Program-made: the position numbers and the translations under genes
The notes under the pieces: generated by a model
The model's database searches: none
The model's input: the letters and a program-made list of their open reading frames with translations, nothing else
What the model was told of the DNA's origin: nothing
Shown here: in pieces, positions 1 through 64,000 of the stretch
Numbering within the stretch: position 1 is the first letter of the stretch
Layout: each line of letters opens with the position of its first letter
NCBI GenBank assembly: GCA_000381585.1
Contig: KB906735.1
Span: 270,242 to 334,241, forward strand
Direction of reading: 5' to 3'
Source: Acidobacteriaceae bacterium KBS 83
GTDB taxonomy: Bacteria > Acidobacteriota > Terriglobia > Terriglobales > Acidobacteriaceae
Length of the DNA: 64,000 nucleotides

Positions 1-2375
1 GTAAAGTCGATGGAGGTAACATCCGGACCCTGATTGCCCACAGTGGTGACCCTGACGACTTCCTGGCTTGTAGGCGTGCCGACCGTGATCTTGTCTCCCA
101 CACCGAAACCCTCCGCTCGGCGCACGCTGATCCGGGTTGCTCCGGCATTCGCAGGAGTTAAGAGATTGGTCTGACTCGCTGCTTTGCCGACATGTGCCAC
201 CGTCACGGCTTCGATCCCATGACCAACGCTGTCGATATCCAACCTGATATTGTCACCGGTGGAGATATTTGCGAGGGATGTCACCTGGATGTTGGTGGCT
301 CCCGCAGGCGCATCCATCGCCAGATACGCTTGTGTGCCTGGCTTACCGATTGCCGTCACCGTCGCGATCTCATACTGCTCCACCGTATTTGCAACGATCG
401 GATAGGTAGAGCCATAGCCAAGCGCAATCTTCTGACCAACAACAAACCCAGATGCATCCTCAACAGGCACATTGGTCGAGCCGGCAGGAATTGTGATCAC
501 TGGTTCTTCGGGCAGCGATTGCCACAACGCTGTATGGTTACTGGCAGCCGTCCCGAGGCCTGCGATCTTTCGCACTTCCACGTTGGAGCCCGTGCCGATG
601 TTGATCGTGTCGCCAACCGACATTCCCTCGGCGTTTCTGACATGGATAACGCTGTCGCCTGCGTGTGCGGGAACCGCCAACCCCGAGTTGGAGAGGCCGA
701 GCAGATAGAAGCCGCCAGCCGCAAGCTTCGTTCCAGTCGGGATCTTCACCGCCGAGAAGATAGCCTGATGGGCGGGGTGCACGGTCAACGTCCAGTTGGC
801 GAGATCGACGCTTTGGGAACCTGCGTTGTAGAGCTCTATAAATGAATCTGTCGGGTTGCCGGGAGCGCCTGAGTTGACTCTAAACTCGTTGATCTTAATT
901 GGTCTGGCATTTCGAACCTTTTCAACTGCCGTTTCGATCTGCCTTCTGCCGCTGGTCGCGTTCGTCCACGAAGCCGTGCCTACGAGATCTCCGTTGAGCG
1001 CTACTGGTCCGGAAGTGACTTTGAAAGTCGCGCTCACGCTCTCTCCCGGCGCAATCTGCTGACCGAACATCTTCGACGTCTCGGTCGTGCCTGAAACGAC
1101 AGCCGCCCACTGTTTGCCTGGTACAACAATGCTCAACGCAACGTTCGCTGCAGGCGCCCCCGTTGTATTCGTGAATGCCACGGTGAAGTCTCGCGAAGAC
1201 CCCGATGTGAAGGACTGCGTGCCTGCATGCGTTATGGCTGTCGCCGCTGGAGCCAGACTAAGTGGAGTCACGTCATATCTGGCAGCCACAATATTCGCCT
1301 GGACAAGTTGGTCGGTAGCGTCCGATGGAAATGTGCCAGCGGCGGTCATCACTCCTTCATAGAACGTCCCTTGCGAACCGATACTGTTGTCACCACCGTT
1401 GCCCAGGAGAATCGCTCCCTGCTTGCGCATCGGGTCATAGGTTGGATTCACACGGTGCCCATCGAACATGACCGACAGAGCGCCCTTTTGTGCGTCACCA
1501 CCCATGGATGTCCAATGGTGTGGTTCTCCTTTGCCGATTGCGGTTACAAAACGCCAGGGGATACTGGGTAAATTGGGACAGCCTTTGGTCCCATCCTCGT
1601 TGACGCAACCGACAAGATTATTTTCCTGGTCAGTCATAATCCAAGGACCGTTGCCAGCCCCGCTGTACCACGGCGTGGCGTTACCGAAATAGAGCGTTTC
1701 CATGGTGCCGTTGTCATCATCACGGCTGTCGATCTCGGCATTGCCGTAGTCGAAACAGCAACCGGCGTTGAAATGCTTTCCGCTGACGACCCAGTATTGC
1801 CCCTCCGCCTGGTCGTCGACTGCGGTGCCTTTCGCATCGTTCTGGCGGAGCCCCACGCCTGGCTCGATGAACACGCCATAGACCTTGTGCCCCATGATCG
1901 TGATCGGCGCCATATCCGCGATTGGAAGGGTGTTGAAGCCTCCCAATGCCGGACCACTGAATCCGCCACGGGGAGCCTGAATCAAGTCGTTGTGTTTAGG
2001 AGACTGGTCGTAGATGATGCTGATCCAGCAATAGGTGCCGGCGCAGAACTTATCCTGTGCGGCTGCGTCGGCGTATCCGCCGGGATCCAAACCTGGCGAC
2101 GCAGCGGCCTGGACAACACCAATGTCCAGGGTCTTGCCGTCCGATTGGCGCAAGACCTGGTAGAGGGCACCGTTATATGTCGCGTATAACGCGCGTGTCG
2201 TGCTATGGGCCGCGACACATGAGTCACCGGCAGCCACGTAAATGTCGCACGGGCCTTGAAGCCTGTGCGGAGGAGCGGTGTCTCCCGTAGGAGACTGTTG
2301 CGCCATCGTCAAGGTGGTGCCAACAACCGCAAGCATGAGCGCTAGTCTAAGCACAAAATCGATTCTCGTTTTCAT
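1..2375 (-). CDS. Secreted GH54-type alpha-L-arabinofuranosidase with lamin-tail and repeat-bearing C-terminus (3' end outside window)
   Basis: Predicted to release arabinose from arabinan/arabinoxylan side chains outside the cytoplasm. The reading frame stays open from the ATG at 2375 to the window edge (791 residues seen). Residues 1-25 form a signal peptide. Residues about 35-370 match the GH54 catalytic domain: a CDIY start, HSTTRALY, WISIIYDQS, the hallmark CCFDYGNAE (candidate nucleophile Glu214), a GGDAQKG stretch (candidate acid/base Asp294) and QGTFYEGVM. After it come an Ig-like/NEW3-type segment (about 385-480), a lamin-tail-like segment beginning KINEFRVNSG (about 492-600), then about four degenerate copies of a 45-50 residue unit with the core G-x-x-I-x-(I/L)-G. 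The fungal CBM42 expected after GH54 is not seen. Catalytic residue assignment is by analogy to fungal AbfB. The true C-terminus is unknown. Confidence 0.85.
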   Translation of the reverse strand, partial: MKTRIDFVLRLALMLAVVGTTLTMAQQSPTGDTAPPHRLQGPCDIYVAAGDSCVAAHSTTRALYATYNGALYQVLRQSDGKTLDIGVVQAAASPGLDPGGYADAAAQDKFCAGTYCWISIIYDQSPKHNDLIQAPRGGFSGPALGGFNTLPIADMAPITIMGHKVYGVFIEPGVGLRQNDAKGTAVDDQAEGQYWVVSGKHFNAGCCFDYGNAEIDSRDDDNGTMETLYFGNATPWYSGAGNGPWIMTDQENNLVGCVNEDGTKGCPNLPSIPWRFVTAIGKGEPHHWTSMGGDAQKGALSVMFDGHRVNPTYDPMRKQGAILLGNGGDNSIGSQGTFYEGVMTAAGTFPSDATDQLVQANIVAARYDVTPLSLAPAATAITHAGTQSFTSGSSRDFTVAFTNTTGAPAANVALSIVVPGKQWAAVVSGTTETSKMFGQQIAPGESVSATFKVTSGPVALNGDLVGTASWTNATSGRRQIETAVEKVRNARPIKINEFRVNSGAPGNPTDSFIELYNAGSQSVDLANWTLTVHPAHQAIFSAVKIPTGTKLAAGGFYLLGLSNSGLAVPAHAGDSVIHVRNAEGMSVGDTINIGTGSNVEVRKIAGLGTAASNHTALWQSLPEEPVITIPAGSTNVPVEDASGFVVGQKIALGYGSTYPIVANTVEQYEIATVTAIGKPGTQAYLAMDAPAGATNIQVTSLANISTGDNIRLDIDSVGHGIEAVTVAHVGKAASQTNLLTPANAGATRISVRRAEGFGVGDKITVGTPTSQEVVRVTTVGNQGPDVTSIDF

Positions 2376-2906
2376 TCTTATCGTGACTTGCTGCAAAGAA
2401 TTCTCTTGAGCTCTGAGGGGTGGAAGAGAGCTTACCTCGTTTGGACCCTTCCTCAGCACTCTCTGCCACGAATTCTGCCATCATCTCGACCTCCAGCACT
2501 TCCGCTTTCCTAATTCCTGACACACACGCGGCTTCTTCGAGCGGACCGGGGTCTTATATCACCGCGCGCGCTGGACGCAGCTCCGAGACGATTGTTCTGG
2601 GTATCTGTAACCGGAGGACGCTGGCGAATCGACTGGCCGCGTACCAATCGCGGCTAGACTGCCGTCTCTGGCACCGCACTGTTATTTGCTCTTCTGCTAT
2701 CCATCGAATCTATCTTCACGCTGCCATCGACTGTTGGGATTTAACATCGATTGAGACAGTTCCCAATGTCCGGAAATTGAAATGCAGAAGTAGTCACTTC
2801 CGCATCCACTGCCTGCGCATGTTGCCGCAAAAGTCTTTCCCGGGACTTCGAGCAGGTCTCGGCGTATACTCGCTTCCGCTTCTTGAAGCTATTCCACGGA
2901 GGGGAA
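2376..2906. other. Intergenic region, no convincing gene
   Basis: This stretch separates the minus-strand GH54 gene from the plus-strand glycosylase gene, so it should hold two divergent promoters. The open frames inside have unlikely composition and no recognisable domain. I see no clear operator or terminator. Confidence 0.5.
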
Positions 2907-3653
2907 ATGCACGAACTCGAACACGATCCGGGGCCGGACTCCACCTGGGAACAGCTCTTTAAAAACGCCCCGCTCGACCACTACATCAACTTTACTAAGT
3001 CCCCGTTCCACACCCGTTTCGGGCCGGTGTTTTACCGCGGCCGCCTTGACGGCACCGCCCGCGTTCTCGTCATCGGACAAGACCCATCCACCGATGAGAC
3101 CCTCGCTCATCGAATCCTCATCGGTCGGGCTGGACAACTCGTACAGACCTTCCTTGCAAGGCTCGGTCTCACGCATTCGTATCTCATGTTGAACACGTTC
3201 TTGTTTGGAATACAGAGTGCGTCGCTCAACCAACAAATCGCAACGGATGCAAGCATCACGGCCTATCGGAACAAACTCTTTGATCAGGCTCACGCGAGCA
3301 ACAACTTATCTGCCATCCTGACCTTCGGAACCTACGCTCACTTGAGTGCAATGAATTGGCCCGGCCGGGGCAGCCTCAAAGTCGTGCACCTTACTCATCC
3401 AACTTCGCCCAGCGGTGTCGCTGCAAATTGGAACAGCCAGTTTGCCGCCGCAAGCAGCGCGCTTGCACCTGATCCTGATGGCACCGTGGACAGCACTCCG
3501 TTCAGCACGACGAGCCCAATCCACAGCACCGATGTGCCAAGGCGCGATCTGCCCTTTGGCGTCCCGGCATGGCATGGCGCCGGCGGAGGAACAGACAGCC
3601 AGCGCGGAGCCGGAAGCAACTTTGAAAGCCAGATTCTGTGGACCGCGCCGTAA
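2907..3653 (+). CDS. Uracil-DNA glycosylase superfamily protein
   Basis: Likely a DNA-repair or nucleic-acid-binding protein of the uracil-DNA glycosylase fold. The first motif is VLVIGQDPSTDE (about residue 53), the superfamily water-activating loop; the second, HPTSP (about residue 164), corresponds to the HP(S/T)P DNA-binding loop. The middle holds a YLMLNTFLFG strand as in other members. The ATG at 2907 is preferred over the in-frame TTG at 2883 because GGAGG lies 4 bases upstream. At 248 residues it is a little longer than typical UDG proteins; the last 50 residues are low-complexity and Ser/Gly-rich. No Fe-S cysteine set is seen, so it does not look like family 4 or 5. Substrate specificity cannot be read from sequence. 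Confidence 0.75.
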   Translation: MHELEHDPGPDSTWEQLFKNAPLDHYINFTKSPFHTRFGPVFYRGRLDGTARVLVIGQDPSTDETLAHRILIGRAGQLVQTFLARLGLTHSYLMLNTFLFGIQSASLNQQIATDASITAYRNKLFDQAHASNNLSAILTFGTYAHLSAMNWPGRGSLKVVHLTHPTSPSGVAANWNSQFAAASSALAPDPDGTVDSTPFSTTSPIHSTDVPRRDLPFGVPAWHGAGGGTDSQRGAGSNFESQILWTAP

Positions 3654-3875
3654 TCGAAGCCACTCGCTGAATATCGACCGCGTACACATCCTGCAAACTA
3701 TCTCCTTTGACATGACGGCCCGCAGTATAATTTGTGCGCACTACCAAACCCCTATGCAGTGAGCGGGCCGATGGCACGCTCCTTCTTCTCTGTTTGCTGG
3801 CAGAAGCTCGTTCTGGCGAAATCTAAATCTACGATCTGGTTGGTCTGAAGCACCGGTGCGAATGGAGGGCCGCTC

Positions 3876-5636
3876 ATGAAGTCTTCTCGCAAGTGGTACC
3901 CGCTAACAGGCGCTGTTTCTACAAAAGGGGAAGTTGCTGCAAAAGCGCTGAAGGCCGGTCCCATCGACCCGCTCACTGGTCCTAAGGTTGCTCTGGCCGG
4001 GCGCGTGGTCACGATGGACGACAACTTTACAGTTCGGCCTGACTCCATCGCGTATATCAACCGAGCTTGCGTCGTTGACATTCGCCACCGTACGAACCCT
4101 CATCCGGACTTCAATGGTGTTCCAGTCGTCGAGACAGGTGGGACAATCTTTCCCGGCCTGATTGAGTTGCACAACCACTTGAGCTACAACGTGTTGCCCT
4201 TGTGGTCGCCAGTGCCAAAGCGTTTTGAGCACCGCGATCAGTGGGGTGGCTACAAGGACTACCGCCCCTTGATCAGCGGGCCCATGACCGTCATTGGCGA
4301 ATATCGCGACGACGATGAAAAACCTGCTCTTCTGCCTGCGCTTGTGCGCTACGTCGAGTGCAAGTGTCTGCTCGGCGGCGTCACTACAAGCCAGGGAATC
4401 AAGCTCAACAGCAACGCGGGCATTTCACGCTTCTACCGTGGGCTGATTCGCAACGTGGAGCAAACTGATGATCCTACGTTGTCAGAGGCACAGGCCCGCA
4501 TCGCCGACATCGACGCAAAGGACGCGCAAAGATTTCTGACTCAAATCGGGAAGGAAGATAGCTGCTATCTCCTTCACCTTAGTGAAGGCATCACGAACCC
4601 AAACCAGCCGGATTCGGCCGCCCGCGAACACTTTCTTGCGCTCGAGATTGCACCGGACAAGTGGGCACTAAACAGCGTGTTTTGTGGAATTCACTCCGCG
4701 GGACTACTGCCCCAGGACTTTGACGTCATGGCGAAGCAGGGGTCATCGATGGTCTGGTCGCCGCTGAGCAACATGCTGCTCTACGGAGCAACCGCGCGTG
4801 TGGAAGCAGCGCGCGCGTCAGGGATCAGAATCGGAATCGGCAGTGACTGGTCGCCTACCGGCAGCAAAAATCTGCTTGGAGAGTTGAAGGTCGCATGGCT
4901 CTACAGTCAGCACATGCTCAATGGCCTGTTCAGCGCGCGGGATATTGTGGCTATGGCCACCAGCGATGCGGCCAAAATTCTCAAGTGGGATGGCAGAGTC
5001 GGAAAGATAATCATCGGTGCGCGAGCAGACCTGTTGGTGATCAGTGGCACGACTGGCGACGCTTACGACGCTCTCATCCACGCTAAGGAAACGGATATTC
5101 AACTTGTCATGATCAACAGCGTGGCACGCTACGGAGCTGCGGCGATTATGAGCGCGCTCGCGCCGGATGATCAGACGATAAAGGTTGGAGGCCAATCGCG
5201 AAAGCTCTTTTTGAAACAGGACGCGGCCGATCCCGACGTCGCACCGGTCTCACTACGCACCGCTACAAATCAGTTGAGCCACGCTTTGCTCAACATTGCC
5301 CAGATTGCAAGAACCGCCGAGAAGCCCAGGCCCGCACCCGCAAAAAAACGTGTCCTCGATGCGGCGCCGAAGCTTGTTTGGTCGCTGGCGCTCGACGAAA
5401 TCCAGGATCGCGGCGAGGATCTGCGCCCGCGCTTGCCGTTCACGGGCCCGCGCGATTTCACCGGACCCAAGCGTCCGCCCATCGCCGCAGCGGCAACACC
5501 ACCGTTGTCCACGATCCTGAAACCGATTGACCTCGACCCACTGACCGTGGCAGACGATGAGAATTTTCTCGACGCAATCGAGCACCAGCCGAATGTGCCT
5601 TCGCCAATCAAAGGTGGCTTGAAAGCCCTCTACTGA
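3876..5636 (+). CDS. Metal-dependent amidohydrolase family protein
   Basis: Predicted hydrolase or deaminase of the amidohydrolase superfamily (586 residues), acting on an unknown substrate. The N-terminal beta-sandwich half reads VALAGRVVTMDD; the barrel opens with TIFPGLIELHNHLSYN, giving the metal-binding His-x-His. A later His lies in FCGIHSAGL and the conserved Asp in GIGSDWSPTGSKN, the pattern of the cytosine-deaminase/chlorohydrolase-like branch. The C-terminal about 110 residues are Pro/Arg/Ala-rich and outside the core fold. A good ribosome site (GGAGGG) precedes the ATG. There is no signal peptide, so it is probably cytoplasmic. It stands alone between the glycosylase and broken genes, so context gives no substrate. 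Confidence 0.75.
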   Translation: MKSSRKWYPLTGAVSTKGEVAAKALKAGPIDPLTGPKVALAGRVVTMDDNFTVRPDSIAYINRACVVDIRHRTNPHPDFNGVPVVETGGTIFPGLIELHNHLSYNVLPLWSPVPKRFEHRDQWGGYKDYRPLISGPMTVIGEYRDDDEKPALLPALVRYVECKCLLGGVTTSQGIKLNSNAGISRFYRGLIRNVEQTDDPTLSEAQARIADIDAKDAQRFLTQIGKEDSCYLLHLSEGITNPNQPDSAAREHFLALEIAPDKWALNSVFCGIHSAGLLPQDFDVMAKQGSSMVWSPLSNMLLYGATARVEAARASGIRIGIGSDWSPTGSKNLLGELKVAWLYSQHMLNGLFSARDIVAMATSDAAKILKWDGRVGKIIIGARADLLVISGTTGDAYDALIHAKETDIQLVMINSVARYGAAAIMSALAPDDQTIKVGGQSRKLFLKQDAADPDVAPVSLRTATNQLSHALLNIAQIARTAEKPRPAPAKKRVLDAAPKLVWSLALDEIQDRGEDLRPRLPFTGPRDFTGPKRPPIAAAATPPLSTILKPIDLDPLTVADDENFLDAIEHQPNVPSPIKGGLKALY

Positions 5637-5769
5637 GCATCCGAGAACTTAAGCCTGGCACGCCAGAAAGTAGGGTCGTGCCATGCATGAAACTCAGCGT
5701 AACGATAAGAGGCAGCCTCGGGCGGAAGTACGGCGCTGCCAATCTGAGATTGATGGCCACGCAGTAAAC

Positions 5770-6145
5770 GATTGGATCGCACAAGTTCGAAAGCGCGGTG
5801 CCGGAGCGGACCATTTCAGTCTTGCGGGAGTTGGACGCTGACCTGCTGTGTCTGCAGGAGGTGGTCAATGCTCCCGCTCAGGCTCCGCTGTTCGATCAGG
5901 CTGGGGAAATCGCGCGAGCGCTTCCGGAGTACACAGCATGCTTCGGGGCAAACCGCCCGCTGCGGGGCGGCACCTACGGCAGCCTGACACTCAGCAGATT
6001 GCCGATGCTTGCATGGAAAAACATCGAGATCACGCAGAGGCGTGAGCCGCGCGGAGTCTTGATGACAGATCTGTCTCTTGGAGCGAACGAGACATTGCAT
6101 GTCTTCAATGTGCACCTGGGTACCGGATTTATGGAGCGCAGGTAA
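5770..6145 (+). pseudogene. Endonuclease/exonuclease/phosphatase (EEP) family fragment
   Basis: The frame carries the N-terminal half of an EEP-fold protein: PERTISVLRELDADLLCLQE (the E of LQE is the usual metal ligand), then RLPMLAWKNIEI and LHVFNVHLGTGFMERR, where N and H are typical. The first 20 or so residues with the start strand are missing or scrambled, and the gene stops right after MERR, so the second half with the catalytic SDH motif is absent. Sulfatase sequence begins immediately after the stop. It is therefore a truncated remnant joined to an unrelated gene. Confidence 0.7.
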
Positions 6146-6146
6146 C

Positions 6147-6872
6147 GGGGCTATGTCTCGGATCAGACCACCCAGTCGGCCGTGGACTGGATTCGCCAGC
6201 AGAATGCCGAAGGGCAAACCTGGATGGCGACCGTGTCGTATGCCAACGACCACACCCCATATCAGCAACATCCGCGCAATCTTCTTCCCATCGCTACTCC
6301 GGATTCCGCGGGCTTCTCGTGTACCGACAATACCAGGCCAAACGAGGCCGCCACACGCATCCTCAGCAATCAGATGCTCGAGACCATGGATACGGAAATC
6401 GGCAATCTTCTGGTGAAGAGCGGTCTGGCCACAATGAACCGTGCGGGAAGGCTGCAGTAAGACCCGGCAGCAAATAACACCATGGTGATCATCATCGGGG
6501 ATAACGGCACCTTTTGCGCCGGGAGTGAAAGTTACCTTCGATTCCAGTCGCGCGACAGGGTACGTATATCAGACCGGTGTATGGGTACCCTCTCATCGTG
6601 GCTGGACCATTGGTTGCTTATCCAGGATGCCAAGTAACCAGCATGGTGAATATCGCCGATCTGTTCAGTTCTTCGGCGTGTTTGCCGGGGTCGACGTACG
6701 CAAGGCTGTTCCCGCATCGCACATCCTAGATTCCCGATTCATTCCTTACCTGACAAACGTCGCCGAGCATTCGCCAAACCAATTTCACGCAGACCTCGAG
6801 CAACATCCACACAAATACGCCTCCGGTTCATTAGGCCTCATGTTCGAGGTCTCCGTTCTCATCAATCGCTGA
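6147..6872 (+). pseudogene. Sulfatase (alkaline-phosphatase fold) internal fragment, frameshifted
   Basis: The first frame reads GYVSDQTTQSAVDWIRQQ, then WMATVSYANDHTPYQQ, PDSAGFSCTDNT and MLETMDTEIGNLLVKSGLA. After a stop near 6460 it resumes with NTMVIIIGDNGTF, the sulfatase metal-site strand (DN), then shifts frame to VKVTFDSSRATGYVYQTGVW, followed by QVTSMVNIADLF in another frame. The N-terminal sulfatase part with the Cys/Ser formylglycine site is absent. At least two frameshifts and one stop are present. It directly follows the EEP fragment without a gap, so the two were brought together by deletion or recombination. Confidence 0.7.
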
Positions 6873-7203
6873 TCGCACAAGTTGTCGTGTGCGCACTGGC
6901 GGCGCGCACACCGATATCTTCCGCTGGCAGAAAAAATGCACCTCTGTAGACTAGGCCTCAGAAACCGTACAGATGGAGTTTCCTGTTGTACAAAGTGCAG
7001 AGTACATTTGTTTTCAAACGATAGAATTGCACGTATAGCAAGATCCTCCATTATTGCGGAACTGAATAATCAAACCGCCCTGTTGCAGAAAGCGTGTGAA
7101 TTCCTTGTGGGAGAATCGCCAATACTGCCCATTATCAAAAGTCCAACGGACGCGAGCGGGAGCCGCTGGTCCGGCTTCAGGCTGGGCACTGCGAGGCGCG
7201 AAG

Positions 7204-8319
7204 ATGACACACACTCGGCGTGCCCTACGGTCGATCAGTCGAACTGGAAGTGCCCTCGTTCTATTTGCGGTAACGTTTGTCACTGCCGGCTGCCAGAAGC
7301 CAGCCACCGATCCTGCAGCCGCTGGCCACGCTCAGGCTATGCCCGTGCAGACCATCACCGTGACGGCATCACCGGTGCCGCAGAGTGATGAATACGTGGC
7401 CACAATCAAGTCCCGCCGCTCCGCAACTCTTACGCCCCAGGTCGACGGAAATCTCACGAAGATCCTGGCCCGTTCGGGTGATCGGGTAAAAGCCGGCCAG
7501 TTGTTGATGGTGATCGACCCGATCAAGCAAGAGGCCACCCTTGATGCTCAGGCGGCCACTGAGAATCAGAAGCTGGCGGTATACCAATATTACCAGGTAC
7601 AGGTGGAGCGTCAGCGCAAGCTGTTCAATGCCGGCGTGACCAGCCGCGACGCTCTCGATCAATCCGAGCAAGCCTACCGAAATTCCAAGGCAGACTACGA
7701 GTCGGCTGTCGCCTCACGGAAGACCCAGGGCAGCCAGCTCGGCTATTATCAAATCCGCGCGCCATTTGATGGCGTCGTGGGCGACATCCCGGTTCATGTA
7801 GGTGATTACGTATCTCCGACTGTCCCTCTCACAACGGTGGACGAGAACCGCGATTTCGAAGCGTACATCTATATTCCTTCTGAACGCGCTTCTCAGGTGA
7901 GACGCGGTCTGCCCGTCGACATCCTCGACAACAGCGATAAGCTTATCGAGCATGCCCATACCGACTTTATTTCCGCACAAGTCGACAACGGCCTTCAGGG
8001 CATTCTGGCTAAGGCCACGCTCCGCTCCGGGGCTAAAACGGTGCGCAATGCACAGCTAGTGAAGGCCAGGGTAATCTGGAGCACGGTTGCCACCCCGACT
8101 GTTCCCGTGCTTGCTATTTCGCGGCTCGGTGGCCAGGCCTTTGTCTATGTCGTGCAACATGAGGCAGACAAAGCAGTGGCACGGCAGCGTCCGGTCCAAT
8201 TAGGAGACACCGTCGGGAACGACTATGCTGTGCTATCAGGACTACACAAGGGTGATCAAGTTATCGTCTCGGGCACGCAACTCCTTGTTGATGGGGCTAT
8301 GGTGCAGCCCATGAGCTAA
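7204..8319 (+). CDS. RND efflux periplasmic adaptor (HlyD/MexA-type lipoprotein)
   Basis: This is the membrane-fusion subunit linking an inner-membrane RND pump to an outer-membrane channel. The start at 7204 gives a lipoprotein signal: RTGSALVLFAVTFVTAGC, a lipobox ending in Cys about residue 25. Then come a barrel-sandwich half (ATLTPQVDGNLTKILARSGD), an alpha-helical hairpin (about 105-170), the second lipoyl half (YYQIRAPFDGVVGDIPVHVG) and a beta-barrel/membrane-proximal region ending GDQVIVSGTQLLVDGAMVQP. It is 371 residues, normal for the family. The pump gene starts 52 bases downstream, making a two-gene operon. No outer-membrane factor or local regulator is adjacent, so it probably uses an unlinked TolC-type channel. 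Confidence 0.92.
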   Translation: MTHTRRALRSISRTGSALVLFAVTFVTAGCQKPATDPAAAGHAQAMPVQTITVTASPVPQSDEYVATIKSRRSATLTPQVDGNLTKILARSGDRVKAGQLLMVIDPIKQEATLDAQAATENQKLAVYQYYQVQVERQRKLFNAGVTSRDALDQSEQAYRNSKADYESAVASRKTQGSQLGYYQIRAPFDGVVGDIPVHVGDYVSPTVPLTTVDENRDFEAYIYIPSERASQVRRGLPVDILDNSDKLIEHAHTDFISAQVDNGLQGILAKATLRSGAKTVRNAQLVKARVIWSTVATPTVPVLAISRLGGQAFVYVVQHEADKAVARQRPVQLGDTVGNDYAVLSGLHKGDQVIVSGTQLLVDGAMVQPMS

Positions 8320-8371
8320 ATCTGGGCGGGTGGCGTTGCGCGTTTGTCCAACAAGTTGATCCGCGAGAGGA

Positions 8372-11300
8372 ATGCTCTCCTTGTTCGTTAACTTCTTTAT
8401 CCATCGGCCAGTCTTCGCTACCGTTTGTGCACTCCTCATTGTCCTTGCGGGTGCGGTCGTCATTCCCAGCCTGCCAATTTCGCTTTATCCCCAGCTCGCT
8501 CCCCCGCAGGTTACGGTAACCAGCAACTACGTTGGGGCGAACGCGCAGGTCGTTGAATCCGCGGTCACCGTCCCTCTTGAGCAGCAGATCAACGGTGTAC
8601 CGGGCATGCGCTACATCCAATCCACCAGTGGAAGCGATGGCACTAGCCAGATAACAACCACATTCAATACAAATTACAATCTCGACATCGCCGCAGTGGA
8701 CGTGCAGAACCGAGTCTCCACCGCAAGTGGACAGCTACCCGCCGAGGTCAATTCCACCGGCATCACGATTACCAAGGCCAACAGCAACTTCGTTTTCGCG
8801 GCCGGCTTCTACTCGGATAACAATGAATACTCCAATCTCTTCATCAGCAACTATCTCGACGTCTACGTTAAAGACGCGCTCAAACGTATTCCTGGCATTG
8901 GCGATGTTGAGATATTCGGCGAGCGCAAATACGCCATGCGCATCTGGTTGGATCCCACGCGCCTGGCGGCCCGCGTTCTCACCGCCTCAGACGTGGTCAA
9001 TGCACTTCGGGAGCAGAATGTTGTCGTAGCAGCGGGTCAACTCGGGCAGCCTCCTTCGGACGGCAAACAGGATTTCCAGATCACTGTCAGCGCGGCGGGA
9101 CGACTGACCACACCAGACGAATTCAACAGAATCATCATCAAGAACACGCCGAATGGCATCGTGCAGGTCAAAGATGTGGGACACGCCGAACTTGGCGCAG
9201 AAACCTACGGCGGTCAGTTGAAGTTCAACGGGATCGACACGGTTGGAATAGGTGTACAGCAGCTCAGCAATGCCAATGCGCTTGAGGTAGATCGTCAGGC
9301 CAAGGCTGCCCTCGCCAGGCTCTCGAAGACTTTCCCGCCCGGTATGAAATATGTAATCGCCTTCGATACCACCACCGTGGTCGGGGATTCCATACGTGAA
9401 GTCGTTCGAACGCTGGGCGAAGCTATTGTCATCGTAATCGTCGTGATCTTCCTGTTTCTGCAAGATTGGCGAGCGACCATCATTCCGGCCGTCACGATCC
9501 CCGTGTCTCTGATCGGCACCTTTGCGTTCATCAAGATATTTGGCTTCTCCATCAATTCGCTCACTCTGTTCGGCATCACGCTCGCCACAGGGCTAGTGGT
9601 CGATGATGCCATCGTCGTCATTGAAAATGTGCAGCGGCACATCACGGAAGGCCAGAACGATCCTCACGTCGCGACTTCCAGTGCCATGGCTGAGGTGACG
9701 GGCGCAGTGATTGCAACCTCGTTGGTACTCATCTCGGTATTCATTCCCGTCTCGTTCTTTCCGGGAACCACTGGTATTCTCTACAAACAGTTCTCGCTGA
9801 CCATCGCCTTTTCCATCGCAATCTCCACCTTCAACGCGCTTACTCTCTCCCCCGCACTGTCCGCGTTGCTGCTTCGGAAGCCGACGCTGTCGCACGGACT
9901 GCTCCATGCGATCGATCGCGGCATCAAGGGCACGTCTGTTGGCTTTGCGCGGGCGATTCATGTCGTACTTCGTCTCCGCTATCTCATGCTGCTGATCTTC
10001 TTTGTCGGACTCGCGGCCACAGCCTACATGTACAAGCACGTACCCACGGCTTTTGTGCCGCAGGAGGATCAAGGTTACTTCATCATTCAAGTGCAAGCTC
10101 CACAAGGTGCTTCTCTCTCATACACCGGTCGTCTTGTAGATGCTGCGCAGGCTGTACTTCGCGACCAACACGACGTGGAGGGTTCTTTCGCAATAACCGG
10201 CTTCAGCTTCTCCGGCAGCGCGCCAAATTACGGCATCATCTTCTCGAATCTCAAGCCTGTGGGTGACCGAAAGGGCAAAGGTCACTCGGCGGCAGAAATT
10301 GTCGATGGCCTGCGCGGCAAGTTGATGACGATTCCTGGCGGACTGGTCATTCCCTTCGAGCCTCCAGCGATCCAAGGCATCGGCAGCTTTGGTGGTTTTC
10401 AGTTCGAATTGCAGGACATTGGTGGCAATACGTTGCAGGACATTGATCGTGTGGCACACACGATTGCAGCAAAGGGTAGCCAGGATCCTGCCCTCGCCGG
10501 GCTGTTCACGAGCTTTACTTCGACCGATCCTCAGTTGATTGTCGAAATCGATCGTGAAAAGGCGAAAGCACTTGGCGTCTCATTCGGGCAGATCACAGAT
10601 GCGCTGCAGGTTTACATGGGATCGGTGTACGTGAACAACTTCGACTTCAATAACCGCTCCTATCGGGTCTATGTCCAAGCTGATCAGGACTTTCGGCAGA
10701 CCGCTAAGAACATCCGCCAGTTCTACGTGCGTTCGGACACCAACCATATGATTCCGCTCGACAACCTGGTCTCTCTGCGCAATGCCTCTGCACCGCAGGT
10801 CATCAGCCACTACAACCTCTTCCGCTCCGCAGAGATAGATGGCTCCGCAGCGCCGGGTCTGTCTTCAAGCGAGGGCCTCTCCGCAATGGAACGCTTGGCC
10901 AAGCAGAACATGTTGCACGGTATGACCTTCTCCTGGACAGGACTGTCGCTGGAAGAGATCGAATCGAGCGGAAAGGCTCTCATCATTTTCGGGCTGGGTA
11001 TTCTCGTCGTCTATCTCACCTTGTCCGCCCAATACGAGAGTTTTGCTCTTCCGTTTATTATCCTGCTGGCGGTTCCGATGGCGGTGCTGGGTGCTCTGCT
11101 GGCGCAGATGCTGCGCGGACTTCCCGACGACATCTATTGCCAGATCGGGCTGGTGATGCTGATCGGCTTATCCGCGAAAAACTCGATTCTCATCGTTGAA
11201 TTCGCTGAGCAGTTGCGACGGCAAGGCCGATCGATCATCGATGCGGCGATTGAGGCGGCGGAACTCCGACTTCGGCCCATTTTGATGACCTCGTTCGCCT

Positions 11301-11518
11301 TCATTCTTGGCGTGCTTCCTTTGGTCTTTGCGCAAGGCGCTGGCAAGTTGGGTAGGCACTCTGTCGGTACTTCGATTGTCGGCGGCATGCTACTCTCCAC
11401 GGTGCTGAACCTGTTCTTCATACCGGCTCTGTACGTAATTCTGAGCAGCTTGATGCGTAAGACAAATCGAAAGCACCTCGTAGGCGCGGACAGGCCTATA
11501 CACAGTGCCGCATCGTAA
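8372..11518 (+). CDS. RND multidrug efflux pump, HAE1/AcrB family
   Basis: A 1048-residue inner-membrane proton antiporter expected to export hydrophobic compounds with the adaptor just upstream. The N-terminus has the usual FVNFFIHRPVFATVCALLIV first membrane helix; then come the porter domain, the TM2-TM6 block with TGLVVDDAIVVIENVQRH (the proton-relay Asp pair), and the second half with the TM8-TM12 block including GLSAKNSILIVEFA, where the relay Lys is present. FAQGAGKLGRHSVGTSIVGG near the end is the conserved TM11-TM12 loop. Length and motif order fit AcrB/MexB-type pumps, not the heavy-metal CusA branch. GAGAGG lies just upstream of the ATG. No frameshift is seen. Confidence 0.95.
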   Translation: MLSLFVNFFIHRPVFATVCALLIVLAGAVVIPSLPISLYPQLAPPQVTVTSNYVGANAQVVESAVTVPLEQQINGVPGMRYIQSTSGSDGTSQITTTFNTNYNLDIAAVDVQNRVSTASGQLPAEVNSTGITITKANSNFVFAAGFYSDNNEYSNLFISNYLDVYVKDALKRIPGIGDVEIFGERKYAMRIWLDPTRLAARVLTASDVVNALREQNVVVAAGQLGQPPSDGKQDFQITVSAAGRLTTPDEFNRIIIKNTPNGIVQVKDVGHAELGAETYGGQLKFNGIDTVGIGVQQLSNANALEVDRQAKAALARLSKTFPPGMKYVIAFDTTTVVGDSIREVVRTLGEAIVIVIVVIFLFLQDWRATIIPAVTIPVSLIGTFAFIKIFGFSINSLTLFGITLATGLVVDDAIVVIENVQRHITEGQNDPHVATSSAMAEVTGAVIATSLVLISVFIPVSFFPGTTGILYKQFSLTIAFSIAISTFNALTLSPALSALLLRKPTLSHGLLHAIDRGIKGTSVGFARAIHVVLRLRYLMLLIFFVGLAATAYMYKHVPTAFVPQEDQGYFIIQVQAPQGASLSYTGRLVDAAQAVLRDQHDVEGSFAITGFSFSGSAPNYGIIFSNLKPVGDRKGKGHSAAEIVDGLRGKLMTIPGGLVIPFEPPAIQGIGSFGGFQFELQDIGGNTLQDIDRVAHTIAAKGSQDPALAGLFTSFTSTDPQLIVEIDREKAKALGVSFGQITDALQVYMGSVYVNNFDFNNRSYRVYVQADQDFRQTAKNIRQFYVRSDTNHMIPLDNLVSLRNASAPQVISHYNLFRSAEIDGSAAPGLSSSEGLSAMERLAKQNMLHGMTFSWTGLSLEEIESSGKALIIFGLGILVVYLTLSAQYESFALPFIILLAVPMAVLGALLAQMLRGLPDDIYCQIGLVMLIGLSAKNSILIVEFAEQLRRQGRSIIDAAIEAAELRLRPILMTSFAFILGVLPLVFAQGAGKLGRHSVGTSIVGGMLLSTVLNLFFIPALYVILSSLMRKTNRKHLVGADRPIHSAAS

Positions 11519-12775
11519 ATCTGAAGCGCCCTGATGCACTCGTCGTGCAGTCAGCATCTTGTTCCCCCTCGGGGCAGTTCCCGCTATCAGGAAATCGGTG
11601 TCTCGGTTATTTCTGTGTTTGATGCGGCAAGGCCGTGTTTTTTCATACGTTAGATCAGAGTACGGCGGCTTATGTCGAGATAGCGCGGCCTTGGGTCTGC
11701 TTTCCCTTGAACTTGTCGAGAACGCGGCTGATGAGCTCGCGCTCGATCTCTTCGACGTGATGCGATCGGTGTATGCGCTGTTTAAAGGGAACGAGAAGGT
11801 ACACCGACATTCTCACGCTCTGGCGTTGAAGTAGCTCGGGCACCTTCGGAACCACTTTTCCGTTCCGGCCAGTTGCGCTGCACTATAGCGTCGTGAAAGT
11901 GTTTGGTTTCGATGAAGAGTAAAAATGTTGTCCGGTCCATTGGGCCCGCAATGAGGGACGATGGCATGCACAAGATAAACTTCGGGGCGCGCATTCCGGA
12001 ACACTCACCGGTGCCTTCTAGCCCCTTGCGAAGCTGACCATAACGGTCTATTCACAATCCACGTTCCAGACGGGAAGTAGGTGAGTGTTTGGACAGGAGA
12101 GCGGACAGCCGCTAGCCGTCCGCCCATCGGACTGGCGGTGGGGTACCAAGGCGCAAGGGGGAGGGGCCTCCGCCCACCCTTGGAGCGGAAGCGCAAGCTG
12201 AAGCGGTAAGGGCGAAGCGCAGTGGAGGTCTGCGAACGTGCTTCTACGACCCGGCCAAGCAGAGATAGCAAGGGATCGTGAGATAGGATGCCGCAGAAAC
12301 ATGGGCTCTCTTCCGGCGAATACTGCGCTTACGTGAGGACGCCGGCTCTTTACAGGGTGCAGTGAATCCGATGGCCTATGGCTGCCCGGCCCGGCTCAGA
12401 TTCCATTCCTCGCAACACCCGGCGGATGGATGCATCCGCAACCCCGCATTTGATTGTTCTTCTTAGATCCCTTGCCCGCGTACCCTGGCATAACGCTTTT
12501 GCCATCTCCTTGATGAGCTGAAACGCGTCCACCTCGAGGTGAAGGCGAAGCCCAAGCCGAGTACGCATGAAATCGCGCATTAACGGCACCGACATAGACC
12601 TCGAGTCCTCGAATCGAGCCGGAATACTCTGTGAAAAGTGGTGGGACGGGAGCGATTGCGAGTTCCGAGCAGGCCAATAGATGACACTGGTTGGAAAACC
12701 GCAAGCGGTACTCGTGACCGACGGGAAGAGTAAACAAGAGCCTATTTTCTGGCCTGGGCGGGACCGCGAGCCCCT
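11519..12775. other. Gene-poor 1.26-kb gap with one regulator scrap
   Basis: Between the RND pump and the receiver-MEDS gene I find no intact gene. A degenerate Fis-type helix-turn-helix fragment lies at 11650-11770 (listed separately). The stretch 12100-12260 is rich in short GC-rich inverted runs such as GCGGAC/GTCCGC but matches nothing I recognise. Confidence 0.5.
11650..11770 (-). pseudogene. C-terminal (Fis-type HTH) scrap of a sigma-54 response regulator
   Basis: Reading the minus strand, VEEIERELISRVLDKFKG matches the start of the C-terminal Fis-like DNA-binding helix of NtrC-family activators. After KQTQGRA the frame shifts and resumes with RYLDISRRTLI, a stop, then RMKKHGL, which is the recognition helix and end of that domain. 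The AAA+ and receiver domains are not recognisable upstream. One frameshift and one stop inside 35 residues show that it is dead. Confidence 0.55.
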
Positions 12776-13810
12776 TCACTGAGAAAGGACGGCTGAGTGT
12801 TCCGCACAGATTCTCTCGTAGATGTGGCTCTCCTGTTCGCGCTGGAACCGTGTCAGCATATACCCGCACAGAATATCCACGTCGTGAGTCCTGGCTAGCT
12901 CGTCCGCGAGGTGTTCGACCTGAATCGCGGCCTCCACCTTACGTTGGGCCCATAACGTCGGCGCAAATTCGCCATACGCTGCCACCCTTGGGTAGCTCGC
13001 CTTCGCGACGTTAAGAGTTGAAGACAGTAGATCACCAAAAATCTTCAGGAATCGGACTGGGTCAGGCAGATCATTCACCATGAAAGTCGAGAGCGCCTCG
13101 TAAACATCCAACGTGATATAGAGCCCTTCTTCGATTACGGCAACACCATCCATGCCACGTGCCACCAATGTCTGAAATAGATTCTTCCGGTGTGACTCGG
13201 TCGCGATTACGATGACCGGATTGCCTGCGTTTAGAGCAGCTTCGACGAAAGGAGCAAGGCCAAGGAGAAAAGCTTCGTCATCGGAGTAGAAATGAACTTC
13301 GTGGCTATGAGTGATCTTCGGCGTTCCCGGCACGAGCGGGGGGAGAACTTCCTGTTGGAAGAACTCGTCAGCAGGTTGTGCATCGGTAGCTTTGGAGCGA
13401 TTGCGACCCGATAATCCCTTACTGGCAAACAGCCTGCCCTGACAAACCGCTTCCAACCCCGCTGACAGTTCGCTTCCGGCATGTGTTTTAACGATGTAGG
13501 CCATTGCACCCAAATTGAAAGCTTCTTGCGCCACTTCGAGAGAGGATTCTTGACTCAAGAAGAGTATTTTGCATTCCGGGCAGAGCTTGCGGATTCGCCG
13601 AGCAGCCTCAATCCCATTGAGCGTAGGTAGCCCGATGTCGAGCACAATTAGGTCCGGCTTCAGTCTTTCAGCCTTGCGAACCGCATTCAATCCATCTGAT
13701 GCCTCGCCGATCACCTGCATGTCCTGCCGTTCCCCAAGCGTTTCACAGATGAATCGCCGGAACGGCTCATAATCATCGACAACGAGAACTCGGATCCTTG
13801 ACGCTGCCAA
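12776..13810 (-). CDS. Response regulator with receiver and MEDS domains
   Basis: A 344-residue soluble regulator joining two sensory modules. Residues 7-125 are a CheY-like receiver: acidic pair VDDYEP, phospho-acceptor Asp in LIVLDIGLPTLNG (about residue 58), and the conserved Lys in AYIVKTHAG. After a linker, residues about 165-330 form a MEDS domain (the DcmR/MEDS sensory family): HEVHFYSDDEAFL, FVEAALNAGNPVIVIATESH, YPRVAAYGEFAPTLWA and ELARTHDVDILCGY. No DNA-binding or enzymatic output domain is present, so it may act by protein interaction. The start is TTG at 13810, supported by GAGG four bases upstream. No histidine kinase is adjacent, so it is an orphan. Chlorinated-methane metabolism should not be inferred from the DcmR link. 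Confidence 0.82.
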   Translation of the reverse strand: MAASRIRVLVVDDYEPFRRFICETLGERQDMQVIGEASDGLNAVRKAERLKPDLIVLDIGLPTLNGIEAARRIRKLCPECKILFLSQESSLEVAQEAFNLGAMAYIVKTHAGSELSAGLEAVCQGRLFASKGLSGRNRSKATDAQPADEFFQQEVLPPLVPGTPKITHSHEVHFYSDDEAFLLGLAPFVEAALNAGNPVIVIATESHRKNLFQTLVARGMDGVAVIEEGLYITLDVYEALSTFMVNDLPDPVRFLKIFGDLLSSTLNVAKASYPRVAAYGEFAPTLWAQRKVEAAIQVEHLADELARTHDVDILCGYMLTRFQREQESHIYERICAEHSAVLSQ

Positions 13811-13989
13811 TTGGCCTCAGTCTCCTCACTTTTCACGACCCAGTCTATTAGGATGCCAACACGCTGCTGGTTCGGTTGTTTCACAAACGCGATTCGGGTC
13901 AATGGTATGAGGAACATAGGCAACGGTTCCTGACGATCGATTAGGTCTGATTGCATGCGATTAAAGACTCCACCCGCCCTTCGTCTGTC

Positions 13990-14205
13990 TCAGGTCCGCC
14001 CGAGTTTCGTTAGGAAGCCTAGGGAAGAAAGCCGGTCAATACGGTCGAGCTGATTCCTGTCGCAAACATGCTCATCCTCCAATTGATCCAGTTCCGCCTC
14101 CAGCAATGCTGAGGCAACCGTCCGAAAGCAGTGCGGGCAGATGGCATCGAAAGTTCCATCTTCGTTTTTTCGGTGAGGGAAGGTTCCGTCAACGTCTTCA
14201 GCCAT
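13990..14205 (-). CDS. Small zinc-finger-like protein, acidobacterial type
   Basis: A 71-residue protein with a CPHCF knuckle near residue 24 and one further Cys in EHVC near residue 49; the residues between them, about 25, form an acidic helix. The N-terminus contains FPHRKNEDGTFDAICPHCF, a pattern I associate with small conserved proteins of Acidobacteriota. The cysteine arrangement suggests a single metal site with His48 or a downstream ligand. No signal peptide or membrane segment is present and there is no strong ribosome site. Its function is unknown to me; it lies between the MEDS regulator and another tiny zinc protein on the opposite strand. Confidence 0.55.
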   Translation of the reverse strand: MAEDVDGTFPHRKNEDGTFDAICPHCFRTVASALLEAELDQLEDEHVCDRNQLDRIDRLSSLGFLTKLGRT

Positions 14206-14553
14206 AAAACGTTAACCCGATTGGAAGGCTCCGAACGTCAAGGGCAAGTAGAGAATGTACCTCTGAGTCGGGGCGACCTTTTGTCCGCTGGAAGACAGTT
14301 ATTGCAACAAACGCGCGTCGAATTGGCTTCTTGGCGTGTTCCGATTCGGGAATGGCATACTCACATCGGTCCTTGCATTGATTCCCGAGGGCCGAAGACA
14401 AAATCACTGGAGCGATTTAGGGAGCGACCGCGAACGCAGCAGCCGCACCAACGGCTAGTGCTGCGCCGCAAGCAATTCTAGCCATAGCGTTTTTTCTTGC
14501 ATCAAACGAGATGTGCGATCGAATTCGCTCCCCCGAGCAGGAGCTTGAAGTAG

Positions 14554-14745
14554 ATGGCTAGACCGAAGTGCCCGAAGTGTGATCACACTCGATTTGAGTC
14601 AACTCTGATTTCGCCTAAAAATGGCAACTTTAAAATGCTGGCTGTACACTGCGCGAAGTGCGGTGCCATCGTCGGAATGGCCGATTGCCATGATGTTGGC
14701 TCCATGGTGCAATGCCTTGCGGAAGGTCTGAATATTTCGATCTAG
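14554..14745 (+). CDS. Small zinc-ribbon protein
   Basis: A 63-residue protein with two Cys-x-x-Cys knuckles: CPKCDHTRFE at residues 5-8 and CAKCGAIVG at about 33-36, separated by a beta-rich segment (LISPKNGNFKMLAVH). This is a classic zinc ribbon, as used in small nucleic-acid-binding or chaperone-like proteins. AGGAG lies about 10 bases upstream of the ATG. It is cytoplasmic and single-copy here, divergent from the other small zinc protein. No specific function can be assigned. Confidence 0.65.
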   Translation: MARPKCPKCDHTRFESTLISPKNGNFKMLAVHCAKCGAIVGMADCHDVGSMVQCLAEGLNISI

Positions 14746-14809
14746 ACACTCCACGCCGCGCGTCGCCATTCAACCTGCGCGCAGGTTTGAACGGAGCGTG
14801 AGTGAGCCA

Positions 14810-15066
14810 TCGTCATTGAGCCGCTGATGACAGCCGCAACGCATCGGATAGCGCATCCGCCTTCACCTCGATCTTCCCCTGAGCTTTAGACCTAGCCACT
14901 TTGTGCCTTTTGGCAGCACGAACTAGGCTTGCCGGATCTTGCCTGGCAGAGGATAACCCGGATCGAGGCACCCGGTTCGGAGCAGCTTGCCGTCCTCGCT
15001 CTCAACGGTGACACGCAACACGCCCGGCTGCCCTTGAGCCTGGACCATAGAATTCGATGGACCCGG
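14810..15066 (-). pseudogene. Decayed C-terminal piece of a possible glycoside hydrolase family 2 enzyme
   Basis: The minus strand reads SNSMVQAQGQPGVLRVTVES, the kind of Ig-like strand seen at the C-terminus of GH2 beta-galactosidases (GQPG.LR.TV.S). It then hits a stop after KIRQA and continues in another frame as KIEVKADALSDALRLSSAAQ. The surrounding 14746-15446 contains no intact gene. The family assignment rests on a short pattern and is tentative; the decayed coding character is clearer than the identity. Confidence 0.3.
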
Positions 15067-15446
15067 TCTCCAACAAACTAGCCCTTCACGCGTCCCAATC
15101 CAAGCCAGAAGCCCAGTGGGGTCGGCGGCAAGCTTGTCAGCGGTGGAGAGCTTGGCGCTGGGAATTCTTCTACTACCCAGAAGTTCCGGATGCGAAATAA
15201 GGCACTCGGCGAACCCGTGGTCTCCGCCCGCGAAAGGCCAATTCCATCGAATGCAGCAGGCATAGACGGACTACCGGCGTGACGAATTCCGAGGATGGTA
15301 ATGTCTCTGCGACTAAGAAAAACGCACCTCAACCATTCGTCTGGTACCCGCCGGTTGGACACCTGTCGGCGTCCCTCTTCCATCAATCAACTACATGATG
15401 TCTCAACGGAAGTGGTTGAGGCGGATGCGCTTTGCGGCGAAAAGGG

Positions 15447-15474
15447 CGGACGCTTATCGGCGTCCGTATTTTTT
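15447..15474 (+). terminator. Rho-independent terminator-like hairpin
   Basis: A perfect 7-bp stem CGGACGC/GCGTCCG with a six-base loop is followed by TATTTTTTG. The U-tract lies on the plus side. The nearest annotated plus-strand gene ends 700 bases upstream at 14745, so either the transcript is long or an unannotated short transcript lies between. It may also serve the convergent hydrolase gene, whose minus strand would read only CCCTTTTC after the stem. Confidence 0.7.
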
Positions 15475-15545
15475 GCTTCTTAGGTATCTTGCTTAAGGGT
15501 TTATGGAAGCGGTGTTCCATCGGCTCGCCTGAGGGTGCGATGTAT

Positions 15546-16658
15546 TCATTCCTTCAGGAACTCGGCGATGTGCTGGTTGAGGAAGGTTTCGTCGGCGGGG
15601 CTTGCGCCGGCACCGGCGGGGTGGCCCCAGAGCGACGGGATGGGGAGCAGGGTGCAGTGGGGGATGTACTGCGACTCGTACTGCGCATCGGCCACGGGGA
15701 AATAGAGGTCGGTGGCGGAGGGCATGTAGAGGATGGGCGCTCTGATCGAGCCGAGAGCCTTTTGCAGATTACCGTTGAAGCCGGGCGTCATGCCAACGTC
15801 GTGCTTCTCCCAGGTGCGGAGTTGCAGGATGAGGTCGTTGGCGTCGGCCCCTTCGATGAAGTGGGTGCGATACTTGCCGATGACCTGCTGGAGCGTGGTG
15901 GCTTTGGGGTCTTCTTCGCGCCAGAGCTCCTTGCGCCACCACTCCTGCGAGTAGAGCCACGCGGTCCAGACGATGGAGAACGCCTCGATGCCCTTGGCGG
16001 GCTCGGTTTTGTAATCGCCGTTTTCAAAGGCGGCGTCGGTGGCGATAGCGGTGATCTCGCTTTCGTTGCGCACGATGCCGTGTCCGTAGGTTTTGGCGGT
16101 GCCCGAGGTGGCGACAATGTGGCTCATGTAGTCGGGGTAGGAGACGGCCCACTGGAAGGCCTGCTGCGCGCCCATGGAGAAGCCGATGACGGCCTGGAGA
16201 TGGCGGACATGGAGCTCTTGAGTGAGGAGCCGATGAACGGCTTCAACGTTGTCGCGAATGGTGGTGACAGGGAACCGGGGACCGTGGAAGGGCTCTGGCG
16301 TATTTGAGGGCGAGGAGGAGCGGCCGTTGCCGAAGAGTTCCGATGTGATGAGGAACTGCTTGTCAGGGTCGAGGGCCTTGCCTTGGCCAATGAGCCATTC
16401 ATAACCGTGGAGGTTGGCCATGTAGTGCGAAGGGAGCAGGATGGCGTTGTCGCCTGCCGCATTGAGGTGGCCGTAGGTGCCGTAGACGATCTTCGCTTCG
16501 GGAAGGGTGGCGCCGCTCTCCGTTTTGAAGTTGTGGATGACGAAGGCGTGCTCAGTGACGGGCGGCACGGCAGTTGTCGGCGGCGACTGGGCATTCGCAG
16601 CCGCAAACGTAAGAGCGATGAGGACATGAATCAGAACGAGCGCGACGGCGTGTTTCAT
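15546..16658 (-). CDS. Secreted alpha/beta-fold hydrolase, MetX-like
   Basis: A 370-residue alpha/beta hydrolase of the branch related to homoserine O-acetyltransferase. The start at 16658 is preferred over an upstream ATG at 16745 because it gives a signal peptide (KHAVALVLIHVLIALTFAA, then AQ). The nucleophile elbow is GFSMGAQQ (about residue 150); the candidate Asp is in SATDLYFPV and the catalytic His in WGHPAG near the C-terminus. YGTYGHLN and HYMANLHGYEW are typical of the MetX-like clade. Export argues against methionine biosynthesis and for an esterase-like role on an extracellular ester. It ends next to a terminator-like hairpin and has no operon partner. Confidence 0.8.
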   Translation of the reverse strand: MKHAVALVLIHVLIALTFAAANAQSPPTTAVPPVTEHAFVIHNFKTESGATLPEAKIVYGTYGHLNAAGDNAILLPSHYMANLHGYEWLIGQGKALDPDKQFLITSELFGNGRSSSPSNTPEPFHGPRFPVTTIRDNVEAVHRLLTQELHVRHLQAVIGFSMGAQQAFQWAVSYPDYMSHIVATSGTAKTYGHGIVRNESEITAIATDAAFENGDYKTEPAKGIEAFSIVWTAWLYSQEWWRKELWREEDPKATTLQQVIGKYRTHFIEGADANDLILQLRTWEKHDVGMTPGFNGNLQKALGSIRAPILYMPSATDLYFPVADAQYESQYIPHCTLLPIPSLWGHPAGAGASPADETFLNQHIAEFLKE

Positions 16659-17600
16659 GGGGTGATAGATCTTCTCCAAGTGGAATGCACGGTGGATGGC
16701 ATCGACGGGAAGAGTACCCGGCGGCTGGTGGTGGCGCTTGGCCATCAGTGTACCGAGTGCCCGAGAAGAGTCATGTCATCACATTCCTCCGCACCGGTCG
16801 CCCACTCAGCGACTTCCCTCGACAGTAGCTCACAGGCGGCCTGACTAGTCGTGCCAAACGGGACTGATGGGATGCGAAGATCCCATTTCTTGTTCTGAGG
16901 TCAACCATGACATTCATCCAGTGCTCGAGTGCATGCGGGCGGCGGCCTGGTGATCGACAAGGAAGTGTTTTGTGAGGCCCTACAGAGAATTGATCATCGA
17001 GGCCTTCGGAGTCGATCACTTTCCGATCCATCGACTCACGAACGAAGATGACGCGTTCGCTATCGGTGGCCGCTTCCTGAAACCAAACCCAAAAGAAAAG
17101 TGGCGACAACACCTCTTGGAGGTGCTGCTCGATGCCGAAAGTCGCAGAAATCCGCACGGAGCCCGCGATCTGGAGTATTCCGCTGCACCAGGCGATCTAT
17201 TGCGACCCCCGATACCTTCGTATTTGCGCCTCAAAATAATGCAACTCGCGCGATGAGCCTGTACGCGGAAACACCGGTGCGACCATGCGGGGAGTCTCGC
17301 CGTCCACTTGTCAGAAATGACAGGTCTTCCGGAAGCTTAGTCTCGGTTGGTTCTTTCGCGTGCATGTAATTTGCTTCGGCAGGCAGTTGCGAGCGTGGGG
17401 TAGCCGCACATCTTAACAACTTCTCCTGACCATCCCGGGATGGCGCTTGATGCGTACTGTCACAAAATACAGTTTCTAAACTACCGGAACAGTGGTGTGA
17501 TCAATGAGAAATCCGCAAGCGCGCCGAGGACCCGACGAGCCGGCTGGCCCGGTGTGAGAGGCCAACGGACAACGGCATTGACTAGAGGAAAGAGCAGCAC
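16659..17600. other. Mostly non-coding interval before the aquaporin gene
   Basis: Only one weak candidate gene (16972-17256) lies here. The interval includes a perfect 12-bp palindrome CATCCCGGGATG at 17431-17442 and ACTGT-8-ACAGT at 17456-17473, both upstream of the aquaporin gene and possible protein-binding sites, although unproved. Confidence 0.4.
16972..17256 (+). CDS. Hypothetical protein, doubtful
   Basis: A 94-residue frame starting with GTG. The composition is protein-like in the first 65 residues (ELIIEAFGVDHFPIHRL, then NEDDAFAIGG and WRQHLLEVLLDAES), with mixed charge and hydrophobicity suggesting a small globular helical domain. No family is recognised and there is no clear ribosome site. 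It could be a chance frame or a decayed gene end. Confidence 0.25.
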   Translation: MRPYRELIIEAFGVDHFPIHRLTNEDDAFAIGGRFLKPNPKEKWRQHLLEVLLDAESRRNPHGARDLEYSAAPGDLLRPPIPSYLRLKIMQLAR

Positions 17601-18413
17601 ATGGCGCATGCAGAGGCCGACGGAAGACTGAGCCATCTGAACCACGAGCTCGTCGCGTCGCTGAACGACTTCCACGATCCGAGACAAGAGTGGCGCCGCC
17701 TCTTCTCGGAGCTGCTCGGAACATTCTTCCTCGTCCTCGTGGCCGCGGGTGGCGGCATGATGGGGCAGGCCTTTCCCGGCACAATCAGCCGCACCGCTGC
17801 GGTCGTCGCACCCGGTCTGATGGTGATGGCGATCATCCTCTTCATGGGCAAGGTGTCCGGCGCTCACCTCAATCCTGCGGTCAGTATCGCGTTCTCGCTG
17901 CGTGGTGACTTCCCATGGCGTCGCGTGCCGGGATACGTCGTCGTGCAGTTGATCGGCGCGACGCTCGCGGCACTCTTCCTGCACGCTGTGATCAACGTAT
18001 CGGCCAGCTACGGGTCGAACTATCCCGCGTCGGGATACTCCGCGTCCGATGCGTTCCTGATGGAGGCCGTGCTGACCCTCGGTCTCGTCAGTGTCATTCT
18101 CGGCACGGCGTCCGGCGCCCAGAACGTCGGGATCTTCGGCGCGATCGGCGTCGGCGCGTACATTGCGCTCGCCGGGCTGTGGGGGAGCCCCATCTCGGGA
18201 GCGTCGATGAACCCGGCCCGCACATTCGGCCCGAACCTAGTCGCAACCGACTTCACGAGCTACTGGGTATATGTCGCAGGCCCACTCGTGGGCGCAGTTC
18301 TCGCGGTGGGTGCAGCATGGGTGCTCCGCGGTGCCGGCGGCGGGCGCGCAGGCTCAGGTGCGGCACAGGGAAGCCTTTTCACCAAAGTCGAGCACCCGGA
18401 GAAGAAGGGGTAA
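17601..18413 (+). CDS. Aquaporin / MIP-family channel
   Basis: Predicted tetrameric water or small-solute channel in the inner membrane (270 residues). Two half-helix signatures are intact: HLNPAVS (about residue 90) and SMNPART (about residue 203), each followed by a membrane helix; six hydrophobic segments are visible (ELLGTFFLVLVAAGGGMMG; APGLMVMAIILFMG; YVVVQLIGATLAALFL; FLMEAVLTLGLVSVILG; IGVGAYIALAGLWG; YVAGPLVGAVLAVGAAWVL). The N-terminal 30 residues are hydrophilic and the tail is Gly/Arg-rich. Codon use is more GC-rich than its surroundings and the neighbours are decayed genes, so acquisition by transfer is plausible. Water versus glycerol selectivity cannot be decided here. Confidence 0.9.
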   Translation: MAHAEADGRLSHLNHELVASLNDFHDPRQEWRRLFSELLGTFFLVLVAAGGGMMGQAFPGTISRTAAVVAPGLMVMAIILFMGKVSGAHLNPAVSIAFSLRGDFPWRRVPGYVVVQLIGATLAALFLHAVINVSASYGSNYPASGYSASDAFLMEAVLTLGLVSVILGTASGAQNVGIFGAIGVGAYIALAGLWGSPISGASMNPARTFGPNLVATDFTSYWVYVAGPLVGAVLAVGAAWVLRGAGGGRAGSGAAQGSLFTKVEHPEKKG

Positions 18414-18679
18414 ATGTATGGTCCGTCGCCTGATTGCAAGCAAAATCTTCCATGGCAAAGCGATCTGCGCAAATATATTCGACTTCTGAGTGAAGCGATC
18501 TATCTGCTTCGAGCCATGATGGAATCCGCGCCCGCCCTCTCCTGACAACCCAAGCGGTCTCCAATTGCGGACCGTCTACCCCGGAAGGTTCAAGGTGGGC
18601 AGCATGAACCTGTTCAGCCATCAATCAATCTGTTTGCGAACCTGGTGAGAACTCTTCGATCCCCGTCGTGGTAGCTGTC
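18414..18679. other. Intergenic spacer after the aquaporin gene
   Basis: No gene, tRNA or terminator is evident. It ends at the long hairpin that flanks the IS110 remnant. Confidence 0.4.
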
Positions 18680-18726
18680 GTAAGGAAAAGTGGAAATCAC
18701 AAACTTGATTTCCATATTTTCCTTAC
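18680..18726. repeat. Long near-perfect hairpin at the end of an IS110 remnant
   Basis: Arms GTAAGGAAAA/TTTTCCTTAC (10 bp) and TGGAAATCA/TGATTTCCA (9 bp) stack with only a 1-versus-2-base bulge and a six-base loop CAAACT. The outer right arm includes the TAA stop of the IS110 transposase scrap. It may be an IS terminus structure or the transposase terminator. Confidence 0.75.
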
Positions 18727-18822
18727 GCGCAGACTGTCGGGGAATAGACCTGGCCGGTGGTTAGCACGGCCCAGGCAATACGTGCCAGCTTGTTCGCCAC
18801 CGCAATGATAGCGACATTCTAC
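18723..18822 (-). mobile_element. IS110-family transposase C-terminal remnant
   Basis: The minus strand encodes VAIIAVANKLARIAWAVLTT followed by GQVYSPTVCA and a TAA stop. This is the highly conserved C-terminal end of the DEDD/Ser transposases of IS110/IS116/IS902. Only about 33 residues remain. The upstream part is replaced directly by a CusA-type pump fragment on the other strand. Confidence 0.75.
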
Positions 18823-19441
18823 GGAGGCTTCGTCCGGGGTGCAGACAAGCACCTTCACGAGATACCTGCGTTGCCGGCAAATTACTCTTTTCAGTGGTCG
18901 GGAGAGCACGAACTGGAGTTGCGAGCCAAACAGCGACTGCAACTGATTCTTCCAGTCGTCTTCTTCGTGATCTTTCTACTTCTGTATCTTGTATTCCACT
19001 CAGGTGCGGAAGCGCTTGTCCTCATCTTTCCAACGATCTACACCATGACCGGCGGATTGTTGCTGCCGTGGCTGCTTCATCACAACTTCAGTGTTGCGGT
19101 GCCGTTGGCTATATCGCGCTCTTTGGAATCGCGGTCGAGACTGGTGTGGTCATGGCGGTCTATCTCCATGAAGCACTCGAGCACAAACTGCAAAGCGGGA
19201 AAGCGCTGACTAACGCCGAGGAAGCGGCAGCCATCGAAGGTGCTGTGCAACGCCTTCGCCCAAACTCATGACCGCCTGCGCGGTTCTTGCGAGCCTGGTT
19301 TCAATTCTTTGGGAATCCAATATCGGTTCCGATGTGATGAAAACAATTGCCGCTCCCATCGTCGGCGGCATGATTACCTCAACTATCCATGTCCTGATCC
19401 TGGTACCCGTCTCCTTCGTCATGATGAAGGAGCGGGCCTGA
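18823..19441 (+). pseudogene. CusA/CzcA heavy-metal RND pump, C-terminal remnant
   Basis: Three successive frames reconstruct the last third of a metal-efflux pump: SFQWSGEHELELRAKQRLQL and LPVVFFVIFLLLYLVFHSG, then after a shift near 19090 GYIALFGIAVETGVVMAVYL with IEGAVQRLRP, then after another shift ACAVLASLVSILWES, APIVGGMITSTIHVL and VMMKERA. These are the hallmarks of the heavy-metal branch, distinct from the intact HAE1 pump at 8.4 kb. The N-terminal two thirds are missing and an IS110 end sits at the junction. Confidence 0.82.
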
Positions 19442-19600
19442 AGCATGGAACGCTGTTGCGCAAAGATGAGGAACAACACGCAGCCGCAACGTCCCTGAGC
19501 GCCTGAAAGAGGGTTTTTCGAAACTTCCGGTCGTCGAAGCGCTTTCGCCACTCGCGGATGGTTTGGCTAGGGCTTGCCACATCTGACCAAGCGGGTATAT
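19442..19600. other. Short spacer with possible coding relic
   Basis: The minus strand reads SQTIREWRKRFDDRKFRKTL, which looks protein-like, perhaps transposase-like, but is too short to assign. Confidence 0.2.
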
Positions 19601-21412
19601 TCACTCTGCCTTATGGAGCACTTGCCGATCGCGTTCCCCCGCGTCCTTCGACTCACCCTGCATCAGGTCGACGATCGTCTCGAACAATTGATTTCGGGTT
19701 TCCAGTCTCACTCCGGCCCGCGTGATGTAACGGACGACGATGTCGACGCCCGCTCCGGCTGGCCGCAGATTGACCGATGGCATCGCGCTGAACTTTGGTG
19801 ATCCTTCTTCGTGTGTTACTCGCCTCCATTCCTCTTGCGCCATCTTCGCGTCGGCCTCCGTCGCCTTCACCGACGCCTCATAAATCTTCTCGATCAGCGG
19901 ATGAATGCTGGTGCCCACCGGTATGTTGACCTTGATCTCATCCCACATCCACTGTCCCACCGTGGAAAAGTTGAAATACTTTCCCCGAATGGCATACCCA
20001 TTCAGAAAAGAAACTCTTCTTCCCGTGGGATGGCCATTCGCCGTCCAGTTTCCCGTCTCCAGCAGCCACGTGCGGAACAGTCCCAACTCCACCACCTCTC
20101 CGCCGACGCCGTCGATCTCCACCCAGTCGTGGACCCTGATTCCGTTCGGTCCCATCAACACGAACCACCCGCAGAACGCCAAGATAAAGTCCTGGAAGAC
20201 CAGCGTCAATCCGGCCGTGGCCAGCCCAAGAATCGTCGGCATCTGTTGCGGCACGCCGAAGATGACCAGCAGAACAAGCACCAGGCCAACGACCTGCGTA
20301 CCCAGATTCAGAACCGTCGTCAGCGTCTGCTTCTGTCTGCGGTCGCGGAACATCCTCTCCAGCGCAACTTGAAGTCCCCACCCGCCAAGCATCGTCAGCA
20401 CACATATCGCCGCGATCACTGCGAGCGATTGCAGTATCAGATGAATGATGATCTTGTCCTGTATCTCTACCTGCTTTTCCCAACGTCCGTACAAGGCGAC
20501 AAGCTGCTGCTGCGCTCCCAGGCGATCGTTCAGGATGCTTTGGACCTTCTGCTGCTCTGCCTGCCGTTGCAGCCGCTCCACCCGCTCCGCACTCGATAAA
20601 GACGCCGTTGTTGCAGAAGCATCGGAGGAGGCCTCTGCTTTCATCCTTTCCTGATCGCTCGTCAGCGCAGCTACGTCCGCTGCCGCCAGTTGCTCAGCCT
20701 GCGCAATCAACCGCTTTCTATTGCGGTGTGACCACCACGCAGATATCTGTTGCGCCAGTGTCTTGTACTGTTCCGCCGTGGTGACGGCCGTCTGCCCTTC
20801 GTCCTTCGAAACGCTGTCGTCGTACTTCTTCATAGCGGCCTCGCGCGCCGCCAGTTCCTGTTGAATCTTTACTCGCTGATCGCCGCTCGCGCGCGAAAGA
20901 TCCACGAGGGAATCATCCAACTCATTCTGGTCGAGCCCAAGCTGGGCCTTCGCGACTTCAAGCTCGCTGCTCGTCGAAGCATCCGCACCTCCCCCACCTG
21001 CCGTCAGCGCCGCGATCCGCGCCTGGTCGCTCTTCACCGTAGCCTGAAGCTCCGTCACGCGTTGTTGCAGCGCCAGAGCCTTGCCGCTCAGCTTCGGCTT
21101 CTCCAGGCCGGCCTGCCTTAGTGACTGCGAGAAGGCCTGATCCACCTCGTGATCGGCAAGCCTCTCCGCCTCGCGCGCGAACTCCCGTTCCTCCGCCGAT
21201 CGCGCCATGCTCGCCAGCGTGGACGCAGTCTGCCACGGCCGCTGGTCGACGATCCCATGCGAGACATACTCTCCCGTCCAGTTTCCCTTCTTGGCATGCA
21301 GGAACGGAAGATATTCCATTACTCCCCGCGTCAGAAAGGCGCCTGCCAAAGCGGTGCTCAGTAAAACCAATAAAACTGTAATCGTCAGCTTACGAGCCCG
21401 AGTCATGTGCAT
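19601..21412 (-). CDS. MscS-family mechanosensitive channel with long periplasmic coiled-coil region
   Basis: Predicted inner-membrane channel that opens under tension to relieve osmotic shock. Of about 603 residues, the first membrane helix is KLTITVLLVLLSTALAGAFL; residues about 60-290 form a long charged, Gln/Ala/Glu-rich coiled-coil domain probably outside the membrane. Helices follow at IIIHLILQSLAVIAAICVL and VVGLVLVLLVIFGV. The MscS core is TILGLATAGLTLVFQDFILA (pore helix TM3) followed by GIRVHDWVEIDGVGGEVVE (beta domain), and an alpha/beta C-terminal domain. The ATG at 21412 was chosen over a TTG three codons earlier. It is larger than E. coli MscS and resembles multi-domain MscS proteins. 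Confidence 0.88.
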   Translation of the reverse strand: MHMTRARKLTITVLLVLLSTALAGAFLTRGVMEYLPFLHAKKGNWTGEYVSHGIVDQRPWQTASTLASMARSAEEREFAREAERLADHEVDQAFSQSLRQAGLEKPKLSGKALALQQRVTELQATVKSDQARIAALTAGGGGADASTSSELEVAKAQLGLDQNELDDSLVDLSRASGDQRVKIQQELAAREAAMKKYDDSVSKDEGQTAVTTAEQYKTLAQQISAWWSHRNRKRLIAQAEQLAAADVAALTSDQERMKAEASSDASATTASLSSAERVERLQRQAEQQKVQSILNDRLGAQQQLVALYGRWEKQVEIQDKIIIHLILQSLAVIAAICVLTMLGGWGLQVALERMFRDRRQKQTLTTVLNLGTQVVGLVLVLLVIFGVPQQMPTILGLATAGLTLVFQDFILAFCGWFVLMGPNGIRVHDWVEIDGVGGEVVELGLFRTWLLETGNWTANGHPTGRRVSFLNGYAIRGKYFNFSTVGQWMWDEIKVNIPVGTSIHPLIEKIYEASVKATEADAKMAQEEWRRVTHEEGSPKFSAMPSVNLRPAGAGVDIVVRYITRAGVRLETRNQLFETIVDLMQGESKDAGERDRQVLHKAE

Positions 21413-21421
21413 ACCATTCAA

Positions 21422-21965
21422 AATCGTCCCCTTGTTTCCCCTTGATTCAATGCTAAATCGGTCACTTTATCCATGAAGGAACTTAATGGCGTCTGCGAAG
21501 TATCGGATACGAGCCACGGCGAAGAAGATTATCGATCCCAACCGGATCAAACCATTTCTTTCAACCCGTCCCAGCTGGTCTCCATAGTTCTCTTCCTTAG
21601 CGGTAGAGACGCCGCTCGCCGCTATTTGATCCACTGATAAAGGGTTGGAAGCACGAGGAAGCGACATGCCCTGTAAAATCCGAGCGCCGAGCCCAGTCGC
21701 GAAGCACGAGGGTGGCTTTCGATTCGATTTCAGGCTATCGAATCATGCATCGAGGTAACGCGAATGGTCAAGAAATCGGTACTGCTTCCGCGGAGATTTT
21801 CCGGATTGCCCCATGACTATCAGATCCGGCGCAAGCGTTCCGGGTGGATGGTCGGCAAGCCAGAATTTATCCTGCTAGCCGATTTCAGAAGCAAAGTAAC
21901 TTCCGTATTATCCGTCATTCGAGAATAAATCCCTCCGTCCGCGGCGTTGCTCCGAGACGACATAT
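21422..21965. other. Gap without a convincing gene
   Basis: A 66-codon minus-strand frame (21467-21667) includes a hydrophobic run LIRLGSIIFFAVARIRYF but has no recognisable family and was not called. The rest shows nothing clear. Confidence 0.35.
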
Positions 21966-22257
21966 CTATTCAGACCGCAGCGCCTGCATCGGGTCGACGG
22001 ACGCGGCACGGGCTGCCGAAATAGACGATGCTACTAACGCCACAAGCAAGAGCGGACCCGTAACACCGGCGTAGATCATCACATCGGTAGCTCCACGCCG
22101 AATAGCAAGGTTTGAAGCAAGCGGGTTAAGATAAGCGCCGCGATCACTCCCGCCACTGTGCCAGCAAGCGACATTTTCGCTCCCCTCCAAGAGAGAGCCG
22201 CAATACATTTTCGCGACACGCTCTGAGCACCATCCGGACACCGATCTCCCGTGTTCG
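21966..22257 (-). pseudogene. FtsX/MacB-type ABC permease, C-terminal remnant
   Basis: In successive minus-strand frames: REIGVRMVLRACRENVLRLS, then SLAGTVAGVIAALILTRLLQ with TLLFGVEL, then GPLLLVALVASSISAARAA with SVDPMQALRSE and a stop. This is the last domain of an ADOP-type permease (usual REIGVRMALGA and RVDPM.ALR.E). Two frameshifts break it. Its upstream end joins a RibD-like reductase fragment in the same direction. Confidence 0.75.
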
Positions 22258-22420
22258 CGTGCATCCCGGCCTCGAGCGCCCGTTGCGCCGTGTACGCGCC
22301 CATCATCATAACGTTCCCGGCCCCGGCGGCGGCCTTCGCCTGTGCCATCGCGTTGGAGATCCCATCAGTCACACATACGTCACCAACGGATAGTTCGCGA
22401 CGGACGGGCCAGGCAATCGA
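22258..22420 (-). pseudogene. RibD C-terminal/dihydrofolate-reductase-like fragment
   Basis: The minus strand reads VTDGISNAMAQAKAAAGAGN followed by VMMMGAYTAQRALEAGMHAN, matching the conserved segment of the small DHFR/RibD-C family (VTDGIESAL.QAK.AAG.KNVMVMGG...Q..L.AG). Only this middle piece exists; it is cut off by the permease fragment. Confidence 0.65.
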
Positions 22421-22518
22421 CTATGAGTCGATGCACTTCCTTGCAGTGAATCTCGATGAGCAGTGCACCAGATCCTCGGCCACTGCCGCAAAGTCATTTC
22501 GAGATTAAGGGGTGGCCG

Positions 22519-22936
22519 ATGCCAGGATTAGAAAAACGCACAGCACTGCGCGGACGGGTTGAGATCGCGCTACGCGTCGAGGATCTGAATGCCATGCAGA
22601 CGTTTACCAGGAAATGGTCGTTTGCTGTTGATGAATAGAAGTCCGCATTGGGCGTTCTTCAAAATCGGGGCTGGGTATGGCGGTCACACACAGGTGCTCG
22701 CATTGTTCGATTTCCTACAAGTTCTCGCTATCGGCGTAGCGCCGTCGCGACTTCGACGCTTGACCATATCGCATTCGAGATCGACCCAGCGGATTTCGCT
22801 GGCGAAAAGATAGACTGGAAGCATTGGGGTTTCAGGTTGCAACTGCAGAACACGCGTGGGTACATTGGCGGTCGTTTTATGTAATCGATCGAGAGGGCAA
22901 TCAAGTGGAACTAGTCTGTTATGACGCTCGCGTGTA
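22519..22936 (+). pseudogene. VOC-family (glyoxalase/bleomycin-resistance fold) pseudogene
   Basis: The frame opens LRGRVEIALRVEDLNAMQ, shifts to HWAFFKIGAGYGGHTQVLAL, shifts again to TLDHIAFEIDPADFAGEK, and ends ATAEHAWVHWRSFYVIDREG with NQVELVCYDARV. Together these form the two beta-alpha-beta-beta-beta modules of a VOC protein of about 140 residues. At least three frameshifts separate the parts. Confidence 0.75.
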
Positions 22937-22979
22937 AGAAATGGAACTGGGCCGACATCCAGGAGCTATTCTCTTCTTT

Positions 22980-23489
22980 ATGAGTGAAGGGCGCCAATTG
23001 GCGACCACGATCCGTCCGGCGCTTTCAGAAGACGCTGAGGGCATTGCCCGCACGTTCCTGGAAAGTGCCGAGTACCACGCCCGTGTTGATCCTAAACGCT
23101 ATTCTGCCCCGACACTTGAGACGATATCGGCACGCTACCGAGAGGGGCGGCAGCATCTGCCGGTGGCGGGCGGACAGGCTATCACTCTTGTTGCGGACCT
23201 CAGTGGTGAGATCGTTGGATTCATAGATGCCCGTCTCGAACAGTCGCCAGATTTAATGCACAGAGAAATGATCTATTGTCATGTCGCGGAGATCGCGGTA
23301 AGCGGCCGCCACCAGAATCAGGGCATCGGTGGACGACTGCTGCGGGCGGCTGAAGATTGGGGGCGCCGGCAGGGTGCGGAGTTTGCATCTTTGGAATATC
23401 ACGCCGCGAACACGCGCGCTAGCGTGTTCTATAAGAGGCGTATGGGCTATTGCGTAGCATCCATCACAGCGATAACGCCTCTAGTCTAG
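22980..23489 (+). CDS. GNAT-family N-acetyltransferase
   Basis: A 169-residue acetyl-CoA-dependent acetyltransferase. The start at 22980 (SEGRQ) is preferred over 22941 because the family fold begins at TTIRPALSEDAEGIAR. Motif A, which binds the acetyl-CoA pyrophosphate, is VSGRHQNQGIGGRLLRAAE (residues about 105-124); a preceding strand YCHVAEIAV and later VFYKRRMGYCVA (motif B) complete the fold. The acceptor substrate is unknown. It is intact although surrounded on both sides by pseudogenes. Confidence 0.82.
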   Translation: MSEGRQLATTIRPALSEDAEGIARTFLESAEYHARVDPKRYSAPTLETISARYREGRQHLPVAGGQAITLVADLSGEIVGFIDARLEQSPDLMHREMIYCHVAEIAVSGRHQNQGIGGRLLRAAEDWGRRQGAEFASLEYHAANTRASVFYKRRMGYCVASITAITPLV

Positions 23490-23712
23490 CCGTGCAGTCG
23501 ACGCGCTAGGACGAGCGGCCAAAACAACTTCCGGATTGCCGGCAATGTGGAAGTGATCCGCCCGCGTTGTGACGTGATTGGATCTGCAGAACACGCCACG
23601 TGGATAGCTTCCGAATAGCCCGTGAGACGCTCGTGACCTCGCGCACAAGCCGAGATCCGGGCACGGCAGCATTCTTTGCCGCGCGTGCTTACCGTTCTTG
23701 CTGCAGTTTAGG

Positions 23713-23732
23713 GCAGTGCAGTGCAGTGCAGT
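23713..23732. repeat. Tandem repeat (GCAGT)x4
   Basis: Four perfect contiguous copies of GCAGT. It lies in non-coding sequence and is a candidate slippage site; no function is evident. Confidence 0.85.
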
Positions 23733-23903
23733 CGATTCTGGGCACTGATTAGACATCGGTTGTTGAATGCCTGTTACCGAGCCCGAGTGAATCGATTCGT
23801 GGCCAAAATGAGTACATTCTGCTCAATGTTCCGGGTTCGTGCGGTGGCCACCTTCCGGAATGAAAGGAAGACGTACCCTTCTTTCTCTGAATCAGTGCAG
23901 GTC

Positions 23904-23942
23904 GCTCCCGGACGTCGCCAAGAACCAACCCGCAACGTCCGG
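23904..23942. repeat. Perfect 10-bp inverted repeat
   Basis: TCCCGGACGT and ACGTCCGGGA are separated by 19 bases. The strong GC-rich arms would form a hairpin, but no U-tract follows. Confidence 0.6.
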
Positions 23943-24018
23943 GACCGCCTCGCAACACTCCTGTCCGTCTCGTCACCCTTAGGTCGCCAAGGGGCTGCCT
24001 AGTCCATACGCTCGGGTC

Positions 24019-24480
24019 ATGAAGTCACTTGTTAGAAAAGAACCCCTGAAGAGGATGGCGCTCTGCATAGGCTTCCTGTCAGCGCTTCCGATTGCCCAGG
24101 CCGCGCAACCTATCACGGTCACCATGACCACTGACAACTGGCGGACCAAGGAGAACGCGAAGTTCCTCCGGCAGCTGGGTTTTCGATTATGGCTTGAAGC
24201 GACTGAACAGCGGCGATGCGGTACTGAAAGGCATCACGTTCAGCGACGGAACGATCAAGTTCGACGTCAATACGATCGGCCGCGGCGTACCCGGAATAGC
24301 CTTTCGTCAGCAAGACGAAGGGAATCTCCAGCTCTTCTATCTTAAGCCTGATCCGAGCTGTCCGGCCCTCCAGGCTTGCATACATTATGACCCCAGACTC
24401 ATGGGGTCATAATGTGGGACTTCTTTCCGCAATATCAAACGCGAGCTCCGGAAGAACGGGGATAAGAACACATGATTCCC
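24019..24480 (+). pseudogene. Secreted protein (laminin-G/concanavalin-like fold) remnant
   Basis: It starts with a plausible signal peptide (LCIGFLSALPIAQAAQPITV) then TMTTDNWRTKENAKFLRQLG. After a frameshift the second frame gives LKRLNSGDAVLKGITFSDGT, IKFDVNTIGRGVPGIAFRQQ and EGNLQLFYLKPDP. A further shift yields PQTHGVIMWDFFPQYQTRAP and then stops. The SDGTIKFDV/GIAFRQQD pattern is typical of LamG-like proteins related to secreted glycosyl-hydrolase-associated domains. The C-terminal half is missing. Confidence 0.6.
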
Positions 24481-24790
24481 GCGCGTACGACCAAATCGAG
24501 TTAGTAATATATTCAAATTTTGCTTTTGCCATCGCGACTCTTGCCGGATGCGGGCTCTCCGCCTCCCAGCGTCGCCTCCTCTGGGTAGGGAGCAATGCAT
24601 TGGGACGTTCATGTTCCCGTCCGAAGCCATCCACATGGGGTGGCAGAACTTTTTCCATTCGTTCCAGCACTTGGCGTTGTCATGCGACGCTAAACCGAAT
24701 GTTGCTGAAAGTTATCGGCAAACCATTGCCCCTCTGCCGTGGAATTCTCGCCAACTTCGATAAGCTTTGGTCTAAACGACAGCATTCCCC

Positions 24791-25801
<1,011 letters not shown>

Positions 25802-25804
25802 AAC

Positions 25805-26272
25805 CTACCTACCGCTTTGCGATTCAGGAGATGCAGTGGCGGAAGGCGCTTCGATCGAGAGCAGGATTGCGGCAACAATGGCCATCACCGCGCCAAGATC
25901 CTGGAAGGGCGTCAATCGCTCGTGCAAAAAGAGTACGGCGATTGCTACGGTAAGGAGCGGATAGAGTGAGATCAGAGATATAACGACGGAGGCTTTGCCG
26001 CCAGACTCCAGGGCGGCAAAGCTTGTCAACGCTCCCAAGCCGTTGAGCACTCCGCTGAGGATCGACAACGCCAGAATGAATGGCCGGAGATGCCACTGGA
26101 TGGGCACAGTAAAAGCCAACCCGGCTGAGATGGCAACCATTGCCCAAGCCCACCAGAAACAGGAGAGTTGGCTGGAGATGCGATTGGTGGAGAGCTTCTG
26201 TGTGACACCAGTGATGCCCCAGAAGACAAGAGCGATAGTCGCGAAGAGCAGCCACGCTGGCATCAATGACAT
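25805..26272 (-). CDS. Half-size EamA/DMT transporter (second of a pair)
   Basis: A 155-residue membrane protein with one EamA repeat of five helices: PAWLLFATIALVFWGITGV; WWAWAMVAISAGLAFTV; PFILALSILSGVLNGLGAL; ASVVISLISLYPLLTVAIA; DLGAVMAIVAAILLSIEA. Full-size EamA exporters contain two such repeats in one chain; here the two halves are separate genes 9 bases apart. By analogy with EmrE-type or half-size DMT pairs they may form a heterodimer. The neighbours suggest sugar or sugar-acid movement, but this is inference. Confidence 0.75.
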   Translation of the reverse strand: MSLMPAWLLFATIALVFWGITGVTQKLSTNRISSQLSCFWWAWAMVAISAGLAFTVPIQWHLRPFILALSILSGVLNGLGALTSFAALESGGKASVVISLISLYPLLTVAIAVLFLHERLTPFQDLGAVMAIVAAILLSIEAPSATASPESQSGR

Positions 26273-26281
26273 AGGTGCGGC

Positions 26282-26752
26282 CTACATGCTCAGAAGATAG
26301 ATGGCGACGAGTGCAAGTGCGAATCCGATGATCTGTTGCTTGCTGATGCGTTCGCGAAGAAACGTAACCGCCAACATCACAGTCACGATCGGGAAAAGAG
26401 CAGTAGCGGGAGCGACGATGGAGACCTTCCCGCCCGACCCTAGTGCGCGGAAGAAGGCAATGTTCCCTGCTCCTCCCAGGATTCCGGTAACAAACGCCCA
26501 CGCGATGCCAGCACGCCGCTGTGGGCCGACGGCTCCGTGGCGCGCCGCCGGAAATAGCACGAGCATCAAGGGAAGGAGCCCAACGGTGAAGAAAATCTGG
26601 TTTGTGTTCGCGTCCACGCCGGAGGAAGCGACCTTGAAGACGGCTCCCCACGCGCCCCACAATAGAATCGTGACCAGCGAGTAAGCCAGCCACGCGGGCA
26701 TGCCCGCCAGCATGGTGCGCGCTGTTGCTCTGGAGTCGATGGCAGAAGGCAT
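26282..26752 (-). CDS. Half-size EamA/DMT transporter (first of a pair)
   Basis: One EamA repeat with five helices, including PAWLAYSLVTILLWGAWGAV, FFTVGLLPLMLVLFPA, GIAWAFVTGILGGAGNIAFF, SIVAPATALFPIVTVMLAVT and QIIGFALALVAIYLLS. Both this and the next gene begin with MPAWL, showing they arose by duplication of a single-repeat ancestor. The start is uncertain: ATG at 26752, 26713 and 26701 are possible and an upstream ATG at 26902 would add an implausible basic extension. It is divergent from the enolase-superfamily gene at 26926. Confidence 0.72.
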   Translation of the reverse strand: MPSAIDSRATARTMLAGMPAWLAYSLVTILLWGAWGAVFKVASSGVDANTNQIFFTVGLLPLMLVLFPAARHGAVGPQRRAGIAWAFVTGILGGAGNIAFFRALGSGGKVSIVAPATALFPIVTVMLAVTFLRERISKQQIIGFALALVAIYLLSM

Positions 26753-26925
26753 CGGTGGCAAAGAGGAATGCTGAGGATACGTCGTTGCAATGTGAGCGTG
26801 CAATAGTCGAAGCAGGCCGCGAAGTAATATTGTGATCGTTCTTTCGCTTAAGCGGGGGCCGATGGGTTTGCGCCCTCTAAAGAACGCCGCCTCTCTTATC
26901 ACCAGCCTCGAATGGATGCGTACCG

Positions 26926-28071
26926 ATGAAGATTACAGGCGTAGAAGCGATTCACCTGCGGGTTGAAGATCCGAATATCAGCCTTTTCGATGGCTCCTAT
27001 GACGATTGCGTCATCGTCGTGCATACCGACGAGGGAATCACCGGACTGGGCGAAACGGAGTCCATGGCGCCTGCGATCCAGGCGATCATTCGCGGTCCTT
27101 CCGCGCACAACCATGCCCGCGCCCTGAGCGAAATTCTGATCGGCTGCGACCCTTCCGTTCATCCGTCAGAACATTGGCAGCGCATGTACGACACCACAGA
27201 CTACGTGGGCCGGCGCGGATTGATGATGCACGCCATCGGCGGCGTCGATCTGGCGTTGTGGGATCTGTATGGGAAAATCCAGGGCAAACCGGTACACGCG
27301 TTGATCGGCGGCGCACGGCGCGAGAAACTGGCGGCATACGGAACGATCTACCCGATTGAGCGCACGCCTGAGGGCGTAAAGGCTCAAGTACGCGCCGGCA
27401 AAGCACTCAACCTTCGCTCGTTCAAGTTGGCAGCCGATCCATGGTGGATGGACGATTTGCAGCTCACCGCTTCCCTGCTGCAGGCGACGCGCGAAGAGGC
27501 AGGCCCGGAAGCAAAGATCATTGTGGATGCAGCGCTGTCCTATCGAACAGCGGAGGAGGGGCTGCGGCTTTTACCTCACCTGATAGATGCAGGCGTCTGG
27601 TTTCTGGAGGCGCCGTTGCCGCTGGATGATGTAGAGGGACATGCGCAGATGTCGGGACACGGGATCGCTTTGGGCGTAGGCGACCTGGGGCTCACGCATG
27701 TGCGTGAATTCATCGAGATGATGGAGCGTGGTGGCGCAGATATCTGCCAGCCCGACATAAGCCAAGTAGGCGGTTTCACCGGAATCCTCGGGATCGCAGC
27801 GGCGGCACGCGAACGAGGCAAACGCGTGATCACGCACGGCTACAAGACCAACATCGAGATCGCGGCAAACCTGCACTTTCTAGCCGCGCAACAGAATGAA
27901 GAGATCCTGGAGTATTCGCTTAGTCATTCGCCGCTACGCTGGAGTACGACGCGCGAGCACTTTCCGGTAGAGCAAGATGGCTGCGTGCGCGTGCCTCAGA
28001 CACCGGGACTGGGCGTCACGCTCAATCCGGAAAGCACTGAAAAGTATCGCTGGCCACAGAAGCAGAGCTAG
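26926..28071 (+). CDS. Enolase-superfamily (mandelate racemase/muconate lactonizing) dehydratase
   Basis: A 381-residue enzyme expected to remove a proton alpha to a sugar-acid carboxylate and eliminate water, giving a 2-keto-3-deoxy acid. The N-terminal capping domain includes GLGETESMAP; the barrel has a Lys in LRSFKLAADPW (about residue 168), metal-ligand Asp in KIIVDAALSY, Glu in WFLEAPLPLDD, a third acidic ligand in ALGVGDLGLTH, and catalytic His in RVITHGYKTNIEIA. These fit the mandelate racemase subgroup with a His-Asp dyad. Context (mutarotase, sugar dehydrogenases, transporter) supports an L-fuconate/L-rhamnonate/galactonate-type dehydratase, but the exact acid is not readable. Its stop overlaps the convergent dehydrogenase stop by four bases. 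Confidence 0.82.
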   Translation: MKITGVEAIHLRVEDPNISLFDGSYDDCVIVVHTDEGITGLGETESMAPAIQAIIRGPSAHNHARALSEILIGCDPSVHPSEHWQRMYDTTDYVGRRGLMMHAIGGVDLALWDLYGKIQGKPVHALIGGARREKLAAYGTIYPIERTPEGVKAQVRAGKALNLRSFKLAADPWWMDDLQLTASLLQATREEAGPEAKIIVDAALSYRTAEEGLRLLPHLIDAGVWFLEAPLPLDDVEGHAQMSGHGIALGVGDLGLTHVREFIEMMERGGADICQPDISQVGGFTGILGIAAAARERGKRVITHGYKTNIEIAANLHFLAAQQNEEILEYSLSHSPLRWSTTREHFPVEQDGCVRVPQTPGLGVTLNPESTEKYRWPQKQS

Positions 28072-29057
28072 TTCAAAGCGAGGACGACCTTCAACGTGGA
28101 GCCGGGACGTTGGGTGATCATCTCGAAGGCCTGTTGTCCCTCTTCAAGCGGGTATTGAGCGGTGTACGCATCGAGATGCACTTCGCCCGCAATGAGCAGG
28201 CTAAGAGCACGCTCGAAATCCGCCGGCGTGTATGCGAAGGACATGACAACCCTGTGCTCCTTGCGAATGCTGGTGACGAAATCGATCTCGCTTCGCTGCT
28301 GTCCCATGCCGAGCAGCAAGACTTGGCCACCTGGACGGCATAGATCGAAGGCCATCTGCCGCGCCGGTCCGCTGCCGCTCGCGTCAATGACAATGTCAAA
28401 GCCTGCCCCGCCAAGTTCCTTTGCGTGAGCAACGCCTTCGGCGCTGGCGGTATTGGCGGTATGGCTGGCGCCAAGCTGGCTTAGGCTGCTCAGCCGCTGG
28501 TCGTTCACGTCGACCACGAGCACCTCGCGCGCACCAATTCGTTGTGCGGTCAGAAGCGAAAGGGCACCCATTGTGCCTCCCCCAACAACGGCCAGACGAA
28601 AGAATGGTGCCGGCGCGAGCAGCCGGAAAAAATGCACGACATTCGCGAGCGGTTCGGTGAGAACGGCGCGTTTGCCATCCAGCGAGTCCGGCACCTCGTA
28701 GATCTGGTTCGCGGGAAGAGCGACGAACTCCGCGAAGGTACCCGCAGTCTGATCCATGCCCAGCAAACACCAGCTTGAGCACAGATTCTGCGCGCCTGAC
28801 AAGCAAGCGTGACACCGCCCGCAACTGATTAGCGGATTCGCAACCACGCGGCGGCCGTCGGGCATGCGGCCCACAAGCTCGTGACCTAGGACGAGCGGCG
28901 GTTTGCGGCGCGCACTGTGACCGAGAAAGCCCGAAACATCGGAGCCGCAAACTCCCGCGAGGTCGATCGCTACTTCCGCCTCACCGTCGCCTGGTGCAGG
29001 GCGAGGGCGCTCTTTCATTTCGAGCCGATTGGGTGCGGTGTAGACCAGCGCTCGCAT
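28068..29057 (-). CDS. Zinc-dependent medium-chain alcohol/polyol dehydrogenase
   Basis: An NAD(P)-dependent dehydrogenase of the threonine/sorbitol dehydrogenase branch. Catalytic zinc ligands are the Cys of GVCGSDVSGF (about 37) and the His-Glu of LGHELVG (about 60); the structural zinc lobe has four cysteines in CGRCHACLSGAQNLC. The nucleotide fold carries VVGGGTMGALSLL. Start at 29057 (RALVYT) is chosen over an ATG six codons upstream because homologues begin there. With the SDR and the dehydratase it likely oxidises a sugar or sugar-derived alcohol in a non-phosphorylating pathway. The last codons overlap the convergent dehydratase gene. Confidence 0.85.
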   Translation of the reverse strand: MRALVYTAPNRLEMKERPRPAPGDGEAEVAIDLAGVCGSDVSGFLGHSARRKPPLVLGHELVGRMPDGRRVVANPLISCGRCHACLSGAQNLCSSWCLLGMDQTAGTFAEFVALPANQIYEVPDSLDGKRAVLTEPLANVVHFFRLLAPAPFFRLAVVGGGTMGALSLLTAQRIGAREVLVVDVNDQRLSSLSQLGASHTANTASAEGVAHAKELGGAGFDIVIDASGSGPARQMAFDLCRPGGQVLLLGMGQQRSEIDFVTSIRKEHRVVMSFAYTPADFERALSLLIAGEVHLDAYTAQYPLEEGQQAFEMITQRPGSTLKVVLALN

Positions 29058-29171
29058 ATGGAGAGAATAATGCATTTAAGCTCGCATGCAGGACCATCGA
29101 ATCCTGATCTTTCATTTGGCCAAAAACCGGCCAGCGAGACGAACGCCGCTGCGTTATCTACGGCGGCTGGC

Positions 29172-29350
29172 TCAGTAGCGCCATGCCCCATGCGGCGCGG
29201 CATCCTGCGGATTCCATGCTTGAGGCTGCCGGATAAATTCGCGCGGTGTGCAATGGAGATACTTTCTGAAATCGGAGACGAAGTAAGCACTGGTGCCAAA
29301 GCCGCAGCGTTCCGCAACCTCGGCGACGTTCGCAGCGACGTCGGAGTGCC
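29172..29350 (-). pseudogene. AraC-family regulator C-terminal scrap
   Basis: Directly after the SDR stop, in the same frame, the minus strand reads ANVAEVAERCGFGTSAYFVS followed by DFRKYLHCTPREFIRQPQAW and a stop at 29172. This is the second helix-turn-helix of AraC regulators (A..CGF...SYF...F....G.TP..FR). The first helix-turn-helix and sensor domain are missing, so it is a leftover of a regulator that may once have controlled the sugar cluster. Confidence 0.72.
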
Positions 29351-29354
29351 GACT

Positions 29355-30158
29355 TCAGGAGTGGGCCCGTATTGTGAGACCGCCGTCCACCACCAGGCAG
29401 GTTCCAGTGATAAAGGCGCTGCCATCCGACGCGAGAAAGAGCGCCGCGTTGGCAACGTCGGTGGGAACGCCACGGCGGCCGAGTGGGTGAAGCGCAGCGG
29501 TGTTCGCAGCGAGGGCTTCGGCATCCGGAGACTGGCGCAAGTACTCCTCCCACAATCGCGTGTCGATATAGCCGGGGCAGATTGCGTTGACGCGGATGTG
29601 CCGGTGCGCCAGCTCAAGCGCGAGGTTTCGAGTCAAGGCGACAAGACCGGCCTTCGAGCAGGCGTATGCCGTGGAGCCTGCGAAGGCGTGGGTGGCATGA
29701 ATGGAACTGATGTTGATCACTGCTCCTCCGGCGACGGGAAACAGTGGCTCGAGCTCCTGCGTAAGCAAGAACGGCGCGCGCAGGTTGATTGCGAGAACCT
29801 TGTCCCACAAAGCAGCGGTCATCTGCTGGAAGTTCGTATCCAGCTCAACACCGGCGTTGTTCACCAGAATGTCGAGTTTGCCGTAAAGAGATTTGATTTG
29901 CCCGGCTGCCACCGCAATTGCCCCGATCTGTTCGAGATCGATCCGATGAAACGTGACGGCATGTGCCGGATCCGCCGCGGTTAGCTCGTTTGCTGCTGCT
30001 TCTCCTGCGACGTTGTCGCAATCGAGGATGCAGACTCGGGCGCCTGCCTGCTGGAAGCGCTCCGCGATTGCTCTGCCGATGCCTTGGGCTCCTCCAGTGA
30101 CGACGGCGCTCTGGCCGGCAAGGCTGCATGCTGTCGGCGTTCCCGCATTCTCTCTCAT
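29355..30158 (-). CDS. Short-chain dehydrogenase/reductase
   Basis: A 267-residue classical SDR. Cofactor motif TGGAQGIG (about residue 22), Asp in CILDCDN after strand 2 favouring NAD over NADP, NNAGV, catalytic Ser in INISSIHATHA, Tyr/Lys in YACSK, and PGYIDT. The C-terminus ITGTCLVVDGG is typical of sugar/glucose dehydrogenase-like SDRs. ATG at 30158 is supported by GAGGAG five bases upstream, better than the earlier start at 30176. It is in line with the zinc dehydrogenase gene on the same strand, separated by the AraC scrap, and probably catalyses the first oxidation of the sugar pathway. Confidence 0.85.
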   Translation of the reverse strand: MRENAGTPTACSLAGQSAVVTGGAQGIGRAIAERFQQAGARVCILDCDNVAGEAAANELTAADPAHAVTFHRIDLEQIGAIAVAAGQIKSLYGKLDILVNNAGVELDTNFQQMTAALWDKVLAINLRAPFLLTQELEPLFPVAGGAVINISSIHATHAFAGSTAYACSKAGLVALTRNLALELAHRHIRVNAICPGYIDTRLWEEYLRQSPDAEALAANTAALHPLGRRGVPTDVANAALFLASDGSAFITGTCLVVDGGLTIRAHS

Positions 30159-30470
30159 CTGACTCCTCGCGCTCACTACCTGGGCTTACACGGCTGCATC
30201 ATCGGTTGGTGGACTCTACCTGACTTCATTGATAAAGACCAGCTCCGAGCTATCGGGAACGGTGAGCGCCACGCTCCGGCATATTAATGTGAATTCAGTA
30301 CCGCTAAACGTCATTCCAAACCTACAAAGACCGCGCGGGCAGACTCTACCTCTCCCTACCCCTCTCATTCCTGTGAAACGCTCTTGGATTCATAACGCGC
30401 GACTGTCCAGATACTGGCTCTACCAACGCATCGAGTAAAACCTCGAAGCGGAACAGTAGACTTATCTTGC
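30159..30470. other. Intergenic interval upstream of the SDR gene
   Basis: It should contain the SDR promoter. No gene or repeat is recognised. Confidence 0.4.
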
Positions 30471-30915
30471 ATGAAGAAGATAGGCTTCCTCTCGTTCGGG
30501 CACTGAACACCTTCACCGCAGTCACAAACTCAGTCTGCAGCCGATGCGCTCCTTCAGTCCATTGATCTCGCCGTGTAAGCTGAGCGCCTGGGAGCGGACG
30601 GAGACTACTTCCGTGTCCATCACTTCGCGCGGCAACTTGCATCACCGTTCCCGCTGCTCTCCGCGGTCGGTGCAAAGACCAGACAGATTGAGATTGGCAC
30701 GGCCGTGATCGACATGCGGTATGAAAACCCTCACTACATGGCGGAGGATGCTGGCGCTGCAGATCTCATCGCTGGGGGGCGCCTGCAGTTGGGTATCAGT
30801 CGCGGTTCTCCCGAGCAGGTGATCGATGGTTGGCGCTATTTGGGCTATCGCCCGGTGGAGGGCGAGAAGGATTCAGATATGGGACGTCGGCACACCGAGA
30901 AATTCCTCGATCTAT
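30471..30915 (+). pseudogene. Luciferase-like (LLM class) flavin monooxygenase N-terminal remnant
   Basis: The frame starts MKKIGFLSFGH and hits TGA where homologues have Trp. Successive frames then give ADALLQSIDLAV, ERLGADGDYFRVHHFARQLA, SPFPLLSAVGAKTRQIEIGT, AVIDMRYENPHYMAEDAGAA and LIAGGRLQLGISRGSPEQVI. These match the flavin-binding barrel of LLM oxidoreductases. It breaks off at MGRRHTEKFLD and unrelated sequence follows. Confidence 0.75.
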
Positions 30916-30924
30916 CGGTATCCA

Positions 30925-31275
30925 TAACGGTTTCACACTCCGCGAGCGTGAGGCGCTTCGTCCAGTCGTGAAGATTTAGCGCACATTTACGAACCTGCTC
31001 GTGAGTTCTGGGTGGGAACCTCAAGCCCCGACGCTCAAATACGGCGTCTTCGCGAGCAAATTTCCAGGCAAGGAAGATACACTCTGGACATTCATTAACC
31101 GAAATCAATACGCCATGGATGGCGAACAGATTGAATTTCCGGTTTCGCCCGCACCCGCTACTTCGATTTGTGGCACGGCGTCGAGTTGCATCCCGCTGTA
31201 TCCCCAACGACCTGCGGTCTGTTCCGGAAGACTCACGGAAGGGCAACCGCATCCAGCAAATGCCGGATTAACTGC
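30925..31275 (+). pseudogene. Unidentified broken gene end, possibly a SUMF1/FGE-like or glycosidase C-terminus
   Basis: One frame reads GFTLREREALRPVVKI then a stop, RTFTNLLVSSGWEPQAPTLK, YGVFASKFPGKEDTLWTFIN and RNQYAMDGEQIEFP; a shift then gives RTRYFDLWHGVELHP. The NRNQY...Q.E.P...RYFDLWHGVEL pattern resembles C-terminal regions of large acidobacterial proteins annotated as formylglycine-generating-enzyme family. Family identity is tentative; the two lesions are clear. Confidence 0.4.
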
Positions 31276-31365
31276 TTTGACGTCGTGAGCGCAGCCTCAT
31301 TATTTGGGCCGCGGCGAGTAGCGTTCTGCCCTTAGGATAGGAGGCGCTGGCGTGGGTGGCAAGAA

Positions 31366-33831
31366 ATGCAGATTTCGTGGCTGCTGGACGGGCGGGAGAG
31401 CGCTGTTTGCGGGCTTTGGATAGGACTGCGCTTCGTCCGGAAGTCTCTGAGGCTCGGGCTGGGTTCTTTGCTTCTGGCACTGTGGCTGGGCGGGGCCGCA
31501 ATGGCCCAGGCGGATTCGCTGGTGCTGCAGCGCGATGGGCGCGTCATTTCGCTGGTTCCCTATGCTCCGAACATTCTGCGAGTGACGATAAGCGCCGACA
31601 CGGCTACGGGGGCAAGCGATCCAGGATATGGGTTTGTTGGCAAGCCATCCCCGGAGGGATGGACGCACGAGCGCGACGCAGAAGGCGACGTCATCCGATC
31701 GGCCCGTATGGCGGTTCGCATCTCGCCCGAGAACCTGCCGGATGATGAGCGGCCGAAACCCATGCCGCTCGATGCTCTGAACAGTCAGTTGCGTGATGTC
31801 TACTTCGGGGGCGGAGGTGGTCATCGTCCGCACAACGACTCGCTAGTGGTGACAACAGCCGAAGGCAAGGCATTGCTACACATGCGGGGGTGGACCATGG
31901 CGCCCGAACTCCCAGAAGTCGCCAACTGGATGCTGGCGCAAAAGGCAATCGTGTTGCGGCTGTGTTCGACTCGCACGCCGACGAGCACTACTACGGGTTG
32001 GGGCAGCAGCAGAAGGGCTGGATGGACCTGCGGGATCACGAGATCCGTTGTTGGCATGACTATGGCGCGATCGGAGGCGAGGACGTCTGTGTACCCTTCA
32101 TAGTTTCGACTCAGGGCTACGGTCTGGTCTGGGACAATCCGTCGAAAACGACGGTGGATCTGGGCTTCAACGGTCAGAACGTATGGTCGTCGGAGGTTGG
32201 AGACCGCATATCGTATTTCGTCATCGCAGGCGACACCAGCGACGAGATCTACGAGGGGTATCGGCTGCTGACGGGCGTGACGCACATGTTGCCGAGGGCG
32301 GTCTACGGGTACATCCAGAGTAAGGCGATTTACCCCACGCAGCAACAAACTCTGGATGTGGCGAAGGGGTATCGCGAGAAGAAGTTGCCGCTTGATGTGA
32401 TTGTCGTGGATTTCCTCAACATGACGAAGCAGGGCGAACTGGACCTGGACCCTAAGCGCTGGCCGGATCCAGCTGAAATGAATCGTGAACTGCATGCCAT
32501 GGATGTCAACACGCTCTTGAGTGTGTGGCCGCATTTTTCGCAGGGCACTAGGTCTACGACACGCTGCTTACTAAAGGCTGGCTGGTGCACACGCCCGACC
32601 GAAAGCCTGACTCGGGAGGCTTCAAAGACGCCATCGGGCCGAATATCGACACCACGAATCCCGAGGCGGCCAAGTGGTTCTGGGAAAAGATTCGCGATCG
32701 CTACGTGAAACCATACGGGTTTGATTACATTTGGCTGGACGAAACGGAGCCGGATATCGATCCGGCGAAGGACGTGTTCTTCATCGGTTCGGGAACGCGT
32801 TTTTACAACGCGTATCCCCTCTTTCACACAATCTCGGTGTACGAAGGGTTCCGGCGGGATTTTGGCGAGGCCGGAGGGTGATGATTCTGGCGCGGGCGGC
32901 CTACCTGGGGGCACAGCGCAACGGCACGGTGTTCTGGTCGAGCGATATCGTTTCGACGTGGGACATGCTGAAGCGTTCGATCCCGGCGGGGTTGAACTTT
33001 ACCGCGAGCGGATTACCGTACTGGGACACGGATATCGCAGGGTTCTTCTCGCCCTCGCTTCCGGCGGACTACCACGCGGAACATAAGCCATTGATCGATG
33101 GATCAGAAGTACGCGGCACTATCGGGCACTATGAGGACTATCCCGAGCTGTTTGTGAGGTGGTTTGAATGGGGCGCGTTTCAGCCCGTGATGCGCGCGCA
33201 TGGAGAGCGGAATCACAACGAAGTGTGGTCATACGGCAAGCGGGCGGAGTCGATCCTGGCTAAGTATCTGAAGTTGCGCTACCAGCTTCTACCGTACACA
33301 TATTCGGTTGCATATCGCAGCTACCAGACGGGCGCTCCGTATATGCGGGCGCTGTTCATGGATTTTCCCGATGACCCCAAGGCTGCGAATATTCCGGACG
33401 AGTATATGTACGGGCCGGCTTTCCTCGTAGCTCCCGTGACGGAACAAGGCGCGACCCACCGGACGGTGTATCTGCCGGCCGGGTGTGACTAGTACAATTA
33501 CTGGACCAATGCACGGCTGCACGGTGGACAGACGATTGTGGCGGATGCTCCGGTCGATACGCTGCCGCTTTTTGTAAGATCGGGAAGTATTGTGCCCCTT
33601 GGATCGGAAGTGCAGAGCGCACAGCGGCCGCAGACGATCGCGTCAGTACGGGTCTATCCGGGCGCGGACGGAAAGTTCACACTCTTTCAGGACGACGGCG
33701 ACACTTACGAGTACGAGAAGAGCGGCGGCATACTCACGAATCTGACTTGGGATGACGCTGCGCATCAGCTGAAACACGAAGGGGCATCGGCGTGGAGCAG
33801 ACTGTCAGTTGTAACCGTCGTGAACAAGTAG
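31366..33831 (+). pseudogene. GH31 alpha-xylosidase/alpha-glucosidase, multiply disrupted
   Basis: Nearly the whole GH31 gene is present but broken. Frame 1 (31366 on) has a signal peptide and N-terminal beta domain; it shifts near 31935 into a frame with HADEHYYGLGQQQKGWMDLR and HMLPRAVYGYIQSKAIYPTQ; shifts near 32550 into one with DYIWLDETEPDIDP (nucleophile Asp); and shifts near 32875 into one with GTVFWSSDIVSTWDML (acid/base Asp region), LPYWDTDIAGFFSP and RAHGERNHNEVWSYG. A TAG at 33490 replaces Trp in CD-W-YNYWTNA, after which the frame continues intact to 33831. Three frameshifts and one amber mean no active enzyme is made. The otherwise high conservation points to recent loss. Confidence 0.88.
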
Positions 33832-34246
33832 ACCCAATCAGGATCCGCCTCCGCAAACGAGACGTATCCACTGATGACCTCGATCTGTCGGTGAGTAATA
33901 ATCGCCGAGTCACTTATCGAGGCTTGAATCCAGTGTCGAACAAGCAGGCATGCTTCCTAGTCGTGCGTGTTCTGAGTTAGCTCGCCCGTAACGCCGTCAT
34001 GCGCGCCGCAAACCAGCTCGCGCTGCTCTCGTTGCCAGCAACCTGGCCGCGCGCAGCGCAATCATCACTGCCAACGCCGATGCTGGTCCATCACGATGTA
34101 CTTCCTGGACTAAGGGACGCATCCTTTGCTTGCGAGGAGGCGATCGCTGAGCCTCAGAGCTCCCACCATCACGATGGGCGCCCCGGGCAGCGGCTCGAAC
34201 CGAACTCAATGAGTGCTAAGCCCTGTTCTCATCAATCGAGTAACTA
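33832..34246. other. Interval without recognised gene
   Basis: Lies between the GH31 pseudogene and the TetR gene. Open frames here are Ala/Arg-rich and unconvincing. Confidence 0.4.
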
Positions 34247-34840
34247 CTAATTCGCAGGCAGGGCCACTCGCTCGATCAGCTCTTGAAGCGATGCTCTTGC
34301 ATCATTCAGAGCGCTCTTGGAACTCTCGAGCCGGCTTATCATAAGGGCGCCCTCTAGAGTCGCGATGATCGTGTTGGCGAGTGCTCGCGGTTCCACATCC
34401 CGTCGAATCTCTTTATGAGAGATTCCCTCCCGCACAATCTGGGAGATTCGGCTTCGCCAACTCTTCAGCCCTTCCCACACCAGCTCCCGCAGAACTGGGT
34501 TGCCATCATCCGCATCAATCGCCGTATTCAGGATTGGGCAACCGCCAGGAATAGGCGACGGCTTCTCGACGAAGTGATCAATCATCTCGCGCAGACGCTC
34601 CACCGCAGTTCGCGATGGATCTGGGGGAGGCATCCTGATCTTTACTGCCTGCGACAGCGAAAAACGGAACGCGTCAGCAGCTAACCCCTCCTTGCTGCTG
34701 AAGTGACGATAGATTCCGCCTTTCTTCAGTCCCGTCGCCTCAAGGATGTCCTGCATCGAACAGCCCTCAAACCCACGCTGATTGAACAACGGCGCCGCTA
34801 ATTCGATGATTCGTTGCCGGGTGACCTCTCCCTTGCTCAT
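34247..34840 (-). CDS. TetR-family transcriptional repressor
   Basis: A 197-residue repressor. Helix-turn-helix at residues about 8-52: RQRIIELAAPLFNQRGFEGC, SMQDILEATGLKKGGIYRHF and SSKEGLAADAF. The C-terminal ligand domain includes PGGCPILNTAIDADDGNP, seen in the TetR branch that often regulates efflux pumps. Start 34840 was chosen over 34876 because SKGEVTRQRI is the usual N-terminus. It is divergent from the DHA2 exporter gene, and a perfect palindrome of the TetR type lies in between, so it probably represses the exporter and itself. Confidence 0.9.
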   Translation of the reverse strand: MSKGEVTRQRIIELAAPLFNQRGFEGCSMQDILEATGLKKGGIYRHFSSKEGLAADAFRFSLSQAVKIRMPPPDPSRTAVERLREMIDHFVEKPSPIPGGCPILNTAIDADDGNPVLRELVWEGLKSWRSRISQIVREGISHKEIRRDVEPRALANTIIATLEGALMISRLESSKSALNDARASLQELIERVALPAN

Positions 34841-34922
34841 CCTGCACGCTCCGTTTTTTGCAAGGCCTCTCGCCACAAAAAAGACGCATCGGTCTCAAAC
34901 CTGGAGAATCAGATGACAATAC

Positions 34923-34938
34923 GAGACCGTTCGGTCTC
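34923..34938. promoter_or_regulatory. Putative TetR operator
   Basis: GAGACCG-TT-CGGTCTC is a perfect palindrome with two central bases, the ACCGnnCGGT type common for TetR repressors. It lies between the divergent tetR and exporter genes. An extra half-site CGGTCTCA occurs at about 34891. Confidence 0.75.
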
Positions 34939-34962
34939 AATCATACTCTCCGGGGTTCGTCC

Positions 34963-36594
34963 TTGGCTACAGCTGTCGTCTCAGAGCGCTCGCTTCGCAC
35001 TACCCTCGTGTCCGCCGCGAAGCCCTCCGTGAATCCCTGGGTGATTGCGCTTACCGTAACGCTGGCGACCTTTATGGAGCTGCTCGACACTTCCATCGCA
35101 AATGTATCGCTCCCATACATTGGCGGCGGTCTCGGACGTTCCTATGACGAAGTCACCTGGATCCTGACGACCTATCTCGTTGCCAACGCCGTTGTGCTCC
35201 CTTTATCGGCCTGGTTGTCTCGCGTCCTGGGCAGAAAGAACTACTACCTACTCTGCGTAGCCCTCTTTACCGTCACATCCTTCTTGTGCGGCATCGCACC
35301 GAGCCTCGGTGTGATGTTATGCGCTCGTGTCCTTCAGGGAATCGGCGGCGGCGGTCTCGCTCCCGTAGAGCAGGCGATTCTCGTGGATACATTTCCACCC
35401 TCGAAGCGCGCTGCCGCATTCGCGCTCTACACCATGGCCATCGTTACGGCCCCAGCTATCGGACCTGTGCTCGGCGGGTGGATCACCGATAACTACAACT
35501 GGCGCTGGGTCTTCTTTATCAACATTCCTGTCGGGCTTCTCTCGATGATCCTGACCACGCGATTTGTGCACGACCCGCCTGCATTCGCGAAAGAGCGCAA
35601 GACGGTTCGAACCGCCGAGGGAAAGTTGAAAATTGATAGCATCGGAATCGCTCTCATTGGCCTGGGATCTGGTGCGCTGGAGGTTGTACTCGATCGTGGA
35701 GAAATCGACGACTGGTTCGGATCCAGCTCTATTTCTTGGACCTGTGCGTTGGCTGTCCTCTGCCTGGTTGCTGCGGTCGTTTGGGAACTGAGGCAGGAGG
35801 ACCCTGTGATCGAGTTCCGGCTACTGCGAATACGGAACTTCGCGATTGCCAACCTCTTCTATTTCATCTTCGGATTCGGACTCTTTGCGTCAACAACTAT
35901 GATTCCGCAGATCCTCCAGACGGTTTACGGTTATCGCGCCATCGACGCGGGCCTGGTTCTCGGCCCCGGAGCGTTTGTCATTACTCTCCTAGCGCCGGCC
36001 GGAGCGCAATTTCTGCAGCGCGGTCTCATCCACCCCCGCTACATGCTACTCATTGCACTGTTGATCGTCGGCGTCTCTTTCCTCCACTACAGTCATTTCA
36101 ATCTCGCGACGGACTATAGCCACTATGCATGGGCACGCGCGCTGCAGGGGCTTGGCTACGCATTCTTCTTTGTTCCGCTCACCATGATCGCTTATTCGCA
36201 GCTCAAGCCTGAGCAGAACAACAAGGCCTCATCGCTGACCAATTTCTTCCGCAACTGGGGAGGCAGCTTCGGGATCGCATTTCTTAACACCGCATCTGAC
36301 CGCCGCCTGGAATATCATCAGTCGACCGTCGGCGCGAATCTTCAGGGTACGTCTCTGCAGCTGCAGCAGCAGGTGAAGAATGTGTCTCATTACCTCACCA
36401 TTCACGGCATGGCGCCTGCGGAGGCGACGCATGCTGCGTATGAATATGTGTACTCCCATCTTCAGTCGCAGGCACACCTGCTTGCATTTATGGACTGCTT
36501 TCACGTCATAGGCGTGATCACGCTTATTGCGGCACCGATCGTGCTGCTCGCAAAACCATTTGCTATCGGCAACAAGAGCTCTGCCGGGCATTGA
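34963..36594 (+). CDS. DHA2-family (EmrB/QacA) MFS multidrug exporter
   Basis: A 14-helix proton-driven drug exporter. TM1 contains TLATFMELLDTSIANVSLPY (motif D1); motif A in the first loop is LSRVLGRKNYYLLCVALF; motif C is ALYTMAIVTAPAIGPVLGGW with ITDNYNWRWVFFINIPVG, typical of DHA2 antiporters. The C-terminal part has NFFRNWGGSFGIAFLNT. There is no ATG before TM1 in this frame; TTG at 34963 (with GGGG 8 bases upstream) or GTG at 35008 are the likely starts. The operator palindrome sits 25 bases upstream. No EmrA-type adaptor gene is adjacent. Confidence 0.88.
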   Translation: MATAVVSERSLRTTLVSAAKPSVNPWVIALTVTLATFMELLDTSIANVSLPYIGGGLGRSYDEVTWILTTYLVANAVVLPLSAWLSRVLGRKNYYLLCVALFTVTSFLCGIAPSLGVMLCARVLQGIGGGGLAPVEQAILVDTFPPSKRAAAFALYTMAIVTAPAIGPVLGGWITDNYNWRWVFFINIPVGLLSMILTTRFVHDPPAFAKERKTVRTAEGKLKIDSIGIALIGLGSGALEVVLDRGEIDDWFGSSSISWTCALAVLCLVAAVVWELRQEDPVIEFRLLRIRNFAIANLFYFIFGFGLFASTTMIPQILQTVYGYRAIDAGLVLGPGAFVITLLAPAGAQFLQRGLIHPRYMLLIALLIVGVSFLHYSHFNLATDYSHYAWARALQGLGYAFFFVPLTMIAYSQLKPEQNNKASSLTNFFRNWGGSFGIAFLNTASDRRLEYHQSTVGANLQGTSLQLQQQVKNVSHYLTIHGMAPAEATHAAYEYVYSHLQSQAHLLAFMDCFHVIGVITLIAAPIVLLAKPFAIGNKSSAGH

Positions 36595-36945
36595 GGTTGA
36601 TGAATCGTGTTGGAAGCGTGGCTCATTCGCAGCAGTAACCATAACAGTGGGCGAAGATGAATCGGAGTCCTTCCACTTTTGGACTAGCCTGACATTCAAG
36701 TCGAAAAACGAGGAGGCGTTGGTGCTAACTGTGTCCGTAATTTGTAATTAGTCGGCGACCGCCAAGCCGGTTTATCGGCCAAGTGGACTTCCGATTACCC
36801 GTCGCTAGGTAATCTCCCTCAAGCCCGTTGCTGCACAGGACTTTGAGAATGAGGTATGCAGGCAAGCAGGTTGCAAGAATCAGAGTCGGCACCTGTTGGG
36901 CTACGTTTTTCTAAATCTGCCCTGTAAAACATTGACAACTCTAGC
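36595..36945. other. Intergenic region between exporter and PadR gene
   Basis: It includes a TTGACA box at 36932-36937, a candidate -35 element for the padR gene. Nothing else is recognised. Confidence 0.4.
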
Positions 36946-36960
36946 AGGCTATTTTAGCCT
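36946..36960. promoter_or_regulatory. Hyphenated palindrome in the padR promoter
   Basis: AGGCTA-TTT-TAGCCT sits 9 bases after a TTGACA box and overlaps where the -10 element should be, 22 bases before the padR ATG. A plausible autoregulatory operator. Confidence 0.45.
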
Positions 36961-36981
36961 AGGCCTGTTTCACATAGGTCT

Positions 36982-37332
36982 ATGGCGCCCACCTCCAACC
37001 CCGATCAACGCGACCTCTTCCGCGGCGCGCTGGAGATGATGATCCTCCAGTCGCTCCGCCGCCAGCCCATGCACGGCTACGCCCTCGTCCAGCACATCAA
37101 GCAGCGTTCCGACGAGCTGCTGCAGGTGGAAGAGGGCTCGCTCTACCCTGCCTTGCAGCGCATGCTGAAAGACAATCTCGTCAAGGCCCAGTGGGAAACC
37201 TCCGCCAGCAACCGCCGCGTGCGCACCTACCGCATCACCCCGGCGGGCATCAAGCACCTCGAACGTGAAGTCTCCAGCTTTGAGCAGATGCTGAAGGGCA
37301 TCCATCTCGTCCTCGCTCCCGCCGAATCCTAA
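36982..37332 (+). CDS. PadR-family transcriptional regulator
   Basis: A 116-residue winged-helix regulator: RGALEMMILQSLRRQPMHGY (first helices), EEGSLYPALQRMLKDNLVKA (recognition helix; SLYPAL is the PadR signature) and RRVRTYRITPAGIKHLEREV (wing and dimer helix). This is the short form found next to ADOP permeases in Acidobacteriota. No strong ribosome site precedes the ATG and the transcript may have a short leader. It is followed 12 bases later by the permease gene, so the two form an operon and the palindrome upstream may mediate autoregulation. Confidence 0.92.
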   Translation: MAPTSNPDQRDLFRGALEMMILQSLRRQPMHGYALVQHIKQRSDELLQVEEGSLYPALQRMLKDNLVKAQWETSASNRRVRTYRITPAGIKHLEREVSSFEQMLKGIHLVLAPAES

Positions 37333-37343
37333 GGGGCTCCCTC

Positions 37344-39980
37344 ATGAATTGGCTTCGACAGCTCTTCACCCGCCGGCAGATCTACAACGACCTCTCCGAG
37401 GAGATCCGGCAGCACCTCGCGGAGAAGGTCGAGGCCCTCATCGCCGAAGGCATGAGCTGCCAGGACGCCGAGTACGCCGCAAAGCGCGAGTTTGGCAACA
37501 TAGCCCGCATCGAAGAGTCGGGCCACCAGCCCTGGATGTGGCCGCGCGCCGAAAGCATCCTCGCCGACATCCGCTTCGCCTTCCGCAAGCTGCGCCACTC
37601 ACCCGGCTTCGCTCTCACCGCCATCCTCACCCTCGCCTTTGGCATTGGCGCCAACGTCGTCGTCTTCAGCGTTCTCAACGGCATCCTCCTTCGCCCCATC
37701 GACGTTCCGCAACCCGGCAATCTCTTTCAGATCGCGCACGGTGAAAACGGAGGCGACTCGCAGTCCTATCCCGACTACCGCGACCTTCGCGATCGCAACC
37801 AGTCCTTCACCGGACTGCTGGCCTACAAGGTTCTCAGCGTCGGCATCACCCTGGAAAAGTCGGTCTCGCAGACCTGGGGCATCGCCGCCTCCGGCAACTA
37901 CTTCGATGTGCTCGGCCTGCAGCCCGCGCTCGGACGCTTCTTCCATGCGTCGGACGAACACGGCCTCGGCTCGGCCCCCTACATCGTGCTCAGCTACGAC
38001 TTCTGGCGCCGCCAGTTCGCCGGCAACCCGGGCGTCATCGGCAGCACCGTCCTGCTCAGTCAACATCCCTTCACCATCCTCGGTATCGCCCGCGAAGACT
38101 TTCACGGCACCGACTACTTCTTCTCGCCGGACTACTGGATCCCCGTCGTCAACGCCGAGCAGGTCACCGGCTGGGACGACTTCTGCTGCCGCGATCACGG
38201 CGGCTTCATCCTCCTCGGCCGCCTCAAGCCAGGCGTCGCGCCGCAGCTGTCTACGGAAAACCTCAACACCATCGCTCGCCAGATGGCAAAAGAGAATCTG
38301 AAGGACGAGGGTCTCACCCTCAGCGTGCGCCGCCCCGGGCCAGCGGGCGACACGCACGACCCCATGAGAAACGCGCTCTTCGGCATCACTCTGCTGGCCG
38401 TGCTCGTCCTGCTCGCCGCCTGCGCCAATCTCGCCGGCATCTTCGCCGCGCGCGCCGCCGACCGCTCGAGCGAGCTCGCCATCCGTCTCGCCATCGGCTC
38501 CAGCCGCTGGATGGTCGCGCGCCAGTTGCTCGCGGAAGCCGTGCTCCTCTCTCTCATCGGCGGCATCGTCGGCACCTTCCTCGCTCGCCTGCTGCTCGGC
38601 GCACTCGCCCACTGGCGCGCCGGAGACTTCCCCACCCGCTTCCTCATCGCGCCCGATGCGCGCGTCTACCTCGTCGCCATCGCCCTCTCCATCCTCAGCG
38701 GCATTCTCTTCGCCATCCTGCCCGCGCGGCAGGTCTGGAGCATCGATGTCATCCAGGCGATCAAGAGCGGTTACGTATTTGCCGGCTCTTTCCGCCGCTT
38801 CGCCGTGCGCGACGTCCTGCTCATCCTCCAGATCGTCGTGTGCACCCTGCTCGTCACCGCGTCGCTCGTCTCCGTGCGCGGTATGATGCGCCTCCTGCAC
38901 GTGCCTCTCGGTATGGAGCCGCGCGGCGTCACCTTCGCCGAGGTCGATCTGAAGACCGCCGGCGTCCCCGACGCGCAATCACGCCTTGTCCAGAGACGTC
39001 TACTGGACGCGGCAGCCACCCTGCCTGGAGTAACCTCCGCCGCCACCTCCGACAATCTCCCGTTCATGAACGGATGCTGCTGGTCTGTCTACCCTGGAAC
39101 CACCACGCAGTTCGTACCCTCGCGCGTGGCCTTCTCGTCCAATGTCTACCTGGTCTCTCCCGGCTATCTGCAGCTCGCCGGAACCCGTCTTGTATCCGGC
39201 CGCAACTTCACCGCCGACGACAAGCCTGGCTCACCCGCCGTCGCCATCGTCAATGAAACCTTCGCCCGCCAACTTTCCGGCACCACCACTCGTGCTATCG
39301 GCGGGCATTATGCCATGTGGGACAAGGCGCGATATGAAATCGTCGGCGTCGTCGAAGACGGCAAGTACAACAGTCTCGGTGAAGATCCGCAGCCCGCCAT
39401 GTTCCTCGCCTACGCGCAAGGCATTGGCGAATTCATCGTCTCCAGCCAGATATACGTGCTCGTCCGTTCGCATTTGCCGCAGGACCAGATCACCCGCTCG
39501 CTCCATCACGTGCTCTCCCAGATCGTCACCACCGCTCCGATCCCTGTACTTGCCTGGAACGACGCCATCGACCGCTCCATGATGCTCACCCGCGCCGCCG
39601 CCACGGTGCTCGGCGTCATGGGCCTCATGGCTGCCCTACTCGCCGTCACCGGCCTCTTCGGCATGGCCTCTTACTCCGTCTCGAAACGCATGAAAGAGCA
39701 GGGCATCCGCATCGCGCTCGGTGCGCAGCGCTTCCAGGTCATGCGCTCCACGCTCAGCCGTCCCATCCTCATCCTGCTTGGCGGTTCCTGCATCGGCCTC
39801 CTCGGCGGAGTGCTCGCCGCCGGCGTCCTTGCGCATCTCATCTCCTTCGCCAGTACACGCGACCCGCTTGTGTTGGCAGGAGTCGTCCTCACCATGATGC
39901 TGCTCGGCTTGGTCGCCACCTGGGTACCCGCACGCCGAGCCCTGCACATCGACCCCGCAGGGCTCCTGCGAGACTCGTGA
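37344..39980 (+). CDS. ADOP-type ABC transporter permease (MacB/FtsX, duplicated)
   Basis: An 878-residue inner-membrane protein. The N-terminus carries the permease prefix region (DLSEEIRQHLAEKVEALIAE, then AAKREFGNIARIEE). Then comes MacB-like core SPGFALTAILTLAFGIGANV (TM1), a periplasmic domain, an FtsX block (LAVLVLLAACANLAGIFAAR with SELAIRLAIGSSRW), a second periplasmic domain and the last FtsX block (GLFGMASYSVSKRMKEQGIR, then IALGAQ) ending HIDPAGLLRDS. This is the 'acidobacterial duplicated orphan permease' layout without a linked ATPase gene. Cargo is unknown. Large antisense frames opposite it are composition artefacts. Confidence 0.92.
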   Translation: MNWLRQLFTRRQIYNDLSEEIRQHLAEKVEALIAEGMSCQDAEYAAKREFGNIARIEESGHQPWMWPRAESILADIRFAFRKLRHSPGFALTAILTLAFGIGANVVVFSVLNGILLRPIDVPQPGNLFQIAHGENGGDSQSYPDYRDLRDRNQSFTGLLAYKVLSVGITLEKSVSQTWGIAASGNYFDVLGLQPALGRFFHASDEHGLGSAPYIVLSYDFWRRQFAGNPGVIGSTVLLSQHPFTILGIAREDFHGTDYFFSPDYWIPVVNAEQVTGWDDFCCRDHGGFILLGRLKPGVAPQLSTENLNTIARQMAKENLKDEGLTLSVRRPGPAGDTHDPMRNALFGITLLAVLVLLAACANLAGIFAARAADRSSELAIRLAIGSSRWMVARQLLAEAVLLSLIGGIVGTFLARLLLGALAHWRAGDFPTRFLIAPDARVYLVAIALSILSGILFAILPARQVWSIDVIQAIKSGYVFAGSFRRFAVRDVLLILQIVVCTLLVTASLVSVRGMMRLLHVPLGMEPRGVTFAEVDLKTAGVPDAQSRLVQRRLLDAAATLPGVTSAATSDNLPFMNGCCWSVYPGTTTQFVPSRVAFSSNVYLVSPGYLQLAGTRLVSGRNFTADDKPGSPAVAIVNETFARQLSGTTTRAIGGHYAMWDKARYEIVGVVEDGKYNSLGEDPQPAMFLAYAQGIGEFIVSSQIYVLVRSHLPQDQITRSLHHVLSQIVTTAPIPVLAWNDAIDRSMMLTRAAATVLGVMGLMAALLAVTGLFGMASYSVSKRMKEQGIRIALGAQRFQVMRSTLSRPILILLGGSCIGLLGGVLAAGVLAHLISFASTRDPLVLAGVVLTMMLLGLVATWVPARRALHIDPAGLLRDS

Positions 39981-40015
39981 AGAACCATGACTGAGACATA
40001 CAAATCGATTCGGAA

Positions 40016-40573
40016 ATGATGAATCCCATGGCCAAAACACTTGCGTACTGCCCCCATGCAACAGAAGAGATACCTGTGACATGTATCGACCAAAGGACAA
40101 CATCGGAGACGAGGTCCGCATCGGGCACAGCATCCTTGCTTGCCCAGCTCGGTGCACACGCGACCGCCCGGCTCACCAGTCGGCTGGCCGTGCTGGAGCT
40201 CGCTCCTGCGCACGCAGGCATTCTCAAAATCCTGGCCGGTACGCCAGGCATAAGTCAGTGCACACTTGCCAGGGCTCTCGGAACACTCCCGAGCCGAATG
40301 GTGGGATACGTCGACGAGCTCGAACGGAAAGATCTGCTGGAGCGCCGGCCGCACCAGAGCGACCGGCGTAACTATGCCCTGTACCTGACCAAAGCAGGGC
40401 AAGCCCTATATCGATCCACCTGCCGGCTGGCGGATGAGCATCAAGAGGCGCTTTTGGTGGGACTATCAAGGCACCAACAGGTGCAGCTAACGGAGCTACT
40501 GCAACTCGTCGCCAATCAACAGGGCCTGATCTCGATCATTCATCCGATGACACCATCGCAAGGGACACAATGA
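40016..40573 (+). CDS. MarR-family transcriptional regulator
   Basis: A 185-residue winged-helix dimer. After a 38-residue non-conserved N-terminus, the core reads LAQLGAHATARLTSRLAVLE, LAPAHAGILKILAGTPGISQ, CTLARALGTLPSRMVGYVDE, LERKDLLERRPHQSDRRNYA (the wing with the DRRNYAL signature), LYLTKAGQALYRSTCR. The start may be any of three closely spaced ATGs. It begins 35 bases after the ADOP stop and could be co-transcribed; no obvious own target gene is adjacent. Confidence 0.85.
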   Translation: MMNPMAKTLAYCPHATEEIPVTCIDQRTTSETRSASGTASLLAQLGAHATARLTSRLAVLELAPAHAGILKILAGTPGISQCTLARALGTLPSRMVGYVDELERKDLLERRPHQSDRRNYALYLTKAGQALYRSTCRLADEHQEALLVGLSRHQQVQLTELLQLVANQQGLISIIHPMTPSQGTQ

Positions 40574-40854
40574 TGTAGATTCAATGGCCGAAAGCTCGTC
40601 CTGTAGAACTGGCTGCCTAGCGCAACGGACAAGAGCACAGGTCTAGAACTTTCCTAAGTCAGACACCTTATACTTACAAACCATCAAGGTGTTATTCGGA
40701 AGCATTTGCAGGTCAAGGCTGACATCGATGCACGGGATGCGTCCGCGTTGGTGTCGCTAAACGCATCTTGTCTCTTGATTCCCCGGATCGTCGGCAAAAC
40801 AGGAAGTTGAATATCCCTTCCACTTAGCGATCATTCGGGAGTGACCCCGCTCCC
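40574..40854. other. Intergenic region, nothing recognised
   Basis: Convergent spacer between marR and the cytochrome c peroxidase gene. No clear hairpin with U-tract. Confidence 0.4.
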
Positions 40855-42372
40855 TTATAGCGAGTTGAGGAACGCCACCAACTCAGCTTTCTGCTGATTG
40901 GTCAGCCCCATATTGAAGCGCTCGTTGTAGAAGTTCACTAGCTGGTTCAGATCGGTGGCCGCACCATTGTGAAAATAAGGAGCACGTGCCGCGAGGCCTC
41001 GCAGGATAGGGCCCTTGATACGATTTAGGTCGGTGCACTGACCTGTCAGCATGGCCTTCCCAATGTCTGTAGTGTAGATCGTGCCTTCTCCGGTAAACGG
41101 GTCGGTGCAACCGCTAATCCGGTAAACCGGCAGGTCAGGGAAGTTCAATTGAGCCAGCGCATTCCTGATCTGAGGATTCGTTTCGTACCGGGGAGAGTGT
41201 CCAGTTCCGATATCGAGGGGTAAAGGCAGAGAGTGATCGCCCACCCCAGGCGCGTCATGGCACGTCCCGCAAGTTCCAGTGATCGTAGAGGGGTTACCAA
41301 GCGCCGGATTGTCGTTGAGGCCGCGAACATCTGTGATGTGGATCGGGAAGCTGTTGAAGATCTGCTCACCGGCAGCAATTTCGGTGCGCGCGGCTTCTTC
41401 GGCGGAGAAAGCGCGTCGCTGGTTGGTCCAAGGCTCAAAGAGCGTGAAGATCGTCGGATCGAATCTGGATGGTGTCAGCGAATCGTTTATCCCTGGGGCA
41501 TAGGTCTGGCGTGAGAGCGCGAGCGGGCCGCCTTTGGCGCCGAATGCGGAGAGCAGCCCGGCACGGAAATCCCAGAACTGCGCCGTATAAAGGCCGAGTT
41601 CCACTCTGACGATATCGGCAAGTTGGGCGGCGGTTGGGTCGGCGGCAGACTGCGCGTGAGTCTGGACTGCATGCAATGCCTGCGTCGTGAGATCTGCTTC
41701 CAGATTGGCATTAAATGTGGCGGGGTCATTCAGCGGAAGCGCCGCGCTTTCACGTCCATCGAACATGACCGCACTCAGGAATCTGAGGTTCGTGGTAGGA
41801 AGCGGCCGGCGGTAGAAGGATAGGATCTGCTGTCCGGTGCTGGTGTCGGTTGAACAGCCGTAAGGATCGTACTCGGGCTGCACTGAGAACTGCGTAGAAA
41901 CAACAGGTGCGGCAAGGCCGATTCGGATCAGTCCGTGTTCCAGAAGCAGTGAATGGTCGGCTTCATCCCGGGGCCCCGCACCAGGACAATTTGCGCCGTC
42001 AACAGAAGCGAAAAGGGGGTCCCTGCCCCGACTGGAGGTATACCTCTCGCGGACGCCCGTAACACTGACGCTGAAGCCCTGGCTGACCACATGGCATGTT
42101 GCGCAACTGCGACCGTTGGTGCCGAGACTCTGGAAGAATGCGCTCTTCTGGCTGATATTTCCGTTCTCGCTGTAGGTGGCCACGAACCCGCTGCGATCCA
42201 GATAAGGCTGAAGGTTGAAAATCACCGAATTTCCGGTAGCCTTCGCTTGCTCACCGCGAACGGAATCCAAACCGAGAACGAGAAGAATTGCAGCGGCCGC
42301 GGCCGTCGCGGCTACTCCCCCGATGACGCGAGTTCTCACAAGGCGCTTCGACTTCAAGACGTTGAGCGACAT
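40855..42372 (-). CDS. Di-haem cytochrome c peroxidase family protein
   Basis: A 505-residue exported protein with two covalent haem sites: RSCATCHVV (about residue 92) and GTCGTCHDA (about residue 367). It has a signal-anchor of residues about 15-40 (VIGGVAATAAAAAILLVLGL). The C-terminus GPILRGLAARAPYFHNGAATD and LNQLVNFYNERFNMGLT is the conserved CCP/MauG-type ending, with RAPYFHNG diagnostic. Start 42372 is supported by GGAGG four bases upstream; the in-frame start at 42558 would overlap the divergent gene. It is larger than classical BCCP (about 330 residues). Expected to reduce peroxides or oxidise an unknown partner in the periplasm. Confidence 0.88.
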   Translation of the reverse strand: MSLNVLKSKRLVRTRVIGGVAATAAAAAILLVLGLDSVRGEQAKATGNSVIFNLQPYLDRSGFVATYSENGNISQKSAFFQSLGTNGRSCATCHVVSQGFSVSVTGVRERYTSSRGRDPLFASVDGANCPGAGPRDEADHSLLLEHGLIRIGLAAPVVSTQFSVQPEYDPYGCSTDTSTGQQILSFYRRPLPTTNLRFLSAVMFDGRESAALPLNDPATFNANLEADLTTQALHAVQTHAQSAADPTAAQLADIVRVELGLYTAQFWDFRAGLLSAFGAKGGPLALSRQTYAPGINDSLTPSRFDPTIFTLFEPWTNQRRAFSAEEAARTEIAAGEQIFNSFPIHITDVRGLNDNPALGNPSTITGTCGTCHDAPGVGDHSLPLPLDIGTGHSPRYETNPQIRNALAQLNFPDLPVYRISGCTDPFTGEGTIYTTDIGKAMLTGQCTDLNRIKGPILRGLAARAPYFHNGAATDLNQLVNFYNERFNMGLTNQQKAELVAFLNSL

Positions 42373-42423
42373 CGTGCCTCCATTGCGCGTGATCGTGATC
42401 GGGACCCGGGCTTCCGGCAATAG

Positions 42424-42440
42424 CGAACGCCTGACGTTCG
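42424..42440. promoter_or_regulatory. Inverted repeat in divergent promoter region
   Basis: CGAACG-CCTGA-CGTTCG, a perfect 6-5-6 palindrome, lies in the 167 bases between the divergent cytochrome c peroxidase and kinase genes. A candidate operator for either; no regulator can be named. Confidence 0.4.
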
Positions 42441-42511
42441 TATGACTTTCTTCTGTCCCGCCATACTGTTGAAAATGCGAGCGTTGGCCCGAATGGCCGG
42501 ACGGAGGTAAA

Positions 42512-42601
42512 ATGTCGGCCTCACTCCGCGGGGCATGGAATGGCGGCAGGATCAGCAAGAATCCAGGGCGAGGTACGGTTCGGCGAAGACTTCGAACTTG
42601 A
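42512..42601 (+). CDS. Short upstream ORF overlapping the kinase gene start
   Basis: An ATG at 42512 with GGAGG four bases upstream opens a 29-codon frame (SASLRGAWNGGRISKNPGRG and a basic tail) ending at TGA 42599-42601, 60 bases inside the kinase gene in another frame. The kinase ATG at 42540 itself lacks a good ribosome site. This suggests a leader peptide with translational coupling, or less likely a misplaced kinase start. Confidence 0.4.
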   Translation: MSASLRGAWNGGRISKNPGRGTVRRRLRT

Positions 42602-45600
42602 TTGCCGCAATTTCCAGCTTCGACGCGCCGGCCGCGTGCTGAAACTGGAACGGATCCCTTTGGAGATGCTGATCCTGCTGATCGAACGGGCAGGTCACCT
42701 GGTCACCCGAGAGGAAATCGCAGAACGGATCTGGGGAACAAATGTCTTCCTCGACACAGACAACAGCATCAACAGCGCGATCCGGAAGATCCGGCAAGTG
42801 TTGCGGGACGATCCTGAGCAGCCCAGATTCGTTCAGACGGTGATCGGGCGAGGGTATCACTTTGTTGTCTCTCAACTGAGGTCCGATTCCGCCGAGAGTG
42901 CCTCAACAGACGAACACAGGATCGCAGCGGATGGTTCTCTCCTAGGCCGCAAGATCGGAGATTACCGCGTTCTTGAATTGATTGGTGGCGGCGGTATGGG
43001 AGTGGTGTATCGGGCTGAAGATCTCAAGTTGGACCGCCAAGTCGCCATAAAATTCCTCCCCGCTGAACTGGTGAATACAGCGGCCGCCTTCGAGCGGATG
43101 AAGCGAGAGGCACGCATGGCCTCAGTCCTGGAACATTCCAACATCTGCCCGATTTATCAACTCGCCGAATTTGAGGGCCGGCCATTCATTGTCATGCCAT
43201 TGCTCAACGGCAGAACGCTACGGGAATGGATAGTGTCGCAGCGTACACGACCCGCTGGAATCTGCGCCCGGGAGATTCTGAACCTGGCAATTCAGATCAG
43301 CGAAGCGCTCAAGGCAGCACACGCTCGGAGTATTCTGCACCGCGATATCAAGCCTGCCAATATCTTCATTACATCGAATGATGAGGTAAAAATCCTCGAC
43401 TTTGGAGTAGCAGAGATCCTGCATGTGGGTGGAACTGCCGGGAGTGATACTCAAGCCGAAACCGACTGTTCCTTCACCGGCACACCCGCTTATTTATCGC
43501 CAGAGCAGATTCTTGGCGAGACGCTGGATGAGCGGACTGATCTATTCTGTTTCGGCTCCGTTCTCTACGAAATGTGTACCGGACACCGTGCATTTGAACG
43601 AGAGAACATAGCTGCCACATACGAGGCAATTCTTGGCGAACCGCCGCCTCCCATCCGTGTATGTAGGGCGGAGCTCCCGATCAAGTTGGAAGCGATCGTC
43701 CAGAAGGCGATGGAACGGGACCGCGAGCGTCGATATCGAACGGCGGCGGAAATGGGCGCGGAACTCTCCACCCTTAGAGCCGAACTAAGCTCTCCGGCAG
43801 AAACAGCGCCGGAACAGGACCAAGCTTCAGGGCGAATCTCCATCTGGCGGACAGTGGGAGTTAGTTTGGCCGTCGCGAGCATGCTGGCCCCCGCGGCGCT
43901 CTGGCTGCTGATGCGCACAGATACACAACAGCCGTTCCGGGACTTCACCATCACACAAATTACCGATACCGGGCGCGCCGAGCAGGCGGCCATCTCCCCG
44001 GACGGCAAGTACGTTTTACACGTGCAGGATGAGAGGGGGATGAAGAGCCTCCGCCTGCGCAATATCGTGACCGGAAGCGATATGGAGATTCTGTCGCCCG
44101 AAGGAACGCGCTTCAAATCGCTGGTGTTCTCGCCAGATGGCAATTACGTCTACTTCCGCCGGCTCGTGAACAGTATCGGCAACGAATGGGACGTGTTCCG
44201 CATGCCTGTTCTTGGCGGCAGCCCAGAACGACTTATGCGCGATGTCGACAGCGACATCACCTTTTCGCCTGACGGAACGCGGCTCTCATATGTAAGAGCC
44301 AATGATCCCGACGAGGGTAGATACCGTGCGCTGACGGCCGATCTGGACGGCAGCAACGAAACCGTCCTGACGGATCAGAAGATCAATGGTTTCGGCAACG
44401 ACGGGTACCCGCCTTTCAATACATGGTCGCCCGACGGCAAGCAAATTGTCTTTACATTCGCCAAAATGGCCGACGAACCGGGCATTATCCGGGTGTTGAA
44501 CATAACGACGGGGCGATTCAGCGCATTGCAGCATTTTCCGGACCTGCTGACCTTCGATATTCACTGGCTGCCAGGCGGCAAGTGGCTGCTGCTTGTGCAG
44601 TCACCGCGAGGTGGAGAGCCAGGTTCATCTCAGATCAGCGCATTTTCTCTGAGAGACGGGAAACTTTATCCGGTAACCCGCGACGCGAACAGCTACTCGA
44701 GTCTCAGCCTCTCTGCTGACGGGAAGATTGCGGCAGCCGTGCAGAACAGGTCGTTCTCTCACATAGATCTTTTCGATTTGAATTCGCATGGGCTGGAAGC
44801 CCGCAAAGACGTGATTCCGGACGTTCTGGCGAATGTACGCTCGTTCGACTGGTCGGGTAAGGATCATCTGCTCGTTTCCGACGGATCCAGACTTTTCCGT
44901 GTCGACGTCTCGAATGGAAAATCGACGGAACTCCTCTCCGAGGCGCCGAGGGCTATTGTCGGCCTGGCGCAGTGCGCGACCGGCGCTATCGTGATCAACC
45001 TCGAATCCAGGACGGGCAATCGCAGCGGCGAAATTTGGAGGCTAAACCCGGACGGGTCGAATCCAAGCAGACTTAGCAACGGACAATACGATATGTCTCC
45101 CGCATGCTCTCCGAACGGCAAATGGGTGTACTACCTTGATGGAATGCAGCGTCTAAAGCGCGTTCCCACGGAAGGAGGAAAATCCGAAGCCGTTGGGGGG
45201 GCCATTACGAACCTCGACCGCGTGTTTGGGACCTTGAGCTTTTCACCCCGTGGGAACCGGATGCTCGCATTGGTGGACATTGTGGATCGCGCTTCGAACC
45301 GGGCGCAGCCACGCTTGGCCATTTTCGACCTACAAGGCGGAACTCAATCCGCTCCGCGGCTGCTTGTCCCCAATCCGAACATCAGTGCAGGATCGTTGTA
45401 CAGTGGCGGTGCGCGATTCAGCCCGGACGGCTACTCGGTCGTATATGCGATCAAGACGAATGGCGTTGGGAACCTCTGGATTCAGCCACTCGACGGCTCC
45501 CCGGGACGCGTCGCAACAAATTACTCGTCCGACGTAATTTCTCACTTTCGTCTTTCGCCTGATGGCACCGCGCTGGCAGTCAGCCGCGTGCACACTATCT

Positions 45601-45638
45601 CAGATATCGTCGTCCTCCGGAATGCCCCGAACCCCTAG
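42540..45638 (+). CDS. Winged-helix / Ser-Thr kinase / TolB beta-propeller membrane fusion
   Basis: A 1032-residue protein with four parts. Residues 8-110: OmpR/PhoB-type winged helix (LEMLILLIERAGHLVTREEI, IWGTNVFLDTDNSINSAIRK, FVQTVIGRGYHFV). Residues 140-410: Hanks-type kinase with IGGGGMGVVYRAED, Lys in VAIKFLP, HRDIKPANI (about 267), LDFGVAEI (about 287) and GTPAYLSPEQ, so it looks catalytically complete. One membrane helix about 439-459 (SLAVASMLAPAALWLLM). From about 470 to the end: TolB/WD40-like repeats (ISPDGKYVLHV, FSPDGNYVYF, FSPDGTRLSYV, WSPDGKQIVF, FSPDGYSVVYA, LSPDGTALAV). A DNA-binding and kinase module would face the cytoplasm and the propeller the periplasm. Ligand, DNA target and substrate are unknown. 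It is divergent from the cytochrome c peroxidase gene. Confidence 0.9.
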   Translation: MAAGSARIQGEVRFGEDFELDCRNFQLRRAGRVLKLERIPLEMLILLIERAGHLVTREEIAERIWGTNVFLDTDNSINSAIRKIRQVLRDDPEQPRFVQTVIGRGYHFVVSQLRSDSAESASTDEHRIAADGSLLGRKIGDYRVLELIGGGGMGVVYRAEDLKLDRQVAIKFLPAELVNTAAAFERMKREARMASVLEHSNICPIYQLAEFEGRPFIVMPLLNGRTLREWIVSQRTRPAGICAREILNLAIQISEALKAAHARSILHRDIKPANIFITSNDEVKILDFGVAEILHVGGTAGSDTQAETDCSFTGTPAYLSPEQILGETLDERTDLFCFGSVLYEMCTGHRAFERENIAATYEAILGEPPPPIRVCRAELPIKLEAIVQKAMERDRERRYRTAAEMGAELSTLRAELSSPAETAPEQDQASGRISIWRTVGVSLAVASMLAPAALWLLMRTDTQQPFRDFTITQITDTGRAEQAAISPDGKYVLHVQDERGMKSLRLRNIVTGSDMEILSPEGTRFKSLVFSPDGNYVYFRRLVNSIGNEWDVFRMPVLGGSPERLMRDVDSDITFSPDGTRLSYVRANDPDEGRYRALTADLDGSNETVLTDQKINGFGNDGYPPFNTWSPDGKQIVFTFAKMADEPGIIRVLNITTGRFSALQHFPDLLTFDIHWLPGGKWLLLVQSPRGGEPGSSQISAFSLRDGKLYPVTRDANSYSSLSLSADGKIAAAVQNRSFSHIDLFDLNSHGLEARKDVIPDVLANVRSFDWSGKDHLLVSDGSRLFRVDVSNGKSTELLSEAPRAIVGLAQCATGAIVINLESRTGNRSGEIWRLNPDGSNPSRLSNGQYDMSPACSPNGKWVYYLDGMQRLKRVPTEGGKSEAVGGAITNLDRVFGTLSFSPRGNRMLALVDIVDRASNRAQPRLAIFDLQGGTQSAPRLLVPNPNISAGSLYSGGARFSPDGYSVVYAIKTNGVGNLWIQPLDGSPGRVATNYSSDVISHFRLSPDGTALAVSRVHTISDIVVLRNAPNP

Positions 45639-45989
45639 GGACAATTTTTCAATAAGAGCGACGCACATGCGCCGCAGCTCGGCTTACGTGCGCGACACAG
45701 CACTCAACAATTCTTGCCGACGTGCTCGATCCGTTGGATCGCCATGCGTTCATGGTAACGAATCTAGGTTCGAGTCCTAGCGAGGGGCGCGCGTTTGGAG
45801 ATTGGTCTAAGAACGACAAGTCGCCCAGTGTTTACAAATCCAGCCCACCTGGACGTAAAACCGGCTATACGTGCATGGGCGTCTGACCGCTATCACTCCT
45901 TGTTCTATCCGGTATCCTGGCGGTAGCTACGAGCAAGTGGATGATCTACCTAATCCTTATAGGCACTACAGGCGCAATGCGTGTGAGGG
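45639..45989. other. Spacer with a tRNA-like 3' arm
   Basis: No gene. Only the T-arm/acceptor-like piece at 45764-45787 stands out. Confidence 0.4.
45764..45787 (+). other. tRNA 3'-end-like fragment (T-arm plus acceptor strand)
   Basis: CTAGG-TTCGAGT-CCTAG is a perfect T-stem with a canonical T-loop, followed by CGAGGGG as a 3' acceptor strand. No matching CCCCTCG, D-arm or sound anticodon stem lies upstream, so this is a partial tRNA. Such pieces often mark old attachment sites. It may also be chance. Confidence 0.4.
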
Positions 45990-46226
45990 CTATCGCTGCC
46001 CACGCTCAATCGCCTTGACCGCTTCGTCCGTTGTCAGGACCGCGCGTGCGAGGAACGCATAATTAATTAGCGCTGCCGTATAGGCATAGCCCCATTCCGG
46101 GTGTTTCGGCGCTGCGGTCGCGTCTTTCACCACGGCCACCTCGAAACCCTGCTCCAGCAATTCTCGCAAGTGAGATTTGACGCGCATGTTGGCAAACGTT
46201 CCACCAAGTAGGATCTCGTTGATCTT
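45990..46226 (-). pseudogene. Isochorismatase-like cysteine hydrolase, C-terminal fragment
   Basis: The minus strand encodes ILLGGTFANMRVKSHLRELL followed by EQGFEVAVVKDATAAPKHPE and LINYAFLARAVLTTDEAVKA. This is the last third of the isochorismatase/nicotinamidase fold. Where the catalytic Cys should be (NMCVESHLRE) there is Arg, and the N-terminal two thirds with the Asp and Lys of the triad are missing. Confidence 0.72.
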
Positions 46227-46327
46227 GCGGATGTTATAAATGTTGCGTTGCAAGCGTTTGCAATGTTGCTTGAGTGAAAGCAGCAAAGAGGATCGGCGAA
46301 ATTTTGGCCGCGGAAAGACTGTTCATT

Positions 46328-49216
46328 ATGGAGAGAAGACAGCTTCTTAAACATTTTGGAGTCTTCACAGGAGGCCTGCTCTATCCCAAGGGAGCATGGC
46401 CGCAAGCGTCATCCTCAGCAACGTCCGAGCCCGCGGTGAACCTCGCCACACCGATACGAGCGCTGACGCGCCGGGATGGCAAGCTCCTGCAGCCGCTGCT
46501 GATTTCTCCGCGTCCCGGAACCCATGGCGAAGTCGTCACCAAAATCGATGGCGTTGAAGTTGATCGCAGAAGTGCCTCAGACCCGGCCGGTCCTTTCGAG
46601 GTCTATTTCGAGCCGTCACCGCAGACGCGGTCTCTTTTCATCTCTGTCGAGGTAAACAACATCGCGCTGACCGAAACGGTCTCCGTAAAACCGGCCCGGA
46701 AGGTTCTGGTCTACGTCCTGCCCCATTCGCATCATGATCTCGGCTACACCGACCTGCAGGCGGCAGTGGAAGAAAAGCAGATGCAGAACATCACGCTTGC
46801 CATGGAGCTTGCGAACAAGACAGCGAGCTATCCCGAAGGAGCGCGTTTCATTTGGAATCTCGAAGTTCTATGGGGCTGCGACTTTTTCATGCAGCGGCGG
46901 TCGGAGGCCGAAAAGAAAGCCCTCATCGAGGCCATTCGCAGGGGCCAGATCTCGCCGCAGGGATCTTATGCGAATGAGCTCACGGGACTCTGCCGCCCCG
47001 AAGAATTGCTGCGACTCTTCAAGTACGGAACGCAGCTCGGCAAGCAGTGTGGCATCAAAGTCGATTCCGCCATGATGAGCGACGTGCCCGGATACTCGTG
47101 GGGAACGGTAACCGCCATGTCTCAGGCAGGCATACGCTATTTTTCCGGCGCGCCCAACTTCTTCGATCGCATCGGCACATTTATGGAGGCCTGGCAGGAT
47201 CGGCCTTTCTGGTGGGTTTCTCCCTCGGGCCGCGAAAAGGTTCTGATGTGGATTCCATGGACTGGTTACGCGCTCTCGCACATCACCAAGAAGCTCAACG
47301 AAGAATGGGTGGGAAGATATCAGGACCGCCTCGACGAAGTCATCTACCCTTACGACATCTCCTACATTCGCTGGTCGGGTCATGGAGATAACGCCGCGCC
47401 CGATCCTGAGATCAGCGATTTCATTCGCGACTGGAACGCCAAGTACGAGTGGCCTCGCTTCTCGATCGCGTCTACCAGTACGGCGTTTTCCGCCTTTGAA
47501 AAGAGATACGGCCATCAGCTGCCTTCCTATCGCGGCGACCTGACCCCGTATTGGGAAGATGGCGCAGGCTCCTCGGCGCTCGAGACTGCCATGAGTAGAA
47601 ACGCCGCCGACCGGCTCACGCAGGCTGCCACGCTGGCATCCATGCTGGTGCCCGGAAGCTATGACGAATCAGCCTACGCGATGGCATGGCGGGACGTGCT
47701 CATGTATTCCGAACACACATGGGGCGCGTGGTGCAGCGTATCCGACTCGGAGAATCCATTCACAAAGAAGCAGTGGGACTACAAGCGGGATTTTGCTGTC
47801 AAAGCGGAAAGCCGCTCCGAAGCCCTGATAGCTGCATCGTTACCCGCTTCCGACGCAACAGTGCAAGGTTCCATCGATGTGCACAATACGTCTTCATGGA
47901 GTCGAACCGGAATCGTGTATGTCTCCCGCCAGCTTTCCTCTGCAGGCGATTCTGTGGTCACCGCAGATGGCAGACCCGTTCCGTCGCAAAGACTGAGCAA
48001 TGGTGAGCTCGCGATTCTTGCCAGCGATATACCGGCGCTAGCCACAGCCAGCTACAAGATCTCTCCCGGACCTGCGCACCGTTCCGATCACGCGGTCACG
48101 ATCAAGAACAACGTGTTGACGAACCGGTTCCTGAGCTTCCATGTCGACCCGGAAACAGGAGACATCGTCGAGCTCTATCGCAAAGGCAGCCACGAAAACC
48201 TGGTCAATCGAGATCACGGAGCGGTGAACCAGTATCTGTTTCTCTCCGGCATAGATTTCGCGCACGTCGGCCGCAGCGGCAAACCCACGATCACCGTGGA
48301 AGAAAATGGACCGCTGGTAGCTTCGATCCGCATCGATTCGTCCGCACCAGGGTGCAGGCACCTTACCCGGCGAATCCGGCTTTGCGAAGAGACGAACTTC
48401 GTCGAGATCAGTAACATCGTCGACAAAGAACGAGCGCCGCTTAATCCACATCCCGGCCAGGGTGACCAGGGCTCCGACTTTGCACAGCACGGTTCGAAAG
48501 AGAGCGTGCAGTTCGCGTTTCCGCTTTCTGTCCCGAACGGAAAGATGCTGCTGGATATTCCTCTCGGCGCCATGCAGCCAGAGGTCGACCAGCTCCCCGG
48601 CTCGTGCAAAAACTGGCTCCCCGTCGGCCGATGGATCGACGTCTCGAATGAGAGCTTCGGAGTAACGTGGGCCACGCTCGACGCACCGCTGGTGGAAGTT
48701 GGCGGCATTACCGCCACCATGCTTGGTTCACAGAAGGTTCCCGCTCTGTGGCGTCAGCACATTGAACCCACTCAGACCTTCTACTCCTGGGTGATGAACA
48801 ACCATTGGGGAACAAACTATCTCGCATATCAGTCCGGACCGGTGACTTTCCGCTATGCCTTGCGCCCTCACGAGAGCGAAGATATCGCCGCGGCGAGCCG
48901 CTTTTCCACGGGGCTCTCGTACCCGCTTTTGGTAAGCCCTACCGTCAATCACGAGTTGACCTCCAAATCGATGCTCCAGATCGAGCCTTCGAGCGCTTTA
49001 TTGACCGAGCTGAAGCCCAGCGATGACGGCAAGGCCTGGATCGTGCGCCTCTTTGCAGCTTCCGATGAAGATGTGAGCGCACATCTCACCTGGTCGTCTA
49101 AGAGTATCGGCCAAACGTTTCTGAGTAATCTGGCGGAAGAACCTTTGCGCCCCGTGAGCGGCGATGTCTCAATAGCTGGATGGGATCTTGTGACACTTCG
49201 TGTGGAACGAACCTAG
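46328..49216 (+). CDS. Tat-exported GH38-like alpha-mannosidase-family enzyme
   Basis: A 962-residue predicted exoenzyme. The N-terminus ERRQLLKHFGVFTGGLLYP has a twin-arginine signal. After an Ig-like segment comes the GH38 metal site LPHSHHDLGYTD (about residues 130-141) and the candidate nucleophile Asp in MSDVPGYSWG (about 251), then YIRWSGHGDNAAPDPE and LMYSEHTWGAW. The C-terminal half (from about 520) is beta-sandwich with RFLSFHVDPETGDIVELYRK and LTRRIRLCEETNFVEISNIV, as in GH38 C-terminal domains. Start 46328 is preferred over 46274 because it places the Tat motif at the N-terminus. It is large and divergent from classic mannosidases, so substrate is inferred only as an alpha-linked glycan. 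Confidence 0.82.
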   Translation: MERRQLLKHFGVFTGGLLYPKGAWPQASSSATSEPAVNLATPIRALTRRDGKLLQPLLISPRPGTHGEVVTKIDGVEVDRRSASDPAGPFEVYFEPSPQTRSLFISVEVNNIALTETVSVKPARKVLVYVLPHSHHDLGYTDLQAAVEEKQMQNITLAMELANKTASYPEGARFIWNLEVLWGCDFFMQRRSEAEKKALIEAIRRGQISPQGSYANELTGLCRPEELLRLFKYGTQLGKQCGIKVDSAMMSDVPGYSWGTVTAMSQAGIRYFSGAPNFFDRIGTFMEAWQDRPFWWVSPSGREKVLMWIPWTGYALSHITKKLNEEWVGRYQDRLDEVIYPYDISYIRWSGHGDNAAPDPEISDFIRDWNAKYEWPRFSIASTSTAFSAFEKRYGHQLPSYRGDLTPYWEDGAGSSALETAMSRNAADRLTQAATLASMLVPGSYDESAYAMAWRDVLMYSEHTWGAWCSVSDSENPFTKKQWDYKRDFAVKAESRSEALIAASLPASDATVQGSIDVHNTSSWSRTGIVYVSRQLSSAGDSVVTADGRPVPSQRLSNGELAILASDIPALATASYKISPGPAHRSDHAVTIKNNVLTNRFLSFHVDPETGDIVELYRKGSHENLVNRDHGAVNQYLFLSGIDFAHVGRSGKPTITVEENGPLVASIRIDSSAPGCRHLTRRIRLCEETNFVEISNIVDKERAPLNPHPGQGDQGSDFAQHGSKESVQFAFPLSVPNGKMLLDIPLGAMQPEVDQLPGSCKNWLPVGRWIDVSNESFGVTWATLDAPLVEVGGITATMLGSQKVPALWRQHIEPTQTFYSWVMNNHWGTNYLAYQSGPVTFRYALRPHESEDIAAASRFSTGLSYPLLVSPTVNHELTSKSMLQIEPSSALLTELKPSDDGKAWIVRLFAASDEDVSAHLTWSSKSIGQTFLSNLAEEPLRPVSGDVSIAGWDLVTLRVERT

Positions 49217-49384
49217 CGTGCGAATGGAAAAACGTGGCGTCCTCACAACTTCCTTTTACTCCGAAAGTTCCGTAAGGCGTAGCCGTGCTTGATTCGAAGA
49301 TTGGAGCAGGGTTCGTGCTTCTCGAGGCCAACAGCAAGTGCGAGCTTCGCTTTGCCGGGCGCTGGCGTTCGTCAGGGCTCCAAG

Positions 49385-49800
49385 CGGCAGGACATCCCGG
49401 ACATCCTAGTAGAAGTCTCGGAATTGCAGGCCATCGTTGCGGAGTTGCATTTAAGAAAGCGCGTGTTGGTATTTCTAGACATGGCGAGTAGACTACGCCG
49501 AGGCGAGCTGGATGGAATAAAGTGGCGTGACTTCGATTTTGCTGCTCTCGATATCAACGTCCAACGCGCGGTCGTGAACCAAATCGTTGGCCGGTGCAAA
49601 ACCGAGGCTTCACAGAAACGCATCCCTTTGGACCCGTAAACGGCCCGGGATCTGCTTGCCTGGTATGAAGTCACACCACACCGGGACTGGGTGACTCCGT
49701 CTTCGCCTCCGACAACAGCCGTACGGGAGAGAGGCGCGGGAAGCAACCGCTGTGGTTGTCGACTATCATGCGCTACTACATCCAACTGGTGGCCAAACGA
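49385..49800 (+). pseudogene. Tyrosine recombinase (phage-type integrase) remnant
   Basis: The plus strand reads SELQAIVAELHLRKRVLVFL, then DMASRLRRGELDGIKWRDFD with the first catalytic Arg (RRGEL), then NQIVGRCKTEASQKRIPLDP and a stop, then RDLLAWYEVTPHRD and, after a frameshift, LSTIMRYYIQLVAKRLGINK. The C-terminal part with HxxR and the nucleophile Tyr is missing. CKTEASQK.(I/V)PLDP is shared with the larger integrase pseudogene at 59.6 kb, so the two belong to one family. Confidence 0.8.
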
Positions 49801-49824
49801 CTCGGGATCAATAAACGAGTGGAC

Positions 49825-50045
49825 GGCAAAGAGGTCGCCCGCAAGTCGATGGAGCACACCATACCCATGCTCATGCCGTTCGATGAAACCTTTGACGTCG
49901 GAGTCGATACCCACACGCCGGTGGACTTTTCCTACGAGTGCCCATTCCGCTTCAACGGAAGCATTGACAAGCTTACCTACAACGTCGGACCGTCACAGCT
50001 ATCCGCAGAGGACCATAGGAAGATGCAGGTTCACTCGCTAAAGCA
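49825..50045 (+). pseudogene. Arylsulfatase C-terminal fragment
   Basis: Continuing in frame from the integrase scrap: KSMEHTIPMLMPFDETFDVG, VDTHTPVDFSYECPFRFNGS and IDKLTYNVGPSQLSAEDH. These are the end of AtsA-type arylsulfatases (FDETFD.G.DTGTPVD...PF.F.G.I.KLT....P..L). It is fused between an integrase tail and an unrelated secreted gene, with no start of its own. Confidence 0.65.
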
Positions 50046-50172
50046 AACGATTAGGGGGTCAGCAACAGGCGCCGCCAGCGCATGTGCCGGCCGAAGGAGA
50101 CACCACCGTCATCACTCATTCATGGAAGCCACCAGTCTAGCAGTCACAGCAGAAAACCGCGAGAGGAGAGTT

Positions 50173-50895
50173 ATGAGAAATACGGCATGCAGGACGAAAA
50201 TGATCCCCCCCGTCCTGATCGCAATATGCATGGGTGCGGTCTGCAATCGTCCAACCAAGGCGCAAAATCCGGAACTCCAGCAGCGTGTCGCGGAAATCAA
50301 GCAGACGGCTGAAAAGAATAAGCAGAACCTTTTTCGATACACATGGGTCGAGCAGGTTACGATCAGCCTGAAAGACGAACCAAAAAAACAGGAGCACTTC
50401 CAAGTGCGTCTCGGACCGGACGGGCAGCCCCAAAAGACTTCTCTCGATCCACCCGATAGTGCTGAACCAAGTGGAGGCCGCTTGAAACGGCATATCATTG
50501 CAAAAAGGAAGAAAGAATACAAAGACTACGCGGAGCAGATGAAAGCGTTGGCGCAACAATATGTGCCACCGTCAAAGGAATTGATCCAGCAGGCTTATGA
50601 GAAGGGGAATATCACGTTGGGCACGGGAGCGGGTGACCCAAATGAGGTTCTGCTGGTTATCCACAACTACTTGAAGCCGGGCGACTCGATGACTCTTGCC
50701 TTCGACAAGACTCAGAAGGCACTGACCGGGATTCAGATCGCTTCTTACATGGACGATCCAAAGGATGCAATGAATTTGAAGGTGCAAATGAGCCGTCTGC
50801 CGGATGGAACAAACCACGTTTCCGGTCTGGTGATTGACGGAGTCAGCAAGAAGTTGAACATTGCGATTCAGAACTCAAATTATCAGCACGTCTGA
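50173..50895 (+). CDS. Secreted protein of unknown function, acidobacterial type
   Basis: A 240-residue exported protein. The start at 50173 is chosen because GGAG precedes it and a signal peptide follows (MIPPVLIAICMGAVCNRPTK, cleavage near AQ); the open frame runs far upstream only because it merges with pseudogene debris. The mature part begins with a charged helix (RVAEIKQTAEKNKQNLFRYT) then WVEQVTISLKDEPKKQEHFQ, a beta-rich middle, an amphipathic helix KEYKDYAEQMKALAQQY, and a beta-rich C-terminus with SYMDDPKDAMNLKVQMSRLP and DGTNHVSGLVIDG. I recognise this as a recurring acidobacterial family without known role. Confidence 0.75.
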   Translation: MRNTACRTKMIPPVLIAICMGAVCNRPTKAQNPELQQRVAEIKQTAEKNKQNLFRYTWVEQVTISLKDEPKKQEHFQVRLGPDGQPQKTSLDPPDSAEPSGGRLKRHIIAKRKKEYKDYAEQMKALAQQYVPPSKELIQQAYEKGNITLGTGAGDPNEVLLVIHNYLKPGDSMTLAFDKTQKALTGIQIASYMDDPKDAMNLKVQMSRLPDGTNHVSGLVIDGVSKKLNIAIQNSNYQHV

Positions 50896-51049
50896 GCTGG
50901 TCTGGGCTTTCAAATGTGCGAGCGCGATTCTGACCTGAGGTGCCCAGGACCAGCTTCCCGTCAATCCGAAAGCCCACGCCGCTGTCACTGATCTGAACGG
51001 AACCGATGGGCCATTTTCCGCACGGATAATGCACCTCATCTACCCGCCG

Positions 51050-51120
51050 CCTGCTCTTCGCGCGAACCCGACCGGCGTCAGTTAGTTCAGGCTGCTGTCG
51101 GGCCGGTGTTCGTCGTAATC
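51050..51120 (-). mobile_element. IS3-family transposase C-terminal scrap
   Basis: The minus strand reads RRDYDEHRPDSSLN, a stop, then LTPVGFARRAG. This is the end of IS3-type integrases (W R.DYNEHRPHSSLG.LTP.EFA). The nonsense codon and lack of upstream catalytic motifs show it is dead. It lies beside the tRNA-Val half. Confidence 0.6.
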
Positions 51121-51212
51121 CCGGCGGCACTCCGCGCGCGGCGACGATCTCGTCGAGCACGCGTGTGACGTTTCCCAACTTTTAGAGAGGAGGCTGTAAG
51201 TTGTTGACGGAA

Positions 51213-51265
51213 TGGTAGGCACGAGGAGACTCGAACTCCTGACCTCTACCGTGTGAAGGTGGCGC
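51213..51265 (-). other. 3' half of a tRNA-Val(CAC) gene
   Basis: Read on the minus strand: GCGCCACC, anticodon loop TTCACAC (anticodon CAC), GGTAGAGGTC, T-arm AGGAG-TTCGAGT-CTCCT, acceptor strand CGTGCCT, discriminator A and an encoded CCA at 51213-51215. The D-arm and 5' acceptor strand (expected AGGCACG) are absent beyond 51265. One anticodon-stem mismatch is present. It resembles the piece regenerated or left when an element integrates into a tRNA 3' end. Confidence 0.65.
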
Positions 51266-51427
51266 GATGGAAGCCGGATGCTGACTACAAAGGGGTTATT
51301 AGCCGGAACAGAGGGTAAAAACCGCCAAGGCGAGTTTCATCATGCACGCCTAACAGGAAGTCTCACTCTGTCAGAGTGCGAGGAGTGCAATTTCGCTCTG
51401 AGCTGCGATCGACATGCTGTCGCGCGC

Positions 51428-52069
51428 TTATGCGGCGTTTGTGGACAAATGGCGAATCACCCGAAGTTTCGACGCCATGTTCACCAAATGAGCGAAGGAG
51501 TCTGCTTTCATTTTTCGCATTACACTGCCGCGGTGCATCTTTACCGTAATTTCGCTGATTCCCAGTTCTGCTCCTACTTCCTCGTTTAGTAATCCCGATA
51601 CCACCCCTGCCATCACTTCTCGTTCACGACAACTGAGAGATTCAAAATCCGATTGCACCCTATGGAACTCTATGTCGCGTCTCAGCGTTAACTCACATGC
51701 CTGATTGCGTTACGGACTGTACCTAGCAACATGTCAGAATCGAATGGCTTTAATCAGGAACTCTAATGCTCCTCGCTTGATTGCTTTCACCGCCGCGGGT
51801 AAATCAACATGGCCGGAAAGAAAGATAATCGGGATGCCACACCGTTCGGTTGCGATGCGCTCCTGCATTTCGAGTCCGTTGAGATCAGGCAGGGTGAAGT
51901 CCAGAATCAAACAGGACGGGATATCCGATTTTGGATGGGCAAAAAATTCAGTTGCCGATGCGAATGACTGCGGCTGCCATCCAGCGCTCTGGATCTTCAT
52001 AGCTAGAGACCGTCGGACCGAGACATCGTTATCGACAACGAACACAATTGGCGTTGGAGAGCACAACAT
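51428..52069 (-). pseudogene. FixJ/NarL-type response regulator, frameshifted
   Basis: Start ATG 52069 follows GAGGTGAAAC. The receiver reads VFVVDNDVSVRRSLAMKIQS, CLILDFTLPDLNGLEMQE (phospho-acceptor Asp) and IPIIFLSGHVDLPAAVKAIK. After GALEFLIKA the frame shifts (near 51742) to FDSDMLLGTVRNAIRH, and shifts again (near 51695) to ELTLRRDIEFHRVQSDFESL with the LuxR helix-turn-helix SCREREVMAGVVSGLLNEEV, GISEITVKMHRGSVMRKM. Two compensating-type lesions split the two domains. No sensor kinase is adjacent. Confidence 0.8.
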
Positions 52070-52691
52070 AGTTTCACCTCGCGTCAGCGGCCAAGGTCGT
52101 AGGCAGTCAGTCGTCGCTCGTCGAGAAGGCCGGGATTCGAGTAAGTCAGCTCGATTCATGTTGCGCATTGCCTGACTGTGAAGGATCGCGATGGCCGAGG
52201 AATCGCCAAGCACAGTAGGTCTACTCGGCGTCGGAATGAGTGTCCCTCAGATGCCGATTGCCGACATCCTCTCTGCCTCTATTAGTGGACACTGTGCCGT
52301 CTGCGGCGGCTCTTTTCGCAGATCCAGTACAACGCCCTTATCAAACATAAGGATATCGCCGCGGTCTGAACTCTTTGGTTTCCTAAGGCGTGTTCTCACT
52401 GTTCCTCCTTGTGGGCCCTGTTCTTCTTGCTCGCGGCAAATACGCCTCGACACCAATCAGCGGTAGTGAAGATAAACGTCAACGTGCCCGATGCCAGACC
52501 AGGGAGAGTGTGGTCATCGTTTCCGTTCTAGACCAGCCAAGGATCTTCACTCAACGTTGCCGACCTTCGGCACATCACGTAGATAATTCCCCAAAAGCAG
52601 TGGTGCAGAACCGTTGAAGATCGTGCCACCTTAGTGGCCGCCCGTCATCGGGTCCTGGGAGGCAAAGCGAGATCGACCGTCCAAGTTCTTC
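52070..52691. other. Interval without recognised gene
   Basis: Open frames here have no known domain. It separates the fixJ-like pseudogene from the redox-gene debris. Confidence 0.4.
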
Positions 52692-52990
52692 TTACGCGGC
52701 CTTGAAAGTAGCTCGATCAAGTGCTTTCACAAAACGCTTACTCAGTTCGTGGTCGGAAGGTGGATTCTGACCGGTGATAAGTTCGCGATCTTCGATCACA
52801 AATGACTGGAAAATGCCTTTGTCAGAAATGGAAACGTTACCGCCTGCGATTTTCAGAGCATCATTTACGTAGAACGGGATTTTGCCGCCCCCCATCAGAC
52901 GTTCCTCAACATAGTGCTCCTCGTCATTCGAAAAAATTGTCATGCTATATCCGGCATATTGCCAGCCCTCAGCAAACCCTTTTGCCTCTT
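52692..52990 (-). pseudogene. DJ-1/PfpI-family protein, C-terminal fragment
   Basis: The minus strand encodes AKGFAEGWQYAGYS, MTIFSNDEEHYVEERLMGGG, KIPFYVNDALKIAGGNVSIS and DKGIFQSFVIEDRELITGQN with PPSDHELSKRFVKALD. This is the end of a type-1 glutamine-amidotransferase-like (DJ-1/PfpI) protein. The N-terminal half with the nucleophile Cys is missing. It follows the WrbA pseudogene in the same direction and was probably the last gene of that operon. Confidence 0.75.
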
Positions 52991-53118
52991 CAGCTGCCGG
53001 CTACCAAATGGTTCTGGCCACGCCTAATGGCACCAAGCCGATAATGGATCCTCAGTCAGCCGTAGCTGCTCATTTCGGCGGCAGTGAAGAAACTCTCCGA
53101 GAGGCAAAGACGGTGTAA
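52988..53118 (+). pseudogene. DJ-1/PfpI-family N-terminal fragment on the opposite strand
   Basis: The plus strand reads AAGYQMVLATPNGTKPIMDP, QSAVAAHFGGSEETLREAKT and a stop. This is the early part of the same family (EAGY.(I/V)V.ATP.G.KP..D..S...FGG.E....A). It abuts the C-terminal piece head to head, implying an inversion and loss of the central part. Confidence 0.6.
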
Positions 53119-53148
53119 TGGTACTCAGTTAAAGCAACTTTGGAATTG

Positions 53149-53756
53149 CTAGTTCGCGACCAATGATCGGTGCCTTGCCTTGCGGCGGGCGATCCATGAA
53201 GCGAACTCGGCCACACGGCGCCCCGGTAGGCTCGCTGTTTCAAGATCACCTTCTCCTGGTACCTCACCTGGTGATGCGTCGCTCGGAGAAATCGCCATCG
53301 CTCTAGCATATCCACCCGTCCAGTTGAAGTCGTTGGAACCATCCCTCATGTGTTCTTGGACTGCATACCGAGGCCAATCCATACTTGCCCATGCTGTTGG
53401 GACAGGGTCCAAAAGTATGCAATCGTGTTCCATTTGTCACCGATTACTGTGGCAGAATTCGTGAAGCCGGCGGCTATTTGATCTTTCCAAGCCATGGAAC
53501 TCCAGGCGGCTACACTGTCATCTGCAAATTTCTTGAACTACCATGGCGGGGCACCCATGTAGGTTGGCGAACCGTATATGATCGCTTCCGCTGTTTTAAG
53601 ATCGCCCCATGCCCAATCGGGTAAGTTGCCTTCTTGTGAGATCGACAAGGCCTCAACCTCTACGCCATCTACTTTTTCCGCACCATCGGCGACTGCTTTT
53701 GCCTGCTTCGACGTGTGACCTTCGCCACGGAAATATACGATCGTTACTTTGCTCAT
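53149..53756 (-). pseudogene. WrbA/flavodoxin-type NAD(P)H:quinone oxidoreductase, disrupted
   Basis: The gene starts SKVTIVYFRGEGHTSKQAKA (flavin phosphate loop) and continues to AIIYGSPTYMGAPPW, where a TAG replaces the expected Gln codon before FKKFADDS. It resumes MAWKDQIAAGFTNSATVIGD and YFWTLSQQHGQVWIGLGMQS, then shifts frame to NDFNWTGGYARAMAISPSDA and LETASLPGRRVAEFASWIAR. One nonsense and one frameshift. It lies 35 bases behind the aldo/keto reductase gene in a former redox operon. Confidence 0.85.
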
Positions 53757-53791
53757 TTGGTTCTCTCCCTCTGCTTGTTCTTTCGAAGTTG

Positions 53792-54778
53792 TCAGTAGGG
53801 TGTCTGCCAGGCGTGCGGGAGGTACGGTTCTTCCAGCTCTGACTTCTCAGACTCTGTAAGCACAATATCCAGAGCAGCGATGGCGTCTTCCAGGTGTGTT
53901 AACTTTGTGGCGCCGACGATGATCGAACTCACACTGGGATGTTGTACGACCCAAGACAATGCAATTTGCGCTTGCGGCACTCCTTTCTTCGCGGCTACTT
54001 CTGTCAATCGATCAACCACCAAGCGGTCTTGCAACTCCGTGCGTCCGTAAAGAGCCTCGGCTACGGCGTCCGAAGCAAATCGTGAGGTACTTGACCGATC
54101 AGCCCACGGACGCGCGAGTCGTCCCCTCGCCAATGGGCTCCAAGGGATCACGCCTATTCCTTCCGCGAGGCAAAGCGGGAGCATCTCCCGCTCTTCTTCG
54201 CGGTACATCAAGTTGTATTGAGGCTGCATGCTGATGAAACAGCTCCATCTGTGTTGATCAGCTAAAAAGAGAGCCTTCGCGAATTGCCACGCATACATGG
54301 ACGAGGCACCGATGTATCGAACCTTGCCCGCCTTGATGACGTCGTGTAGAGCCTCAAGCGTCTCACCAATGGGCGTCTTTTCATCCCAACGGTGGATCTG
54401 ATAAAGATCAATGTAATCCGTCTTGAGGCGGCCTATACTGGCGTCAATTTCTGCCATGATGGCCTTTCGAGACAGTCCCCGGCCGTTTACGTCCTCCCGC
54501 ATGGGCATGTAGACCTTCGATGCGACCACCATCTCTTCGCGTTTGGCAAAGTCCTTTAATGCGCGGCCAAGGACTTCTTCACTGGTGCCCGCCCCATACA
54601 TATTTGCGGTGTCGAAAAAATTGATGCCTGATTCGATGGCCTGACGGATGATTGATCGGCTCTTTTCCTCATTCAACATCCACGAGTGTCGCCCCTTCGT
54701 TGGGTCCCCGAAGCTCATGCATCCAAGGCATACCCGGGAAACCACCAAGCCGGATTTTCCTAGGTTTCTGTACTTCAT
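53792..54778 (-). CDS. Aldo/keto reductase
   Basis: A 328-residue NADPH-dependent reductase with the TIM-barrel features: KYRNLGKSGLVVSRVCLGCM, catalytic Asp/Tyr in FFDTANMYGAGTSEEVLGRA, Lys in VVASKVYMP, His in DLYQIHRWDEKTPIGETLEA, and the C-terminal cofactor region PSVSSIIVGATKLTHLEDAI. ATG 54778 is preceded by AAGGAG with a 5-base spacer, so earlier in-frame starts are rejected. It lies between an SDR gene upstream and the WrbA pseudogene downstream on one strand, suggesting a stress-linked carbonyl/quinone reduction operon. Confidence 0.92.
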   Translation of the reverse strand: MKYRNLGKSGLVVSRVCLGCMSFGDPTKGRHSWMLNEEKSRSIIRQAIESGINFFDTANMYGAGTSEEVLGRALKDFAKREEMVVASKVYMPMREDVNGRGLSRKAIMAEIDASIGRLKTDYIDLYQIHRWDEKTPIGETLEALHDVIKAGKVRYIGASSMYAWQFAKALFLADQHRWSCFISMQPQYNLMYREEEREMLPLCLAEGIGVIPWSPLARGRLARPWADRSSTSRFASDAVAEALYGRTELQDRLVVDRLTEVAAKKGVPQAQIALSWVVQHPSVSSIIVGATKLTHLEDAIAALDIVLTESEKSELEEPYLPHAWQTPY

Positions 54779-54971
54779 GTTGTCTCCTTTGAGATTTAGG
54801 CCCCGTGCTTGATAATCTCCGGCCAACTCTTTAGTTGAATTGCGGCACTATCGCCCGCTTGAGCCTTCCTCATATTTCGAACGACCTATAGGAACGGTTG
54901 AAGTATGCATCCGTTCGCGAACGATCTCTACGGATTCCCCCAAAAAGAGCTCTGACGCTCTAGGCTGCCCT

Positions 54972-55799
54972 TCAATTGGAGTCTGTGGACGCAGCAACCA
55001 AGCGCCACCTCTCGGTTTCCTTTTCTACAAAGGCGTTCTTGTCAGCGATTCGCTTTAAAGTGTCGTTGCCCAACGGCAAGCGCAGCGGCGGCTCAGCAGT
55101 TCTCACAACTTGTAGAACCGCCTGAGCGAGCTTACTGGGATCACCTGGTTGGTGGTGATTGTGGCCCTCCATAAGGTCGCGCATCTCACCGACTGTATCT
55201 GCGTAGCCACTGATTACATTTGCCGTCTTAACAAGGGAGCTGCTATCGAGAAAGTCTGTCCGAAAGAAACCTGGCTCCATAACGGTTGCATGGATACCCA
55301 AGGGAGCAAGTTCGTCGTGCAGGGATTCCGTTATACCCTCAACAGCGAACTTGGTTGACGAATAGACCCCCCACCCCGGATAAGAGCTATAACCACCGAT
55401 CGAAGAGATTTTAATGATGTCTCCAGATTTTTGTTCGCGCATATAGGGAAGGACAGCACGTGTTACATTCAGGAGACCAAAGACGTTCGTCCGGTAGATG
55501 TTTCGACCTCCTGCGCTACTTTCCTCGACGGCGCCTAGTAGCCCGTAGCCGGCATTGTTTACTAGTACATCGATGCGTCCGAACTGTCTCACTCCAGCGT
55601 CAACTGCGTTCTTCGCCTGTGATTCATCGGTTACGTCAAGAACAACTGCAATGGCATTTGAATCCTTTCCTAAATAATCAAGCGTACTTATCTTCCTTGC
55701 TGTTGCAATAACCTTATCTCCGGCAGAAAGAACTGCCTTCGCGATTTCGGCTCCTAAGCCACGAGAAGCTCCAGTAATTATCCATACCTTTTGTGTCAT
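54972..55799 (-). CDS. Short-chain dehydrogenase/reductase (carbonyl reductase-like)
   Basis: A 275-residue SDR: TGASRGLGAEIAKAVLSAGD (cofactor loop), VIATARK with Arg favouring NADP, VLVNNAGYGLLGAVEE, ISSIGGYSSYPGWGVYSSTK (Ser, Tyr and Lys of the catalytic set), and LHDELAPLGIHATVMEPGFF. This belongs to the 'oxidoreductase/ketoreductase' SDR branch often found next to AKR genes. GAGG lies 7 bases before the ATG. About 190 bases separate it from the AKR gene, so they may have separate promoters. Confidence 0.9.
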   Translation of the reverse strand: MTQKVWIITGASRGLGAEIAKAVLSAGDKVIATARKISTLDYLGKDSNAIAVVLDVTDESQAKNAVDAGVRQFGRIDVLVNNAGYGLLGAVEESSAGGRNIYRTNVFGLLNVTRAVLPYMREQKSGDIIKISSIGGYSSYPGWGVYSSTKFAVEGITESLHDELAPLGIHATVMEPGFFRTDFLDSSSLVKTANVISGYADTVGEMRDLMEGHNHHQPGDPSKLAQAVLQVVRTAEPPLRLPLGNDTLKRIADKNAFVEKETERWRLVAASTDSN

Positions 55800-56475
55800 T
55801 ATTGCGCCTCAGACTCTTGGTCTTCTAAAGTGGAGTGTTGTGCGGTTATAAACATGCTCTTGCAACGCCCGGCTACTTTTAGCGATGTCATTCATTGCCT
55901 GCGGTCTTCCTGTTGTTGTCACGGATGTAACGATCTGCGCTCCGATTCCACGTGTTGGACTGAGCTAGCAGCCATTAAGGTCAACAGCTATGCGCAGCTG
56001 CTCTTGAGCGATCCACTCCTTCACAAAGCCGGGGCAATTCTTAAGCTCGACGCCTTTCCGGTCGCACGTCGTAAGAAAAGTGATGGCGTCGCGATGGACG
56101 AGCATGACCTCCGTTAGGTCGAGGACGGCACCGGGGCATTCCTTTCGATCAACTCCTCGGTCATGCTTACGTGTTCAACTTGAATGCGGCCGCAACGCGT
56201 AATACGACCCTGTTATCATTACCAGCGAGCCGTTCGATCTTACAGGTCATTGAGAACACCTTCAGTGCAACCGCCTCTCGATGCTTTGCATGTGGCCTCA
56301 AGTGCGAATGCAGTATCAGGACAATGCTCTAATTCTTTTGACGGTTTAATGAAGCGCTCCTCCAATATCTATGCGTGCGTGGGTTCAACTACTGTTCCGG
56401 GGTGCCTCAGCATTTTCCAACATGCACGATCGCTAAGTGCACGCCGAAGGCCATTCTGTAAGTGTCCGAAAAGGA
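55800..56475. other. Interval without recognised gene
   Basis: Should hold the promoter of the SDR gene. No regulator gene, tRNA or repeat is seen. Confidence 0.4.
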
Positions 56476-56706
56476 ATGAGGGCAGTAGAAAAGAAGGTTG
56501 TCGTGCTTCGCGAAATTCGCGAGAACCGTGATTTTCGTAGACTCTTCACGGATTTCATAGCCATCATTGAAATGGCTCTTCTCAATGGCCCTTCATCTTG
56601 GAGCCAAGAGGCGGTGGAGGTGTTGGACGGGGCGACGTCGCTCCCCTCTCTGCGGCGGGATCATCTGATAAGGCTGGTGGGACGGTTGCTGTGGTTGCCG
56701 GTCTGA
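56476..56706 (+). CDS. Hypothetical small protein, doubtful
   Basis: A 76-residue frame rich in Arg, Leu and Val: KKVVVLREIRENRDFRRLFT, then FIAIIEMALLNGPSSWSQEA and VEVLDGATSLPSLRRDHL. Composition is compatible with a small helical cytoplasmic protein. No family and no ribosome site is clear; it could be island debris. Confidence 0.3.
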   Translation: MRAVEKKVVVLREIRENRDFRRLFTDFIAIIEMALLNGPSSWSQEAVEVLDGATSLPSLRRDHLIRLVGRLLWLPV

Positions 56707-56984
56707 TCGCAGCCGTCAAGCTGGCACGCGTGGAATGGATCGAGCTGCAAAAACCGGAGTCCGCGGGTGCGCTCTGCGATCTCCGGCTCGATTACTTGCG
56801 CGCATGGTCGTGGAAGCGAGCAAAGGGAAGGCGTGAAGGGCGACATGTCAAAGTGTCACGTGACGGTCTCGACGAAGCATGGTCCACCACTGACGGAGTG
56901 TGTCGAGACCTCCGTACCCGGCCTCGCACTGAACATGGACAAGTTTGATGTCCTGGCTCGCTTTCCCTTACGGCCAGCAAACTA

Positions 56985-57200
56985 ATGTGTGGCCGCTATG
57001 TTCGTCGCTCTGACAAGTAACGCATCACGGAGTACTTCGCAGTTCACGGTCCATGCATTCCAGACTTCGGGCCGAGCTGGAACATCGCGCCGTAGACCTT
57101 TCGGCCGATCATCAGACTGAACCGCGACACCGGCGAGCGCGAGATCCGTGCCTTATTGGATACTGTTGGCGAAATCAGGCGCAGCCGCTGAAGCTTCCGA
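56985..57200 (+). pseudogene. SRAP (YedK/HMCES-type) N-terminal pseudogene
   Basis: The frame begins MCGRYVRRSDK, hits TAA, continues RITEYFAVHGPCIPDFGPSW, NIAP, hits TAG, then TFRPIIRLNRDTGEREIRA before losing homology. It is a clear relative of the intact SRAP gene 1.6 kb downstream (MCGRYARRSDKQKIAEHFAV), with both stops explained by single substitutions in Gln or Lys codons. Catalytic Cys2 is kept but the rest of the protein is gone. Confidence 0.82.
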
Positions 57201-57435
57201 AAAGACTTCACGGGAGCTGCTAAGAAGCCTTCACTGGCTGAAAATAAATTCATCACTTTAAGCCTTATGGCACGAGGTATACTCGGCCTTCCACAAGATA
57301 TGCGGCGGCAATTCTTCTCTTAATGCTGGGGATTTTCTGCACAGCTCTATTTGGTACTGCCATCTCGGTCCGTGATCCCAAGCGACTTGGTGAATCGTTG
57401 CCGGTCGTGCAAGCTCCTCCCGTATGGGGAAGAAT

Positions 57436-58053
57436 TCAGTGAGCTTTGGCAGAATCGTCTTGCAAACGCGTGTCTATTGCGATCCAATTCACTTCCCAGG
57501 TCTTGCCCCCATCTTCCGAGAATGATTGTTCAAAACGGCATGAATTCGGAGTGATGTCCGAAATAACGAAGCGAACATAGATAGCTCTGCCATTCAGCGT
57601 TTCCTGATCGAAAAACTCGCCGCGGCCATTCTTGAACTGCCCGATCGTGGGTTGGCTTATGGTCCCGCCACTGCTGTTGGCAAAATTGAGGCTCCACTGG
57701 CGAGATTGAGGATTGTATAGACGAAGGCTCAGACCTTCGAGATGACCCGATGGGCCATCGACTTCGAGTTCTACCAGATTGGCGTGGCCATTCCAGACCC
57801 TGCGAACGACGGTCGTACCGTCGTATTCGATCCACGTAGTGGAACCAGTTAAAGGATGCGCCAAACGCCGGAGGTGGGTTGTCCAGTCGCCAATTTCGAA
57901 GTCAAAATCGTGTTGCCCATCCCGCTCCATGTAACCCGGTTGTGCGCTTATGGCTGATGCGTCCAAATTCTGCTGAGCAAGTCCATGATGAGGTTGCCGA
58001 ATGACAATCAGGCTACCCATCAGAAGACAAGTTCGAATGTGTTTGATGTGCAT
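57436..58053 (-). CDS. Secreted protein of unknown function (DUF1579-like)
   Basis: A 205-residue exported protein. GAGGAAAAG precedes the ATG. Signal peptide: HIRTCLLMGSLIVIRQPHHG with cleavage near LAQQ. The mature part reads HDFDFEIGDWTTHLRRLAHP, WIEYDGTTVVRRVWNGHANL, GLSLRLYNPQSRQWSLNFAN and FEQSFSEDGGKTWEVNWIAI. Repeated short beta strands with conserved Trp suggest a small beta-barrel (calycin-like). Function is unknown. It is intact inside the island debris. Confidence 0.75.
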   Translation of the reverse strand: MHIKHIRTCLLMGSLIVIRQPHHGLAQQNLDASAISAQPGYMERDGQHDFDFEIGDWTTHLRRLAHPLTGSTTWIEYDGTTVVRRVWNGHANLVELEVDGPSGHLEGLSLRLYNPQSRQWSLNFANSSGGTISQPTIGQFKNGRGEFFDQETLNGRAIYVRFVISDITPNSCRFEQSFSEDGGKTWEVNWIAIDTRLQDDSAKAH

Positions 58054-58329
58054 CTTTTCCTCGTCTCATTTGTCTCTCTATCCCGCCGGGACGACAACGA
58101 CTTGCCTGCCTTGGACCATCCCGAATCGCGAGCAAGTCGTAGTCACGCAAGGAAATTAAATCAACCAGTGGTCTGCCACAATAGCCACTTCTGATGCATT
58201 ACGATGTAACCACTTTAAGTTCGGTCCGAATGAAAAAAGCGTGCCGTCGTCATTCTAGGCCGTCAGCACCGAGAAGGGCCTTCTGGTGGCGGGATAGCCC
58301 GCAGCTGCATCTGCACTTCGTCGTTGGAG

Positions 58330-58540
58330 ACACTGAGGCTCTTGACGCTGGAGGTGGTCGCACTCTCCGTTCATGGGGAACGTCACAACGGAAATTTCCC
58401 ACAGCCGGAGTTCCTTCAGCATACTGACGACCCCGCGTATCGAGGATTGCAGAGTCTCTAAGCCGGTGGACATCCCCTTGATGACACTGGCATTCATGAA
58501 CGTGTAGGCCTTAGGGCAGTTGTAACCGAAAACTTTTGAT
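58330..58540 (-). mobile_element. HK97-type phage prohead protease scrap
   Basis: The minus strand reads NCPKAYTFMNASVIKGMSTG, LETLQSSIRGVVSMLKELRL and WEISVVTFPMNGECD. The (I/V)KG(L/M)S.G...(V)..LKE..LWEISVVTFPMN pattern is characteristic of the S78 prohead protease of tailed phages. Only the C-terminal active-site-flanking part is left. It is direct evidence for past prophage DNA here. Confidence 0.72.
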
Positions 58541-58560
58541 CGTCAGATAGCATTGAACGC

Positions 58561-59304
58561 ATGTGTGGTCGCTACGCACGACGCTCAGATAAGCAGAAGA
58601 TCGCCGAGCATTTCGCCGTGCATGGCCCTTCCCTACCAGATTTCGGTCCGTCCTGGAACGTTGCGCCGCAGACCTTTCAGCCCGTTCTGAGGCTTAATCG
58701 GGATACCGGCGAACGCGAGATCGTCATGATGCGATGGGGACTCGTGCCCTATTGGGCAAAGGACCCGAAGATCGGCCTGCGGACCATTAACGCCAAGGCA
58801 GAGACAATCACGACCGCGCCAGCGTTCCGTGAAGGCATCAAGTACCGTCGCTGCCTTGTACCTGCCGACGCATTTTACGAGTGGCAAAAGTTAAACACCA
58901 ACACGAAGCAGCCGTTTGCGATCGCGTTAAAGAGCGGAGAACCGTATGCGTTTGCCGGGTTGTGGGAGAGATCGAAAGATCGGAAGGCAGCCGCAGATTT
59001 GCTTACATTTACGGTGATCACGACAGACCCGAATGAAGTGGTGCAGCGACTGCACGACAGGATGCCATGCATCATTGCGAAGCGAGACTATGACCGCTGG
59101 CTCACACCTGGAGATCCACTGCGACCACCGGTCGATCTGCTCAGACCATTCGACGCGGAGAAGATGACTGCCTGGCGGGTAGACGCGAAGGTGGGAAACG
59201 TGAAGTACGACACGTCAGATTTGATTGAGCCAGTTTCGATGAGCACGGGAGAGGTTCAAAAAGCCGATGGGGAGGTTCCCAGGCCGGGGTCGCTCTTCCC
59301 GTGA
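58561..59304 (+). CDS. SRAP-domain DNA-protein crosslink protein (YedK/HMCES family)
   Basis: A 247-residue protein that in this family crosslinks to abasic sites in single-stranded DNA. Start: MCGRYARRSD with catalytic Cys2 exposed after Met removal. Asn in LRTINAKAET (about 80), Glu in ADAFYEWQKL (about 105) and His in VVQRLHDRMPCII (about 164) form the rest of the active site. Length and order match E. coli YedK with an extended C-terminus. It lies between a phage protease scrap and a decayed integrase, a common setting because SRAP genes travel on mobile elements. A broken paralogue lies at 56985. Confidence 0.92.
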   Translation: MCGRYARRSDKQKIAEHFAVHGPSLPDFGPSWNVAPQTFQPVLRLNRDTGEREIVMMRWGLVPYWAKDPKIGLRTINAKAETITTAPAFREGIKYRRCLVPADAFYEWQKLNTNTKQPFAIALKSGEPYAFAGLWERSKDRKAAADLLTFTVITTDPNEVVQRLHDRMPCIIAKRDYDRWLTPGDPLRPPVDLLRPFDAEKMTAWRVDAKVGNVKYDTSDLIEPVSMSTGEVQKADGEVPRPGSLFP

Positions 59305-59319
59305 TTGCTTGGCAGTTTC

Positions 59320-59535
59320 GTCGAGATTATGCGGCGGCTCGTTGCGCAGGGGGTACCAAGTGCCAGGGATGGGTCGGGCGATGTTGCCTGGGGCCAGTGC
59401 CGCCTGTTCCGCCTCTTTCCTTCGCTCAGCAGCCAGCTGATTTTTCAGATCCTGGATGTTGTTGTCGGTGTTGTCCTGTACTACTGGCTGTGGCGGATCG
59501 TTTTTACCCGTCGGCTGATGGGCTACCCTTGAAGC
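59320..59535 (-). pseudogene. Possible TrbI/VirB10 conjugation-protein fragment
   Basis: The minus strand reads SRVAHQPTGKNDPPQPVVQD, NTDNNIQDLKNQLAAERRKE and AEQAALA. The Pro-rich stretch followed by DNNIQ.LK.QLAAER coiled coil resembles the N-terminal region of TrbI/VirB10 proteins. It is short and outside any proper gene, so the call is tentative; if right it indicates conjugative as well as phage-type DNA. Confidence 0.35.
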
Positions 59536-59567
59536 GAGCCATCCGTTCCCGCCGACGGGAGAAATCC

Positions 59568-60813
59568 ATGAAGCGGACACGGCATCAACAAGGAACACTC
59601 AGGCTCGAAGAACGTGCGAACGGCACACGCGTGTGGGAGTACCGATGGTACGAAACACAGATCGACGGCTCGCGCCGTCTACGCAGAGCAATGATCGGTA
59701 CTTTGGATGAGTATCCGACCGAATCAGGAGCGCAAAAGGCCGTCGCCGCGCTTAGGGCAAATATCAACTCTGAAACCCCTCGGGGCCAACTTGACGCGGT
59801 CAGCTTTGGGACCTTGACCCAGCATTACCGCGAGCGAGAACTGACCGAGGCCTCCGGCAAAACATTCAAGACAATCAACGTAAACGAAGGCTACTTGGAA
59901 AGGTGGATCACACCGCGATGGTCATCGTGCAGGCTGAAGGACATCAGGTCGGTCGTGGTGGAGGAATGGCTTCGGTTGCTTCCGCCCGCAAATGGAAGCA
60001 AAGCGAAGATTCGTAACCTAATGCACGCAATCTTCAATCACGCGATCCGCTGGGAATGGCACGACCGGAACCCAATCTCGATGGTGCGGCAGAGCGCCAA
60101 GAGACAGAAGGTGCCTACTGTGTTGAACATCGAGCAGATCAAACCTCTGCTGGAGCATCTTCAGGATCCCGGCAAGACCGCCGTCCTCTTGGACACTCTC
60201 ACGGGTCTTCGTGTGAGCGAATTGCTCGCGCTCAAGTGGTCGGACGTGGACTTCGAAAATCTCGTTCTTCACGTCACCCGCTCGATAGCATATCAGCATG
60301 TCGGCCCTTGTAAGACAGAGGCATCGCAGAAGCCTGTCCCACTCGACCCGGAACTGGCCGAGGCGCTGCTAATGTCGCGCCGGAGGTCACCTTATCCTGG
60401 CGACGCCGATTGGGTCTTCGTAAACCCAGCCAGCTCGGGCAAATTGCCATACTGGTCGTTCTCTATCTATCGGACCTACATCAAACCAGCGCTCAAAAAG
60501 GCGAAGATCACCTCCAAGGTGGGCTGGCACACCTTCCGTCACTCCTTTCGCAACGATCCTTAAGTCGCACGGCGAAGACGTGAAGACAGTACAGGAAGAC
60601 GTGAAGACAGTACAGAAACTCGTGCGGCACGCGAACAGCAGCGTGACCCTCAACCTCTACGCACAAGCGGTAACGGACATCAAGCGCACTGCGCAGAGCA
60701 AAGTGGCACGGCTTGTTTTCGCCGAAAAGGCAGTAACCGATGATTGGAAACCTTATTGGACCTTTTTGGACCGGCGGCGATTTCCGGCGATGTCGGCTAA
60801 GTTATTGAATTAA
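59568..60813 (+). pseudogene. Tyrosine recombinase (integrase), inactivated by frameshift
   Basis: A nearly complete integrase of about 410 residues. GGGAGAAATCC precedes the ATG. It has an Arg-rich N-terminal arm (RTRHQQGTLRLEERANGTRV), a core-binding SAM-like domain, and catalytic residues TGLRVSELLALKW (Arg), GWHTFRHSF (His-x-x-Arg) and NLYAQA (Tyr). An extra A at about 60552 shifts the frame after RHSFR (it should read RTILKSHGEDVKTVQ). Beyond that a 21-bp tandem duplication repeats EDVKTVQ. The last codon ends 3 bases from the tRNA-Glu CCA end, so the element used this tRNA as its target. Confidence 0.88.
60574..60615 (+). repeat. 21-bp perfect tandem duplication in the integrase
   Basis: Two abutting identical 21-base units (60574-60594 and 60595-60615), in frame and encoding EDVKTVQ twice, just before the catalytic Tyr helix. 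Related integrases normally have this segment once (GEDVKTVQELLRHA). Confidence 0.9.
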
Positions 60814-60815
60814 TT

Positions 60816-60891
60816 TGGCGTCCCCGACGGGATTCGAACCCGTGTTACCGCCGTGAAAGGGCGATGTCCTAGGCCACTGGACGACGGGGAC
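60816..60891 (-). tRNA. tRNA-Glu(TTC)
   Basis: Read on the minus strand: acceptor GTCCCCG pairing CGGGGAC, D-arm GTCCAGTGGCCTAGGAC, anticodon stem-loop with CCTTTCAC (anticodon TTC), T-arm ACGGG-TTCGAAT-CCCGT, discriminator G and an encoded CCA at 60816-60818. All stems are intact. It is the boundary of the mobile region at its left, with an integrase gene abutting its 3' end. Confidence 0.95.
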
Positions 60892-61093
60892 GCTGGGCGG
60901 GTTTACAGAGGTTGCCGGGCGGCAACGCTAGACCCGCTGGAGGCTGACTCTGAGGCTACCAAGGGGTGGGGGTGCTGTCAAAAGGCGAGTCTGTTCGCAG
61001 ACGGAAGCACTTTGGTTCCAGAGATTGTTCCATCTGTTATCAGCAATCCTTCATGGCAGGGAATGCGCGCAATGGATGCTATAACCCAATCAC

Positions 61094-61765
61094 ATGCGCA
61101 AGTTCCACTACCTCGAGACTCTGACGATTGTCTTCGTCGTCGTTCTAGTGATTTCGAATCTTGTCGGACCGAAGATGTGCCAGGTCGGCCCGTTCAAACT
61201 GAGCGGGGCGGAGCTGCTCTTCCCAATCACCTATATTTTCGGCGATGTCTTCACCGAGGTATATGGATATGCGGCGTCGCGGCGAGCGATCTGGATGGGG
61301 TTTCTTGCCATGGGGCTGCTATCGGTTTTTGGAGAGATTGCCGTTGCCCTCCCGCCAGCACCGGATTGGCATAATCAGCAGGCCTTTGCGACCGTCTTCG
61401 GTCTGGTCCCGCGATTTGCCATCGCCAGCCTTGTGGCCTATTGGGCCGGCGAATTCACCAATTCGTATACCATGGCGAAGCTGAAGCTGCTGACGCGGGG
61501 CTCTAAACTATGGACGCGCACTATCGGTTCGACCCTCACGGGACAGGCTGTGGACACGACGATCGTGATTCTGATCGCGTTTTACGACGCGCCATGGTCT
61601 ACAAAGGCGAACATCATCGTGTCGTCGTATGTCGCCAAAGTTCTGTATGAGGTACTAGCAACACCGATCACATATGCGGTGGTATACGGGCTGAAGAAAT
61701 CGGAGCATGTGGACACCTTTGACGATCACACCTCTTTCAACCCGTTTCGTCTTCGATCGAACTAA
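61094..61765 (+). CDS. yhhQ: Queuosine-precursor transporter (VUT family)
   Basis: A 223-residue six-helix membrane protein expected to import preQ0/preQ1 for tRNA queuosine synthesis. Family signatures: FVVVLVISNLVGPKM, SGAELLFPITYIFGDVFTEV with YGYAASRRAIWMGF, SLVAYWAGEFTNSYTMAKLK and TLTGQAVDTTIVILIAF. All core motifs of the VUT/YhhQ family are intact. There is no strong ribosome site and no recognisable preQ1 riboswitch in the 200 bases upstream. It stands alone between tRNA-Glu and the quinone oxidoreductase. Confidence 0.9.
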   Translation: MRKFHYLETLTIVFVVVLVISNLVGPKMCQVGPFKLSGAELLFPITYIFGDVFTEVYGYAASRRAIWMGFLAMGLLSVFGEIAVALPPAPDWHNQQAFATVFGLVPRFAIASLVAYWAGEFTNSYTMAKLKLLTRGSKLWTRTIGSTLTGQAVDTTIVILIAFYDAPWSTKANIIVSSYVAKVLYEVLATPITYAVVYGLKKSEHVDTFDDHTSFNPFRLRSN

Positions 61766-61828
61766 GCTGAGTGGAGCAAGGACTTCGGCTCGCGATAGGC
61801 TCACTTTATGAATGTTCGAGAAGAGCGT

Positions 61829-62809
61829 ATGCGAGCAATTGTGCTCAAAGGACCTGGCGACGCGGGTACCATGCGCGTGGCCGAGGTTCCCCGCCCCACT
61901 CCGCGATCTGGCGAAGTCTTGATTAAAGTCACCGCCGCCGGCGTGAACCGCGCCGACATTGTGCAACGCAAGGGACACTACCCCCCGCCAGCCGGCATCA
62001 CTGACATCCTGGGAATGGAAGTAAGCGGATACGTGGCAGCGACAGGCACAAATGTGGCCCGCTGGAAGGCGGGTGATGCGGTCTGCGCTCTGTTGGCCGG
62101 CGGTGGCTATGCTGAGTATTGTGTGGCGCCGCAGGGCCAGGTGCTGCCGGTTCCAGATGGAGTTTCGCTAGAGCATGCTGCGTCTCTTCCCGAGGCGGCC
62201 TTCACGGTGTGGGCAAATCTCTTTTTCGACACCCAGCCGCTGAGGACACGGGAATCACTGCTGATTCAGGGCGGATCGAGCGGTATTGGTTCGTTTGCGA
62301 TCCAGGCTGCGCGAAGCATCGGCGCGCGCGTGGTCGCGACAGCCGGATCTCAAGAGAAGTGCGCGTATTGTCGTGACCTCGGCGCTGAAGCTGCTTGGAA
62401 TTACAAAGAGGAGAACTGGGTGGCGGCCGGATGGGCATGGTCGGAGGGCAAAGGCATTCAAGTAATCCTCGACATGATCGGCGGCGACTATTTCGGTAAA
62501 CACATTGAACTGCTTGCGCAGCGCGGACGACTGATCCATATCGCAACGACGAAAGGCGCCGAAGTGAAGCTCGATCTGCGCGAGGTAATGCGCAAACGGC
62601 TGATCGTGACCGGTTCCACGCTGCGAGCACGCAGGCCGGAGGAGAAGAGTCTGTTGCGTGAAGGCGTTGAGGCAAAGCTCTGGCCAGCGATTGCCAATGG
62701 TGCAATTCGTCCGACGGTGCACGCGAGATTCCCGCTCGCCGAGGCTGGAGACGCACACCAGCTGATGGAATCGAGCGCGCATCTGGGTAAGATTGTGCTG
62801 ACATTATGA
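61829..62809 (+). CDS. NAD(P)H:quinone oxidoreductase (zinc-free MDR family)
   Basis: A 326-residue medium-chain reductase of the PIG3/quinone oxidoreductase branch. Key segments: AAGVNRADIVQRKGHYPPPA, ILGMEVSGYVAATG, VCALLAGGGYAEYCVAPQGQ, cofactor loop LLIQGGSSGIGSFAIQAARS, and VILDMIGGDYFGKHIELLAQ. Zinc ligands of alcohol dehydrogenases are absent, as expected for this branch. Start 61829 is preferred over 61808 because RAIVLKGPG is the usual N-terminus. It would reduce quinones or enones with NADPH. Confidence 0.9.
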   Translation: MRAIVLKGPGDAGTMRVAEVPRPTPRSGEVLIKVTAAGVNRADIVQRKGHYPPPAGITDILGMEVSGYVAATGTNVARWKAGDAVCALLAGGGYAEYCVAPQGQVLPVPDGVSLEHAASLPEAAFTVWANLFFDTQPLRTRESLLIQGGSSGIGSFAIQAARSIGARVVATAGSQEKCAYCRDLGAEAAWNYKEENWVAAGWAWSEGKGIQVILDMIGGDYFGKHIELLAQRGRLIHIATTKGAEVKLDLREVMRKRLIVTGSTLRARRPEEKSLLREGVEAKLWPAIANGAIRPTVHARFPLAEAGDAHQLMESSAHLGKIVLTL

Positions 62810-62884
62810 GCCTATACCTTTCAGGTTAGTGCGAAGAGCGCGAATTGAATTGATGAGAGCGGGACACAGGATGGTTGAAGACCA

Positions 62885-64000
62885 TTGCCAGTAATCGCTG
62901 AACTGCGGCCGCGGCGACGGTGGCGTATTGGCTGGCTGCTGGGCCTAGGCGTGCTCGTCAATTATTTTGACCGCGTCAACCTTTCGGTGTCCCACGGCGC
63001 GCTGTATACAGCATTCGGTATCTCCGATGTCGCGTTCGGCTATCTTTCCGCGGCATACAACTGGAGCTACGCGCTTTGTCAGCTGCCGGTAGGTGTGGTA
63101 CTTGACCGCTTCGGCGTGAAGCGCGTGCAGCGTATCGGCATCTTCATCTGGAGCCTCGCATCGTTTGCCGCGGCAATCACACCCAGCCTTCCGGGATTCT
63201 TCAGCGCGCGGCTGCTGCTGGGGATTGGCGAGGCACCGACGTTTCCAGCAAACGCGAAGGCTATCGGTGTCTGGTTCCCGTCACGCGAACGCAGCTTTGC
63301 GACCTCGCTGACGGATGCGGCCGCAAAGCTTGCTTCTGCAATCGGCGTGCCACTACTGGGCATCCTCCTGCTGCGAGTGGGTTGGCGATGGAGCTTCGCC
63401 GCGACAGGCGCGATCAGCCTGCTGTATTTGCTCGTGTTCTGGGTGGTGTATCGCGAGCCCGAAGAAGATGAGAAGTTGAGCGACGTGGAGAAACGGTTGA
63501 TCGCGGATACTGCGGCGAACGAGTCATCCGTGGCAGAAGGACCTGGCTTGTCGCTTGGCGCACTGATGCGACAGCGCAAAGTGATTGGACTTTCCCTAGG
63601 CTTCGGATCGTATAACTACGTCTTCTATCTGCTGCTGACCTGGTTGCCGAGCTATCTCTCCGGCGCTTTGCACATTGATCTACTGCACTCCTTCCTGTAC
63701 ACCGGCGCGCCGTGGCTCTTTGCCACGGCAACAGACCTGTTCATCGGTGGCTTGCTGGTGGACGGTCTGGTCTCGCGCGGATGGAACGCGCCGCTGGTGC
63801 GCAAGGTGGTGCTGGTGGCGGGAACGGCGTGCGGGCTGGGCATTTTAGGCGCAGCCCATGCGCACACTGCGATGCGCGCGCTGCTATGGATTGGTCTGTC
63901 GATCGGCGGCCTTTCCGCCGCTGCGCCAGTAGGCTGGTCGATCCCTGCTTTGATTGCACCCCGGAGCAGCGTGGGCAAGGTGGGCGGTATCGTGAATTTT
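62885..64000 (+). CDS. MFS transporter, anion:cation symporter type (3' end outside window)
   Basis: The frame opens after a TGA at 62876 and the likely start is TTG at 62885. TM1 is WRIGWLLGLGVLVNYFDRVN (the VNYFDR signature of the ACS/sugar-acid branch), then DVAFGYLSAAYNWSYALCQL, PVGVVLDRFGVKRVQRIGIF (motif A), SARLLLGIGEAPTFPANAKA and IGVWFPSRERSFATSLTDAA. At least ten helices are seen before the edge. This family imports hexuronates, galactonate or similar organic anions, which fits the sugar-acid genes at 25-30 kb, although they are not adjacent. The C-terminus is cut by the window. Confidence 0.88.
   Translation, partial: MPVIAELRPRRRWRIGWLLGLGVLVNYFDRVNLSVSHGALYTAFGISDVAFGYLSAAYNWSYALCQLPVGVVLDRFGVKRVQRIGIFIWSLASFAAAITPSLPGFFSARLLLGIGEAPTFPANAKAIGVWFPSRERSFATSLTDAAAKLASAIGVPLLGILLLRVGWRWSFAATGAISLLYLLVFWVVYREPEEDEKLSDVEKRLIADTAANESSVAEGPGLSLGALMRQRKVIGLSLGFGSYNYVFYLLLTWLPSYLSGALHIDLLHSFLYTGAPWLFATATDLFIGGLLVDGLVSRGWNAPLVRKVVLVAGTACGLGILGAAHAHTAMRALLWIGLSIGGLSAAAPVGWSIPALIAPRSSVGKVGGIVNF

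What the first reader, a model, noticed from the sequence alone, without database searches (positions are those of the whole stretch)
18680..19441. IS110 end with a long hairpin abutting a truncated CusA pump
An IS110 transposase C-terminus, its stop codon inside a 47-base stem-loop, meets the cusA-type fragment at one exact point. IS110 elements carry structured non-coding RNA at an end, so the stem-loop may belong to an IS end or bridge-RNA-like region rather than being a simple terminator.
Basis: partly seen in the sequence, partly recalled or inferred. Interest (0 to 1): 0.5.

Follow-up and report, generated by a model that had tools for sequence, protein, structure and literature searches.

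The report
Fossil RNA-guided jumping-gene end
The stem-loop is part of the right-hand end of a dead, half-deleted IS1111-type jumping gene whose guide RNA still partly matches the place where it landed: a decayed member of a recently recognised kind of RNA-guided element, not a new kind.

Summary
On the minus strand, 31 C-terminal codons of an IS110-superfamily transposase (18723-18818) adjoin a cusA-type fragment; the stop codon (18723-18725) lies in a 49-nt stem-loop (18679-18727). The element does not stop there. Homology to relatives in other Acidobacteriaceae continues to 18415, one base past an aquaporin stop codon, ending in an IS1111-type subterminal repeat plus 3-bp extension. So 18415-18818 is the right end of an IS1111-type element; its left end and about 90% of the transposase are gone. 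The 308-nt noncoding region holds a seekRNA/bridge-RNA-like domain: two guide segments flanking a GGUC-GACC hairpin. Across 28 non-redundant elements (17 for the left flank) the guides match their own flanks far better than permuted flanks (0 of 20,000); the window copy matches its flank at 7 of 9 bases. The stop-codon stem-loop is separate, about 95 nt upstream of the guides. It occurs in 17 of 26 elements surveyed (window copy included), with both-side changes at 13 of 21 pairs; 7 lack it and 2 were not scored. It is not the guide and not a convincing terminator; most likely it is a 5' structural part of the seekRNA precursor. Known kind, fossil copy.

The parts
18415..18818 (-). Remnant (right 404 bp) of an IS1111-type insertion sequence
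   Evidence: DNA homology to relatives across the whole stretch, 72-76% in five other genomes; right end defined
18723..18818 (-). Last 31 codons and stop (TAA, 18723-18725) of the transposase gene
   Evidence: Translation; stop position checked; tblastn to the L057 transposase, 55% over 40 residues
18679..18727 (-). Stop-codon stem-loop: 49 nt, outer and inner stem, loop of 6
   Evidence: Fold; covariance model match 66.3 bits, the window being one of its 5 source sequences; pair counts over 17 elements
18415..18722 (-). Downstream noncoding region, 308 nt
   Evidence: Between the stop codon and the right end
18528..18600 (-). Predicted target-binding domain of the seekRNA (span of the RNAalifold consensus pairs)
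   Evidence: RNAalifold on 25 elements, mapped to the window; the window sequence's own fold is not unusually stable, z +1.78
18575..18583 (-). First guide, CGGGGTAGA; matches the complement of the right flank at 7 of 9
18555..18574 (-). GGUC-GACC hairpin between the guides
   Evidence: Consensus pairs, columns 100-117
18547..18553 (-). Second guide, TTGGGTT; predicts a left flank ending in TTGGG (flank lost)
   Evidence: Alignment position equals the left-flank guide of relatives
18418..18431 (-). Right copy of the subterminal inverted repeat
   Evidence: Identical to the right repeat of L057, where the pair is perfect over 14 bp
18415..18417 (-). 3-bp right-end extension (ACA)
18406..18414 (-). 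Right flank (first 9 bases, TTTACCCCT), including the aquaporin stop codon at 18411-18413
17601..18413 (+). Aquaporin-family gene next to the right end, reading frame intact
   Evidence: Pfam MIP, E 7.5e-49
18819..19441 (+). C-terminal cusA/RND-type fragment in three reading frames (pseudogene), joined to the cut transposase gene
   Evidence: Pfam ACR_tran in three frames; CusA chains in the PDB for the first frame

Best explanation
This is the surviving right end of an IS1111-type insertion sequence. In an intact element the transposase mRNA and the downstream noncoding region would be transcribed together. The RNA would fold into a 5' stem-loop at the stop codon and, about 95 nt later, a target-binding domain whose two guide strands flank a GGUC-GACC hairpin. 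The first guide pairs with the top strand of the right half of the target, the second with the bottom strand across the junction, and the transposase would use this seekRNA to place the element. The window copy lies one base after an aquaporin stop codon, leaving that gene's frame intact. It has since lost its left end and about 90% of tnp by an event that joined it to a cusA fragment. The stem-loop most likely bounds and stabilises the 5' side of the seekRNA precursor. Shown by sequence: family features, right end, guide slots, partial flank match, conserved hairpin. Inferred: expression, processing, the hairpin's role, and how the deletion arose.
For: Homology through the hairpin to 18415 in relatives. 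IS1111-type end with 3-bp extension; perfect 14-bp repeat pair and 7-bp left extension in the intact relative L057, 1,390 bp with a 340-aa transposase. Guide slots match own flanks: 7.50 of 9 against 5.13 permuted (28 elements) and 4.76 of 5 against 3.31 (17 elements), 0 of 20,000 each; unchanged with one element per distinct flank (16 and 10), and the first motif peaks in one bin only, z 8.8. Window guide 7 of 9 at the expected place (0.16% of window 9-mers do as well at that offset). Hairpin in 17 of 26 elements, 84% of cells paired, 13 of 21 pairs with both-side changes, 0 of 2,000 arm deals reach the pairing.
Against: Only 31 transposase residues and one end remain, so the left end, left extension and left flank cannot be checked in the window. 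2.4% of window 9-mers reach 7 of 9 if 16 offsets are allowed, and the flanks of two other elements score 7 as well. In 6 of 40 elements the best match of the flank motif lies outside the slot region. The guide domain of the window copy is not unusually stable on its own (z +1.78). The number of compensated pairs and of pair types in the hairpin is reached by 146 and 672 of 2,000 arm deals. No expression data.
Confidence: 0.85

Rival explanations
1. The stem-loop is an ordinary intrinsic terminator of the transposase gene (or, read the other way, of the convergent aquaporin gene).
For: A lax scan flags a terminator-like site on each strand at this hairpin: 2 found against 0.7 (sd 1.0) in shuffles.
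Against: No continuous T-tract follows; relatives have C-rich tails such as CTTTCCC; termination here would cut off the guide RNA downstream; the covariance model finds no other copy in the genome.
Confidence: 0.1
2. The stem-loop itself is the guide RNA (the bridge or seek RNA proper).
For: It is structured, conserved in architecture and lies in the noncoding region of the IS.
Against: The flank-matching signal peaks 160-173 and 130-148 nt from the right end, the hairpin is at 265-313; elements without the hairpin still have matching guides, for example L066 with 9 of 9 and 8 of 8.
Confidence: 0.03
3. The stem-loop is a translation-coupled switch: a ribosome ending at the stop codon opens it, so transposase translation controls folding or trimming of the seekRNA precursor.
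For: The counted outer arm starts between -2 and +7 of the stop codon's first base in 17 of 17 elements that have the hairpin; two unpaired A.C positions are conserved in most relatives.
Against: It is absent from 7 of 26 elements, several with matching guides, so it is not essential; no expression data.
Confidence: 0.18
4. The hairpin is a chance palindrome with no conserved role.
For: The stem is nearer to perfect in the window than in relatives because two positions that are mostly mismatched elsewhere are A-U here; the lax fit of L036 and L037 is no better than that of many of their shuffles (19 and 16 of 60).
Against: The same two-stem architecture at the same place in 17 elements, pairing not reached by any of 2,000 arm deals.
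Confidence: 0.03

Closest known systems
IS1111 family insertion sequences with a seekRNA (ISEc11, ISPa11, ISKpn4, ISPst6; PMC11187229, parts 1-4 of 9 and passages read)
   Same: Noncoding region downstream of tnp, subterminal repeat, 7-bp and 3-bp extensions (7-bp in relatives only), transposase of about 340 aa (relatives), two target-matching segments with the top-strand match first
   Different: The window copy is a remnant. Many of the acidobacterial elements add a stem-loop at the stop codon, which the parts I read do not mention for ISEc11 and the others
Bridge RNA of the IS110 group (IS621; PMC11208160, passages read)
   Same: A 5' stem-loop followed by a target-binding internal loop whose two sides match the two target strands
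   Different: There the RNA is encoded upstream of the recombinase in the left end; here downstream, in the right end. No separate donor-binding loop was looked for here
ISPpu9 with its downstream sRNA Ssr9 (PMC8450116; 12 of 48 passages read)
   Same: An RNA of about 180 nt encoded downstream of tnp, sometimes in tandem or orphan copies; compare the doubled right-end segment in L031
   Different: Proposed there to act as a sponge for the antisense RNA Asr9; the paper's main text does not contain the word IS1111
IS4321 and other annotated IS110-family elements of non-acidobacterial plasmids
   Same: Transposase relatives (43-50% identity), subterminal repeat pair and downstream noncoding region
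   Different: No comparable stop-codon stem-loop in the folds of the four examined (judged by eye)

Membership tests
IS1111 family | DEDD transposase with Transposase_20 domain, 330-350 aa | tested here: inconclusive
   Only 31 residues remain in the window. Relatives: L022 matches both Pfam models; L057 encodes 340 aa
IS1111 family | Subterminal inverted repeats, usually 11-13 bp | tested here: met
   Right copy present at 18418-18431; pair perfect over 14 bp in L057. The window's left copy is lost, so the pair itself is seen only in relatives
IS1111 family | Terminal extensions of 7 bp (left) and 3 bp (right) | tested here: inconclusive
   Right: ACA, met. Left: lost in the window; 7 bp in relatives
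IS1111 family | Long noncoding region downstream of tnp | tested here: met
   308 nt between stop codon and right end
IS1111 family | Noncoding RNA with target matches, top-strand match 5' of bottom-strand match | tested here: met
   Order and flank matching; by sequence only. For the window itself only the first guide can be checked (7 of 9)
IS1111 family | seekRNA bound to the transposase; circular intermediate | not testable with these tools
   Needs an experiment on an intact relative
IS110 group sensu stricto | Longer noncoding region upstream of tnp, no long subterminal repeat | tested here: not met
   Region is downstream and a long repeat is present
Intrinsic terminator | G+C-rich hairpin followed by a U-tract | tested here: inconclusive
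   Lax scan positive on both strands, but only 3 G-C pairs counted and no continuous U-tract; tails of relatives are C-rich

The most novel reading that the evidence does not exclude
Acidobacterial IS1111 elements carry a lineage-specific stem-loop, fixed at the transposase stop codon and with conserved A.C mismatches, that acts as a translation-coupled maturation switch for the guide RNA; the IS1111 and IS110 passages I read describe no such part.
Probability: 0.18. Interest if true: 0.55.

Novelty: new member of a known kind. Interest (0 to 1): 0.3.

Why it matters
It gives a purely genomic confirmation, in Acidobacteriaceae, that two guide segments of IS1111 noncoding regions follow the flanks element by element, and it fixes their positions relative to the right end. 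It also describes a pairing-conserved stem-loop at the stop codon that could be tested as a processing or coupling element; PMC11187229 leaves the role of the long RNA open and says further processing would be needed to give the seekRNA. For the window itself the result is ordinary: a dead element beside an intact aquaporin gene.

Tried and rejected
Rfam at E up to 1 gave only two weak hits far below their gathering scores. A similar hairpin elsewhere in the genome: none by DNA; by pattern, one other place with 3 mismatches; by covariance model, one other weak hit, E 0.8. A parent copy in the genome: the three Transposase_20 hits lie in broken reading frames and lack this repeat; I take them for another subgroup. 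A second IS1111-type remnant, L086, has both ends but shows no transposase C-terminus by the motif searched and no good guide match in the slots. An uninterrupted target site to check the predicted left flank: not found; the aquaporins listed at E 1e-40 or better in the family are 54-56% identical, and the downstream DNA I printed for two of them differs; the one same-genus genome searched has only a weak match. Stability of the guide domain: not unusual. Tree of 25 transposases for gain and loss of the hairpin: label scattered (7 changes, shuffled mean 7.7); L015 is an unreliable row with a very long branch, so it says little. A first alignment of hairpins from mixed groups (A1) was out of register and not used for counts.

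Dropped before counts: nine loci were left out as repeat fetches of the same place or element (L001, L032, L034, L045, L039, L057, L044, L067, L075) and nine had no recognised right end (L040, L072, L041, L023, L013, L030, L024, L021, L073), leaving 40. Twelve of the 40 were dropped as near copies, leaving 28. Two of the 28 (L038, L043) had no stop codon located, leaving 26 for the hairpin survey. L010 and L065 were left out because the fit put them in another register, and the seven without the hairpin were left out too. For one search, 45 sources were given, not all loci.

Full report
WHAT IS THERE. The minus strand of 18723-18818 reads as the last 31 residues of an IS110-superfamily transposase and a TAA stop. 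The stop lies in a 49-nt stem-loop, 18679-18727; the 131-nt stretch around it folds far below its shuffles (z -3.64, 0 of 200). Beyond 18818 the plus strand continues as a CusA-type RND pump, C-terminal part only and in three reading frames.

THE ELEMENT GOES ON. In the window's own genome the only DNA match to 18430-18815 is itself. Of 398 genomes drawn from the same family, own genome included, 10 match 18415-18819 at E 1e-8 or better; five others (G387, G295, G359, G397, G072) match most of it at 72-76%. The alignment runs past the hairpin to 18415, where the eight aligned members end in GCGRCGGACCAT plus ACA or GCA. Three copies in G032 fix that boundary: their pairwise alignments stop within two bases of it, and the two comparisons with L031 in G075 do the same. 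The two G072 copies do not help, since their right flanks are alike for 300 bp. The closest intact relative, L057 (an Acidobacteriaceae bog MAG, PLSM01000082; taken to be the same element as L035, same flanks), is 1,390 bp long, has a 340-aa transposase, a perfect 14-bp subterminal repeat pair, TAATGGA (7 bp) outside the left repeat and ACA (3 bp) outside the right. These are the features that PMC11187229 gives for the IS1111 family as distinct from IS110 (parts 1-4 of 9 read; passages). The window thus holds the right 404 bp of such an element; the left end and about 90% of tnp are missing.

WHERE IT SITS. The base next to the element (18414) follows the stop codon (18411-18413) of an aquaporin-family gene (MIP, E 7.5e-49). 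The element lies one base after the stop and the reading frame is intact. The two family homologues whose C-termini I printed differ from it and from each other there.

GUIDES. I aligned noncoding regions and asked, for 40 elements with a recognised right end, where the reverse complement of the first 9 flank bases fits best. In 34 of 40 the best place is 155-171 nt from the right end; the six others are L017, L019, L025, L031, L037 and L076. With near copies removed (28 elements) the mean match in the slot is 7.50 of 9 against 5.13 (sd 0.21) when flanks are permuted among elements; 0 of 20,000 permutations reach it. The last five bases of the left flank match a second slot at -142 to -130: 4.76 of 5 against 3.31, 17 elements, 0 of 20,000. 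With one element per distinct flank (16 and 10 elements) the results stand, 7.38 against 4.95 and 4.90 against 3.29, 0 of 20,000 each. A scan along the region gives one peak for the first motif (z 8.8; other bins -2.5 to 1.0); for the second motif the two bins that share the slot give z 4.1 and 2.0, the others -2.0 to 1.6. RNAalifold on 25 elements puts the two slots on either side of a GGUC-GACC hairpin, closed by a CCU-AGG stem. The top-strand match lies 5' of the other, the order reported for IS1111 seekRNAs.

THE WINDOW'S OWN GUIDE. Its first slot is CGGGGTAGA (18575-18583); the flank asks for AGGGGTAAA, so 7 of 9 match, and one of the two departures would be a G.T wobble. At that fixed offset 0.16% of all window 9-mers do as well, 2.4% if 16 offsets are allowed; the flanks of two other elements (L008, L019) also score 7. 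The second slot, TTGGGTT, predicts that the lost left flank ended in TTGGG; I found no uninterrupted site to check this.

THE HAIRPIN. Of 26 non-redundant elements with a located stop codon, window copy included, 17 have the same two-stem architecture: an outer stem with GGAAAAG/CTTTCCC or variants and an inner stem TGGAA.../...CCCA, in several with a further stretch, often a small hairpin, inserted between the 5' arms. The counted outer arm starts between -2 and +7 of the stop codon's first base in all 17. Seven lack it (L005, L007, L015, L016, L018, L066, L076); six of these seven have noncoding regions of 295 nt or less, against 300 or more in the 17. L010 and L065 fell in another register and were not counted. 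Over the 17, 84% of cells are standard pairs and 13 of 21 pairs show a change on both sides. Dealing whole 3' arms among elements never reaches the pairing (0 of 2,000), but reaches the number of compensated pairs in 146 and of extra pair types in 672 of 2,000, so the pairing percentage is the strong statistic; the registers were fitted to the structure, which leans towards it. Two positions are A.C in most relatives (inner position 4 in 14 of 17; outer position 8 in 11 of 17, plus 2 A.A); the window has A-U at both, which is why its stem looks so perfect. Against their own shuffles the lax fit is reached in 0-7 of 60 for 15 of the 17, but in 19 of 60 for L036 and 16 of 60 for L037. A covariance model from five elements, the window among them, finds the hairpin at one place in the 6.25-Mb genome (both strands; next hit E 0.8; 150 of 660 candidates scored). 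Four annotated non-acidobacterial elements, from Pandoraea, Mesorhizobium, Citrobacter (IS4321) and Sphingobium, and one further Acidisarcina element show no comparable stem-loop in their folds, judged by eye.

HOW IT MOST LIKELY WORKED. By analogy with characterised members, the circular form makes a promoter, tnp and the noncoding region are co-transcribed, and a long RNA is trimmed to a 70-100-nt seekRNA (PMC11187229). The hairpin is on the 5' side of that RNA, outside the guide domain, and missing from some elements, so I read it as a stabilising or processing element of the precursor. PMC11208160 (passages only) describes a 5' stem-loop in bridge RNAs of the IS110 group; that is a resemblance, not a test. 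The position on the stop codon allows coupling to translation, the most novel reading left open. A terminator is unlikely (no continuous U-tract, C-rich tails in relatives, and it would cut off the guide RNA), though a lax scan flags it.

STATE OF THE COPY. It should be dead: no left end and no catalytic domain, and I found no intact relative in the genome. The three Transposase_20 hits lie in broken frames. A second broken IS1111-type remnant with both ends lies on contig 15.

NOVELTY. A new member of a known kind. In the held library I searched seekRNA with IS1111 (6 papers), bridge RNA with IS110 and IS1111 (4), three of four IS1111, RNA, stem-loop and insertion-sequence terms (86, 12 listed), IS110 with bridge RNA since 2025 (14, 13 listed) and Acidobacteria with IS110 and insertion sequence (6); no title or start of abstract listed there describes these elements or a stop-codon stem-loop in them. 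That is a listing-level statement only.

Noticed in passing
L086 1305-2349 (window's own genome, contig C15): A second IS1111-type remnant in the same genome, 1,045 bp, with both left and right ends but a broken transposase gene and no good guide match in the slots.
   Followed up: partly
L031, right ends at about 1828 and 1959 of the oriented copy: A right-end segment of about 136 bp is present twice in a row, reminiscent of the tandem ssr9 copies reported for ISPpu9.
   Followed up: no
L005 1-470: What looks like a group II intron maturase C-terminus (recognised from memory, no family search) lies just upstream of the transposase gene, where the left end of the IS is expected and not found.
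   Followed up: no
L011 13-59: The hairpin model matches a second place in this locus on both strands, far from the element that brought the locus in; possibly another IS remnant.
   Followed up: no
window 17601-18413: The aquaporin has relatives of 54-56% identity at E 1e-40 or better in only 6 of 397 other family genomes, and only 33-35% matches elsewhere in its own genome, so it may be a sporadic or transferred gene.
   Followed up: no
window 18679-18727: Two A.C mismatches conserved in most relatives' stems are A-U in this decayed copy.
   Followed up: partly

Follow-up and report, generated by a model that had tools for sequence, protein, structure and literature searches.

The gene at positions 42540-45638 of the 64,000-nucleotide stretch of Acidobacteriaceae bacterium KBS 83 analysed here (hereafter, the window) encodes, in one chain, a DNA-binding domain, a PknB-type Ser/Thr kinase, a membrane helix and a propeller. 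We propose that this protein is a membrane-anchored one-component regulator of the CadC/ToxR type which acts locally, on its own gene and on the divergent cytochrome gene, and that the inserted PknB-type kinase would tune it; we give this reading a probability of about 50%. The features of the protein are as follows:

42540-45638, + strand: whole gene, wHTH-kinase-TM-propeller, 1032 residues (ORF, Pfam domains)
42576-42869, + strand: OmpR/CadC-type winged helix-turn-helix (wHTH), residues 13-110 (PF00486, E 3.7e-16; PDB sequence matches)
42870-42953, + strand: linker, residues 111-138, of low predicted order (pLDDT below 50 at residues 113-131)
42954-43790, + strand: PknB-type Ser/Thr kinase domain, residues 139-417, an optional cassette (PF00069, catalytic residues, PknB alignment)
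43851-43913, + strand: single transmembrane helix, residues about 438-458 (Kyte-Doolittle hydropathy 2.0)
43929-45629, + strand: PD40/TolB-like propeller region, residues 464-1030, probably extracytoplasmic (PF07676, strands in the model, weak PDB TolB matches)

The gene is a single unbroken ORF, counted from its ATG. The combination of wHTH, PknB-type kinase, membrane helix and propeller in one chain had been claimed from the letters alone (hereafter, the sequence-only reading), and both Pfam profiles and hydropathy agree with it. The domain search which that reading had proposed places all three domains above their Pfam cut-offs: Trans_reg_C (PF00486) at residues 32-108 with 59 bits (cut-off 26), Pkinase (PF00069) from residue 142 with 143 bits (E 2e-41, cut-off 32) and the PD40 repeats (PF07676) with 63 bits (E 2.7e-17, cut-off 21). 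CadC (5ju7) and ToxR chains are among the PDB sequence matches of the wHTH, and PknB is that of the kinase (E 5e-48). The earlier name "TolB propeller" stands as far as the PD40 propeller is concerned, but not for TolB proper, since the model for TolB of Tol-Pal (TIGR02800) gives 80.7 bits against a curated cut-off of 343; the propeller, which has strands all along in the AlphaFold2 model and weak PDB sequence matches to TolB, is thus PD40/TolB-like, and the name TolB is a loose one. The CadC equivalog (NF007540) scores 36 bits against a cut-off of 400, on the wHTH part only, the Stk1/PknB PASTA kinase family (NF033483) 268 bits against 450, and no PASTA repeat is matched in the protein by Pfam. 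The structure prediction that had also been proposed is confident for the wHTH (pLDDT about 80-90) and for the kinase (mostly 80-98), whose predicted model resembles PknB (Z 34.7, 1.4 Å over 259 residues; VIA-align, kinase part), but poor for the propeller, which was modelled without an adequate alignment. With one membrane helix and then an outer sensor, the protein would have the topology of CadC/ToxR regulators. The 6.25-Mb genome of the organism contains 38 wHTH and 14 kinase matches, and only this gene combines the two.

Full-length searches of 60 related genomes revealed three architectures around the protein. The closest relative, from G025 (L050:4760-7066, 769 residues), has the wHTH (63% identity), the membrane helix and the whole propeller (51%), without the kinase. 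The second group consists of kinase-TM-propeller proteins devoid of wHTH, whose propellers are 24-41% identical to that of the window protein. The third is that of the wHTH-kinase fusions, which agree with the earlier statement that the fusion occurs in Acidobacteria genomes: they are found in G029 (NB-ARC/TPR), G005 (TM-propeller, with another wHTH type), G016 (TM-TPR), G073 (two, TM-TPR) and G663 (TM-TPR), and, in a sample of the phylum, in G190, G443, G436 and G127; four candidates were scored per genome in this survey, so that the counts of fusions are lower bounds. In G443, the wHTH-kinase part (433 residues) and the TPR part (689 residues) are encoded by separate, overlapping genes (L149:5105-8460); in the related protein of G190 (L148) they are joined in a single chain.

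The wHTHs that are about 55-72% identical to that of the window protein form a clade whose members differ in their sensors. Five members carry a kinase between wHTH and sensor (the window protein, L047, L183, L184 and L185). Others are kinase-free, with a propeller (L050), NB-ARC/TPR (L182, L186) or TM-TPR (L054, L126, L147, L187 and others). When the sequences are read by eye, the sensors of L184 and L054, and those of L185 and L187, are visibly alike, with the kinase in one and without it in the other. In this clade the kinase is an optional cassette, and its position in the chain is fixed. In G073, a kinase-fused member (1259 residues) and a kinase-free member (646 residues) are encoded in tandem (L184:4344-10429); their recognition helices are near-identical, and they may be partners or substrates of each other.

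The intergenic region that separates the regulator gene from its divergent neighbour contains two further elements:

42416-42470, + strand: operator-like block CAATAGCG...TTCTTCTGTCCCGCCATAC, common to the wHTH clade (leave-out score 21.4)
42508-42513, + strand: TAAAAT, a -10-like element of the presumed regulator promoter, seen in the sequence; a similar element lies upstream of other clade members

In the clade, the block reads CMATAGCG, about 16 nucleotides, TTAATTTTyrTGTC, then CGCyAA, in one orientation and often followed by a TAnaAT element. It lies about 110-190 bp before the start codon (mostly 110-130) in about 20 members, whatever their sensor: the first ten examined all have it, as do most of those added later. 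Repeats of TGTGTCGCG, about 22 bp apart, were read by eye in several members and would suit tandem binding by OmpR-type domains. A model built from 18 members, leaving out the window and G025 (R2), matched G025 (E 0.003 in 380 kb) along with additional members; in its ungapped form it did not find the block in the window, whose copy has diverged. When flexible spacing is allowed, the same 18 sequences give the intergenic region of the window a score of 21.4, which is reached by none of 2000 dinucleotide shuffles and none of 1986 random stretches of the window, and that of G025 a score of 21.9 (none of 1000 shuffles). Of 14 upstream regions taken from other wHTH clades, 13 score no more than about 6. 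The remaining one, L048, upstream of 5191, scores 14.5, well above the other controls; it precedes a wHTH-kinase-TM-TPR gene of another clade. The full model R1 finds no further site in the genome of the window organism (next E 0.4); R1 includes the window sequence, so that this result bears on the absence of other sites and not on the window site itself. The block is termed operator-like and is a candidate operator for the wHTH, close to its presumed target.

The presumed target is the divergent gene:

40855-42372, - strand: exported di-haem MauG/RoxA-like c-type cytochrome, 505 residues from the ATG (two CXXCH; weak PF03150 and PF21419)

The sequence-only reading named this neighbour a cytochrome c peroxidase; the two CXXCH haem motifs are there, and di-haem MauG/RoxA-like c-type cytochrome is the better name. 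PF03150 matches it with 27.3 bits (cut-off 25.6) and does not match the G025 cytochrome, and PF21419 is below its cut-off. The survey of this gene suggested at the time shows that it is conserved, in the same divergent layout, beside the kinase-less relative in G025, where the other flanking genes differ from those of the window. Of 120 related genomes, 25 contain relatives of the cytochrome. Six of the 20 loci that were read have an adjacent wHTH gene, five of them divergent and one convergent; leaving the window out, the proportion is 5/19 (p about 5e-6, relative to how densely wHTH genes occur in the genome of the window). At two other loci (L071:8236-11620 and L075:9032-11941), genes encoding an ECF sigma factor (TIGR02999) and a Ser/Thr kinase are directly upstream of the cytochrome relative. 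The neighbour of this enzyme family is thus a wHTH regulator at some loci and a sigma factor/kinase pair at others; in the window it is a single protein that combines wHTH and kinase. Redox or exported enzymes are frequent as divergent neighbours of other members of the wHTH clade (L183:1820-3445, L184:2616-4202, L143:4510-5862 and L185:8056-9564): they are DHOR di-haem oxidoreductases (twice, both by kinase-fused members), a PAP2-superfamily protein and a cytochrome P450.

Regarding the kinase itself, the window protein retains G149, G151 and G154, K171, E190, H267-R268-D269, K271, N274, D287-F288-G289, E322, D334 and R398. Every catalytic residue is kept, consistent with the earlier description of the kinase as active-looking, and the reading of the domain as a dead kinase is excluded on sequence, all catalytic and nucleotide-binding residues being present. 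The Thr of the activation loop is retained too. A putative phosphomimetic replacement of Thr by Glu at residue 307 was considered and set aside: the simplest reading of the loop makes it shorter by one residue, which puts T308 in the place of the usual Thr. The domain has nevertheless diverged, with 12 changes at 80 otherwise conserved positions, versus a median of 2.

CadC/ToxR regulators work from the membrane. In the mechanism that we propose, the propeller would sense an extracytoplasmic condition and the wHTH would bind the block as a dimer. Dimerisation would activate the kinase, so that the chain may be phosphorylated in cis or across the dimer, on Ser/Thr residues of the wHTH, the linker or the juxtamembrane segment, and phosphorylation would tune either DNA binding or the contact with RNA polymerase. 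The kinase would in this way add an ATP-dependent gate, or a memory, to a switch that may also work without it. This reading is supported by the kinase-less G025 relative, which keeps the wHTH, the membrane helix, the propeller and the divergent cytochrome in otherwise different surroundings. It is also supported by the operator-like block, which is clade-wide, is recovered in the leave-out test for both the window and G025 and is the single site that R1 finds in the genome, by the kinase being there or missing in one and the same position in proteins with propeller, NB-ARC or TM-TPR parts, by the catalytic residues, intact despite the changes at conserved positions, and by the enrichment of wHTH genes beside the cytochrome family. 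Three observations count against it: no Ser/Thr is conserved in the linker among the fused members compared, the kinase has a long branch in its trees and may be losing its function, and the copy of the block in the window has diverged. There are precedents elsewhere: PknB-type kinases phosphorylate, in trans, the OmpR-type wHTH regulators GraR, EmbR and Rv2175c (PMC4601284), and ECF sigma factors are acted on by Ser/Thr kinases in EcfP/PknT and EcfK/PknS (PMC8999054, PMC13147305).

Another possibility, which we consider unlikely although it has points in its favour, is that the protein has two outputs: the wHTH would regulate the local promoter, while the kinase would phosphorylate other proteins (kinase-free wHTH paralogues, sigma factors or RNA polymerase), the DNA-bound membrane protein serving as a platform. 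PknB-type kinases usually act in trans, the G073 tandem associates kinase-fused and kinase-free proteins whose recognition helices are near-identical, and ECF sigma/kinase pairs adjoin the same cytochrome family elsewhere. However, neither an ECF sigma gene nor a second wHTH gene is found beside the window gene, and the kinase recurs in one position, with the wHTH before it and the sensor after it, which suits an internal role.

It may also be that the kinase is passive or decaying, merely a spacer or a dimerisation unit, and that the signal passes, as in CadC, via the membrane helix only. The kinase is absent from the closest relative, and its divergence is also apparent in the kinase trees, where its branch is 1.1-1.3 long, about 3.5-4 times the median of 0.32. 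Since the branches of the wHTH and of the propeller are of ordinary length, the kinase is possibly losing its function. Such fast evolution would be expected either from a kinase adapting to an internal role or from one freed from selection, and adaptation is the likelier of the two because the catalytic residues are intact. Decay should have struck some of the catalytic and nucleotide-binding residues, or the activation-loop Thr, first, and all are kept, so that we regard a passive kinase as rather improbable. As to an artefact of assembly or gene calling, which the restriction of the exact wHTH-kinase-TM-propeller set with this wHTH type to the window could evoke, it can be practically dismissed, the gene being one intact ORF inside an 850-kb contig, with similar wHTH-kinase junctions in other genomes and the same architecture, with another wHTH type, in G005.

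The origin of the regulator is composite. In the kinase tree, the window kinase groups with those of L184 and L185 (100/94), within a group made solely of wHTH-fused kinases (98/92), and L047 and L183 form another group (100/99). In the propeller tree, the window protein and G025 are together, inside the kinase-TM-propeller proteins. The gene is therefore a chimera, whose kinase groups with wHTH-fused kinases and whose propeller groups with G025 among kinase-TM-propeller proteins. These separate origins, the dispensability of the kinase to the architecture and the clade-wide block were not part of the sequence-only reading. Inheritance of the kinase together with the propeller, from a kinase-TM-propeller protein, was not rejected in an earlier kinase tree (AU p=0.31), but it was once closer wHTH-fused kinases had been added (AU p=0.003). 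A single origin of all wHTH-kinase fusions was rejected with the first kinase tree (p=0.012). As to the order of events, a G025-like protein may have gained the kinase, or a wHTH-kinase protein the propeller.

The protein is a variation on a known theme, that of the transmembrane transcription regulators (TTRs), and not a system of a new kind. It shares with CadC/ToxR TTRs the N-terminal OmpR-type wHTH, the single membrane helix, the predicted C-terminal outer sensor and a presumed divergent or local target, but it differs from them by the Ser/Thr kinase between wHTH and membrane and by the PD40 propeller as sensor. The survey of TTRs treats hybrids with histidine-kinase and receiver domains, and a word search of its main text returns no Ser/Thr kinase hybrid (PMC10269533). 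With the PknB-type TM kinases that have WD40/PD40 or TPR outer domains (in Acidobacteriota here, and in Planctomycetota, PMC11032199), it has in common the cytoplasmic kinase, the single helix and the outer propeller or TPR; these kinases are without a DNA-binding domain, unlike the window protein, and a word search within the text of PMC11032199 returned no wHTH or DNA-binding architecture. In EmbR/PknH and GraR/Stk1, too, an OmpR-type DNA-binding domain is paired with a PknB-type kinase, but the two are separate proteins and the kinase acts in trans, whereas the window protein is one chain. In the ECF43 sigma/kinase pairs (EcfP/PknT, EcfK/PknS), a Ser/Thr kinase likewise controls a transcription factor, which is, however, a sigma factor and not a wHTH, and is separately encoded; an ECF sigma/kinase pair adjoins the cytochrome family of the window in two genomes. 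Last, in the hybrid two-component systems of Bacteroides a single membrane protein likewise contains a sensor, a kinase and a DNA-binding domain, but with histidine kinase and receiver chemistry. No earlier description of wHTH-Ser/Thr kinase hybrids was found in the open-access literature searched.

Only tentatively, we suggest that these proteins could form a class of hybrid regulators, the Ser/Thr counterpart of hybrid two-component systems, in which an exchangeable Ser/Thr kinase cassette lies between a fixed wHTH/operator and a swappable sensor, and phosphorylation within one DNA-bound membrane protein would control the gene of a redox enzyme. For a few pairs that act in trans, it is known how bacterial Ser/Thr kinases reach transcription. 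In the present case kinase and wHTH are on one chain, with a presumed operator and a presumed target gene at hand, and forms with and without the kinase exist naturally for the same wHTH, the same type of sensor and even the same neighbouring redox-enzyme gene, so that what the kinase contributes can be tested directly by module swapping in a laboratory host. In this phylum, the DNA-binding domain, the kinase and the sensor are each exchanged as a module of its own, and the upstream block goes along with the DNA-binding domain.

Elsewhere in the window, a PadR regulator, a MacB/FtsX-type permease (878 residues) and a MarR regulator are encoded in a row (36982-40573), and a GH38-like glycosidase (46274-49216) follows the regulator gene. 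An integrase-like ORF (59301-60563) lies beside a tRNA-Glu (60816-60891), and a shorter integrase-like fragment (49289-49639) shares the KTEASQK motif with it; the two may mark the ends of an integrated element.
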